Source of the DNA: a virus
Length of the DNA stretch: 36,515 nucleotides
Reading direction: 5' to 3' (one strand)
IMG/VR virus record: IMGVR_UViG_3300030118_001151
Location: 1-36,515 of that record
The notes below the pieces were generated by a model. The model was not told the origin of the DNA and searched no databases. It saw only the letters and a list, made by a program, of their open reading frames with translations. This document shows positions 1 through 36,515 of this stretch, piece by piece. Position numbers and translations under genes: made by a program. Every line of letters begins with the position of its first letter. Position 1 is the first letter of the stretch.

Positions 1-103
1 ACTGCACCAATGTCAGTTGCGTCTGCAGCCACTGCATCAATATTTGTTTGCTCAGAAGATGTTGGTTTTAAACTTTGCCACGCAGAACCTGTATAATTTT
101 TCA
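1..103. repeat. Contig-end overlap, left copy
   Basis: Bases 1-103 match 36413-36515 except at position 30 (C here, T in the other copy) and position 99 (T here, C in the other). In the fibre reading frame both are third-position changes that keep the amino acid (GTG/GTA Val and AAA/AAG Lys). The repeat shows that the two ends are the same locus and the genome is circularly closed or concatemeric. It is not a genuine duplication inside the gene. Confidence 0.92.
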
Positions 104-1073
104 TAGTATTTGATGTACTATTAAAATACAAAGCTCCTGTAATTAAAGAATCTCCATCATTATCTGCTGATGGATCAGAGGATTTTGCTCCTAAATATCT
201 GTCATCAAAATTATCATAGGATGCTGCAGCGTTTGTTGCGGAAGTCGCAGCGTTAGAAGCACTTGTACTTGCTTCACTAGCTTTTGTTGTGGCAGTACTT
301 GCTTGAGAAGTTGCAGTAGCTGCTGAAGTAGCTGCTTCACCAGCTTTTGTAGTTGCTATCGTTGCTTGAGCTGTTGCTGTACTAGCTGATGTTGTGGCAC
401 TAGCAGCGTCTACTAATAAATCCCATTTAGCTGAATCGGTATTTGATGTAAGTGGTTGTGATCCAGAGGATGTGTGTGCTGTGTTAGCAATAAAAATATT
501 ATTTGTTGAAGTGTCTTTTACTATATCTCTAGCAACATAAGCTGTACTGGCACTCCAATTTCCTTTAAATACACCTAGTTCTTGAGTAACCGAAAGTTCT
601 CCATTTCCATCAAAAGATAAAAGTTTGTTAGCTCTATCAGTTGCACCTACAGTAAACTCTGTAGATGTCATAGTGTTTGTTCGTGATAACTTGATTGATC
701 TATCTGTTGCTTCAGATACTTGTTGAGCAATCATAGTTGTACGATCCAGACCCTCTTCGTGTGTCTCCGCAGGGAATGGATCATTAGCGATATAGTCTAT
801 CGCTTGAGTTTGCGGGACATTCCTTCTTATAACAACTGTCTCACCAGAAGCAGGAGTGTTGCCAGTAGTGAAAGTAATTGAACCTCCACTTGCATCACCC
901 GCACCCGCTACTGTATAGTGAGTAGTTAAAGTTTTAGTTGTCTCTGTTCCTGTAGATGATCTAATAATTACTACTAAATCGCTGTCCTGCAAAATTCTAA
1001 ATTGATATGCAAAATTAGTTGTACTACCATTTCCATTGTGGGAGTTCTTAATAATTGTAGTTGATACTGTCAT
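1..1073 (-). CDS. Tail fibre, N-terminal two thirds (gene continues at 36412)
   Basis: This is the start of the main tail fibre, which binds the tail and reaches toward the host surface. The ATG at 1073 opens a frame that stays open to base 1 and continues, in frame, at 36412 on the circular map down to a stop at 35827, giving 552 residues. The first 150 or so residues resemble the T7 tail fibre N-terminal domain that docks on the tail tube: an early 'FAYQF' segment, a 'TLTTHYTV' strand, 'ETVVIRR' and 'DRTTMIAQQ'. A long Ala/Thr/Ser-rich stretch (about 220-415) follows and is probably a coiled or fibrous shaft. The gene lies 3 bp downstream of the ejection protein at 1077-3716 and is cut only because the contig was linearised here. 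Confidence 0.9.
   Translation of the reverse strand, partial: MTVSTTIIKNSHNGNGSTTNFAYQFRILQDSDLVVIIRSSTGTETTKTLTTHYTVAGAGDASGGSITFTTGNTPASGETVVIRRNVPQTQAIDYIANDPFPAETHEEGLDRTTMIAQQVSEATDRSIKLSRTNTMTSTEFTVGATDRANKLLSFDGNGELSVTQELGVFKGNWSASTAYVARDIVKDTSTNNIFIANTAHTSSGSQPLTSNTDSAKWDLLVDAASATTSASTATAQATIATTKAGEAATSAATATSQASTATTKASEASTSASNAATSATNAAASYDNFDDRYLGAKSSDPSADNDGDSLITGALYFNSTSNTMKNYTGSAWQSLKPTSSEQTNIDAVAADATDIGA
220..415 (-). repeat. Ala/Thr/Ser-rich shaft repeats in the tail fibre
   Basis: Imperfect repeats built on GCTTGAGAAGTTGCAGTA-like units encode a run of short Ala/Thr/Ser segments such as 'ATSAATATSQAS' and 'TATTKASEASTSAS'. Such low-complexity Ala/Thr/Ser segments are common in fibre shafts and are prone to recombination and copy-number change. 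Confidence 0.75.
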
Positions 1074-1076
1074 AAC

Positions 1077-3716
1077 TTAAAAACCTTTATTACTTGTTGA
1101 TGGTTTTGTAAATAGATATTCTTGATTATAATCCTTTTTCATTCTTCTTTCTACTCTTTTTAATACACCCGGATTTAATGTTTCCATAATTTGAAAACCT
1201 ATTAAATAATCAAATGCTACTTTTATATAGAATAAATTTAAAAAAGGTATGTTAGAACTGATTGCTCTATAAGCAGCTTTAGCAGATTTTCCACCTTCTC
1301 CAAGAAGAGCATATTGAAGTGCTAAACCAAGATCAACTGCTGTTGTAGGAGCTGGACCAACTAAACCAGCAATAACAGACCCAGCATCTCTTTGTTCTTT
1401 AAATAACACATCTCCATATATACCTAATCCACCACCTTGTAAAAAACCAGCCATTATTGTTTTAAATTTTGTAGGATCTCTTGGTTCTTTTCCTTTTAAT
1501 AAATCTTTCATAGTCATTGCCATATAACCCATAAAACCAGAAGTTATAATTAGTGCAGCCATTCCTCTAATACCTCTTCCTATTTCTGCTCTACCAGCTT
1601 CTGTACTTAAACCACCTAATCTTTTACCTTTTCTAATATAAGCCATTTCTCTTCCTAAAACTTTATTCATAATAGACATTGGAAATGCTTTAAATTGACC
1701 TACAAATCTAATAGCTTCACCCATACCAGTTCCTGCTAACAAACCTTGTGTCATAATACCCTTTACTCTAGCATCTGGTTCTATAACTGCATAAATTGAT
1801 CTGTCTAATAATATTCCAGACACTGAATATTTAAACTTATCTTTTTCTATTTGTAGTTCTGTTTTACTTAAATTATCTATACCTGTTATTCTCTTTATAT
1901 CGGCATCTGATATTTGATCTAAATTTGCAACATTAATAAATTCAGTTCCATCATCTGCTTTTGCCATTCCATTTTTTCTAATTACATCCCATTTTACAGA
2001 ATCAATATTATACAAACCAAAAAATTCTTGTAATGGTTTATTTAATTTATCAAAACTTAAATTTTTTTGTTTAGCATAATAATTAGCCATACCTAACATT
2101 GAGTTTTCTTTTAAAGTGTTGGTCCACCAAGAAAGTAAGTTGTATTTAAAAAATGTTCTTTGTATTCTAGTCCAACCTTTAGTTAAATTATCACCAACTG
2201 TGTGTCTACCGGAAACATCATATATTATACCATCTGCTAAAAAACCCATTCCTTCAACTAAATCTTTTTTATCTTGTGTATTTTTTCTTCTTGCTAAACC
2301 TTTAAAACCTTCATACATTCCACCTAAAAATGATCTACCTTGGAATTTCATTTCTGATCCATAAATACCCAAATCAGCAGCAGCAGATATAACAGCACCA
2401 CCTAGTTTACCTACATTACCTACAGCTCTAGTTATTGCTGACCATTTTGCTACACCAAATCCAATACTACCACCTTCAATAGTATGAATAGTACCATCTA
2501 CAACTTTCATATATTTATCAAATGGTGCATAAGAAGATATAGATTGTGCAGCATTTAATCTTTCATCATCTATTAATCTTTGTTGAATTGCATATCTAAT
2601 TTTTTCAAAATTTTGTTTTGGTTTGGTACCAAGAGAATCTATCATACCCATGTTTCTTCCTGCTGTCATTAATCCAGAAAAATAAGTTTCTTTTAAAGAT
2701 CCTGTGCCAAATTTTTCATTTACAGCAAACCAATCTTTTGCAGATTTATAATGTAATACTCTTTTATAATTTGCACCTTTTGCTACATTTTTAGTGCCAA
2801 AAATATTACCGGCTCCTTCAGCTATTTGTATTTTATTACCAACAATAGAATTGTAAGCATTTAATAAAAAATTATCTACATCATCTGTATTAGCAAATGT
2901 TCTATCTCCATCTAAATATTGCATTATAAAATTTTTCCATGCTGTAAAATTTTTATAATAATTTATATCTTTACCTTTTAAATTTTCTGGTACAGTTATT
3001 TCTTCTAATTTTTTATTTAATCTATTTGCAGCAGCTCTAACATTAAATTGATCATAAGATTGTTTAACAACATAACCCCACATTTTTTCAATGTTAGCTC
3101 CTCTGGCATTTAATTTTTGTCTAACAAGTTCAGAATAACTTTCCATTATTTCTGCAACTTTTTTTATATCTTGATTTGTTTCTGTTACTGGAGGTTTTAA
3201 TCCAGTTCTTTTTTCTATATCAGTTTTTTGTTGAGCAAATTCTTCCATAGCTATAGCAATTCTTTCTTGTGTTGCCATATCTGCATTTGCAAAAAATTGA
3301 TCTACTCCAGCATTTTTTAACTCAGCATTAAAACCTGCAATTAATTGACCTTGTGCAGCATTTTGTGCAACACCTACAGATTGTCTAGCTCCAAGAGTTA
3401 ATTCATTGGTACCAACCAATAATGATATTAAACCATTTTCCGGATCATCTTTAAAATTTTCTAATTGTTCTTCTACTTTTTTTCTTACTAATATTTCATC
3501 ATTAAGAGCATTTATTTTGTCTTGTTTTTTTTGTGCTTTGATTTGTTCTGTTACATCTTTAGCAATTTTATCTACATTAACTTCATCTATGCCAGATAAT
3601 TTTTTTTCTGCTATTGATTGTTTAATTAAATTTATTATTTCATCTCTTTTAACAGATTTAATTGAAGAACCTTTTAATAAACTTTCTACTCTTGTTAAAC
3701 AGGTGTTTTTAGCCAT
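1077..3716 (-). CDS. Large internal virion (ejection) protein, 879 aa
   Basis: Probable DNA-ejection protein of the internal core, the role played in T7 by the C-terminal part of gp16. It has a Lys/Glu-rich, helical N-terminal third and central Gly/Ala-rich segments such as 'LGGAVISAAADLGIYG'. A C-terminal half with several hydrophobic stretches ('MAALIITSGFMGYMAM', 'VIAGLVGPAP', 'FYIKVAFDYLIGF') would suit insertion into the host envelope. It lies directly between another ejection protein (3719-5140) and the tail fibre, the position of internal core genes in T7-like phages. No catalytic motif is visible. The assignment rests on size, composition and position; the family was not confirmed by a search. 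Confidence 0.7.
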   Translation of the reverse strand: MAKNTCLTRVESLLKGSSIKSVKRDEIINLIKQSIAEKKLSGIDEVNVDKIAKDVTEQIKAQKKQDKINALNDEILVRKKVEEQLENFKDDPENGLISLLVGTNELTLGARQSVGVAQNAAQGQLIAGFNAELKNAGVDQFFANADMATQERIAIAMEEFAQQKTDIEKRTGLKPPVTETNQDIKKVAEIMESYSELVRQKLNARGANIEKMWGYVVKQSYDQFNVRAAANRLNKKLEEITVPENLKGKDINYYKNFTAWKNFIMQYLDGDRTFANTDDVDNFLLNAYNSIVGNKIQIAEGAGNIFGTKNVAKGANYKRVLHYKSAKDWFAVNEKFGTGSLKETYFSGLMTAGRNMGMIDSLGTKPKQNFEKIRYAIQQRLIDDERLNAAQSISSYAPFDKYMKVVDGTIHTIEGGSIGFGVAKWSAITRAVGNVGKLGGAVISAAADLGIYGSEMKFQGRSFLGGMYEGFKGLARRKNTQDKKDLVEGMGFLADGIIYDVSGRHTVGDNLTKGWTRIQRTFFKYNLLSWWTNTLKENSMLGMANYYAKQKNLSFDKLNKPLQEFFGLYNIDSVKWDVIRKNGMAKADDGTEFINVANLDQISDADIKRITGIDNLSKTELQIEKDKFKYSVSGILLDRSIYAVIEPDARVKGIMTQGLLAGTGMGEAIRFVGQFKAFPMSIMNKVLGREMAYIRKGKRLGGLSTEAGRAEIGRGIRGMAALIITSGFMGYMAMTMKDLLKGKEPRDPTKFKTIMAGFLQGGGLGIYGDVLFKEQRDAGSVIAGLVGPAPTTAVDLGLALQYALLGEGGKSAKAAYRAISSNIPFLNLFYIKVAFDYLIGFQIMETLNPGVLKRVERRMKKDYNQEYLFTKPSTSNKGF

Positions 3717-3718
3717 TG

Positions 3719-5140
3719 TTAATTTCCATTACTACAGTTAATATAATCAGCCACAATATCATCTATTTCTTGTGATTTAGAATTTACTTCATCTAATTGT
3801 TCTGATGCAGCTTTTAATGTTGTATCTTCTGGACCAAACTTTAAATTTAATCCTTTTTCAGATTGTGCTGTTCTTATTTTTAATAATCTTTCTTCCGATA
3901 CTTTTATTTGTGTATCTTCTGGTTCTCCTCTTGCTGTACTGTCTTTTACAGAATTTAATTCTAAATCATCTGATATTTTTTTATTATTAATTCTAGCTTC
4001 ATTAACTACAGGTTCAGTTCTAACTTCTTTGTTTAATTTTTGTTTTTCTGCAAGTAGTTCATTGTATTTTTTTCTAGCATCTGCTAATAATTTTTCTTTA
4101 CTACCTTTTGCTGTTAATTCATCACTTTTAGAAAATTTAATAGCATCATCAAGATTTTTTCTTGCTGCATTAATTTGTATATCAAGTTGTTTAGTTGATG
4201 TACCATTCATTACAGGATCAGCATTTGCTATATCAGTAACATTTACAGGTTCATCTAATTGTTGATCACCAATAGCTTTTGCTAATAATCTTTTTCTTAA
4301 CTCTGGATCAGTTTGTTCTAGTCTCATCATTAGCTCACTATCAGCAGGATAATATTCTTTATAAAAATTTATTTCTGGATCTCCACCTTCAACTGTACTT
4401 AAATTTTCTCTGTTTGCTAAAATTCTTGCTTCAAAATCTCTAGCAGTTTTCATATCTTTTAATTTACCAGCACCTACATGAAGTCCTCCACCAATAACAG
4501 AACCAAAACTAATATTCATAAAACTATCTACAAGATCATAATCAGCTTTTACTCTTTGAGCTACACCATAAATAATAGGTTCCACAAGAGTTGCACCAAC
4601 AGCACCTTCTACTGCACCTCGTGTTAGTCTAGCAGTTTTAAAACTTGTTGCGGCAGCAACTCTAGCAAAGTTAGTTTGTCCAAATACAGGTATAAAAGAT
4701 ACACCAATATTTATAGGATCAAGAAAACTAACACCAATACCTGTTGCTAGTTTTGCAGCACCTACATAAAAACCACCACTTAAAGGATTCCAAGAACCTT
4801 TTGGTCCTCTTTGAATTATACTTCGTCTTTCTAATTCTAATTCTTTTTGTCTAACCATAACATCAACAACTGATTGATATTCATCTCGTTCAAAATATAA
4901 TCCTAAATCTTTATATCTTTCATTTAAAACATTTCTATCTACAGGTTCTATATCTAATGCTCTTGATTCTCTTTCTGCTTCTAATACATCTCCATAAGTC
5001 ATTAAAGATATTACTGGATTATAATTCCAGTTGTCTTTTCCAACAGCTCCTAATGTTTCAAATAAATTAGTTTTATATTGATCGTAGCCTGTTTTTTGTG
5101 CTGTGTTATTTATGTTTAGTCCAAAACCAAATTGTGCCAT
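3719..5140 (-). CDS. Internal virion (ejection) protein with hydrophobic DPIN segment, 473 aa
   Basis: Probable ejection protein. I chose the ATG at 5140 over an upstream TTG at 5161, because it starts just after the stop of the preceding gene (5142) and avoids overlap. Residues 115-220 are hydrophobic and Gly/Ala-rich, containing 'FLDPINIGVSFIPVFG' and 'AVEGAVGATLVEPIIYG'. From memory, such DP-I/L-N segments occur in large gp16-like ejection proteins of podoviruses. The C-terminal 200 residues are charged and helical. It lies 2 bp upstream of the 879-aa protein, and together the two look like one ancestral gp16-like protein split in two. The split is an inference. Confidence 0.68.
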   Translation of the reverse strand: MAQFGFGLNINNTAQKTGYDQYKTNLFETLGAVGKDNWNYNPVISLMTYGDVLEAERESRALDIEPVDRNVLNERYKDLGLYFERDEYQSVVDVMVRQKELELERRSIIQRGPKGSWNPLSGGFYVGAAKLATGIGVSFLDPINIGVSFIPVFGQTNFARVAAATSFKTARLTRGAVEGAVGATLVEPIIYGVAQRVKADYDLVDSFMNISFGSVIGGGLHVGAGKLKDMKTARDFEARILANRENLSTVEGGDPEINFYKEYYPADSELMMRLEQTDPELRKRLLAKAIGDQQLDEPVNVTDIANADPVMNGTSTKQLDIQINAARKNLDDAIKFSKSDELTAKGSKEKLLADARKKYNELLAEKQKLNKEVRTEPVVNEARINNKKISDDLELNSVKDSTARGEPEDTQIKVSEERLLKIRTAQSEKGLNLKFGPEDTTLKAASEQLDEVNSKSQEIDDIVADYINCSNGN

Positions 5141-5141
5141 A

Positions 5142-7970
5142 TTATTTAAATCTTGTAACAATTAAAGCTGCAGCAATATTAGCAGCTAATTTATCATCTT
5201 TTTCTAATAGATTAACTAAAGCTCTATCACTTAACATAAGTAAACCTTCTCTTGCAGATTCATTTTTATTTTTATATTTAGAAAAAGATTTTTCAAATTT
5301 TTCTCCAAATACAGCACTAGAATTTTTTAATAAATCTTTAGCTGTATCTACTTCTATTTGCCAATATGATCTCGCTAAAAACTTTGTTTCTTCTTTTACA
5401 GGTTTGTCTGTTTTTTGTACTTTTGTTTTGTATTGACTTTCTATCTGACCAATTTTAGTTAAAGCATCTATTAAGTATTTTTTTGAAAAACCACCATCAC
5501 CATCAAAGTTAGTAGCTGCACTTTCTATAGCAGATATAGCATCATTTGGAATTTTATAATCCGGTTCATTCATACGATTTAATCTTTCTTTTGCTTTCAT
5601 AAAACCAAAAAAACTATCATCTGTTTGATAATATTTATTCCAATTTTTTATAAGATTTTTATTTTCTTTTTTTTCTGCAACATTAGTAGTTTTTTCTTTA
5701 GATTTATCAATTAAAGCAGAAATTTCATTTGAATCAAATAATTCTTCTTTTTCTTCTTTTTTAACAATAGGTTCTAAATCAACTTTAATAGCACCACCCA
5801 TAGCATAAACATTTTCTGTATCTTCATTATATTTTAAATTCATGTTAAAGTTTTCTGATGTACCCGGAATAGTGTAAGTTGTATCATTAAATTTAAAAGT
5901 AAGCTCTTCTCCTTTTTCATTTATTACAGGTGCAAATGATCCATTTGCTAATACTATTCCAAAAACCAAACCCTCTCCATCTGGAGTGTTTCTCCATTGA
6001 CCATTAGTTTGCATTTGATATTTCATTTTATTTGTTAGCTTTACTTCATCCCTTTCAGTTGCAGATTTAAAAGCAACTGCACCAAATTCCGGTAAATAAT
6101 AATCTTTTAAAACATCTGCTTTATCAATTATACCATCAATACTAGCAGATATATCTTCTCCATCATAAATTTTAGGAATAAAATAAGTATCTTCTAAATG
6201 AAAATTATTTAAAAAAGTATTAGCAGCAGATTGAGCAGCATCTTCTGCGTTCATTCCTTTACCATACATTCTATTAATTGCTGCATAACTTAAAAAATCT
6301 ATAAGTTTATCCATTTCTGGTAATGTACCACTACTATCTAATGGAACATTTTTTCTTAATATAGCTTCAAAATCTATCATTTGTTCACTAATCATAAGTT
6401 TAATATCATCAAATTTTACATCATCACCAGTTTCTCTTTTTAAAAAAGTTTTTAATGAATCTTTTTCTTCTTTAGTATCAAGAGACAATGCTTCTACAGC
6501 AAGTTCAGAATTACCTAATGATAAAGCAATTTCTGCTCCTTCTGGTAAACCACTTGCTTTTAATTGAGCTATAACTTTAGATTCATAAATTCCATATTCA
6601 TTACCTAGTGTTAGCATTAAATTTTGCATACCTTGTTGATCATTTTTTTCTGCTAAAGCAATGTATGAATTAACAAATCCTGTTGCTTGTTCATTTGTCA
6701 TAAATTTATGTTGAGATTCTGGTATACCTAATTTAGTTTGTTCATCAGCTAATGCACTTGCTAGTTCCATATTTTTTTGCTGTATTGCCAATGCTTCTTC
6801 ATCAGAATTAAATATTGGTCCAGCACCTTCAGATATTCCTTTTAATTCTTCTAATTCAGAAAGCAAATCTGCAATGTCAGAATTATTTGTTTGATATATA
6901 AAACTAACCGGATCTTTACTAAGACCATTAATTCTTTTTTTAAGAATTTTTTCATAATGCTCTTGTAATGCTTGAGCTTTTAATTCTGTGTTTTCTTCGT
7001 ATGCTTTTACTATAATACCCTCATATAATTCATTTAAGTCTTTATCTGAAGAGGTAAGTATTAAATTATTATAAATAACAGTATCTTTTAATATAGATTC
7101 TTCTTGTAACATTTTATTAGCAACTGGCTCTGTCATTATTTCTTTTGCAAGTTCCATATTAAAAGCAGGTGGTTCTTTTCCAGCCATTATCATTGCAGTA
7201 TAATTTTCCCACTCTGTTGTAATTTGTGGTCTTATAATTGTTTTAGCTTTTTCTTCTAATTTTAATCTTTGTTCATAAGATAGGTCTGGTAAATATTTTG
7301 GATCTTTTAAAAGAAAATAAGTTTTTCTAGGTGTTTGTTGAACATCTTTTAATCCATCATACAACTGTATTTCTACAGGAATAGCATTTAACATTTTTTT
7401 TAATTCTGGAGGTGAAACTTGAGAACTATAAGTATCTATAGTTAATTTTTGTAAACTTGTTTGTAAAGTTAATCTATCAATGTCATTAGTCATTCCATTG
7501 ATAATAACTAATTCTTTTTGTTTTAAATATTCGTTTGTTAAATTTGTTAAAATATTTCTTGATATTATAGTGTCAGTTTTAAAAATAGTTTTTTGAACTT
7601 CAGCTAAAGCATAATTAGAAAATTTTTCTTGTACATTTCCATTAGTTGCTAATGCTCTGTATTTTTTAATAAGTGCATCTGATTGTTCTTTTAAATAAAT
7701 GTTTGCAGCATCTTTGTTTGTTGCATATTTCTCATTTGTATTAATAGTTTGAGTAACTGATTGCATATCAGTAATAAAATCATTTTCTAATTTCAATGCT
7801 TCTGCTTGATTTTGTAAAGCATTTTCTTTTACTTTTTGTTGAACAACAGTTTTCGTAATAGGAGCTAACGCACTAGCAAGATTTTGATTTAAACCCATTC
7901 TAACATTAGAAGTAGTGCCTTCTAATTGAGTAATAGAACCCTCTGCTGTAAATGTAGGTATTTTAGCCAT
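5142..7970 (-). CDS. Internal virion protein with C-terminal lytic transglycosylase-like domain, 942 aa
   Basis: Most of the protein is helical and Glu/Lys/Gln-rich, as expected of an internal core protein equivalent to T7 gp15. The last 110 residues differ: 'KIGQIESQY' places a likely catalytic glutamate near residue 844, 'ARSYWQIEVDTAKDLL' follows about 25 residues later, and 'LAANIAAALIVTR' lies near the end. This order (G-x-x-ES, then R-x-x-WQ-I/V-E, then a helix with Ala) resembles the lysozyme-fold transglycosylase core that podoviruses use to open peptidoglycan during DNA entry. In T7 that activity is at the N-terminus of gp16, so a C-terminal location is notable. The domain call is from motif recognition only. 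Confidence 0.7.
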   Translation of the reverse strand: MAKIPTFTAEGSITQLEGTTSNVRMGLNQNLASALAPITKTVVQQKVKENALQNQAEALKLENDFITDMQSVTQTINTNEKYATNKDAANIYLKEQSDALIKKYRALATNGNVQEKFSNYALAEVQKTIFKTDTIISRNILTNLTNEYLKQKELVIINGMTNDIDRLTLQTSLQKLTIDTYSSQVSPPELKKMLNAIPVEIQLYDGLKDVQQTPRKTYFLLKDPKYLPDLSYEQRLKLEEKAKTIIRPQITTEWENYTAMIMAGKEPPAFNMELAKEIMTEPVANKMLQEESILKDTVIYNNLILTSSDKDLNELYEGIIVKAYEENTELKAQALQEHYEKILKKRINGLSKDPVSFIYQTNNSDIADLLSELEELKGISEGAGPIFNSDEEALAIQQKNMELASALADEQTKLGIPESQHKFMTNEQATGFVNSYIALAEKNDQQGMQNLMLTLGNEYGIYESKVIAQLKASGLPEGAEIALSLGNSELAVEALSLDTKEEKDSLKTFLKRETGDDVKFDDIKLMISEQMIDFEAILRKNVPLDSSGTLPEMDKLIDFLSYAAINRMYGKGMNAEDAAQSAANTFLNNFHLEDTYFIPKIYDGEDISASIDGIIDKADVLKDYYLPEFGAVAFKSATERDEVKLTNKMKYQMQTNGQWRNTPDGEGLVFGIVLANGSFAPVINEKGEELTFKFNDTTYTIPGTSENFNMNLKYNEDTENVYAMGGAIKVDLEPIVKKEEKEELFDSNEISALIDKSKEKTTNVAEKKENKNLIKNWNKYYQTDDSFFGFMKAKERLNRMNEPDYKIPNDAISAIESAATNFDGDGGFSKKYLIDALTKIGQIESQYKTKVQKTDKPVKEETKFLARSYWQIEVDTAKDLLKNSSAVFGEKFEKSFSKYKNKNESAREGLLMLSDRALVNLLEKDDKLAANIAAALIVTRFK

Positions 7971-8013
7971 TATAAATAAACTCCCAAAAAAAATATTAAT
8001 ATAAATTTAAACA

Positions 8014-8481
8014 TTATACTGTTCCTTTAGGTTTGTTCATCATTGAATATAAACTTGATCCGGTTGTTGCAACTGTTTGTATTTGTGCAAGTTTAGCTTC
8101 GTTTCTACGCATAACACCTTCTATTCTAGCAAAATTAGCTTGTTCTCTTTTATTAGCTGCAGCAACTTGTGAATTATATATAATTAAATTTTCTTGTAAT
8201 TTTGCTTCATAAGCATTTGATAACATAATATTGTAAGCACTACCACTATCTGTATCAACTCCAGATTTAGCAAGAGCTACCTTTGTTTCTCCTTCAATTT
8301 TTCTAAAATTTTTTTTAAATTGAGCAATATCAAAATCAGCTTTTGCTTCTAATTGATTTGCTTGACCTTCAAGTATTAATGCGTTTCTATTGTTTACTCT
8401 TTGATTAAATTTACCAGTTTCTCCTTGAGCTTTGTATTGTGCAAGACCCATTCCTATTGTAAAAATATTTGCTGCACCCAT
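8014..8481 (-). CDS. Internal virion protein, gp14-like, 155 aa
   Basis: Ala/Gln/Asn-rich, mostly helical protein with a hydrophobic start ('IFTIGMGLAQY') and a long central helix region with the conserved-looking phrase 'LAKSGVDTDSGSAYNIMLSNA'. Size, composition and position (between the GNAT-like gp13 homologue and the first large ejection protein) match the gp14-type internal core protein of T7-like phages, which forms an outer-membrane channel during ejection. The ATG at 8481 overlaps the stop of the upstream gene, suggesting translational coupling. Confidence 0.72.
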   Translation of the reverse strand: MGAANIFTIGMGLAQYKAQGETGKFNQRVNNRNALILEGQANQLEAKADFDIAQFKKNFRKIEGETKVALAKSGVDTDSGSAYNIMLSNAYEAKLQENLIIYNSQVAAANKREQANFARIEGVMRRNEAKLAQIQTVATTGSSLYSMMNKPKGTV

Positions 8482-8945
8482 TAGAATATCCTCGCATATC
8501 TGTATTGGTCTGTTCCATCAAAACCAAATTTTTTCATTAAACCTTCGTTTTCCAAACCTAACCATTCTGCAAATCTTTGACCTTCTTTAAAATCTTTTCT
8601 AATTGCAGTTTGTACTCTTTCTATATTGTGTTCTTTTGCAACTCTAGCAAAATCTTTTTTAATTGCACGAGCTACACTCAAAGGATAATTCCATATATCA
8701 TTTGTTGCTATAACCCAACCTTCTGCAACTCTACCCCAAACCATTTTCATTCCAGCAGCAAAAATAGGTTTTGATCTAACCATTCCTGTAAAAGCTAAAT
8801 GATCTTGTTCTAAACTTTTAGCATTACCTTCTAAATTAATATAAGTTTTATCTGCTTCTAATACTTTGTGATTCATTTGACAGGATAATATAAACTGTCC
8901 ATGTTCCTTTGTGTAAGGTATTATATGTAAGTGTTTATCCATCAT
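8481..8945 (-). CDS. gp13-like protein with GNAT-type fold, 154 aa
   Basis: The C-terminal half looks like a GNAT acetyltransferase end: 'RFAEWLGLENEGLMKKFGFDGTD' has the loop-and-strand form of the last GNAT motif, and 'DIWNYPLSVARAIKKD' precedes it. T7 gp13 (DUF2833) is a related protein in the same place, needed for virion assembly rather than a known acetylation. The ATG at 8945 lies within the end of tail tube protein B (overlap 11 bp); a second ATG follows at 8942. The acetyl-CoA binding signature is weak, so a structural or degenerate role is likely. Confidence 0.72.
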   Translation of the reverse strand: MMDKHLHIIPYTKEHGQFILSCQMNHKVLEADKTYINLEGNAKSLEQDHLAFTGMVRSKPIFAAGMKMVWGRVAEGWVIATNDIWNYPLSVARAIKKDFARVAKEHNIERVQTAIRKDFKEGQRFAEWLGLENEGLMKKFGFDGTDQYRYARIF

Positions 8946-11148
8946 TTGTTATTAACCTTGGGTATAGTGATAAAATTGTTAAAGGCAAAGGTTGCGTTTG
9001 TCTAACAATCATAAATCCATCTGTATCATAATCTCCTCTAAACTCTACTTCTTTATCACCTGTAAATGGTGGAATACCTTGATCCATAGGATTAGCAGAA
9101 GTTCTGAAAGGAACTCTCTCCATATTATTTAAGTCGGGTCCTATTTCAACACCAACACTTTCATATAGTCTTGCAGTAACTTCATAAATTCTTTTTGTTT
9201 TAGCTTGTGATGTACCATTTTGTGATCCAGCATCTATTCTCATAGTTTTTAGTAATGAAGTATAACCTAATCCAATTTTAACACTATTTGCAAACCTATC
9301 TAAAGTAACAGAGTTTGATGCTACAGTTTTATTAGGATGTGTTGATCCATCAGCTAATATATTAATTTCTTGACCCTCTAAATGATTTAATCCAGATAAA
9401 GTATTAACAACCTGTTTAACAGTATCTCCAGATGTATGAGCTACTGCAGTGGTGCTTTCTGTTCCTCTAGTACAACCAGTTAAATCATTTGTAGATTTTC
9501 CTGTATAAGTAATTATTTCTCCACCAATTTTTATTTTACCAGATGATGTAAAATCTGTTCCAGATGCTACAGTTACTGTAGTTGCTGAATTAGAAATATC
9601 ACCATTCAATGTTGATGTTGCACCGCTATAATTTAATTGTGAATCTAAAAAATTAAATGATGTATTATCAGTTTGATCAAAATCAAATGTGTTTAAATAT
9701 TCTACATATCTTTTGGTTGCACCATTAATTGTTCTTTTTATAATCATGTACAATTCATATTCACTATCTTCAGTTGGTATAACTGCAACAGATTCACATA
9801 CTGCTTTGCTACTTCCAAAAGCTCCACCAAAAACGTGCCTATGCCATGCAACTACTTCTTGTTCTCTTTGATATGTTAATGCAACTAACTCACCATCATT
9901 TCTTACACACCAAATAATTGCTAGTGGTTCTTCTTGATATGCCATTTCTGTTACACCACCTTCAGTAATGTGTTCGGCAAGGATTGTTAAGTCTGGAGCT
10001 GTATAACCATCTACGTCAAAATTATAAGCTAGTTCTCTAATTTTTCTTTTAGCTCTTTGTAAAAATAAAGTAGCATTACCAACTGCTATTGCATCTGTAT
10101 TTGCAGCACCATGATTAGATTGTTTTTTAATTAAAATATTTGTTGGTGTTACAGCATCATTATCTCCACCACCACTAACTGTAAATTCACCACCTGCGGT
10201 ACCAATAATTAAAGTTCTACTGGCTGTCATAAATCTAATAGCATTTACTTGGTTAGATGCTATTGTATAAATAATAGCATCATCATCTGCTACAGTACCA
10301 CCAATATTTGCATCCATGTTTTCATAATCACCAGACCTAGAAAAATAAACTGTTTGTGGATTATTTAATGTTGCAGCAAAAACTAATCGTTGCTCAAAAA
10401 ATGATACACAAGAAGGATGTCCTGTTGTTTCTGAAAAAGCACCTAATGACCAATCGGTAGATGCAGTAGTTGCTCCTGTGTCTTTCAATATTTCAACAGT
10501 TACAACTGTAGCACTTGTATATGCTGTTATTTTTGCATAACCATCTCTAAATCTAACTAACCTTCCAACATCTGTTGATGCAAATGTATTAGCACTAGCA
10601 GTAAAAGTTCTTCCTGTACCTACTGTTTGTGCAGAAGCTGTAATTGTTGTTGTAGATGTGTTTGTATCTAAATATGGACCATTAGTAAAATCTACTTCTG
10701 TTAATGTCCAAGAAGTATGTCCTGTACGAGATAGTTTTCTAGTTTTATGACTAGGATGTGTAATGTACATAACGTCAGCACTTTGTGCGAACTTAATATC
10801 AAATAGTTCTGCAGTTAAATAAGGTGAAGATATTTCGTAAGGAGAACCACTAGATAATATTTGACCATTATCTCTATAGAATCTAATATATTCATTTCCT
10901 AATTCTAAAATATAAGTTTGTGTAGTAGAAAATTCAAAAGGTATTAATCTTGTTTTAGCAGCACTTGATTTTACTTCAGCAACATATTGAGTACCCGGTC
11001 TACGAGCTGCAGCACCATGAGGATATATAACCATATTTTCTACAGTTGCACATCCTGCAGAATATTTTGCTAAATCATTTCTACCATCTAATCTTGGTGA
11101 TAATTCACCTGCTGTAAAGTTTGAAATTTGTGCAGCTACTCTAGCCAT
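8935..11148 (-). CDS. Tail tubular protein B (nozzle), 737 aa
   Basis: Large beta-rich protein forming the distal tail nozzle. The start is highly typical: 'QISNFTAGELSPRLDGR' followed by 'LAKYSAGCATVENM' and 'PHGAAARRPGTQYV', the classic opening of the gp12-like/stabilisation family. Later segments 'FFEQRLVFAATLNNPQTVYFSR' and 'VVAWHRHVFGG' also match the family. The C-terminal part contains Ser/Thr-rich beta insertions around 'SGTDFTSSGKIKIGGEIITYTG', a module seen in phage tail proteins. It lies 3 bp downstream of tail tube A, in the standard order. Confidence 0.92.
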   Translation of the reverse strand: MARVAAQISNFTAGELSPRLDGRNDLAKYSAGCATVENMVIYPHGAAARRPGTQYVAEVKSSAAKTRLIPFEFSTTQTYILELGNEYIRFYRDNGQILSSGSPYEISSPYLTAELFDIKFAQSADVMYITHPSHKTRKLSRTGHTSWTLTEVDFTNGPYLDTNTSTTTITASAQTVGTGRTFTASANTFASTDVGRLVRFRDGYAKITAYTSATVVTVEILKDTGATTASTDWSLGAFSETTGHPSCVSFFEQRLVFAATLNNPQTVYFSRSGDYENMDANIGGTVADDDAIIYTIASNQVNAIRFMTASRTLIIGTAGGEFTVSGGGDNDAVTPTNILIKKQSNHGAANTDAIAVGNATLFLQRAKRKIRELAYNFDVDGYTAPDLTILAEHITEGGVTEMAYQEEPLAIIWCVRNDGELVALTYQREQEVVAWHRHVFGGAFGSSKAVCESVAVIPTEDSEYELYMIIKRTINGATKRYVEYLNTFDFDQTDNTSFNFLDSQLNYSGATSTLNGDISNSATTVTVASGTDFTSSGKIKIGGEIITYTGKSTNDLTGCTRGTESTTAVAHTSGDTVKQVVNTLSGLNHLEGQEINILADGSTHPNKTVASNSVTLDRFANSVKIGLGYTSLLKTMRIDAGSQNGTSQAKTKRIYEVTARLYESVGVEIGPDLNNMERVPFRTSANPMDQGIPPFTGDKEVEFRGDYDTDGFMIVRQTQPLPLTILSLYPRLITNDG

Positions 11149-11151
11149 TTA

Positions 11152-11733
11152 TTAAAACCTTGAGTTTAAGAATGTACTTGCATCTACTGCATCTGCCATA
11201 CCATCTTCTTGAGAAACATTTTGACCTTCAGTTGAATCTACAAATCTAGCATCTTTTAATTTTTCTTGATAATTTATAATCATGTTTTGTGATGTAGTAT
11301 TATTAGATGTTATTGCATAAGCAATATCTGCACCAAGTGCAGCAGATAATGTTTCTCTAAGTAGTTCATCATATTCATTAGGATCTTCTACTCTTGATAT
11401 ATATAATATTTTCATAGTAGTATTGTCAGATAATATTGATCTTCCTTCTACTCTATAGTTAGAATCAAAGTCTAATATTTTTAAAAGCCTTAGACAATCT
11501 CCGGGTAAATCATATTTAAATTTAAAACCCCATGCAGGAGTTGTAGTTGATTGTGCTAGTTCAACTCTTTTTTGTAAACAGTTCCAAGGATGTGATCTAA
11601 ATACAGCATCTCTTACTTGAGTATATCTTGAGTTACAAAGTCTAGCATTTTTTGAATCTTCTGTAAGTGAAAGTATAGTTGTTGCACCTAACTGATTTAA
11701 TGCTCCATTACAAATATCAACTGTTGATGCCAT
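11152..11733 (-). CDS. Tail tubular protein A (adaptor), 193 aa
   Basis: Adaptor that connects the portal to the nozzle (gp11-like). The opening 'DICNGALNQLGATTILSLTED' followed by 'ARLCNSRYTQVRDAVFRSHPWNC' is diagnostic, and 'PGDCLRLLKI' and 'EDPNEYDELLRETLSAALGADIAYAI' also fit. Length is typical. It directly precedes tail tube B, with a small ORF of unknown role just upstream. Confidence 0.93.
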   Translation of the reverse strand: MASTVDICNGALNQLGATTILSLTEDSKNARLCNSRYTQVRDAVFRSHPWNCLQKRVELAQSTTTPAWGFKFKYDLPGDCLRLLKILDFDSNYRVEGRSILSDNTTMKILYISRVEDPNEYDELLRETLSAALGADIAYAITSNNTTSQNMIINYQEKLKDARFVDSTEGQNVSQEDGMADAVDASTFLNSRF

Positions 11734-11734
11734 A

Positions 11735-11935
11735 CTACTTCCTTATAATATACTTGCGTCTTATTTGTCTATCTTTTTCTAACGCAAATATTTCTTCTTC
11801 TGTTCTTTCTTCTTTTAGATCAAATCCATAATGATATTTAGGACCATGTTTGAATCTGTCTACTAACACATACCTATATACATAATTATCTTTTTTAAAA
11901 TGTAATACAGGTTTTAAATCTTTTATCTTCTTCAT
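11735..11935 (-). CDS. Small basic protein of unknown function, 66 aa
   Basis: Lys/Tyr/Arg-rich 66-residue ORF with phrases 'KDNYVYRYVLVDRF' and 'FDLKEERTEEEIFALEKDRQ'. I do not recognise a family. It ends 1 bp before the tail tube A start and begins immediately after the T-run of a strong terminator hairpin (11936-11977), so the usual place for a Shine-Dalgarno is occupied by the T-tract. Either it is translated from a transcript passing through the terminator with the stem melted, or the true start differs. The compact fit to the next gene favours a real gene. Confidence 0.6.
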   Translation of the reverse strand: MKKIKDLKPVLHFKKDNYVYRYVLVDRFKHGPKYHYGFDLKEERTEEEIFALEKDRQIRRKYIIRK

Positions 11936-11977
11936 AAAAAGATAGGCGAGATTAAGTCTCCCGCTTCCCGCCTATCT
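11936..11977 (-). terminator. Rho-independent terminator after the head genes
   Basis: Read on the minus strand, AGATAGGCG (11977-11969) pairs with CGCCTATCT (11948-11940). The loop is about 20 nt, contains a smaller GAGA/TCTC stem, and is followed at once by a T-run. A 9-bp G+C-containing stem plus T-tract is the classic intrinsic terminator form. It sits after the capsid and decoration genes and before the tail genes, where partial termination would keep capsid expression high relative to tail genes. Confidence 0.88.
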
Positions 11978-12003
11978 ACATACTATTAGTACAAACTAAA
12001 CAA

Positions 12004-12468
12004 TTAGTCTAGCACATACATCATAGTTAATTGAATAGTACCAGTTCCTGCAGCACCACCCATAGTCACTGACACAGGAAGTCCATCCTTGTTAGCATCT
12101 ACAAGTGAGTTTTCACCTAATGCAATAGTGTTAGCAGCATTTACCGCAGTTGCAGAAGTAGAAGCAGCAGCCGCTTTGTAAGCAGCAGCACTTGCACTTA
12201 CAGCAGTACCCGCAGCATTTGTGTGTGCAGCATAACCTACTGATAAAGTAGTTGAACTACCTAATGCGTCATGTGCTAATCTACCAGAGATGATTCTCGC
12301 ACCATTTGGTAAATTAAACATTTGAATCACATCACCAGAAGCTAGAGAAGATGCTTCATATTCTGCATGAGCAACTCTTACTCTACCCGCTAATTCAGTA
12401 GTATCAATCTTTTGTGAAGGAACATTCTGATCCCATTTAGTCTTTTGTATCGAATAAACTGTAGCCAT
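12004..12468 (-). CDS. Putative head decoration/capsid-associated protein, 154 aa
   Basis: Ala/Thr/Ser/Gly-rich protein with a beta-sandwich-like pattern: 'ELAGRVRVAHAEYEASSLASG', 'DVIQMFNLPNGARIISGRLA', then Ala-rich repeats and 'GTGTIQLTMMYVLD'. It lies 12 bp downstream of the major capsid gene behind a strong Shine-Dalgarno (AGGAGG just before the ATG at 12468), which implies abundant expression. From memory, proteins of this style next to the capsid gene in podoviruses are virion surface or decoration proteins. No specific family name can be assigned from the sequence alone. Confidence 0.65.
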   Translation of the reverse strand: MATVYSIQKTKWDQNVPSQKIDTTELAGRVRVAHAEYEASSLASGDVIQMFNLPNGARIISGRLAHDALGSSTTLSVGYAAHTNAAGTAVSASAAAYKAAAASTSATAVNAANTIALGENSLVDANKDGLPVSVTMGGAAGTGTIQLTMMYVLD

Positions 12469-12480
12469 ATTTTCCTCCTA

Positions 12481-13344
12481 TTATGCTTCTGTACAAGTTA
12501 TACCAATAACTTTCGCTTGTTCCATTCTAGTAGCACCAATGCTCATGCAATAGTAAACTTGAGTAGCATACGATTTGTCTGCTCTCTCATCTATTCTTGC
12601 TGAAACATCTTTACCAATTCCTAGAGTGATACCATCTTGTGCGAAGGCTATGCAAGTTCTGTCATTACCAGATTTTGCAAGTCTATTGGAAACTGTAAAT
12701 TTGAAGCCTAAGAACGTGTCGATTTCACCCTGTACTAATGCTTTTACAGTATTGAAATCTGAACTCGTAACTTCAGTTACATTTAAAAGATTATTGATCT
12801 GCTCCGGAGACACGATAATGTGTCTTGGGATTGAAGGATCAACACTAGCTAAATCAAACTTTTCTTTAGCTTTCGCTAATTTAGGAATGTTTAAGCCTGT
12901 AGTTGAACCAACACTAGCAGCAATAGCTGTTTGTGCAGATTCAGTGCCAGTACCAGTTTCGCCTGTGTAAGCAGTACCAGTAGCAGCAGCAATAATCACA
13001 TCATCCATTGCACGACCCATTGCGTATGCAGCAGCTTGTGCGTATGTAGATGTAGGGTCAATTAAAAGACGTACTTTGTCTTGTTGATCAATAAGATCAG
13101 CGAACTCGTAGTCTGCAAGAGTTACTCTTCTTCTTGAATGAGGAGTATCTATTTGCGGAGTGTCCGAGTGTCTGCTAGTTTTTAGCTGAGCAGTTACTGA
13201 ACCAACTTGATCAAAGAAAGCTGATTTTCCTACAACACTTTCTTGTCTAACTTTGTCTCTTAATAATGATCCCATTTGTTGAGATAGCATTTGTACGTTA
13301 GCAGAATACTGCTGTACAAAAGCTGTAGTTATTTGTGATGACAT
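12481..13344 (-). CDS. Major capsid protein, 287 aa
   Basis: HK97-fold capsid protein of the podovirus type. Recognisable segments are 'VQQYSANVQMLSQQMGSLLRD' near the N-terminus, 'SVVGKSAFFDQVG', 'HSDTPQIDTPHSRRRVTLADYEFADLID' (typical of this capsid family), 'PKLAKAKEKFDLASVD' and the closing 'RMEQAKVIGITC'. There is a good Shine-Dalgarno (GGAGAG) before the ATG at 13344. It follows scaffold and portal in the standard order. Visible codons here look a little less AT-driven than in the ejection genes, as often seen for highly expressed capsid genes. Confidence 0.93.
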   Translation of the reverse strand: MSSQITTAFVQQYSANVQMLSQQMGSLLRDKVRQESVVGKSAFFDQVGSVTAQLKTSRHSDTPQIDTPHSRRRVTLADYEFADLIDQQDKVRLLIDPTSTYAQAAAYAMGRAMDDVIIAAATGTAYTGETGTGTESAQTAIAASVGSTTGLNIPKLAKAKEKFDLASVDPSIPRHIIVSPEQINNLLNVTEVTSSDFNTVKALVQGEIDTFLGFKFTVSNRLAKSGNDRTCIAFAQDGITLGIGKDVSARIDERADKSYATQVYYCMSIGATRMEQAKVIGITCTEA

Positions 13345-13446
13345 AATTGTCTCTCCATTATTATTGTTAAGTTATAAATAATCAGAAAGGTTATCCACTC
13401 AAATGAGTAGGCAATTCTTGGATTTAAACTCTTTTAGAGTAGAAGT
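13345..13446. other. Gap upstream of capsid with two small hairpins and a DnaA-box-like site
   Basis: About 100 bp without a gene. It contains two short inverted repeats, ACTCAAATGAGT (13397-13408) and ACTCTTTTAGAGT (about 13429-13441), and TTATCCACT (13391-13399), which differs from the DnaA-box consensus TTATCCACA at one base. The hairpins are too short to be clear terminators. They may shape or protect the 5' end of the capsid mRNA, which is speculation. Confidence 0.4.
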
Positions 13447-13617
13447 CTATTCCTTCTTGCCAGTAAGGTTCTTACGAATTTTCTTACTAATTACCCAATT
13501 ATAATATTTTTCAGCATAAGGCAAGGGATCATTTTTTTGTTCATTAGATCCTGTCTCTTTTACTAAACGTAATATTTCTAATCGAATTTCTTGATCATTA
13601 AGATTGTTTATCTGCAT
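13447..13617 (-). CDS. Small head-region protein of unknown function, 56 aa
   Basis: ATG at 13617 overlaps the last 20 bp of the scaffold gene. The frame reads 'MQINNLNDQEIRLEILRLVK', then 'PLPYAEKYYNWVI' and a Lys/Arg-rich end. From memory, short proteins with a leading 'D-x-E-x-R-L-E-x-L-R-L' helix and 'AEKYYNWV' occur beside capsid genes in marine podoviruses. The conserved form and position support a real gene with unknown function. Confidence 0.75.
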   Translation of the reverse strand: MQINNLNDQEIRLEILRLVKETGSNEQKNDPLPYAEKYYNWVISKKIRKNLTGKKE

Positions 13618-14467
13618 TGAGCATCTCTCTTAAAGTATAAACTTGTTGAACCATTTTATCGTGATCTGGATGTGATTTATTCCAATATGGTCCATCAGTA
13701 TCATTTGTAATAGATGATATTTCAGATTCAATATCCGCAACTGAATTTACATTTTCACTTTCAGTTGAAACTATTTTATCTTCTGACATCATACTTGCTA
13801 TTTTTGCAAAACCTTTAATTACTTCTGGATGATCACCAAGTCTAGTACCATCTGATAAAGTCATATCTAATACTTCTGGTTTTATATTTGCTTTAGCAAT
13901 CGCACCAGCTTGTTGAACTTTTGCATCAAAATCTCTACCCCATTCTTGTCTTAATTGTTGTTCAGATTGAGCTTGTGCAGTTTCAGTATCTATCTTTGCT
14001 TGTTGAGCATTACCTTCCATATTGTTTTTATAAAAGTTTAAAATACCTTCTGCTTGTTTATTGTTTAAACCAAGTTTGTGAGATTGTTCAGCAAAATTCT
14101 TAATTGCATTTTCATCCATTTGAATTACATCTGATTCAACATTTAGATTATATTTGTCTGGAGATTCTGGTCTACCTAACTTTGAGTATGCTTCATCCCA
14201 CACATCTTGTGTAGAATTTTTTGTTGGTATTGCAATTTTATCTTGACCAATCATTCTAGTTGCGTTGATATAACTTTTTGCTAAAGCATCAATCTCTGTA
14301 AATTTTTCTATACTAGGATCTTTTCTAAATTCTTCACTAATAGAATCTTTCCAAGATGATGTTGGTTGTTCAGCAGGAGCAGTTGCTGGTGCTGGTGTTT
14401 GTTGTACTGTTTCTGTAGTCGCTTGATCTACAGGCACAGTTTCCTGTGTTATCTGTTCATTTGACAT
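13598..14467 (-). CDS. Capsid scaffolding/assembly protein, 289 aa
   Basis: Acidic, Gln/Glu-rich helical protein between portal and capsid, as expected of a scaffold that directs procapsid assembly and then leaves. The N-terminal 45 residues are low-complexity Thr/Pro/Ala/Gln. 'SWKDSISEEFRKDPSIEKF' and 'DEAYSKLGRPESPDKYNL' are typical of podovirus scaffold proteins, and 'QLRQEWGRDFDAKVQQA' with 'KIASMMSEDK' also fits. The ATG at 14467 is 3 bp after the stop of the upstream Bbp19-like gene. Confidence 0.9.
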   Translation of the reverse strand: MSNEQITQETVPVDQATTETVQQTPAPATAPAEQPTSSWKDSISEEFRKDPSIEKFTEIDALAKSYINATRMIGQDKIAIPTKNSTQDVWDEAYSKLGRPESPDKYNLNVESDVIQMDENAIKNFAEQSHKLGLNNKQAEGILNFYKNNMEGNAQQAKIDTETAQAQSEQQLRQEWGRDFDAKVQQAGAIAKANIKPEVLDMTLSDGTRLGDHPEVIKGFAKIASMMSEDKIVSTESENVNSVADIESEISSITNDTDGPYWNKSHPDHDKMVQQVYTLREMLNADKQS

Positions 14468-14469
14468 TT

Positions 14470-14712
14470 TTATTTATCCTTTGTTTGGAGCATTGATTTA
14501 ATAAATAAAAGGACACTCCTTTGTCCTTCCATATATGCACTCTCATGGCTATCACCTTTTACATTAGTGGTAGAATGATAATGACATCTTTTTTCAAGAT
14601 CAGCTAAGACTTTCTTGCCTTCTTCTGTGTTGAATATAAATTTATAATTTTTTTGAAGTTCTTGTAAAAACTTTTCTAGTTCTTTCGGTTCCATATTATT
14701 CCATTTCGGCAT
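14470..14712 (-). CDS. Bbp19-like small phage protein, 80 aa
   Basis: Residues from about 28 onward, 'NTEEGKKVLADLEKRCHYH' followed by 'ESAYMEGQRSVLLFIKSML', match the signature of the Bbp19 family (Asp/Glu-Gly-x-x-VLADLE-x-RC, then EGQRSV-x-L-x-I). These are small proteins near the portal in many podoviruses. Their precise role is unknown to me. The start at 14712 overlaps the 3' end of the portal gene by 17 bp. Confidence 0.82.
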   Translation of the reverse strand: MPKWNNMEPKELEKFLQELQKNYKFIFNTEEGKKVLADLEKRCHYHSTTNVKGDSHESAYMEGQRSVLLFIKSMLQTKDK

Positions 14713-16324
14713 TTGCTACAGCTTTTGCTTCTTCTGGTAATGCTTTCGCTAATGGTGCTATTGCTCCTCCGGCTTGTGCAACTTGTTGCATTTCAGCCAT
14801 TTGTTGTTGTTGTTGTGCTGCAGCCGCAGCTTCTTCTCTTTCTGCATTAACTTGTGATTGTAACTTTAGTACCTTTTGTGGAATACCCACAAGATCAGCA
14901 ACGTGCTTAACTAAAGCATCAAAGTTAATGTAATCAAATACTGGAGCTACATTAGCAAGTGATCCTAATATTTCTATACCTCTAGTAATTGATGAAAGTT
15001 CTGTAGATTTTTGTGCTTTAGCAAGAGGAGAAACATATTCTATTTCTATGTCTTGACCAGATAAAAATTCTGGTGCAGGAGCAAATTGTTCTCTTCTAAA
15101 TAAAATATTAAAACATCTATCAATTAAAGGTTTTAATAATTCTGATTGTAGTCTACCTAAAACTGGTCCAAGCAATCTCATCTTCTCTTCGTTTCTTTGT
15201 ATAACTTCTGTTGCTGTCATTTGTGGACCTTGTTGCAACATTAGTTGATCAACATAAAACACTGCTCTAATTGCAGTTCTTCTTTGCTCTTCCATATTTA
15301 AACCTAGCGGATTATTTGCACCAATGTTTAATGGTTCAATTCTATCTCTTGTACCACTTCTGTAAAAGTTTAGTCCACCCGGTACAGTTCTTACAGGAAG
15401 TAAAAAACCATCATCCGGAACTAATAGTGGTGGGTCTACTTGTTTTTGAGCAGCTTTGATTGTAGTTTTTGACATCTCGTTTAGCATCTTTACGTCTGGC
15501 AATGCTGTCATTGCTGGTGATCTACCATATATTTCATGTGATGCTTTTAAGTATCTCGGTACTACGAAAGGGAACTCTTGAAAACCAGATACAGATAATT
15601 CATTAGCATTTTTCATTTCAATATAAACAGATTCAAATGGCATATTGTCTGCATCTTTTAATTTAGGATTGTAATCTGATCTCGGATATACTGCGTGTAA
15701 TATTTCTATTTCATTAAAGGGATCTTTTTTTGCTTGTGATTGAATATCAGTTGATACTGCAGAACCAAATTGTTGAATTGCAGCTCTTACTGATAAATTA
15801 AATTTTCTATAAACAGTATCTATTCTACCCTTATCATCTTCTGCAATAAATATTTCATTAATATGTCTTGTAGAAAATTTTAATATATCTTCATTATCTT
15901 CTTGAATGTGCATTGCTGCAGTGCCAAATGTAATTAAATCGTGATACAGTTCAAATATTTCTTGTTGAAAGTTTGATCTATTAAATGCTGTGTACATAAC
16001 TTCGGTTGCAGATTCTAACCAAAGTTTTGCTTCATCATCCATATCCAAAGATGAATCTTTAAATCTTAATGAGAACCAAGGTGTAGAAGGATTTGTAAGC
16101 ATACCATGTAATGATGCTGCTAATAATTCTACTGCTTGTATTGGTGAACTGTCAAAAATTCTTTCTGTACGTTTATCACCTCTTGATCTTGTTTTAGTAA
16201 CGTCAGCTTTTCTTGGTTGCATATAGTCTGCAACATCCTGCCAATGTGTTTCCCAATTTTGTCTTTGTGATTTTAATCTATCAAATCTTGCGATTAAAGA
16301 TTTAGTTAAATCTGTTTTTGCCAT
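14696..16324 (-). CDS. Portal (head-tail connector) protein, 542 aa
   Basis: T7-type head-tail connector, the dodecameric ring through which DNA is packaged and ejected. Diagnostic segments are 'LKSQRQNWETHWQDVADYMQPRK', 'RIFDSSPIQAVELLAASLHGMLTNPSTPWF', 'YGRSPAMTALPDVKMLNEMSKT', 'VDPPLLVPDDGF' and 'MTATEVIQRNEEKMRLLGPVLGRLQSE'. The C-terminus is Ala/Gln-rich with five glutamines near residues 504-508 and probably unstructured. Length is typical of the family. Confidence 0.95.
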   Translation of the reverse strand: MAKTDLTKSLIARFDRLKSQRQNWETHWQDVADYMQPRKADVTKTRSRGDKRTERIFDSSPIQAVELLAASLHGMLTNPSTPWFSLRFKDSSLDMDDEAKLWLESATEVMYTAFNRSNFQQEIFELYHDLITFGTAAMHIQEDNEDILKFSTRHINEIFIAEDDKGRIDTVYRKFNLSVRAAIQQFGSAVSTDIQSQAKKDPFNEIEILHAVYPRSDYNPKLKDADNMPFESVYIEMKNANELSVSGFQEFPFVVPRYLKASHEIYGRSPAMTALPDVKMLNEMSKTTIKAAQKQVDPPLLVPDDGFLLPVRTVPGGLNFYRSGTRDRIEPLNIGANNPLGLNMEEQRRTAIRAVFYVDQLMLQQGPQMTATEVIQRNEEKMRLLGPVLGRLQSELLKPLIDRCFNILFRREQFAPAPEFLSGQDIEIEYVSPLAKAQKSTELSSITRGIEILGSLANVAPVFDYINFDALVKHVADLVGIPQKVLKLQSQVNAEREEAAAAAQQQQQMAEMQQVAQAGGAIAPLAKALPEEAKAVANAEME

Positions 16325-17004
16325 TATGTTACTTGTCCTAATAAACTTTTCTTACCTAATGAATAATCATCTGAAACTTTTGTTACACCTAGTGATCCAG
16401 TTTTAATAGTTTTTCTTCTACCTTTTTTCTTTGTTATTCTTTCATCATATTCTTTTTCTTTTTTTTCTTCTACCATTTTTTGTTCTTGTGTTTTTTCTTT
16501 AGTTAAAATAGTTTTACCTCCTACAACTTTTTTTTGTTGAACATTACCCTCATTGTCTCTACCATAATTAATATTAACATTACCAGCAGCATCTATTTTA
16601 CCTGCTGATCTATCTCTCATATATTCTTTATAACCTTCGTCAGTTAATTCATATTGAGTAGCTTTACCTCTGCTTTTTAATCCTTTAAAATATTCTACAT
16701 TTTTATCTAAAGTTTTTTGTCTAAATTTTTGACCAGCATTTAAAATTGTTGAAAAAGGAACTCCTGCTGGAACTTTTTTTACTTTCATATTATCAAGTCT
16801 TGATCTTCCTGTAGCTAATTCATATTCTTTTCTAGCTGTTTTTATTCTTTGTGATGATACAGTGGTTGTTGTAGAAGATCCGCTATCTGTATGAGGATTA
16901 GGTCTTGTTGTTGTTTTTTGTGGAGCAGTAGTTTTTTTTGTACTTGTAGTACGATTACTTCTGTAATTTTGCCTTTTGTCATCTGCTGAAGTAAATGTAA
17001 CCAT
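16324..17004 (-). CDS. Lys/Arg-rich protein with C-terminal TI-TG-LG motif, 226 aa
   Basis: Polar, disordered-looking N-terminus rich in Thr, Lys and Ser, then 'KVPAGVPFSTILNAGQKFRQKTL' and a basic C-terminus, 'KKGRRKTIKTGSLGVTKV' followed by 'KKSLLGQ'. The closing motif (RR-x-T-I-x-TG-x-LG-V, then K-x-LLG) recurs in the neighbouring 74-aa protein. From memory it also closes small T7-like proteins encoded near the portal. A virion or ejection accessory role is plausible but not established. The stop abuts the portal start. Confidence 0.7.
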   Translation of the reverse strand: MVTFTSADDKRQNYRSNRTTSTKKTTAPQKTTTRPNPHTDSGSSTTTTVSSQRIKTARKEYELATGRSRLDNMKVKKVPAGVPFSTILNAGQKFRQKTLDKNVEYFKGLKSRGKATQYELTDEGYKEYMRDRSAGKIDAAGNVNINYGRDNEGNVQQKKVVGGKTILTKEKTQEQKMVEEKKEKEYDERITKKKGRRKTIKTGSLGVTKVSDDYSLGKKSLLGQVT

Positions 17005-17005
17005 A

Positions 17006-17230
17006 TTATTTTTTTCCTAACAATGTTTCTAATGCTTCTTCTTCATCTTCTTGTATTCCAAGAGGTCCAGTAAGAATAGTATCTTTTTTACCTGTTTTTC
17101 TTCTTCTAATAGCATCTTGTTCTTTTTTAATTTTTTCTTTTTCTTCTGGTGAAATTTCTTCACTTGGTACTTCCGGTGGTGGAGCAACTGGTGGAAGTGG
17201 TGGCATTTTTGGTTTGAATATTGAACCCAT
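17006..17230 (-). CDS. Small Pro/Glu-rich protein sharing the TI-TG-LG motif, 74 aa
   Basis: A Pro-rich N-terminus ('FKPKMPPLPPVAPPPEVP') is followed by a charged helix, then 'RRRKTGKKDTILTGPLGI' and an end of 'LETLLGKK'. From memory, many podoviruses carry a small protein of this plan next to the portal or terminase genes. It sits between terL and the 226-aa protein with the same C-terminal motif, and the two are probably distant paralogues or share a binding target. Spacing to both neighbours is 1-2 bp. Confidence 0.78.
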   Translation of the reverse strand: MGSIFKPKMPPLPPVAPPPEVPSEEISPEEKEKIKKEQDAIRRRKTGKKDTILTGPLGIQEDEEEALETLLGKK

Positions 17231-17232
17231 AA

Positions 17233-18504
17233 TTATAAAATCCTGTAATTATTATCTGCTACACTTTGTGGAGCCGATTGTCTAGTATTAATTTCTTGCA
17301 AACCAACAGCAAGATACCTCATGGCATCACACGCATGGCTGCTCCAGTCGTGGACAGGTTTTGATCTAAACATTCTGTTTTTATCAATATACTTCCTGTG
17401 GTAATGTCTTAACGCATCTATTAAGTTTTTGCAATGATCTACATCAATCCAGCATCTAGGTAACATCATTGTTGTTGCGTGGATTCCATCTTCTAATGGA
17501 ATTTTTGGTACGACTTTAAACCTTAATCCTAATTGCGTAGCGACCTCTCTCCGAGTTTTACCATTTCCAAATTCGGTAACTTCAATGTCGTGTGGTGCAA
17601 AGTGATCTTTGTAGATATAATCTTTTTCATTAATCATCTTAATGTAATAAGGTAGACCTTGACCTTTCTCCTCATGGTAATCTATTATGTTAATGCTTCT
17701 GCCGAGCTGTTGATAAAATATTATACTACTGTGATCGGAAACCCCAAGATCCCATGCTGTAGATACTGGTAAGGCAGGATCGTAAGGAACTCTTGTAAGT
17801 TGTTTATCATCATCTAACTTTGCGATAACATCTCCATACACTGCTCCTTCAATGTTGGCTATCCAATCACATTCAAATTCTTGTAGGTACTTCTTCTCTC
17901 CCATTACTTCTTTTGCCTTGACCAACTCATCATTGTCTACAATCTTAGTATCTGATGCTTTAGCTTTGTAGTTAAACCAATCTTCCGCACCTTGTGCGTG
18001 TTGGTATAGTTCATAAAAGTTGTTGTTCATTCCCATAGGTGTACCAATAAAGACACAGTAGCCTTTTCTGTCAGATAGTGCTGGTCTAATTATTTCTGGA
18101 AATAACTTACTATTGACGTTTGCGTACTCATCAATTACGCAGCCATCAAGATATATACCTCTTAACCCATCTGGAGATTCGGAGCCTAGCAAGGTGATCC
18201 TAGCACCATTAGGTAGGTCTACACGCAGCTCTGTTTCGTTAAATTTGGTGTGGGGTATTTTAGCGGTAAACTGTTTCATATAATCCCATGCGATAGACTT
18301 TGCTTGTTTAAAGGTGGGTGCAATGTAAGCAAACCTAGGGTTGTTAAGTTTAGACAGTAATGCTGACCTAATTAGGTGGTTGATCATGCACACTGTTTTG
18401 CCAAATCTTCTATGGCATACTAATACATTCCATCTATGTTTATCTATTTCTCTATGTAAATGAGCTTGATGCTTCCTTGGTGTGTAGGGTATTTTAATAT
18501 CCAT
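17233..18504 (-). CDS. terL: Terminase large subunit, 423 aa
   Basis: ATP-driven DNA packaging motor and nuclease. The N-terminal ATPase has Walker A 'CHRRFGKT' (residues 30-37), Walker B 'LDGCVIDE' (about 119-126) and the coupling segment 'VFIGTPMG' (151-158). The C-terminal RNase H-like nuclease has 'TAWDLGVSDHSSIIFY' (Asp near 252) and a closing 'HACDAMRYLAVGL' (Asp near 393). Length fits the shorter terL proteins of podoviruses and gene-transfer-like phages. It opens the structural operon, but no terS lies immediately upstream; the candidate small subunit is about 4 kb away at 22471-22944. Confidence 0.95.
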   Translation of the reverse strand: MDIKIPYTPRKHQAHLHREIDKHRWNVLVCHRRFGKTVCMINHLIRSALLSKLNNPRFAYIAPTFKQAKSIAWDYMKQFTAKIPHTKFNETELRVDLPNGARITLLGSESPDGLRGIYLDGCVIDEYANVNSKLFPEIIRPALSDRKGYCVFIGTPMGMNNNFYELYQHAQGAEDWFNYKAKASDTKIVDNDELVKAKEVMGEKKYLQEFECDWIANIEGAVYGDVIAKLDDDKQLTRVPYDPALPVSTAWDLGVSDHSSIIFYQQLGRSINIIDYHEEKGQGLPYYIKMINEKDYIYKDHFAPHDIEVTEFGNGKTRREVATQLGLRFKVVPKIPLEDGIHATTMMLPRCWIDVDHCKNLIDALRHYHRKYIDKNRMFRSKPVHDWSSHACDAMRYLAVGLQEINTRQSAPQSVADNNYRIL

Positions 18505-18506
18505 AT

Positions 18507-18695
18507 TTAGTGTATCATGTCTGACTTCATACCAGATAGAGGTTGGTAATCAAAACCCATATTGAGCATAGCATAGCTAATAAATAGATCGGCTGCTACT
18601 TTATTGGGAAATCCATAAAACTTAATAATTACGTTGTTTGTATTTTCCTCAATATAAGCAACTGAATCTAAATCATCTGCAGTAAAGTAATCCAT
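18507..18695 (-). CDS. Small protein of unknown function upstream of terL, 62 aa
   Basis: A 62-residue acidic ORF reading 'DYFTADDLDSVAYIEENTNN' then 'VIIKFYGFPNKVAADLFISYA'. It ends 2 bp before terL. The alternating strand and helix pattern looks like a compact folded protein, but I do not recognise a family. The Shine-Dalgarno is poor. It is the first gene of the leftward late transcript. Confidence 0.7.
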   Translation of the reverse strand: MDYFTADDLDSVAYIEENTNNVIIKFYGFPNKVAADLFISYAMLNMGFDYQPLSGMKSDMIH

Positions 18696-18962
18696 ATACT
18701 ACATCTAGTGCATTTTAAAAAAAAATAAAACAGAAAAGTGTTTGTGTATAAAGAGGTGGGTGGCTCTAAGGGTGTCCTCAAGTCCGGTCTATATATAGAA
18801 AGAAAACTGCGGGTAAAATCTTGGGTATATGCTAAATTTAAAAATCAAAAAACTAGATAATCTCAGCTAAAATATATCCATTACAGATTAGTGATAATAG
18901 AAAGTTATTGGTAACTATTTAATTAATTAAATAATTTTTAATAGATAGATCAGAAATACTGT

Positions 18963-18994
18963 CGTTTGTTTTATCGTGAGAAAAAAAACAAACG
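18963..18994. repeat. Perfect 10-bp inverted repeat in the control region
   Basis: CGTTTGTTTT (18963-18972) and AAAACAAACG (18985-18994) are exact inverted copies separated by 12 bp. Transcribed in either direction, this forms a hairpin whose inner half is A-U rich. It could be an operator for a dimeric regulator, an origin element or a weak bidirectional terminator between the two arms. Confidence 0.75.
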
Positions 18995-19041
18995 CTGTTT
19001 ATAAATGGATACGATCTTTTATAAACTTTAATTATAAAATT

Positions 19042-19086
19042 TATTCTTGGTCCTTTTTATTCTTGGTCCTTTATTTCTGGTCCTTC
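19042..19086 (+). repeat. Three iteron-like repeats
   Basis: TATTCTTGGTCCTTT occurs exactly at 19042-19056 and 19058-19072, and a near copy, TATTTCTGGTCCTTC, follows at 19072-19086. Spacing is 14-16 bp. Tandem short direct repeats beside an A/T-rich stretch are the usual form of binding sites for a replication initiator or early regulator. Confidence 0.75.
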
Positions 19087-19133
19087 ATTAAATAAACATT
19101 AGAACAATTCTAAACTGTAAATATACAACACTG

Positions 19134-19161
19134 TTGCAAATATATCACACAAATAAATAAT
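19134..19161 (+). promoter_or_regulatory. Candidate sigma-70 promoter for early genes
   Basis: TTGCAA (19134-19139, four of six against TTGACA), a 16-bp spacer, then AATAAT (19156-19161, five of six against TATAAT). It lies about 90 bp upstream of the first early gene. In such A/T-rich DNA near matches arise by chance, so this is only a candidate, though host-type promoters are expected because no phage RNA polymerase is present. Confidence 0.4.
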
Positions 19162-19248
19162 AAATCTTTTTTGTATATGCCTTAATTATGCCTTATTAAT
19201 TTAAGATGCTTTGTTATGAAAAAAAACAAATCAACCAAAGGAAACACA

Positions 19249-19431
19249 ATGAATAAATCTTATATTTTAATAAACAAGTTAGATGTCAAATATAGAGAAA
19301 TTGAAAACTTTGATAATCAATTTGATGTTTTTAATTTTATATGTGGTCAATTAACTGACAAACAATTAAAAACTTGCTTAGCTTATGCAAGATCAAAACA
19401 AAAACAAGATAAATTAGAAGGGAATAAATAA
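19249..19431 (+). CDS. First early gene, small protein of unknown function, 60 aa
   Basis: I chose the ATG at 19249 over one at 19216 because AAAGGAAAC precedes it at proper distance and the upstream 11 codons are low-complexity Lys/Asn/Thr. The protein reads 'MNKSYILINKLDVKYREIEN', then 'FNFICGQLTDKQLKTCLAYA' and a charged tail. It is helical and unknown to me. Its stop overlaps the next ATG (TAATG), so the two are coupled. Confidence 0.75.
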   Translation: MNKSYILINKLDVKYREIENFDNQFDVFNFICGQLTDKQLKTCLAYARSKQKQDKLEGNK

Positions 19432-19649
19432 TGCAAAAATATAAACACAAAATAAATAATTGTGAAGATTGTGAAGGTCATGGATATTTTCAAGAAGTTG
19501 AAAGTAGTGGATTGATTTCAAAAAAGGACCCATATCACAAACCACACATTGAGAGATGTGATACTTGTCAATTCTTTACAAGTGATCTTGAAGCTGTTGG
19601 TTTTCATGCCACAAAATTGACACAAAAACAAATTAAATTTATTAAATAA
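19431..19649 (+). CDS. Small zinc-ribbon-like protein, 72 aa
   Basis: Two CxxC pairs, 'NCEDCEGHGYF' near the N-terminus and 'ERCDTCQFFTSD' about 30 residues later, give a four-cysteine zinc-binding pattern. The end, 'VGFHATKLTQKQIKFI', is basic. Small zinc proteins of this type are frequent in phage early regions, often as host-takeover or nucleic-acid-binding factors. No function can be assigned. Confidence 0.75.
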   Translation: MQKYKHKINNCEDCEGHGYFQEVESSGLISKKDPYHKPHIERCDTCQFFTSDLEAVGFHATKLTQKQIKFIK

Positions 19650-19673
19650 ACAACTAAGAAAGGAACAAAAAAA

Positions 19674-19955
19674 ATGACAAAAAAAATAACATTAAAATTC
19701 TATGATAATGAAAGTCATGGATATATTAAAATATCAAAATATGATCTTGAAGCATTTGATATAAATATAAAAGATTTTTCAGAATATTCATACTACAACT
19801 ATGAAAATGGTTGTTATTATTTTGAAGAAGATTGTGATGCAACTCTTTTAATAGATAAACTTAATGACAATGGTTACGAAGTCAATTTTGATACTAAACA
19901 TGTTAATTGTTATTATTTTGATAAACCTATATTTTCAAGAATAAATGTTGCCTAA
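19674..19955 (+). CDS. Acidic Tyr/Asp-rich early protein, 93 aa
   Basis: Highly acidic and aromatic: 'SKYDLEAFDINIKDFSEYSY', then 'GCYYFEEDCDATLLIDKLND'. The charge distribution recalls DNA-mimic inhibitors, but no specific similarity is recognised, and the composition is partly driven by A/T-rich codons. It has a strong cassette-type Shine-Dalgarno (AAGAAAGGAAC) before the ATG at 19674. Confidence 0.72.
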   Translation: MTKKITLKFYDNESHGYIKISKYDLEAFDINIKDFSEYSYYNYENGCYYFEEDCDATLLIDKLNDNGYEVNFDTKHVNCYYFDKPIFSRINVA

Positions 19956-20007
19956 ATCTAGCCGTATTTATTTATTAACTTTAATTAACTAACGAAAGGA
20001 AACTAAA

Positions 20008-20307
20008 ATGAAAGTACAAAACATGACAAGCCGAGCCGGTAACAAGGTCGCAAATCAATTTATAATTACTGATGACAAAGGCAACGAATATTTCCAAAGT
20101 TATCGTTCAATAATTGCAAAAAAAGATTATAACGATCATTCTGATCAAGTTGGACAAGGTGGTGTTAAAATATATCTTGATGAAAAATATTGGAACTATA
20201 GCAACACAACATCAAAATATAGAAATGATTTTTTAGATGAAGGTATTGCGATCACTAGATCAAAAATTAAATCTGGAGAGTACATCTTAACAGACTTAAA
20301 CAAATAG
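20008..20307 (+). CDS. DUF8033-like early protein, 99 aa
   Basis: Opening 'MKVQNMTSRAGNKVANQFII', then 'GNEYFQSYRSIIAKKD', 'YLDEKYWNYSNTTSKYRNDFL' and 'RSKIKSGEYILTDLN'. This is the conserved plan of a small phage protein family I know as DUF8033, of unknown function, common in marine phages. The length matches. The Shine-Dalgarno is AACGAAAGGAAAC. Codon use here is less extreme than in neighbours (for example AGCCGAGCCGGT), hinting at a more conserved gene. Confidence 0.82.
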   Translation: MKVQNMTSRAGNKVANQFIITDDKGNEYFQSYRSIIAKKDYNDHSDQVGQGGVKIYLDEKYWNYSNTTSKYRNDFLDEGIAITRSKIKSGEYILTDLNK

Positions 20308-20317
20308 AAAGGGAACT

Positions 20318-20476
20318 ATGACAAATCAAGAACTAAAAAAGAAAGTTATATCATCAATGAAAAAAGATGATGAACTAAAAAAATATGTAAAAGATTTTCA
20401 AGACTTATCAACTGAACAATTTGATATTTTAATGAAAATTATAGACAGAGCATATTTAAAAGTAAAAAACAAATAG
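20318..20476 (+). CDS. Small helical early protein, 52 aa
   Basis: ATG at 20318 follows AGAAAGGGAAC. The protein 'MTNQELKKKVISSMKKDDEL' then 'FQDLSTEQFDILMKIIDRAY' is entirely helical and amphipathic. Unknown family. Its stop lies inside the next gene's ribosome-binding cassette. Confidence 0.7.
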   Translation: MTNQELKKKVISSMKKDDELKKYVKDFQDLSTEQFDILMKIIDRAYLKVKNK

Positions 20477-20488
20477 AAAGCGAGGACC

Positions 20489-20671
20489 ATGAATAAAAAT
20501 AAATGGATAAACTTTAATAAACCAATGTTTATTGGAATAGATTATGATTGTAAATTTAACCCATTAAAAGATTGGCAACAAGCATTAAAATTAAAAATTG
20601 ATGATGACACTATTGGTTATGATTTTAAAATTGTTGCATATAAAAAAATAAAAATAGAAAGCGAGGAATAA
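20489..20671 (+). CDS. Small early protein, 60 aa
   Basis: Reads 'KWINFNKPMFIGIDYDCKFN', then 'DWQQALKLKIDDDTIGYDFK' and ends in 'KIESEE', where the last residues come from the next gene's Shine-Dalgarno cassette. Beta-strand-like pattern, unknown family. The next gene starts immediately after its stop. Confidence 0.7.
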   Translation: MNKNKWINFNKPMFIGIDYDCKFNPLKDWQQALKLKIDDDTIGYDFKIVAYKKIKIESEE

Positions 20672-20842
20672 ATGAAAGTTAAGGAATTAATAAAAAAATT
20701 AAAATCTTGTGATCAAAATAAAGATTTAAGATTTTATTATTTAAAAAATAATACTTTAAATGGCTGTCAATATGAAACAATAATTGAAATTGATGAACAA
20801 GTAGAATTGACAATTCAAGATGACACAGAAAGCGAGGAATAA
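20672..20842 (+). CDS. Small early protein, 56 aa
   Basis: Starts right after the previous stop behind GAAAGCGAGGAATAA. Reads 'MKVKELIKKLKSCDQNKDLR', then an acidic second half ending in 'DDTESEE'. From memory, the opening 'K-E-L-I-K-x-L' resembles small phage proteins of about this size. The function is unknown. Confidence 0.68.
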   Translation: MKVKELIKKLKSCDQNKDLRFYYLKNNTLNGCQYETIIEIDEQVELTIQDDTESEE

Positions 20843-20932
20843 ATGGAAACAATAATAACTTTATTAGGTGTAGGATATTTTATAGCTTTTATTATAATAG
20901 CTGTATTAGGTATAATGGCAACAATAGACTAG
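20843..20932 (+). CDS. Single-span membrane micropeptide, 29 aa
   Basis: ATG at 20843 sits directly after the stop of the previous gene and behind the AGAAAGCGAGG cassette. The product 'METIITLLGVGYFIAFIIIA' continues hydrophobic almost to the end, so it is one transmembrane helix with a short acidic tail. A role in the host membrane is likely, such as envelope modification, superinfection exclusion or inhibition, but cannot be specified. Good start signals argue for a real gene despite its size. Confidence 0.66.
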   Translation: METIITLLGVGYFIAFIIIAVLGIMATID

Positions 20933-20942
20933 AAAGGGAAAT

Positions 20943-21116
20943 ATGAATAAAAAAGTAGATGAATTAGGTAAAATGATTGATAATTGGAACAAGTACTTAG
21001 ATAAATTAAAGCAAGAAGAAGAACAAAATCTTGCCATATTTTATGATTATGATTTAGAGCCATTACCAAATGATTTGGTTGATATGGTAAATGAAAAAAA
21101 CAAAAGGGAAAAATAA
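20943..21116 (+). CDS. Small acidic helical early protein, 57 aa
   Basis: ATG at 20943 follows AGAAAGGGAAAT. Reads 'KVDELGKMIDNWNKYLDKLK', then acidic 'QEEEQNLAIFYDYDLEPLPN'. Amphipathic helices with a short loop; unknown family. The stop is 1 bp before the next ATG, in the same AAAGGGAAAAATAAA context. Confidence 0.68.
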   Translation: MNKKVDELGKMIDNWNKYLDKLKQEEEQNLAIFYDYDLEPLPNDLVDMVNEKNKREK

Positions 21117-21117
21117 A

Positions 21118-21339
21118 ATGGAATACAATAGCAAATGCGGGAGATACCATACTTATATTGGTCATGTGGTTTTTAATGACACAATGAGTAAATTTAAAGA
21201 TGAAGATAGCTGGTTTGTTGATGTGGTCAGTAAAAATAAATACATTGTAGATGAAGATTTTTACTCTGACTACAATGACGCATTAATAACATTTAAAGAA
21301 GCTAAAAAACAAATACAAAAAGATGAAAGGGAAAAATAA
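21118..21339 (+). CDS. Small early protein, 73 aa
   Basis: I chose the ATG at 21118 rather than 21091, because AAAGGGAAAAATAAA lies at proper distance and the longer form would overlap the previous gene. Reads 'MEYNSKCGRYHTYIGHVVFN', then 'EDSWFVDVVSKNKYIVDEDF' and a helical charged tail. Unknown family, alpha/beta in appearance. Confidence 0.7.
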   Translation: MEYNSKCGRYHTYIGHVVFNDTMSKFKDEDSWFVDVVSKNKYIVDEDFYSDYNDALITFKEAKKQIQKDEREK

Positions 21340-21588
21340 ATGATAAAAGCAATTAAATTATTAGGATTTAAAAGTTGGTTATGGTGGAAAAAAAAGGAAC
21401 TAACTTATAAATTTAAACAACGAAGATATTGGAAAGCGGTTGAAGTTATGAATGAAGTGTTAAACAGAAAATTGCAACAAGTAAATCAAGAGCCTAAAGA
21501 AAAAATATGGAAAGACCAAGCCTTTGAATTAAGAAGTGCGATTGAATTAGTTGAAGAAGATATACCATATCTTGACCCACATTATTAA
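21340..21588 (+). CDS. Basic Trp-rich early protein, 82 aa
   Basis: The stop of the previous gene is followed at once by this ATG. The N-terminus 'KLLGFKSWLWWKKKELTYKF' is basic and aromatic and could bind membrane or nucleic acid. The rest is a long helix ending 'ELRSAIELVEEDIPYLDPHY'. Unknown family. The stop overlaps the next ATG (TAATG). Confidence 0.7.
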   Translation: MIKAIKLLGFKSWLWWKKKELTYKFKQRRYWKAVEVMNEVLNRKLQQVNQEPKEKIWKDQAFELRSAIELVEEDIPYLDPHY

Positions 21589-21737
21589 TGAATAAACAAC
21601 TACAACAACAAAATTTAAAAGAACTTATGAGATTAACACTCATAAATATTTTAAATGCTAAAGGTGTAATATACACCTATTATAAACAACAAGAAAGGAA
21701 ACTAAATGAACAAGGAAAGCAAATTAACAGAACATGA
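21588..21737 (+). CDS. Small Gln-rich early protein, 49 aa
   Basis: The ATG overlaps the previous stop (TAATG). Reads 'MNKQLQQQNLKELMRLTLIN', then 'AKGVIYTYYKQQERKLNEQG'. Its last 32 bp overlap the next gene in another frame, and its 3' part contains that gene's Shine-Dalgarno cassette. Unknown function, moderate confidence. Confidence 0.6.
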   Translation: MNKQLQQQNLKELMRLTLINILNAKGVIYTYYKQQERKLNEQGKQINRT

Positions 21738-21861
21738 ATTAATCAAAAGACTTGATAATGAGTTTGATGATGTAGATTTTTCAATAAGAGATTGTGCAAC
21801 AAAAGGTGTTATTGCTAAAGTTTATTTTTATGAAAAAAAACTAGAACAAGAAAAACAATAA
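21706..21861 (+). CDS. Small early protein, 51 aa
   Basis: ATG at 21706 follows CAAGAAAGGAAACTAA. Reads 'LTEHELIKRLDNEFDDVDFS', then 'CATKGVIAKVYFYEKKLEQE'. It overlaps the previous ORF by 32 bp. Unknown family. Confidence 0.66.
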   Translation: MNKESKLTEHELIKRLDNEFDDVDFSIRDCATKGVIAKVYFYEKKLEQEKQ

Positions 21862-21878
21862 ACAAGAAAGGGAAAATA

Positions 21879-22094
21879 ATGTACATAGACAAATACAAAG
21901 TAGAAATAAAAGGTAATAAATATCACGAGAAAACTCATAAGAAAATGACAGATCAAGTGTTAGCTACCTATGAAAGCAATGATGGTATGAATATTAAAGA
22001 ATTAGCAAATATTCTTGAACAACTTGCGGATAGCCATCAAGCACATAACAATATTACTTTTAATATTGTAATGAAACAATACGATCACGATTAA
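21879..22094 (+). CDS. Small early protein, 71 aa
   Basis: A clear Shine-Dalgarno (AAGAAAGGGAAAATA) precedes the ATG at 21879. Reads 'KYKVEIKGNKYHEKTHKKMT', then 'MNIKELANILEQLADSHQAH'. The second half forms a helix-turn-helix-like pair of helices, but no recognisable DNA-binding motif. Unknown family. Confidence 0.7.
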   Translation: MYIDKYKVEIKGNKYHEKTHKKMTDQVLATYESNDGMNIKELANILEQLADSHQAHNNITFNIVMKQYDHD

Positions 22095-22110
22095 GAAAGG
22101 AAAAAATAAA

Positions 22111-22293
22111 ATGGAATATATAAATTTAGATTTTGTAAAACCAGATAAAAATTGTGTAAGTTGTGATCATTATAATGACTATACTTGTTTTGAGTGTGAA
22201 CATTTACAAGTGAAAAAAAAATATCCTAATGCAGTTTATGACGTATATGTAATTCCACCAGAGTGGTATATAAAAAAAATAGAAGGGAGATAA
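22111..22293 (+). CDS. Cys-rich small early protein, 60 aa
   Basis: 'NCVSCDHYNDYTCFECEHLQ' gives a CxxC...CxxC pattern in residues 15-30, likely one zinc site, followed by 'VYDVYVIPPEWYIKKIEGR'. Small Cys4 proteins of this type are common in phage early operons. Function unknown. Confidence 0.7.
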   Translation: MEYINLDFVKPDKNCVSCDHYNDYTCFECEHLQVKKKYPNAVYDVYVIPPEWYIKKIEGR

Positions 22294-22294
22294 A

Positions 22295-22474
22295 ATGAAA
22301 AAATATAAAATAGTTATTTATGATCCATATAAAGTTTATGAACATAGTGATTTATTAAGTAATGAAACACAAGCATTAGAGATAACAAGTGGAGATGATG
22401 GTATTCCAGAATTTAAAAATAGATCAGAAGTTAAAGAGTGGATAAAAGATTATATTGAAATATTAGAATATTAA
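22295..22474 (+). CDS. Last gene of the early small-ORF train, 59 aa
   Basis: ATG at 22295 follows AGAAGGGAGATAAA. Reads 'KKYKIVIYDPYKVYEHSDLL', then 'DDGIPEFKNRSEVKEWIKDY'. Its beta-strand start and helical end look like a folded protein. The stop overlaps the end of the convergent terS candidate by 4 bp, so transcripts from both sides collide here. Confidence 0.7.
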   Translation: MKKYKIVIYDPYKVYEHSDLLSNETQALEITSGDDGIPEFKNRSEVKEWIKDYIEILEY

Positions 22475-22944
22475 TCTTTATTATCAGAGGGTATATCAAC
22501 TATATCCTCTGATACATCAATCATATCACTTTGATTATCTTCCCATGAAATTTTAATTGATTGATCAGTTTTAACATTCTGGACCTTATTATCTGAATAT
22601 AAATCTGTAAGTTTGTTAGCCAAAAAGGTAATGAACTTTGTTTTTTCCCTTATCCATAGTATCTGATTAGGGTTTTCTATCTCTTGGTACTGAAAGACTT
22701 GCAATAATTTATCTATTAAAGTTTGAACACCATTTTTTCTAGCTTCAGTTATTCTTTCATTCATCTCGGGATTTTTTTTTAAGAAATGATAAAATTTCAT
22801 CAAGCTGAACTCGTACTGTTTTTCCTCTAGTATTTCGGTAAGAGTTAGACCTCTCGTGAGTTTTTCGCAAATTGTATCGGCTTGGCTCGTTGTTATCAAT
22901 TCTGACTTTGACTTGGTTGTAATAGTATTCTTTGAGTTGGTCAT
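22471..22944 (-). CDS. terS: Terminase small subunit, Sf6 type, 157 aa
   Basis: Recognises phage DNA and starts packaging with TerL. Residues 20-75 fit the Sf6-type small terminase: 'QADTICEKLTRGLTLTEI' is the DNA-binding helix-turn-helix opening (A-D-x-I-C-x-x-L-x-x-G), 'LMKFYHFLKKNPEMNERI' corresponds to the recognition helix and 'W-L-x-x-N-P-E-F' element, and 'EARKNGVQTLIDKLL' starts the oligomerisation helices. A later 'IREKTKFITFLANKL' parallels the family's K-W-x-A-S-K-L segment. It is about 4 kb from terL, in a leftward island, and its first 188 bp overlap the upstream gene in another frame. Confidence 0.82.
   Translation of the reverse strand: MTNSKNTITTKSKSELITTSQADTICEKLTRGLTLTEILEEKQYEFSLMKFYHFLKKNPEMNERITEARKNGVQTLIDKLLQVFQYQEIENPNQILWIREKTKFITFLANKLTDLYSDNKVQNVKTDQSIKISWEDNQSDMIDVSEDIVDIPSDNKD
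22482..22514. terminator. Hairpin at the convergent junction
   Basis: TATCAGAGG (22482-22490) and CCTCTGATA (22506-22514) are exact inverted copies; with an inner ATAT pairing the stem reaches 13 bp with a 2-nt bulge. It lies inside the 3' end of terS, 8 bp past the stop of the last early gene. No T-run follows on either side, so intrinsic termination is uncertain. It could still block or process rightward transcripts. Confidence 0.5.
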
Positions 22945-23173
22945 CTGTATAGTTCCTAAACTGTTGTAATTTACTTAATTGTTTGATCCTCGTTTCATGT
23001 GTGTAGTTTTTCTTTCTAAAGCCTTTAACATTCTGATAGCCATGATACTTACAATAATATGTACCATTTGCAAGTTCATAACCTTTCATTTTACATGGTA
23101 TTAGTTTTCCAATACGTCTACCAGCTCTCGTAAAGCCTTGACAGAAAACCTTACGCATTGGTCTACCTACCAT
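22757..23173 (-). CDS. Cys/His protein with basic C-terminus, 138 aa
   Basis: The N-terminal part has a cysteine/histidine pattern, 'KVFCQGFTRAGRR', 'LIPCKMKGYELANGTYYCKY' and 'HGYQNVKG' (C11, C27, C41, H44). This resembles the short phage proteins with a C-x(n)-G-x-C-x-x-HG zinc motif. The remainder is basic and Tyr/Asn-rich, ending 'VQLDEILSFLKKKSRDE'. The last 188 bp overlap terS, which is read one nucleotide further along. Its ATG overlaps the previous stop. Function unknown; DNA or RNA binding is likely. Confidence 0.75.
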   Translation of the reverse strand: MVGRPMRKVFCQGFTRAGRRIGKLIPCKMKGYELANGTYYCKYHGYQNVKGFRKKNYTHETRIKQLSKLQQFRNYTDDQLKEYYYNQVKVRIDNNEPSRYNLRKTHERSNSYRNTRGKTVRVQLDEILSFLKKKSRDE

Positions 23174-23868
23174 TATTTTTTCGGTTTACCTTTCCAATCA
23201 AGATTATTACGTTTATTAAAAGCAACCTTTTCTCTATATCTAGGGTTACTATTTTTCTTAATCTTGGTTAGTTCATTAATTATTTTTTGAGGATGTACAT
23301 AGGTAGCCTTACTTTCACGATCCAATTCAATTTTCTTTGCTTTGGCTAACTTTATATAATATGGATTTTTAGTATCTGAATTAAGTTCTGACAGGGGGAG
23401 CTTTGATAAGTTTAATATTAAACTATCTTTATCATTCCTATTATCTCTTATAATCTTTTCTATATTATTAATGTATATTGTTTCTTCTAATACTGATCTT
23501 TTATATACATCTGAGTGATCTTTTTTATACTTCTTATTATTATTAGTGTATAAAATTGATCCATCTGATTCAGTTTTAAGGAATAATTGGTTAATTTTAT
23601 AGCTTTTACCGGACCTACCTCTAACAGTAGATATAATATGTAATTTTTCCAAAGTATTTAAAGTTCTTCTTACAGTTATACGAGATAGTTTGGTTTCTTT
23701 AGCGATTGTAGAGTATCTCAAGCCACATTCATAGTTATTCTTCTTCCATGCGTGTTTCATTAAAGATAAATAGCAGTTCAAACAATTAGATTTTTTAGTA
23801 CCACTTAATTTATCAAGGTGTCCATAAAGTTTGTAGGTTATGTGTAAAAAAGCACGATTATTGTTCAT
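23173..23868 (-). CDS. Winged-helix DNA-binding protein, 231 aa
   Basis: Residues about 15-100 read as a winged helix: 'NCYLSLMKHAWKKNNYECGL', 'YSTIAKETKLSRITVRRTLN' (helix-turn-helix, recognition helix 'RITVRRTLNTLEKL') and 'HIISTVRGRSGKSYKIN' (the wing). Such domains occur in phage replication initiators (RepA/DnaD style) and in regulators. The C-terminal half is Lys/Asn-rich and probably extended. Position next to terS and a nuclease-like gene is compatible with a regulator or replication factor. The two cannot be separated from sequence. Confidence 0.78.
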   Translation of the reverse strand: MNNNRAFLHITYKLYGHLDKLSGTKKSNCLNCYLSLMKHAWKKNNYECGLRYSTIAKETKLSRITVRRTLNTLEKLHIISTVRGRSGKSYKINQLFLKTESDGSILYTNNNKKYKKDHSDVYKRSVLEETIYINNIEKIIRDNRNDKDSLILNLSKLPLSELNSDTKNPYYIKLAKAKKIELDRESKATYVHPQKIINELTKIKKNSNPRYREKVAFNKRNNLDWKGKPKK

Positions 23869-24235
23869 GTTTACAAACTTTCCTATGATTTTGTTGGAGG
23901 TCTAGCAAGATGGATACCCACTGGTCCTCATTCATCAGCTCAAAGTCTGTCGGAGAGCTTGTTATTCGCTTAACTCTAAAGGTTAGGGTGGTGTCGGTCA
24001 GATTTTTATAGAAAACTAAAAAACAGGGTATATTTAAGCGACTAGCGAGGGTTTTTACAAGGTTTGTAGCCTTATATTTCTGTCCTTTATCATAACAAGT
24101 TTCAAGTATAGCAAGTGGCTCGTAGCAACGTGGACAAACCTCGATACTATCTACATCAATCATAGCTATACCATCAAATTTTCTATGCCAATCATTGTAA
24201 TTGCCATTGGAAAAAGCATAAGTCCAACGTGCCAT
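23858..24235 (-). CDS. Nuclease-like protein with CxxC, 125 aa
   Basis: 'GIAMIDVDSIEVCPRCYEPL' (D27, D29, C34, C37) then 'AILETCYDKGQKYKATNLVK' (E45) and 'LASRLNIPCFLVFYKN'. The same order, D-x-D-x-(I/V)-E-x-C-x-x-C-x-x-P-L-A-x-x-E followed by a K-A-T helix and a hydrophobic strand, marks a widespread phage family that I take to be PD-(D/E)XK-like. The closing 'MNEDQWVSILLDLQ' also fits. The real activity is unproven. It overlaps the winged-helix gene by 11 bp. Confidence 0.72.
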   Translation of the reverse strand: MARWTYAFSNGNYNDWHRKFDGIAMIDVDSIEVCPRCYEPLAILETCYDKGQKYKATNLVKTLASRLNIPCFLVFYKNLTDTTLTFRVKRITSSPTDFELMNEDQWVSILLDLQQNHRKVCKHEQ

Positions 24236-24327
24236 TATTCTTTAAACACACTCCAAATTAATACGAGCAAAATACATGACAACAACACTTGTAACTCCAT
24301 TGGTGCATCTAAAAATATCTCAATCAT
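24235..24327 (-). CDS. Membrane micropeptide, 30 aa
   Basis: ATG at 24327 follows AGAAAGGGAAAA, the same cassette as the early rightward genes. Product 'MIEIFLDAPMELQVLLSCIL' continues hydrophobic to 'LVLIWSVFKE': one transmembrane helix. Its stop overlaps the next ATG (TAATG). Unknown role. Confidence 0.65.
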   Translation of the reverse strand: MIEIFLDAPMELQVLLSCILLVLIWSVFKE

Positions 24328-24484
24328 TTTTCCCTTTCTGTTTTATCATTAGTATTTCGTTTTCTTTTTCTTCTAATTGTTTTTCAAGTGCTAGTATTAA
24401 ATCTGATTGTTTTTTGATATACTTCTTGGCTCTTTTTAATTCAAACTTACAATCAATCTCATCAAACATACCTTCGTATGTCAT
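24320..24484 (-). CDS. Small coiled-coil protein, 54 aa
   Basis: ATG at 24484 overlaps the stop of the preceding gene (ATGA). Reads 'MTYEGMFDEIDCKFELKRAK', then a continuous heptad-like helix 'SDLILALEKQLEEKENEILM'. The 3' end overlaps the membrane micropeptide start by 8 bp and carries its Shine-Dalgarno. Unknown role. Confidence 0.7.
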   Translation of the reverse strand: MTYEGMFDEIDCKFELKRAKKYIKKQSDLILALEKQLEEKENEILMIKQKGKND

Positions 24485-24744
24485 TTTAATACCTCAATCT
24501 TTTTAACAACTGATCTAGGATATACAGTGGTATTACCAACTGTTAATGTTCCATCATCATCAAAGCTATGTGAAGCAAAAATAATAAGTTTTTTTTGATC
24601 TTTGTATAAAAGATAACCGGTATCTTCGCACCAACTATAAGTTTGTTCTTTAGCTTTTTCTAAAGTGGTCCAATCGCTAGATGATACAATATCTTGCCAA
24701 ATAATTTTTACTCTTTTATATTTAAAATTTTTCGTACCAAGCAC
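24481..24744 (-). CDS. Small conserved phage protein, 87 aa
   Basis: 'YKRVKIIWQDIVSSSDWTTL', then 'YSWCEDTGYLLYKDQKKLII', 'FASHSFDDDGTLTVG' and 'VYPRSVVKKIEVL'. This strand pattern (I-I-W-x-D, S-x-x-W, G-x-L-L, then a P-x-x-x-I/V-K-x-I-E-x-L end) is a small SH3-like protein I have seen in many phages; no function is known to me. The frame begins with GTG at 24744, 23 bp inside the preceding gene, and no ATG is available, so the exact start is uncertain. Confidence 0.75.
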   Translation of the reverse strand: MLGTKNFKYKRVKIIWQDIVSSSDWTTLEKAKEQTYSWCEDTGYLLYKDQKKLIIFASHSFDDDGTLTVGNTTVYPRSVVKKIEVLK

Positions 24745-24949
24745 TGTACAAATCCTCTATGGTTACTTCGTTGTTCGTTACTTCTAAAATTTTCTTTACC
24801 ATTTCTGGATCGGGAAATCTTTTAACTTTAGCAGTTAAACACCACCTTTGAACTGATGTGCCGGGATTTTGTACACCTACAATGCCAAGCTCAAGTCCAA
24901 AATTATAGTAGGATAAACCTTTCTTTTTACGATATTCTTCAAGTGTCAT
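24722..24949 (-). CDS. Cro/CI-like helix-turn-helix regulator, 75 aa
   Basis: Reads 'MTLEEYRKKKGLSYYNFGLE', then 'TSVQRWCLTAKVKRFPDPEM' and 'VKKILEVTNNEVTIEDLYSA'. This is the compact five-helix plan of small XRE/Cro regulators (first helix E-x-Y-R-K-K-x-G-L-S, recognition region T-S-V-Q-R-W, closing 'T-x-x-x-V-T-I-x-D-L-Y'). It is transcribed away from the exonuclease gene, with about 100 bp between them holding A/T-rich operator-like DNA. It probably controls this divergent promoter pair. Confidence 0.8.
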   Translation of the reverse strand: MTLEEYRKKKGLSYYNFGLELGIVGVQNPGTSVQRWCLTAKVKRFPDPEMVKKILEVTNNEVTIEDLYSAWYEKF

Positions 24950-25047
24950 AAGTCCTTTCTTTATCTAATTTGTATCTATATATATTATATTATTTTCTTT
25001 ACAACAAAAAAAATATGTGTATAGATGGTGGAAAACTAAAGGAACTT
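24950..25047. promoter_or_regulatory. Divergent promoter/operator region between cro-like gene and exonuclease
   Basis: About 100 bp between leftward and rightward starts. It contains TTGTATC followed by alternating TATATATATTATATTATTTT, supplying -10-like hexamers on both strands. AAAGGACTT is the Shine-Dalgarno of the regulator; AAAGGAACTT is that of the exonuclease. No exact operator palindrome stands out because of the A/T bias. Confidence 0.55.
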
Positions 25048-25980
25048 ATGAAACTCAGAGAAAAAACAAAAGAACAATTAATAGAAGAAGCATTTGCAAT
25101 ATTCAATGGTGGAGATGGATTAGATCATTGGTCCTATACCTCAACTTCTACACCTTTTGCAAAAAATTTAATTCAATATACTTTTTCGGAAAAAATTAGA
25201 AGGTCTTGGTCATGGAGATACAAGCCTAACTTTGGCAACCTTGTAAACAATACAGTACAAAGATTGATTGCAGATGTTTTATTCAAAACAAAAACCTCTG
25301 TCGCTTCAGAATGGGACCGAGATTATAATGTTTGTTTTAATAAAGAACTAGAAGAAATAAATAAAAAAGATCCGGTAGATCAAAAAGATGAATATGCAAG
25401 AAAAGAAATGGTAAGTTATGCACACGATTGTATAGGTATTACAAAAAAAGTAGTGAAAGATTTAGTAGGAACTGATAAATTAGTTTGCGAAAAATATGTT
25501 GATCACAAAGAGTTTACCATGATCAAACCGATAACCGGTAGAATAGATTATCTGACAGATAAATTATTTATAGAATTAAAAACAAAACCACCAAATATTA
25601 AAAAGGTTAGTAATAAAAATCAGTGGAATATGAGTACACAAAATTTACCCACTGAACCTGCAATGGATAACCTAACACAGACTTCATTTTATTATATGAC
25701 TACCAAGAAGGTACCATATTTAATTTATGTAAATGATAAAGATCATATTATCTTTGATCAATCGCATGAGTTAATGAAGAAAGAACATCTGGAGCATTTA
25801 TACTTTAAGATGGTTGAAAAGATTATACTTTGGGAACGTATGATTATGTTTTGCAAAGGTAATCTGTCTGAACTTGCATTGATGTGTGAGCCACCAGACA
25901 TGAACCATTTTTTTTATTATAAAGATTTGGCTCCGGAACAATTAAAACTAATAACTAACCTATGGGGAATAAAAGCATGA
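25048..25980 (+). CDS. PD-(D/E)XK exonuclease, RecB/lambda-exonuclease-like, 310 aa
   Basis: I chose the ATG at 25048, because AAAGGAAC precedes it; upstream in-frame ATGs (24970, 25015) lie in the A/T-rich promoter region and lack a good site. The nuclease core is 'TGRIDYLTDKLFIELKTKPP' with Asp near 167, Glu near 176 and Lys near 178, followed by 'NLTQTSFYYMTTKKVPYLIYV' (Gln-x-x-x-Tyr motif near 211). That combination is typical of RecB-like nucleases. Paired with the ERF annealing protein two genes downstream, it forms a Red-type recombination set that resects DNA ends. Its stop overlaps the next ATG (ATGA). Confidence 0.86.
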   Translation: MKLREKTKEQLIEEAFAIFNGGDGLDHWSYTSTSTPFAKNLIQYTFSEKIRRSWSWRYKPNFGNLVNNTVQRLIADVLFKTKTSVASEWDRDYNVCFNKELEEINKKDPVDQKDEYARKEMVSYAHDCIGITKKVVKDLVGTDKLVCEKYVDHKEFTMIKPITGRIDYLTDKLFIELKTKPPNIKKVSNKNQWNMSTQNLPTEPAMDNLTQTSFYYMTTKKVPYLIYVNDKDHIIFDQSHELMKKEHLEHLYFKMVEKIILWERMIMFCKGNLSELALMCEPPDMNHFFYYKDLAPEQLKLITNLWGIKA

Positions 25981-26183
25981 GTAAAATAATAGTAGTATTG
26001 TTGTCTTTAATAATGACAACAAGTGCGTTTGCACATGAAGAACCAAAAACCAAATTAGTATTTGGTAAGAAGTGTACTGTAAATAATAACACAATAGTTA
26101 CTTCTTACGTTTGGAAAGTAGAAAAAAATTCTAATTGGAAAAAAGATATAAACAAAGAAAACTGTGAAAGGAAAAATGACTAA
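25977..26183 (+). CDS. Small secreted protein, 68 aa
   Basis: The ATG at 25977 overlaps the exonuclease stop and is preferred to an ATG at 25962. Residues 1-19 are a clear signal peptide: 'MSKIIVVLLSLIMTTSAFA' with a cleavage site A-F-A before His-Glu-Glu. The mature part of about 49 residues is basic and has two cysteines, 'GKKCTVNNNT' and 'NKENCERKND', which could form a disulphide in the periplasm. It sits between exonuclease and annealing protein, an odd place for a secreted protein. Function unknown; envelope or superinfection roles are possible. Confidence 0.72.
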   Translation: MSKIIVVLLSLIMTTSAFAHEEPKTKLVFGKKCTVNNNTIVTSYVWKVEKNSNWKKDINKENCERKND

Positions 26184-26820
26184 AAAAAATATATACCAAA
26201 AATTACATGATGCTTGTTTAAGTGCAAAAGGTGTCAAGAAAGGTGCAAAGGCAAATGGGATGCACTTTAACCCATTATTACATGATGATGTACAAGCAAC
26301 TGCAACACAAGCCTTGTTAGACAATGGTTTGTATGCAACTTGTAATTATCTAACAGAGATTGTACCAAACATAAAACAAGTTATGGTCGTATGTACCATG
26401 CGAGTTTATGATGTTGATGATCCAACACAACATATACTTGTTGATGGGTGTTCAGCATTTGGCAATCTTGATAAATTTGGAACAGGTAATGCTATGTCAT
26501 ACTCAAGAAAGTATGCGTTCTTAAATTTATTAAATCTTAAAACAGGTGTTAAAGATGAGGATGGCTACGAGCCAAAACCATTTGAAGATTCTACAGAGCA
26601 ATCTGTTGAAGAACCTACATATATGGATGATACTATAGATGTAGAAGAAATGAAACGTGCTTTGAAAGCAACTAATTCTTTAGCTGAATTTAATGAGGTT
26701 AAAGATTTAATTAGAAAGGATGTTGATTTTCTATTAAGAAACAACTTACGAGCATACAGGCAAGTAACAGATGTTGCTGAAACTCGTGAGACACAACTAA
26801 CAAATGATCAGCAAAGCTGA
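26176..26820 (+). CDS. erf: ERF-family single-strand annealing protein, 214 aa
   Basis: I chose the ATG at 26176 because GAAAGGAAAA precedes it. The N-terminal 135 residues are typical of the ERF superfamily: 'IYQKLHDACLSAKGVKKGAK', 'MHFNPLLHDDVQATATQALL', 'VMVVCTMRVYDVDDP', then 'CSAFGNLDKFGTGNAMSYSR' and 'KYAFLNLLNLKTGVKDEDGY'. The last (G-x-A-x-S-Y-x-R-K-Y-A-x-x-x-x-L-x-L-x-T-G) is the most conserved part. The C-terminal third is acidic and helical. It anneals single strands during replication or concatemer formation, working with the upstream exonuclease. Confidence 0.9.
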   Translation: MTKKNIYQKLHDACLSAKGVKKGAKANGMHFNPLLHDDVQATATQALLDNGLYATCNYLTEIVPNIKQVMVVCTMRVYDVDDPTQHILVDGCSAFGNLDKFGTGNAMSYSRKYAFLNLLNLKTGVKDEDGYEPKPFEDSTEQSVEEPTYMDDTIDVEEMKRALKATNSLAEFNEVKDLIRKDVDFLLRNNLRAYRQVTDVAETRETQLTNDQQS

Positions 26821-26840
26821 TGATAACAAAGGAGAAAACA

Positions 26841-27149
26841 ATGAGTGAAGATGTAGTATGGTGTAATCTTGTAAGAAACCATAACAAGAATGAAGCGAAG
26901 CAACCGGATTGGGTAGCACCACCACAAGAAAATTCACCAGAGGGAAAGAAATGGACCAAAGGTGTGAAGATGACAGATGGTAATTGGTGGAACCAGTGCG
27001 CTTGGGATGAACAGGATGGAGAAGGGAATGTTGTTGGTATAACTGTCAAGATTTCACCACCTACTTCCAATACTGATAAACCTGCAACTGCAAATAAAGG
27101 GTTTCAAAGCAAACCTAATTATGGTAATAAACAATCATATAAGTTTTAA
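26841..27149 (+). CDS. Small protein after ERF, 102 aa
   Basis: The ATG at 26841 is preferred over 26820, because AAAGGAGAAAAC lies at proper spacing. Reads 'EDVVWCNLVRNHNKNEAKQP', 'GKKWTKGVKMTDGNWWNQCA' and 'GNVVGITVKISPPTSN', ending in a Gly/Asn/Gln-rich tail 'KGFQSKPNYGNKQSYKF'. Strand-rich with a flexible C-terminal tail and placed after an annealing protein, it may be a single-strand-binding-type partner. That is an inference; no OB-fold motif is certain. Confidence 0.68.
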   Translation: MSEDVVWCNLVRNHNKNEAKQPDWVAPPQENSPEGKKWTKGVKMTDGNWWNQCAWDEQDGEGNVVGITVKISPPTSNTDKPATANKGFQSKPNYGNKQSYKF

Positions 27150-27172
27150 CTCCTAGGTTTAACTTATATCTA

Positions 27173-27228
27173 GTCTTGGGGGAGTTTTTTCTTTCTAGTT
27201 CCCTTTCGGTAGTTTTCTTCCCCAAGAC
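27173..27228 (+). other. Long-loop hairpin between ERF operon and DUF6378-like gene
   Basis: GTCTTGGGG (27173-27181) and CCCCAAGAC (27220-27228) are exact inverted copies separated by 38 nt. The stem is unusually G+C-rich for this genome. The loop contains T-runs and a partial repeat TAGTTCCC/TAGTTTTC. The right arm ends 12 nt before the next ATG, which has no Shine-Dalgarno. It could end transcripts from the ERF operon or form a leader structure controlling the next gene. Confidence 0.65.
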
Positions 27229-27240
27229 ACCTCTCTTAAT

Positions 27241-27543
27241 ATGGACAATAAAATAACAGATATAGATCAAGAGATTGAAAAAAAAGTTATTAATGATCGA
27301 GAGAAAGATTATGGTAACTATCAAGAAAACTTTGTAATGTTAGCAGAAATGTTTACAATTATCTTAGCTGGTAATTTAAAGAAACGAATAAAACCACACC
27401 AAATAGGTCAATTAATGATGGCTCTAAAACTATATAGATCAACAAAAAATTTTAAAGCAGATAACTATTTGGACCTTAGTGTGTACAATAAAATGACCAA
27501 AGAAATACACAAAAAAGAGGTTGCCAAAAAGGATAAAGTATGA
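27241..27543 (+). CDS. DUF6378-like protein, 100 aa
   Basis: 'DREKDYGNYQENFVMLAEMF', then 'KPHQIGQLMMALKLYRSTKN' and 'KADNYLDLSVYNKMTKEI'. The order R-x-x-x-YG-x-x-x-E-N-F, P-x-x-(I/V)-x-x-x-M-x-x-L-K-x-x-R, then D-N-x-x-D-L-x-x-Y is that of a small helical phage family I know as DUF6378. The acidic and basic positions recall MazG-like helical pyrophosphatases, but activity is unknown. The start has no Shine-Dalgarno and lies just behind a hairpin. The stop overlaps the next ATG (ATGA). Confidence 0.78.
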   Translation: MDNKITDIDQEIEKKVINDREKDYGNYQENFVMLAEMFTIILAGNLKKRIKPHQIGQLMMALKLYRSTKNFKADNYLDLSVYNKMTKEIHKKEVAKKDKV

Positions 27544-27761
27544 AAAAATACCGAAGAATTATCAATGGAGAATGTTCATTCGAGATGATTGAATTATTTG
27601 ATGATGTCAAGAAGGCTGCAAACAACTCTAATAATGGAGAGCTTGTAGAATGTAAGATCAAGAATTTAAAGATTGATTTTACAACAGTAAAAAAGGAGCA
27701 TGATGGAACAGATCAGATTGCGTCTGCAGAAGCTAAAGGATCTTCAAGCAAAGAAGCATGA
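27540..27761 (+). CDS. Small protein coupled to the DUF6378-like gene, 73 aa
   Basis: The ATG at 27540 overlaps the previous stop. Reads 'KKYRRIINGECSFEMIELFD', then 'NNGELVECKIKNLKIDFTTV' and a polar tail. Unknown family. Its last 59 bp overlap the next small ORF in another frame. Confidence 0.66.
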   Translation: MKKYRRIINGECSFEMIELFDDVKKAANNSNNGELVECKIKNLKIDFTTVKKEHDGTDQIASAEAKGSSSKEA

Positions 27762-27864
27762 GAAGTATCTGGAAGCAAAACAAAAAGTTGGGAAATATCA
27801 AAAAGATTCTTTTAGATTGATATGGAAGATAGAGCAGACAAAAGAAGAATTAATGAGAAGATAA
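27703..27864 (+). CDS. Small basic coiled-coil protein, 53 aa
   Basis: Two adjacent ATGs (27700, 27703) follow AAAAGGAG; the second has workable spacing. Reads 'MEQIRLRLQKLKDLQAKKHE', then 'KQKVGKYQKDSFRLIWKIEQ', one long charged helix. It overlaps the previous gene by 59 bp. Unknown role. Confidence 0.6.
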   Translation: MEQIRLRLQKLKDLQAKKHEKYLEAKQKVGKYQKDSFRLIWKIEQTKEELMRR

Positions 27865-27914
27865 ACTTATTAATTTAATTATTAAAAAAAACTGAAGGAA
27901 AACGTAGGGGATCT

Positions 27915-28433
27915 ATGACTAAAAATATAAATCAAGTATACGAAAATCATATTAAATACTTAAATCAAAATCAATTTATCTATGAAGTTAAATCATCTTA
28001 CGATTTATTAACTGAAGATAGAAAAAAAATTTACAGACTTGGTTTTTTAAATGGATGTAAAGAAATGGATAATAGAAAAAGACCAGTAGTGGTTGCTCCA
28101 CCAAATAAAAAAGTTGTTGGTTTTACTATTGCTAGACCTAAACCATCACAAGTTCAAAGTGTTATTAATAAAGTTTGTGTATATTTTGAAGTACATAAAG
28201 AAACATTAATGGGTAAATCAAGAACTTCAGATGTGGTAAGAGCAAGAAATGTAATACACAATTTATTATTTGAAAAATATTCTATGACACTTTCAGATAT
28301 AGGTAGATATTTTGGACAGGATCATACCACAGTTTTACATTCTATAGAAATGAAGAGGGACCAAAAAAGATACTGGTCCCCAGAGCAATCATTGTGGCAA
28401 GAGTTTGAAGAAATAAAAAATACTATTTCTTAA
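27915..28433 (+). CDS. Protein with DnaA domain IV-like DNA-binding domain, 172 aa
   Basis: Residues 78-150 match the DNA-binding domain of the bacterial initiator DnaA. 'VINKVCVYFEVHKETLMGKS' leads into the basic loop 'RTSDVVRARNVIHNLLFEKY', followed by 'LSDIGRYFGQDHTTVLHSIE', which carries the D-H-T-T-V box-recognition helix (Q135-D136-H137-T138-T139). DnaA usually has Arg or Lys where Gln135 stands. The ATPase domain is absent; the N-terminal 75 residues are helical and unrelated by eye. It probably binds DnaA-box-like DNA and either recruits or competes with host DnaA at the phage or host origin. A good Shine-Dalgarno, AGGGGATCT, precedes the ATG. Confidence 0.88.
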   Translation: MTKNINQVYENHIKYLNQNQFIYEVKSSYDLLTEDRKKIYRLGFLNGCKEMDNRKRPVVVAPPNKKVVGFTIARPKPSQVQSVINKVCVYFEVHKETLMGKSRTSDVVRARNVIHNLLFEKYSMTLSDIGRYFGQDHTTVLHSIEMKRDQKRYWSPEQSLWQEFEEIKNTIS

Positions 28434-28581
28434 ACCCAGACTTCATGTTCTTATAAGCCTTAGAACTAATTGTAGATTTTTTTTTCGATCTGGATGTACC
28501 AGCTTTTTTACGTTTGTTAATATTATAATACAAACCTTTCTTAGCCATTTTTCCAGATTTAGTTTTGTGATAACCCGGCAT
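28423..28581 (-). CDS. Small basic phage protein, 52 aa
   Basis: Reads 'MPGYHKTKSGKMAKKGLYYN', then 'KRKKAGTSRSKKKSTISSKA' and 'YKNMKSGF'. From memory, small proteins of the form 'KKGLY-x-N-I-x-x-x-R-K-x-x-G-(T/S)-x-R' are common in marine phages. Very basic, possibly packaged with DNA. Its 3' end overlaps the convergent DnaA-like gene by 11 bp, and its ATG overlaps the previous stop (TAATG). Confidence 0.78.
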   Translation of the reverse strand: MPGYHKTKSGKMAKKGLYYNINKRKKAGTSRSKKKSTISSKAYKNMKSGFKK

Positions 28582-28688
28582 TATTTTTTACCTTTCTTTT
28601 TTGCTTTCATTATTTTTTTTTTCAAAGCTGAAGGCAAAGTTTTTTGTTTTGCTGTTAGTTTACTTTTACCTTTTGATTTACCATACAT
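28581..28688 (-). CDS. Small basic peptide, 35 aa
   Basis: Reads 'MYGKSKGKSKLTAKQKTLPS', then 'ALKKKIMKAKKKGKK'. The phrase 'LTAKQKTLP-x-x-L-x-x-x-I-x-K' is one I associate with a recurrent marine-phage micropeptide of unknown function. Tight 1-bp overlap with the next gene and 11-bp overlap with the previous one support it. Confidence 0.74.
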   Translation of the reverse strand: MYGKSKGKSKLTAKQKTLPSALKKKIMKAKKKGKK

Positions 28689-28896
28689 AATTATTTTCCT
28701 TTTGTTGTTTTATTTTTAACACACAATAGTTGTCAAAACAACTACCATCTTTGCCATCATGGCAAAAATATTGTTTCTTAGCTGTAATAATCCATCCACC
28801 TTCATCACTCATTAGTTGTCTATTGCAACTTTCACAATATCCACAAATTAAAGATTGATGTTTTGGTCTTACCCATGACTTCTTTTTTATCGGCAT
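28678..28896 (-). CDS. Zinc-ribbon-like protein, 72 aa
   Basis: The ATG at 28896 is preferred to a GTG at 28902, because TAGGTGG precedes it. Cysteines in 'LICGYCESCNRQLMSDEGGW' and 'YFCHDGKDGSCFDNYCVLKI' give a CxxCxxC plus CH...C...C pattern, likely binding one or two zinc ions. The basic N-terminus 'PIKKKSWVRPKHQS' may contact nucleic acid. Function unknown. Confidence 0.74.
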   Translation of the reverse strand: MPIKKKSWVRPKHQSLICGYCESCNRQLMSDEGGWIITAKKQYFCHDGKDGSCFDNYCVLKIKQQKENNYVW

Positions 28897-29165
28897 TTCC
28901 ACCTACGTCTTGCTTGTCTTAGTCTTGAGTTAGGATTTCTTGCAGCTTTAGGAAACTTTTTCATCTGTCCGGCTGATCTAGCACAATAACTTTTTCTACG
29001 TTTAGCAGCTTTAGATCCTTTTTTAACTTTACCTGTTACTGCAGTTTTTAATTTTGATCCGGGATTATCTCTTCTATATTTTTTAACACCAGCTCTAGTC
29101 ATACCAGCACCAGACTTTGTAGACCTGTAATATTTTTTAGTCCTTGGTGGTTGTTTATCAGCCAT
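28887..29165 (-). CDS. DUF6321-like basic protein, 92 aa
   Basis: 'GAGMTRAGVKKYRRDNPGSK', then 'LKTAVTGKVKKGSKAAKRRK', 'SYCARSAGQMKKFPKAARN' and an Arg-rich end. This order (G-M-T-x-x-G-V-x-x-Y-R-x-x-N-P-G-S-K-L-x-T-A-V-T) is the signature of a small basic phage family I know as DUF6321. Strong positive charge suggests DNA or RNA binding or packaging into the virion; no role is established. The ATG overlaps the previous stop (TAATG). Confidence 0.86.
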   Translation of the reverse strand: MADKQPPRTKKYYRSTKSGAGMTRAGVKKYRRDNPGSKLKTAVTGKVKKGSKAAKRRKSYCARSAGQMKKFPKAARNPNSRLRQARRRWKCR

Positions 29166-29377
29166 TATTCTAATATTAATTTTTTAATTGATTTTTGACC
29201 CATGTATATTTCTGTTTCAGCCATTGATTTTATGCACTGGTATTCAATATTGTTGCCTGTATTAGTACGCATTGCAATTCTTTTACCTTTTAGACATTGA
29301 GACATGGATTCTTGTATTCTATGTTCTTTAATCTCTCCATTTACAATCATTAATAATGCTACTACTAACTCAACCAT
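29165..29377 (-). CDS. Small membrane-start protein, 70 aa
   Basis: Three in-frame ATGs (29389, 29383, 29377) are possible. I chose the last because it minimises overlap with the upstream gene, but this is not certain. The start 'MVELVVALLMIVNGEIKEHR' is a short hydrophobic helix that could be a signal peptide or anchor. The rest, 'MSQCLKGKRIAMRTNTGNN' and 'EYQCIKSMAE', has two cysteines. From memory, comparable proteins accompany lysis-region genes in marine podoviruses. Function unknown. Confidence 0.68.
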   Translation of the reverse strand: MVELVVALLMIVNGEIKEHRIQESMSQCLKGKRIAMRTNTGNNIEYQCIKSMAETEIYMGQKSIKKLILE

Positions 29378-29735
29378 GACCATTACCATTTGCTCTTACT
29401 TTATCTTTTAACTGTTCTACATCTTTTAAAAGTTTTTCAACTTGGTTTTGTAAAAATTGTATATTAACTTTATTGTGCATCATATCTTCTATTCTAGTTT
29501 CAATTTTTTCTACTGTTTTATATAAATCTTCAAGCAACATAAATTGTTCTTGGTCCACAGGTAATTGATGACTTTTTTTAAGTAAGTCAGCTTCAAATAA
29601 TTCTCTTGATGTTTCTAATGATGTTAGTCTAGCAGTAACTTCGGTGTATGCAAAAATACCCATAGCAACCGCAACAATTATACCAACCATATTTTTAATT
29701 GGCATACTTACTGATGTATTTTCACTTACTTTCAT
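29370..29735 (-). CDS. Membrane-anchored coiled-coil protein, 121 aa
   Basis: One N-terminal transmembrane helix ('MVGIIVAVAMGIFAYTEVTA', residues 16-35) is followed by about 80 residues of heptad-patterned helix ('FLQNQVEKLLKDVEQLKDKV'). The topology, inner-membrane anchor plus periplasmic coiled coil, resembles an inner-membrane spanin or a related lysis accessory, though no outer-membrane lipoprotein partner is seen. It lies in the small-gene block near the holin-like gene. Confidence 0.66.
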   Translation of the reverse strand: MKVSENTSVSMPIKNMVGIIVAVAMGIFAYTEVTARLTSLETSRELFEADLLKKSHQLPVDQEQFMLLEDLYKTVEKIETRIEDMMHNKVNIQFLQNQVEKLLKDVEQLKDKVRANGNGHG

Positions 29736-29839
29736 TTCTTTTTCTTTTTACATTTACAACGTGGTGCAAATAGTTTGTCTATCCAACTTGAAAGTATATC
29801 TAATTTTCCAAAAAAAGAATATAAAAATTTATCAATCAT
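29732..29839 (-). CDS. Small basic peptide with CxC, 35 aa
   Basis: ATG at 29839 overlaps the previous stop (ATGA) and follows GGAGGACC. Reads 'MIDKFLYSFFGKLDILSSWI', then 'DKLFAPRCKCKKKKK'. An amphipathic N-terminal helix and a polybasic tail would suit membrane association. Unknown. Confidence 0.64.
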   Translation of the reverse strand: MIDKFLYSFFGKLDILSSWIDKLFAPRCKCKKKKK

Positions 29840-29925
29840 ATTGCTGGTCCTCCACAAAAAGCTAGAAGGACCATCATAATGATTAGGACACCTGTAAAGT
29901 AATAGTTCATCCTGTCTATCTCCAT
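29836..29925 (-). CDS. Membrane micropeptide, 29 aa
   Basis: ATG at 29925 follows AAGGACAACC. Reads 'MEIDRMNYYFTGVLIIMMVL', then 'LAFCGGPAI': one transmembrane helix ending in Cys-Gly-Gly-Pro. From memory, very similar peptides ('YYFTGVLIIMMV') occur in marine podoviruses. The last bases overlap the next gene (ATGA). Unknown role, possibly in membrane disruption. Confidence 0.68.
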   Translation of the reverse strand: MEIDRMNYYFTGVLIIMMVLLAFCGGPAI

Positions 29926-29944
29926 AGGTTGTCCTTGTGTTTGA

Positions 29945-30085
29945 TTATATAATGATAGCAATAACTAATACTACAGCTACTACGATAACCATTTCTTTAT
30001 GGTCTGTCCAATAGTGTGTAGCTTTGTTCTTAATCTTTTGTATCATATTTAAGTTTTGTTCATGTACAGGTATATCATCATTCAT
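29945..30085 (-). CDS. Small membrane protein, 46 aa
   Basis: A strong Shine-Dalgarno (CGGAGGATACAAAT) precedes the ATG at 30085. The N-terminal half is polar, 'MNDDIPVHEQNLNMIQKIKN', then 'HYWTDHKE' and a C-terminal transmembrane helix 'MVIVVAVVLVIAIII'. This is a tail-anchored arrangement. Comparable peptides with '-H-K-E-x-V-x-V-x-x-V' appear in marine phages in my memory. Role unknown. Confidence 0.74.
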   Translation of the reverse strand: MNDDIPVHEQNLNMIQKIKNKATHYWTDHKEMVIVVAVVLVIAIII

Positions 30086-30117
30086 ATTTGTATCCTCCGA
30101 TCTCTTATTATAAAATA

Positions 30118-30267
30118 TTACTTCCCTTGTCCACGATTTTTTGATTTACCTTTTTGTCTCTTTCTATGTTTATTCATAGAAGATAGTTTAGGTCGTCTAC
30201 CGATACTTGTTTTTTTTGGTATTCTTATATGTTCTAGTTTTTCTAGATTGAACTTTTTTTTTGCCAT
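30118..30267 (-). CDS. Small basic phage protein, 49 aa
   Basis: ATG at 30267 follows ACAGGAAAAG. Reads 'MAKKKFNLEKLEHIRIPKKT', then 'SIGRRPKLSSMNKHRKRQKG' and a basic tail ending in 'RGQGK'. From memory, 'PKKTSIGRRPKLSSMNK' is a highly recurrent small protein in marine podoviruses and cyanophages, of unknown function. It overlaps the upstream small ORF by 71 bp in another frame. Confidence 0.8.
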   Translation of the reverse strand: MAKKKFNLEKLEHIRIPKKTSIGRRPKLSSMNKHRKRQKGKSKNRGQGK

Positions 30268-30343
30268 CTTTTCCTGTTTGTTGCGACAACATACTTGTCT
30301 TTTTACTATATTGTTTTGTGTATGATGTGCTAATTGACTTCAT
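30197..30343 (-). CDS. Small Lys/Thr-rich ORF overlapping the next gene, 48 aa
   Basis: The ATG at 30343 overlaps the stop of the holin-like gene (TAATG). Reads 'MKSISTSYTKQYSKKTSMLS', then 'QQTGKDGKKKVQSRKTRTYK'. The last 71 bp lie over the start of the conserved 49-aa gene in a different frame. Basic and low in complexity, no family recognised; coupling to the upstream stop is the main support. Confidence 0.5.
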   Translation of the reverse strand: MKSISTSYTKQYSKKTSMLSQQTGKDGKKKVQSRKTRTYKNTKKNKYR

Positions 30344-30774
30344 TATTTTTTAACTAAGGAACCACCAAAGTATAAACCAATAATTGCAGACACTAAGTTA
30401 GTATCTAATGGTGTAATAATTATTCCTTTAGCATCCATAGGAACCCACTTCATAATTTCTTTACCTTCAAAAAATAAAAATCCGGGTTTAAATTGTGTGT
30501 AGCCAACTACAACGTGAGCATCTGGAGAAATAAGTGGTAAAATTTTTGGTAATACAACTATAGCAAAGATAGCAGTAAGAGCTATTATTCTTCTGGTCCA
30601 TTGAAAACCTGTGTTCTCATACTCTCTTGCTTCTTTAAAACCTTTTTGTTGTACTTCAGCTCTTTGAAGTAACATTTTTTGTTCTGCTTGTTTTGCTTTA
30701 ATACTTTGGGACCAAATACTCATCACTCCACCAAGTACAGTAGAGCCTAACATTGTTATCATTTCAAATGGCAT
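30343..30774 (-). CDS. Holin-like membrane protein, 143 aa
   Basis: Three hydrophobic stretches are visible: 'MITMLGSTVLGGVMSIWSQ' at the start, 'RRIIALTAIFAIVVLPKILP' in the centre and 'NLVSAIIGLYFGGSLVK' at the end. Between them lies a charged helix ('AKQAEQKMLLQRAEVQQKGF'). 'FQWTRRIIALTAI' resembles the W-x-R-P/R-x-x-A segment of three-helix holins of the gene-transfer-agent type. Position in the small-gene block fits a lysis role. I am fairly sure of the family and not of the activity. Confidence 0.7.
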   Translation of the reverse strand: MPFEMITMLGSTVLGGVMSIWSQSIKAKQAEQKMLLQRAEVQQKGFKEAREYENTGFQWTRRIIALTAIFAIVVLPKILPLISPDAHVVVGYTQFKPGFLFFEGKEIMKWVPMDAKGIIITPLDTNLVSAIIGLYFGGSLVKK

Positions 30775-30973
30775 TATTCTTCTCCTCTAACTCTTTAATC
30801 TTTGATAGTGCATCCTCTAAATCTTTATTACAAAATTCTAGCTTTTGCAAACACCTTTTATTGGCTGAATCTTTAGATTTATTTGCATCTTCAAGCTCTG
30901 CAATTTGTCCTTTTAGTATTCTGACCTGCTCTTTATACTCATTAATAATATCTAGTGAATTATCATTTGGCAT
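30764..30973 (-). CDS. Small coiled-coil protein, 69 aa
   Basis: One continuous charged helix, 'DIINEYKEQVRILKGQIAEL' through 'FCNKDLEDALSKIKELEEKN', with heptad spacing of Ile/Leu and two cysteines. It overlaps both neighbours by about 10 bp (nuclease upstream, holin-like downstream), suggesting coupled translation. From memory, coiled-coil proteins next to holins are often lysis accessories, but nothing specific is recognised. Confidence 0.7.
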   Translation of the reverse strand: MPNDNSLDIINEYKEQVRILKGQIAELEDANKSKDSANKRCLQKLEFCNKDLEDALSKIKELEEKNNAI

Positions 30974-31268
30974 ATATTATCTTTATCTTTAGTTTCTTTT
31001 GTTCTTTAGTAGCACCTCTTGATATAAAAGTTCCTTTAAGATTTCTTTTGTACCCATCTGGTGCAACATAACTATCTTTCTTTCTATAGTTTTTTGACTT
31101 AACATCATATCCAGTATACTCACCTGTAACCATATTTAAAGTAACAATATCTACCGGACCCAGACCACCAAGCGGTGTAAATACTAACAAGTTTGGATCT
31201 TCTGCAAGTTCTATTTGTACTTTCATTTCGCTAACTAAACCAGTGATTGCCTTTTTTCTTCTAGCCAT
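30963..31268 (-). CDS. PD-(D/E)XK endonuclease-like protein, 101 aa
   Basis: 'GLVSEMKVQIELAEDPNLL' (Glu near 14 in the first helix), 'GGLGPVDIVTLNMVTGEY' (Asp near 40) and 'YTGYDVKSKNYRK' (Asp near 55, Lys near 57) form the E...D...D-x-K core of archaeal Holliday-junction-resolvase-like and related phage endonucleases. The size suits a single compact domain. It might cut recombination or packaging intermediates made by the ERF/exonuclease system, though it is carried in the late arm. Confidence 0.74.
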   Translation of the reverse strand: MARRKKAITGLVSEMKVQIELAEDPNLLVFTPLGGLGPVDIVTLNMVTGEYTGYDVKSKNYRKKDSYVAPDGYKRNLKGTFISRGATKEQKKLKIKIIYAK

Positions 31269-31282
31269 AGCAGCCTTAAAGT

Positions 31283-31480
31283 TTAAAGTTTTTGAAATAA
31301 TATAACTATAATTGTAAACATACCACCTATGAGTGCAGACATAGCATAGTATAAATGTTTTTTAATATCTTTAATTTCTGTTTCTATATTATTAATTTTT
31401 TGATGAGTTTGTTTCTGCATAATACGACAAAGTTTTTCGTGTGATTCTATTCTTTCTAATGCAGAATTTTTAGGCATCAT
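31283..31480 (-). CDS. XhlA-like membrane protein, 65 aa
   Basis: An N-terminal amphipathic coiled helix ('LERIESHEKLCRIMQKQTHQ', 'KINNIETEIKDIKKHL') is followed by one C-terminal transmembrane helix, 'MSALIGGMFTIIVILFQKL'. This is the layout of haemolysin XhlA-type proteins, which assist holins. Two adjacent ATGs are possible at the start, behind GGAGAGAG. Confidence 0.7.
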   Translation of the reverse strand: MMPKNSALERIESHEKLCRIMQKQTHQKINNIETEIKDIKKHLYYAMSALIGGMFTIIVILFQKL

Positions 31481-31685
31481 CTCTCTCCACTAAATTACAA
31501 AAATAAGTAACGTATAATTTTTCTTCTTCAAATCTTTCTAAAAAATCATTAGTAGTTTTTATAGTTATTACTGCACCAGATTTTGTGCAATCGGTCCAAG
31601 TATTAAAATCTACAGGATGTGCCACTGGTGTATTACAAATACCTGTGATAGCCGAACAGATAGTGTAAGCCAATACAAATTTCAT
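31470..31685 (-). CDS. Small secreted protein, 71 aa
   Basis: The N-terminus 'MKFVLAYTICSAITGICNTP' is signal-peptide-like. The remaining part, 'HPVDFNTWTDCTKSGAVITI', then 'EEEKLYVTYFCNLVERDDA', has two further cysteines that could form a disulphide. From memory, proteins of this plan (Y-x-x-W-x-D-C, then Y-x-x-x-x-C) are frequent in marine phages. It overlaps the next gene by 11 bp. Function unknown. Confidence 0.7.
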   Translation of the reverse strand: MKFVLAYTICSAITGICNTPVAHPVDFNTWTDCTKSGAVITIKTTNDFLERFEEEKLYVTYFCNLVERDDA

Positions 31686-31942
31686 TATAACACAATCGTG
31701 TTAGCTTCCTCTTCAGTAAGTGGCTGTCCAGCAATTAGTTTAGCTTTAGCACTAGCTTTTAAATTTTCTAATGCAATTCTTTCTTCTTCTTCAGTAGGAA
31801 ATTCTGCCATCTTTGCTTCTATCTCAGCTTTAGGAATAGGTGTTGTTCCATTTAACCATGTAATTTGATTTATATCATCTGCTTCAATAGCAACTTCTGC
31901 TTTTGGATTTATTGCAATTATTGCTCTCATTGGATTACTCAT
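31685..31942 (-). CDS. Fibre-assembly-like (XkdW-type) protein, 85 aa
   Basis: Strand-rich start 'AIIAINPKAEVAIEADDINQ', then 'ITWLNGTTPIPKAEIEAKMA' and an Ala/Glu-rich helix ending 'AGQPLTEEEANTIV'. The element 'I-x-W-x-(N/D)-G-x-x-x-P-x-x-E-(I/L)' is typical of small proteins near phage tail fibre genes (XkdW-like). It closes the fibre cassette, 5 bp downstream of a fibre gene. Confidence 0.74.
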   Translation of the reverse strand: MSNPMRAIIAINPKAEVAIEADDINQITWLNGTTPIPKAEIEAKMAEFPTEEEERIALENLKASAKAKLIAGQPLTEEEANTIVL

Positions 31943-31947
31943 AATTT

Positions 31948-32478
31948 TTATGCTCCTATTTCATAAGCTGTTATTGTTGATGATCCTTTATTACTACCAT
32001 TTTTTGCACCATTTATATATCCTTGTATATCTCCACCGATCATATTTTTTACAGCTACACTATACGTGGTCGCACTCGTAGTTGAGGGTGAGTCAAGATA
32101 TTGTAATGGTATTGTACAAAATCCATAAATTGCACTTTCATTTTGTCCAACTACTGTAGTTCCACTAAGATTATCTCCACCAGCATTTAATTTTGTTGTT
32201 CCTCTTTGAAATATTACTCCACCTAAAGTTCCATAAGTATCATTATTTAAAGTAAAAACAACTTGTGCTGTTAAAAAAATTTTACTTGTTGTTGCTGATG
32301 GTGTTATTGTTACACTTAACCCAGAAACATTTGATGGAGTAGTACCATCTGGAACACTTATACTTACAACAGAAGTTAAGTTAGTAGATACTACTTGCAA
32401 AACCTTACCAGTAGAAATAGCTGCTGGTAAAGCAGTTACTGCTGATAATGTATTATTGTTTGGTTTAATTATTGCCAT
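31948..32478 (-). CDS. Putative tail fibre protein, 176 aa
   Basis: Ser/Thr/Gly-rich beta protein: 'VTALPAAISTGKVLQVVSTN', then 'SGLSVTITPSATTSKIFLTA', 'VFTLNNDTYGTLGGVIFQRG', 'IYGFCTIPLQYLDSPSTTSA' and 'YSVAVKNMIGGDIQGYINGA'. From memory, 'I-T-P-x-x-x-x-S-K-I-x-(L/V)' and 'D-x-P-x-x-T-x-x-x-x-Y' recur in phage fibre tip proteins of marine viruses. It lies in the fibre cassette; likely a receptor-contacting component. Confidence 0.78.
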   Translation of the reverse strand: MAIIKPNNNTLSAVTALPAAISTGKVLQVVSTNLTSVVSISVPDGTTPSNVSGLSVTITPSATTSKIFLTAQVVFTLNNDTYGTLGGVIFQRGTTKLNAGGDNLSGTTVVGQNESAIYGFCTIPLQYLDSPSTTSATTYSVAVKNMIGGDIQGYINGAKNGSNKGSSTITAYEIGA

Positions 32479-32732
32479 TAATTATTCTCTTGGTTAGCTT
32501 TAAAAGTTGCATAGTCAGCTTTTATCTGATCAGTCCATACTGCATTACATACTGCTTGAACTTCTGAAGTTTCATTAGTTATGTCTGCATCTGGATGTAA
32601 AACATGTCTATGATAACTTCTTGTTAATTCTGAATCATCTTCTTTAATAACAGTATCATTTCTTACTTGAACTGATTTAAACTCTCCAACGATTTCTATT
32701 TTACCAACAAGTGTTTCTTTTGTTATTGCCAT
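32478..32732 (-). CDS. Small fibre-region protein, 84 aa
   Basis: 'IEIVGEFKSVQVRNDTVIKE', 'DDSELTRSYHRHVLHPDADI', 'SEVQAVCNAVWTDQIKADYA'. From memory, small proteins with 'V-R-x-x-T-V-I-x-E-D-x-x-x-I/L-x-x-S-x-H-R' are common among fibre genes of marine phages. The role is unknown, possibly assembly or tip. It abuts its neighbours on both sides. Confidence 0.74.
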   Translation of the reverse strand: MAITKETLVGKIEIVGEFKSVQVRNDTVIKEDDSELTRSYHRHVLHPDADITNETSEVQAVCNAVWTDQIKADYATFKANQENN

Positions 32733-32744
32733 AGTTTATCCTCC

Positions 32745-33686
32745 TTAATCTGTTATGTAGCACCCCGCAAATCTTGCAATAGTAGATGCTCCAAAAAATT
32801 CTACGTTATTACTGGTAATAGTATTTCCAGCAGAGTTCATTGTATCACATTTTAAACTTGTTCCTCCAGCATTAATCATTGGATAAACTGCTAAAACACT
32901 TTCATGAACATTGTTAAATCTAGTACAAGAAATTGGATAATGACCATCATAAGAACTTATATTTTTTGATGTAAAAGGTAATCCCTCTAAACTTACTCGT
33001 GATCCACTTGTATAACCACTTATGCTTAAATATATTTGAATATAAACTAAATTTCCAACTTTTCTGTAATATCCTGTATTTTTTGAATATGAAAAAACAC
33101 CACCACTTACAGTTCCGGTCCAAGTTCCTTCTTCGTAATCATCTAAAAGATTTGATGCTGTCGCAGAATTAACTCCTAAATAAATTCCTTTACTTGCATC
33201 TGCTGGTAATAAGTTTCCAGAATTTGATGACCAACCATCTAATCCAGCGTTAGCTGTAAGATTTGAAACTGTCATTTTTCTAAGTGCAGAAGCAGACGTA
33301 TCATGTATTAAAACTGTATCATCATCAGCTACTGTAGCTTCTGCTGTTTGACCAGTTATTGCTGTGTTATTTAATTTAGCTGCTGTAATTGTATCATCTG
33401 TTGGTGTTCCAGCAGATAAGGAATTACCAAAAACTATTATAAAATCTATAACATCTCCTGTAGATAGGTTAGATGCAAATGTAAGTGTAGAACCACTTAC
33501 TGTAAAGGAGCTACCCGGTGATTGGATAGTTCCATTAAGTGAAACTAAAAATTGATTGACACTAGAATAGTCTGTAAAATTTACAGATCCATTCTGCATA
33601 GTGTATGCAGCTTGACCATTAACAGCAGTTATTGCGTCTAGCTTTACAAAATTTCCAATAACAGGTTGTCTACCCAAATATGCCAT
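32745..33686 (-). CDS. Tail fibre protein, duplicated N-terminal module, 313 aa
   Basis: It opens with 'MAYLGRQPVIGNFVKLDAIT', then 'NGQAAYTMQNG' and 'SVNQFLVSLNGTIQSPGSSF'. A middle segment 'DDTVLIHDTSASALRKMTVS' is shared nearly word for word with the fibre gene at 34570-35472. The C-terminal half, 'LDDYEEGTWTGTVSGG' and 'YYRKVGNLVYIQIYLSISGY', resembles a receptor-binding beta-domain seen in many fibre tips. Modular fibre; the N-terminal part presumably docks and the C-terminal part binds. Confidence 0.85.
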   Translation of the reverse strand: MAYLGRQPVIGNFVKLDAITAVNGQAAYTMQNGSVNFTDYSSVNQFLVSLNGTIQSPGSSFTVSGSTLTFASNLSTGDVIDFIIVFGNSLSAGTPTDDTITAAKLNNTAITGQTAEATVADDDTVLIHDTSASALRKMTVSNLTANAGLDGWSSNSGNLLPADASKGIYLGVNSATASNLLDDYEEGTWTGTVSGGVFSYSKNTGYYRKVGNLVYIQIYLSISGYTSGSRVSLEGLPFTSKNISSYDGHYPISCTRFNNVHESVLAVYPMINAGGTSLKCDTMNSAGNTITSNNVEFFGASTIARFAGCYITD

Positions 33687-33689
33687 AAA

Positions 33690-34013
33690 TTATTCCTTAG
33701 GATTATTATCTTTTACACCTTGTATTCTTGTTTTCCAAGCATCTATGTCATGGAATATTTCATCTAATTGATCGTTCCAAGAACCATAGGCTTGACGTCT
33801 TGCAGTATCTACTTGAGCATTACTCTCAGCAGTATTTGCAGCAGTTTCATAAGATGCTAATTGCTCATCAGTTGGTTGTGCAATATCAAGATTCCATTCT
33901 TTGATATACGCACCTTGACCATCATCTTGCAACCTAACATCACTTAAAAAATCTACATTACTAACTCCATTAGCTTTGCAGTATTCTTTTACTTTTGTAT
34001 TTAGTTGAGCCAT
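33690..34013 (-). CDS. Fibre-associated protein with helical C-terminus, 107 aa
   Basis: The N-terminal part 'VKEYCKANGVSNVDFLSDVR' is followed by 'YIKEWNLDIAQPTDEQLASY', an Ala-rich helix, then 'RRQAYGSWNDQLDEIFHDID'. The last is a common phage tail-fibre-region motif (R-R-x-x-Y-x-x-x-x-x-Q-L-D-x-x-x-H-D). It is probably an assembly factor or connector for the fibre encoded beside it. Not enzymatic in appearance. Confidence 0.8.
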   Translation of the reverse strand: MAQLNTKVKEYCKANGVSNVDFLSDVRLQDDGQGAYIKEWNLDIAQPTDEQLASYETAANTAESNAQVDTARRQAYGSWNDQLDEIFHDIDAWKTRIQGVKDNNPKE

Positions 34014-34032
34014 TTTTTTTACCTCCTTAATT

Positions 34033-34557
34033 TTAACTTGCTACTTTAAATATTTTTAATGATGATAATTCTGTTCCAAATTTAACTGTTCCTCCACCAT
34101 AAGTAATTCCATAAAGTTGAACATAATCTGCTGCTGATAATGATCTAATAACAGAAACGTGAGATGTTGCTTCATGTATATAATTTGATTGTGTATTTGC
34201 TGTTCTAAAACCACCAACTTCCATTTCAGTATTATTAATAAAAATTTTGGCAAAACACCAAGCAACAGCATTGTTATCACTTGATCTTGAATTAACTGAA
34301 GCAGATATAAAATATTTACCACCTTGACCACTTGGCACTGTCCATTTGTAGTTTGAACTATCCCAACCAGAAGCAGTATCTAAAACAACATTGTTTAAAT
34401 TAACTTTGGTTGTAGAGCCATTAACAGTATCTTGTTGGCTTGATAATTCTGCAAAGAAAGATGGAGAATTGGTTTCTCCAGCACCAGTTACAGTTCCTGT
34501 AAATGCAAAGTTATCTGCAAGGTTAATTGATTCTGATTGTATTTTATCTATTGCCAT
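34033..34557 (-). CDS. Tail fibre tip protein with C1q-like domain, 174 aa
   Basis: A short N-terminal leader 'DKIQSESINLADNFAFTGTV' is followed by a jelly-roll-like domain: 'SPSFFAELSSQQDTV', 'VVLDTASGWDSSNYKWTVPS', 'GQGGKYFISASVNSRS', 'VSVIRSLSAADYVQLYGITY'. The order (F-x-A, D-x-x-x-x-Y-x-(W/F)-x-V-P-x-x-G-x-Y, then L-x-x-x-D-x-V-x-L) is that of C1q/TNF-type trimeric heads. It is likely to bind the receptor. Confidence 0.82.
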   Translation of the reverse strand: MAIDKIQSESINLADNFAFTGTVTGAGETNSPSFFAELSSQQDTVNGSTTKVNLNNVVLDTASGWDSSNYKWTVPSGQGGKYFISASVNSRSSDNNAVAWCFAKIFINNTEMEVGGFRTANTQSNYIHEATSHVSVIRSLSAADYVQLYGITYGGGTVKFGTELSSLKIFKVAS

Positions 34558-34569
34558 AATTTATTTTCC

Positions 34570-35472
34570 TTATTCTATAATTTTATGTCCCCAAAAAATT
34601 GTTTTACCTGGTGTACCACCAGTTCCAACTCCAGTTGCAGAACCATTATTTGTATCTGCGTAAACTTGTATTTTTACTTTATCTCCAACACCTAAATTAA
34701 AAGTCCAACAAGCACCTAAATTTAATTGAGTATGGAGAGTTCCATTTGATGTACTTTCTGCTCTAGCAATTTGAGATTGTGTTGCAGTTGATGATATTGT
34801 TGAATGAACATATACAAGCATATCTGATACATTTCCAGCACCATCAGTAAACCATACATTAGTTCCAAACATATATTTTCCAGCTTCTCCACTTGGTACT
34901 GTAAATTCTCCATTTGAAGTATCATAACAACTACCAACATCATAAAGCTCACTATTAAAAACAACATCTGCATTTGTATTGTCTGTTATAGATAAACTGT
35001 TTGTAAGTGATGCTTGAAAAGCTGGAGTATTAGTTCCACCAATTCCAGATACAAAGTTTGCTCTAGTCATTTTTCTTAATGCTCCAGCAGATGTATCATG
35101 AATTAATACAGTATCGTCTGTAGCAATAGAAGTTTCAGCAGTTTGTCCAGTAATAATTGTAGCTGCTGTTTGATCGTTTCCAACAGATGCGTTTGGTGGA
35201 TTAACAGTTTGTAAAGCTCTGCCTAAAAACACACAGTACATTTCGTCTGTACCATTAACCAATGCTGCTGATAGTGTAAGAGTAGTGCCAGATGCAGTAT
35301 ATGCTTTACCACTACCCGGTTCTTGAACAACATTATTAACTACAAGTCTAATATCGTTTTCATTTACGACACTATGATTTAAAGTGTATGCAGTTTGAGA
35401 ATTGACAATAGTAAAAACTTGTCTTTCAAAACTTGCGTAACTTTCTGCTGGTCTGTTACCTAAATAAGCCAA
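34570..35472 (-). CDS. Tail fibre protein with C1q-like tip, TTG start, 300 aa
   Basis: The frame starts with TTG at 35472 behind GGAGAA; no ATG is available near it. The N-terminal module 'AYLGNRPAESYASFERQVFT', 'NSQTAYTLNHS' and 'DDTVLIHDTSAGALRKMTRA' is shared with the 313-aa fibre gene. The C-terminal module, 'NTPAFQASLTNSLSITD', 'SCYDTSNGEFTVPSGEAGKY' and 'FNLGVGDKVKIQVYAD', is C1q-like and shared in kind with the 174-aa tip protein. So this gene combines the N-terminus of one neighbour with the head type of the other. Confidence 0.85.
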   Translation of the reverse strand: MAYLGNRPAESYASFERQVFTIVNSQTAYTLNHSVVNENDIRLVVNNVVQEPGSGKAYTASGTTLTLSAALVNGTDEMYCVFLGRALQTVNPPNASVGNDQTAATIITGQTAETSIATDDTVLIHDTSAGALRKMTRANFVSGIGGTNTPAFQASLTNSLSITDNTNADVVFNSELYDVGSCYDTSNGEFTVPSGEAGKYMFGTNVWFTDGAGNVSDMLVYVHSTISSTATQSQIARAESTSNGTLHTQLNLGACWTFNLGVGDKVKIQVYADTNNGSATGVGTGGTPGKTIFWGHKIIE

Positions 35473-35482
35473 ATGTATTCTC

Positions 35483-35812
35483 CTATGTACTTATGGAATC
35501 AACAACAGACAGTATTACATCAACTGCACTACCTGTTGAAGCTAATGCTTCTACAGAATCACCAGATTGTAAAACTACTTTTGATCCTCCATCAATTAAT
35601 TCTAATGATCCACCAGCAGGTATTGGTGCGTCTTTAATTAAATAGTAGCTTGTACTACTATTTTTTACTGTAGCATCTACAGTTACAGATGATGTAGATT
35701 TGTTTGCAAATCTCATGCCAATAATTGCATCATCACTATTAGCTGCTGGTCTTATTTCAGTAGCAGATGTACCTATGCTTGTTTTTAAAACTCTCTCAAA
35801 ATCTTGTGCCAT
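35483..35812 (-). CDS. Small fibre-region beta protein, 109 aa
   Basis: 'DFERVLKTSIGTSATEIRPA', 'DDAIIGMRFANKSTSSVTVD', 'YYLIKDAPIPAGGSLELIDG' and 'KVVLQSGDSVEALASTGSAV'. A beta-sandwich pattern typical of small structural proteins in fibre cassettes of marine podoviruses, with 'P-I-P-x-G-x-x-L-E-L' and 'L-x-x-G-D-x-(V/I)' recurring. It lies 14 bp downstream of the main fibre stop. Probably part of the tail or fibre base. Confidence 0.8.
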   Translation of the reverse strand: MAQDFERVLKTSIGTSATEIRPAANSDDAIIGMRFANKSTSSVTVDATVKNSSTSYYLIKDAPIPAGGSLELIDGGSKVVLQSGDSVEALASTGSAVDVILSVVDSIST

Positions 35813-35826
35813 ACTTTATTCCTATA

Positions 35827-36515
35827 CTATAAGGCAATCGCCATTGCAACAGCAAAACCTGCTGTAGCTCCAGAAGATGCTATTGTTAATGTTTCGTTTC
35901 CACCATCATTTCCTTCAGTTAAAGATACTCCAGTTCCAGCAACTAATTTACCATTTAAGAAACCCGGTGTAGTGTCATTTGAACTAACAGATACTTTAAC
36001 GTCTGTATCAGCTACAATAGCGGTCCAAGATGAGCCATTGTAATATTTTAATTCATTAGAACTCGTATTATAAAATAAATCACCCTCATCTAAACTTGAT
36101 GCTGGGTCAGATGATCCTACTCTATATCTTTCAGCAAAACTATTAACACCAGCTATGTTGGAAGCAACAGTTGCCATGTTAGTTACGTTAGTTGAAGTTC
36201 CTAAAGTATTCATTGCTGTAACATTTGATGATGTACCTAATAAATTCATGTCATTAACAACATCAGTTGTACCTAAAGTGTTCATATCAGTTACAACGTC
36301 AGAAGTTCCTAATATACCCATATCAGTAACTACTGCTGAAGTACCAAGTAATCCCATAGCAGTAATATTTGATGAAGTACCTAGTAAACCAATTTCAGTT
36401 GCTTTACCTGCTACTGCACCAATGTCAGTTGCGTCTGCAGCTACTGCATCAATATTTGTTTGCTCAGAAGATGTTGGTTTTAAACTTTGCCACGCAGAAC
36501 CTGTATAATTCTTCA
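35827..36515 (-). CDS. Tail fibre, C-terminal third (continues from base 1)
   Basis: This is the 3' part of the main fibre whose ATG is at 1073. On the circular map the coding sequence is 1073 to 1, then 36412 to 35827; bases 36413-36515 duplicate 103-1. The frame is open through the junction. It contains 12-residue repeats (36178-36393), then 'FAERYRVGSSDPASSLDEGD', 'LFYNTSSNELKYYNGSSWTA' and a final Gly/Thr/Ala-rich end 'LVAGTGVSLTEGNDGGNETL'. The 'D-L-(W/F)-Y-(D/N)-x-x-x-x-x-L-(K/Y)-x-Y-x-(G)-x-x-W' segment is common in fibre tips and also appears, as 'GALYFNSTSNTMKNYTGSAW', in the N-terminal part. Confidence 0.9.
   Translation of the reverse strand, partial: KNYTGSAWQSLKPTSSEQTNIDAVAADATDIGAVAGKATEIGLLGTSSNITAMGLLGTSAVVTDMGILGTSDVVTDMNTLGTTDVVNDMNLLGTSSNVTAMNTLGTSTNVTNMATVASNIAGVNSFAERYRVGSSDPASSLDEGDLFYNTSSNELKYYNGSSWTAIVADTDVKVSVSSNDTTPGFLNGKLVAGTGVSLTEGNDGGNETLTIASSGATAGFAVAMAIAL
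36178..36393 (-). repeat. 36-bp tandem repeats encoding LGTS units in the tail fibre
   Basis: About six 12-residue units follow one another: 'GLLGTSSNITAM', 'GLLGTSAVVTDM', 'GILGTSDVVTDM', 'NTLGTTDVVNDM', 'NLLGTSSNVTAM' and 'NTLGTSTNVTNM'. Each has LGT(S/T) and ends in a hydrophobic residue plus polar pair and Met. Similar 'L-G-T-x-x-x-V-x-D-M-N' arrays occur in cyanophage and pelagiphage fibres in my memory and probably form a beta-helical or coiled shaft of adjustable length. Confidence 0.85.
36413..36515. repeat. Contig-end overlap, right copy
   Basis: Second copy of bases 1-103, with T at 36442 and C at 36511 where the left copy has C and T. It should be removed when closing the circle. 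Confidence 0.92.

Follow-up and report, generated by a model that had tools for sequence, protein, structure and literature searches.

Can 188 bp of phage DNA encode, in two frames at once, the DNA-binding domain of a small terminase and the end of a neighbouring protein, with both products under selection? The question is raised by a locus of the virus record IMGVR_UViG_3300030118_001151 (IMG/VR), which was analysed over a whole stretch of 36,515 nucleotides (the window). The genes involved are terS, encoding the small terminase (TerS), and the gene of a Cys/His protein (CH). An earlier note on this DNA had described a 188-bp out-of-frame overlap that contains the whole TerS helix-turn-helix (HTH) and the C-terminal 62 residues of CH, and had called it an unusual overlap of two recognisable folds. 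The coordinates proved to be exact, with TerS in the +1 frame relative to CH, and sequence comparison among relatives confirms a real terminal overlap, on the same strand (+1), between two functional genes.

Source of the window and gene layout

The CH protein matched 17 GenBank records and TerS matched 20, all of them from Pelagibacter (SAR11) phages, and searches of IMG/VR returned 73 to 80 relatives per protein. Since the GenBank matches of the two proteins include Skadi, HTVC203P, Lederberg, Greip and HTVC010P, the window was assigned to the HTVC010P-type pelagiphages.

The features of the region are listed in Table 1. The stop codon of the upstream gene shares one base with the CH start, and on this basis a single operon of that gene, CH and terS is presumed. 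The overlap ends at TerS codon 62. No possible TerS start is present 5' of its ATG, as the frame is open for just ten codons further and contains no start codon there. A plus-strand open reading frame of 336 aa (24970-25980) gave no convincing match in Pfam or PHROG; Skadi-1 has, in the equivalent position, a gene labelled putative nuclease.

Table 1. Coordinates of the terS and CH genes and of features within them in the window
Feature	Position	Strand	Basis
terS, Sf6-type small terminase, 157 aa, ATG start	22471..22944	minus	PF20901, phrog_1482, AF2 model
CH gene, 138 aa, ATG start, zinc-finger-like	22757..23173	minus	homologue of HGGxSTG-domain proteins (family alignment)
Dual-coding overlap, 188 bp, TerS +1 relative to CH	22757..22944	minus	coordinates and dual-frame constraint
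Upstream gene, HTH_36 / replication-initiator-like	23173..23868	minus	stop overlaps CH start by 1 bp
TerS HTH helix 1, residues 19-30, within overlap	22855..22890	minus	AF2 model, pLDDT about 85-89 here
TerS HTH helix 2, residues 35-40, within overlap	22825..22842	minus	AF2 model
TerS helix 3, presumed recognition helix, residues 48-57, within overlap	22774..22803	minus	AF2 model
CH Cys/His motif C11-C27-C41-H44, invariant, outside overlap	23042..23143	minus	invariant alignment columns
CH tail, residues 77-138, basic, helical, overprinted on terS	22760..22945	minus	AF2 model; absent from HTVC028P-type homologues
AGGA, Shine-Dalgarno-like site for TerS, inside CH coding sequence	22954..22957	minus	AGG preference at CH Arg73
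A9 run common to CH KKK and TerS LKKN, near CH stop	22772..22780	minus	sequence

Small terminase and its helix-turn-helix

TerS scored 32.1 bits (E 1.3e-7) against PF20901 (Sf6_terminase), which is above the curated cut-off of 27, and matched phrog_1482 (terminase small subunit) with an E value of 3.5e-10. A PDB sequence search with the TerS family or the CH family returned nothing meaningful. When the AF2 model of TerS was searched with Foldseek, the six best PDB matches were all Sf6 gp1 (3hef, 4dzj, 4dzp; probability 1.00, best E 5.4e-3). The structure models were built from alignments of the IMG/VR loci and the window only, and the mean pLDDT was moderate (66) for both TerS and CH, and poor in the CH zinc region.

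In sequence and predicted fold, TerS resembles Sf6 gp1 in having an HTH followed by helical oligomerisation regions, and the two long helices after the HTH are mostly outside the overlap. In the model, the double-coded part of TerS is the whole Sf6-type HTH, as the earlier note had held. The locus differs from Sf6 gp1 in this double coding and in the position of terS, which lies about 4 kb from terL (window 18504-22471) behind oppositely oriented genes. Many small plus-strand open reading frames lie between the two terminase genes, most of them with no function known in related records.

Cys/His protein

The CH gene is retained in about 150 loci. Its Cys/His motif is encoded upstream of the overlap, which leaves the TerS HTH as the only recognisable fold to be double-coded, and the claim of two overlapping folds did not hold. 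The double-coded tail has no recognised fold and is predicted to form helices at residues 77-93, 99-109 and 120-137 (pLDDT about 87 at residues 81-90). The window CH gave no direct family match in Pfam, PHROGs or NCBIfam, Foldseek found no PDB match for the CH model, tail included, and no relatives of the tail are known outside the CH family.

In the Cys/His region, the CH family alignment matched a short HGGxSTG homologue from the more distant pelagiphage HTVC028P (hhalign probability 95.9, E 6e-9), and the Cys/Cys/Cys-His metal-site layout of HGGxSTG proteins is present in the invariant residues of CH. Against the HGGxSTG profile NF041373 (cut-off 29 bits), a relative with the long type of CH (L053) scored 20.6 bits (E 2.7e-4) and short homologues scored 37-43 bits, whereas the window CH was unmatched. 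Owing to the family alignment match and the sub-cut-off score of L053, CH is classed, on sequence grounds, as a derived homologue of HGGxSTG-domain proteins and not as a member of the family. It lacks the signature (CKYHGY is present instead) and carries the 62-residue tail, which is missing from the short homologues. A literature search found nothing on HGGxSTG.

The close homologues above the profile cut-off are found directly upstream of terS, in every locus examined where TerS was found. The HGGxSTG-domain proteins of other phages are located at the head of the packaging region or are weak matches to phrog_6177, phrog_9231 and phrog_10899, which are filed as small terminases. From this position beside terS and from the similar domains in proteins filed as small terminases, our best guess, a tentative and somewhat doubtful one, is that CH could be a packaging-initiation accessory beside TerS.

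Conservation of both frames

A set of 96 distinct loci with both genes complete was obtained from 98 by leaving out the partial locus L063 and the short-overlap HTVC028P, with duplicates removed. Both frames are open in all 96, TerS is always in the +1 frame with ATG as its first in-frame start, and the overlap is 176-263 bp long. Identity to the window is 37-100% for TerS and falls to 24-32% for CH. The position of the CH stop varies by a few codons between relatives, giving proteins of 137-161 aa. A partly overlapping set centred on HTVC010P contains 32 pairs that agree, and two more in which TerS starts at a GTG located a few bases 5' of the ATG.

Two single contigs are exceptions, each possibly an assembly error. 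An 80-nt deletion in the overlap of L048 (region 300-370) breaks both genes, and the TerS frame of L365 is interrupted downstream of the overlap. Relatives that keep only one frame open, or an indel that merges the frames, would have spoken against two genes according to the earlier note; the deletion in L048 is the sole frame-breaking indel in the overlap, and it merges nothing.

Translation and the A9 run

TerS and CH would both be made from one mRNA, with TerS most likely produced by internal initiation at its own ATG, often preceded, about 10 nt earlier and within CH, by an AGGA, and not by frameshifting. The codon AGG is used for CH Arg73 in 43 of 53 Arg codons versus 85 of 696 elsewhere, in related and hence non-independent sequences (the tree has 12 codon changes). 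A Shine-Dalgarno-like site was detected in 44 of 82 loci, against a same-phase background of 23%, and since it is present in just these it is not obligatory for TerS.

The A9 run near the CH stop might be a slippage site that joins the two frames and yields minor amounts of a CH-TerS fusion or an HTH-only TerS, which would then be the purpose of the overlap. It occurs in 55 of 82 relatives, with A8 in another 5, versus one of 82 for A9 in an equally long downstream stretch of terS. The run is, however, fully forced by the CH KKK and TerS LKKN and needs no selection of its own; it is absent in the HTVC010P clade, and runs of A8-A10 are common in this genome. We consider slippage as the purpose of the overlap very unlikely. 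Equally unlikely is a functional coupling of the frames in which slippage gives a third product (CH joined to the TerS oligomerisation domain, or the HTH-only TerS); if this were true, the overlap would be a packaging-switch module and not only a means of genome compression.

Selection in both frames

A further question is whether both frames are maintained as proteins. Synonymous shuffling with the TerS protein and codon pool fixed left the CH frame open by chance with P = 0.005 in the window (median 0.0005 over the 96 loci), and the reverse shuffle left the TerS frame open with P = 0.0085 (median 0.003 over relatives).

TerS might be the only protein encoded, the CH frame past residue 76 or so being accidentally open. 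Long +1 runs do occur in this AT-rich genome, where 1 of 609 such open runs inside other genes of the window reaches 62 codons or more; short CH homologues also exist, and the CH frame closes in HTVC028P-type phages. In simulations on the tree under TerS constraint, however, a mean of 5 (maximum 22) of 47 CH frames stayed open versus 47 of 47 observed, and CH identity was 0.48 (sd 0.02) versus 0.67 observed. Two tail residues, Y83 and Y100, are invariant across relatives down to 24% identity.

Substitution patterns point the same way. Parsimony changes per site were counted on a tree of 82 sequences (<97% identical); these rates are relative only, because multiple changes are undercounted. Third-position changes in TerS amount to 13.8 per site downstream of the overlap versus 8.0 inside, and those in CH to 11.5 upstream versus 4.3 inside. 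Changes were also classed by their effect in both frames in 51 window-clade sequences, with bootstrap over codons. The ratio dNN/dNS, which reflects selection on CH, is 0.77 (0.51-1.15) in the overlap versus 4.61 (2.54-11.97) in downstream terS, where that frame is empty, a drop of about six-fold. Changes silent in TerS that alter CH fall from 2.01 in the control to 1.15 in the overlap, and those creating a CH stop fall from 2.06 to 0.52. A few of the stop-creating changes counted are probably an artefact of classing one change at a time when two changes occur in one codon on one branch. Small subsets, namely the HTVC010P clade (5 and 6 sequences) and the L115-type (10), show the same direction. 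The dual-frame constraint that the earlier note had proposed to look for in relatives was thus found, and an accidental CH frame is hardly credible.

Low silent change might also mark a DNA site or an RNA structure in place of a second protein. The pac site is located within the small-terminase gene of some phages, such as P22, and a pac or cos site in terS could act in this way. A DNA or RNA element would suppress doubly silent changes too, yet these are not reduced in the overlap (4.96 versus 2.21 and 2.71 in the controls, from just eight codons). Because doubly silent changes are frequent while TerS-silent, CH-altering ones drop, what is constrained is the coding, not the DNA or RNA, and the DNA-site explanation was rejected. 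No RNA structure beyond that of shuffled sequences was detected in the overlap (z = 0.09), and an element would leave the open CH frame unexplained, so that this account is barely plausible either.

The converse, in which CH alone is coding in the overlap, TerS starts downstream and the HTH reading is accidental, agrees with the shortened TerS of eight GenBank phages (most records) and has a next to negligible chance of being right, as the annotated starts are mutually discordant (codons 29, 49, 55 and 61), the part left out has a match to Sf6_terminase and a modelled fold like that of Sf6 gp1, the upstream start is ATG in 96 of 96 loci, the HTH is kept in HTVC028P-type phages with no overlap there, dNN/dSN (TerS frame) is 0.39 in the overlap, and a simulation under CH constraint left a mean of 4.8 (maximum 22) of 47 TerS frames open.

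Selection on both genes as proteins over the shared 176-263 bp, with the TerS HTH whole in the overlap and the CH part predicted as a helical basic tail, is thus very strongly favoured by the sequences and the structure models together.

Probable growth of the overlap

Relatives with shorter overlaps suggest how the arrangement may have arisen. HTVC028P contains, at the corresponding place, an unannotated HGGxSTG protein of 73 aa (L162 1311-1532; NF041373 E 1.2e-10) that overlaps TerS by 41 bp. In HTVC028P-type phages, CH is 70-75 aa long, has no tail and overlaps terS by 38-53 bp, ending before the HTH, and none of 30 such sequences keeps the CH frame open through the HTH. Third positions of TerS at the HTH changed at 3.76 versus 4.55 downstream in this short type (ratio 0.83, versus about 0.6 in the window type), a contrast that is supportive only because the intervals overlap. 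The overlaps of other groups measure about 35-65, 80, 92-98 and 128 bp, all in the +1 frame. In one HTVC028P-type contig (L217, 3001-3330 region) the CH stop has been lost, giving a CH of 109 aa and an overlap of 143 bp, possibly a snapshot of overlap growth.

On a maximum-likelihood TerS tree, the long-overlap forms all lie on one side of one branch (support 100/99), whereas short and middle lengths interchange several times. As judged from this tree, the long overlap arose once and is fixed in HTVC010P-type pelagiphages. Because the tree lacks an outgroup root, the direction from short to long was inferred from how widely the TerS HTH (present in all) and short HGGxSTG proteins without the tail are distributed. 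Loss of stop codons was probably what let CH extend into terS. The ancestral CH would have been a short HGGxSTG zinc-finger protein of about 70-75 aa ending a few codons into terS; successive stop-codon losses would have extended its frame stepwise in the 3' direction through the terS HTH codons, and the long extension would have been fixed once, under selection, before the HTVC010P-type clade diversified.

Public annotation

None of the 12 GenBank records inspected has both genes annotated in full (the HTVC010P-type records carry the locus labels L152-L160 and L166). In Skadi, HTVC203P, Lederberg, HTVC204P, HTVC100P, Greip, HTVC024P and HTVC035P, TerS starts at codons 29-61, which cuts the HTH, and is named 'DNA binding protein'. 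The records of HTVC034P and HTVC010P contain the full TerS and no annotated CH. The record of HTVC028P contains TerS, with a start placed 24 codons 5' of the one that relatives conserve, and CH is unannotated. We infer that these gaps are caused by the overlap limits of gene callers.

The 'putative methylase' of the pelagiphages Skadi, Lederberg and Greip is the same gene as CH. A methylase gene has been stated to likely protect Skadi-1 from host restriction (PMC10504331, section 7). This claim appears to rest on CH, since CH is the sole methylase of the Skadi-1 record (Skadi1_15, L166 3598-3999). The window protein is, however, a zinc-finger-like protein of 138 aa in which no methyltransferase domain or motif was detected in Pfam, PHROGs or NCBIfam, and no PDB fold was matched. 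With no methyltransferase family match, the reading of CH as a methylase was rejected.

Comparison with known overlaps and significance

A literature search found nothing on overlapping genes of pelagiphages. The genes A and C of phiX174 form a terminal overlap that arose from a C-terminal extension (review PMC8227390). The pair described here resembles phiX174 A/C in that a C-terminal extension of the upstream gene is overprinted on the start of the downstream gene and in that coding density rises gradually among relatives. It differs in belonging to a tailed dsDNA phage with a genome of 35-36 kb, and in that the overprinted part is the recognised DNA-binding domain of a packaging protein. 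The overlap had been called unusual; it is real and includes a whole HTH, but other genomes have it too, and viruses were already known to have long terminal overlaps. The pair is a new, strongly supported case of the known viral terminal overlap by C-terminal extension. It stands out in that a packaging protein has its entire DNA-binding domain overprinted, that the trait is fixed throughout an abundant group of phages and that intermediate steps survive in relatives.

Phages of the HTVC010P type rank among the ocean's most abundant viruses. Skadi is dominant at high latitudes (PMC10504331). The small terminase of this group is unrecognised or decapitated in most of the records examined, so a core packaging gene can stay hidden behind an overlap that annotation does not expect. 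With their graded overlaps (35 to 263 bp, always +1), the relatives allow a direct test of how a terminal overlap grows into an essential DNA-binding domain.
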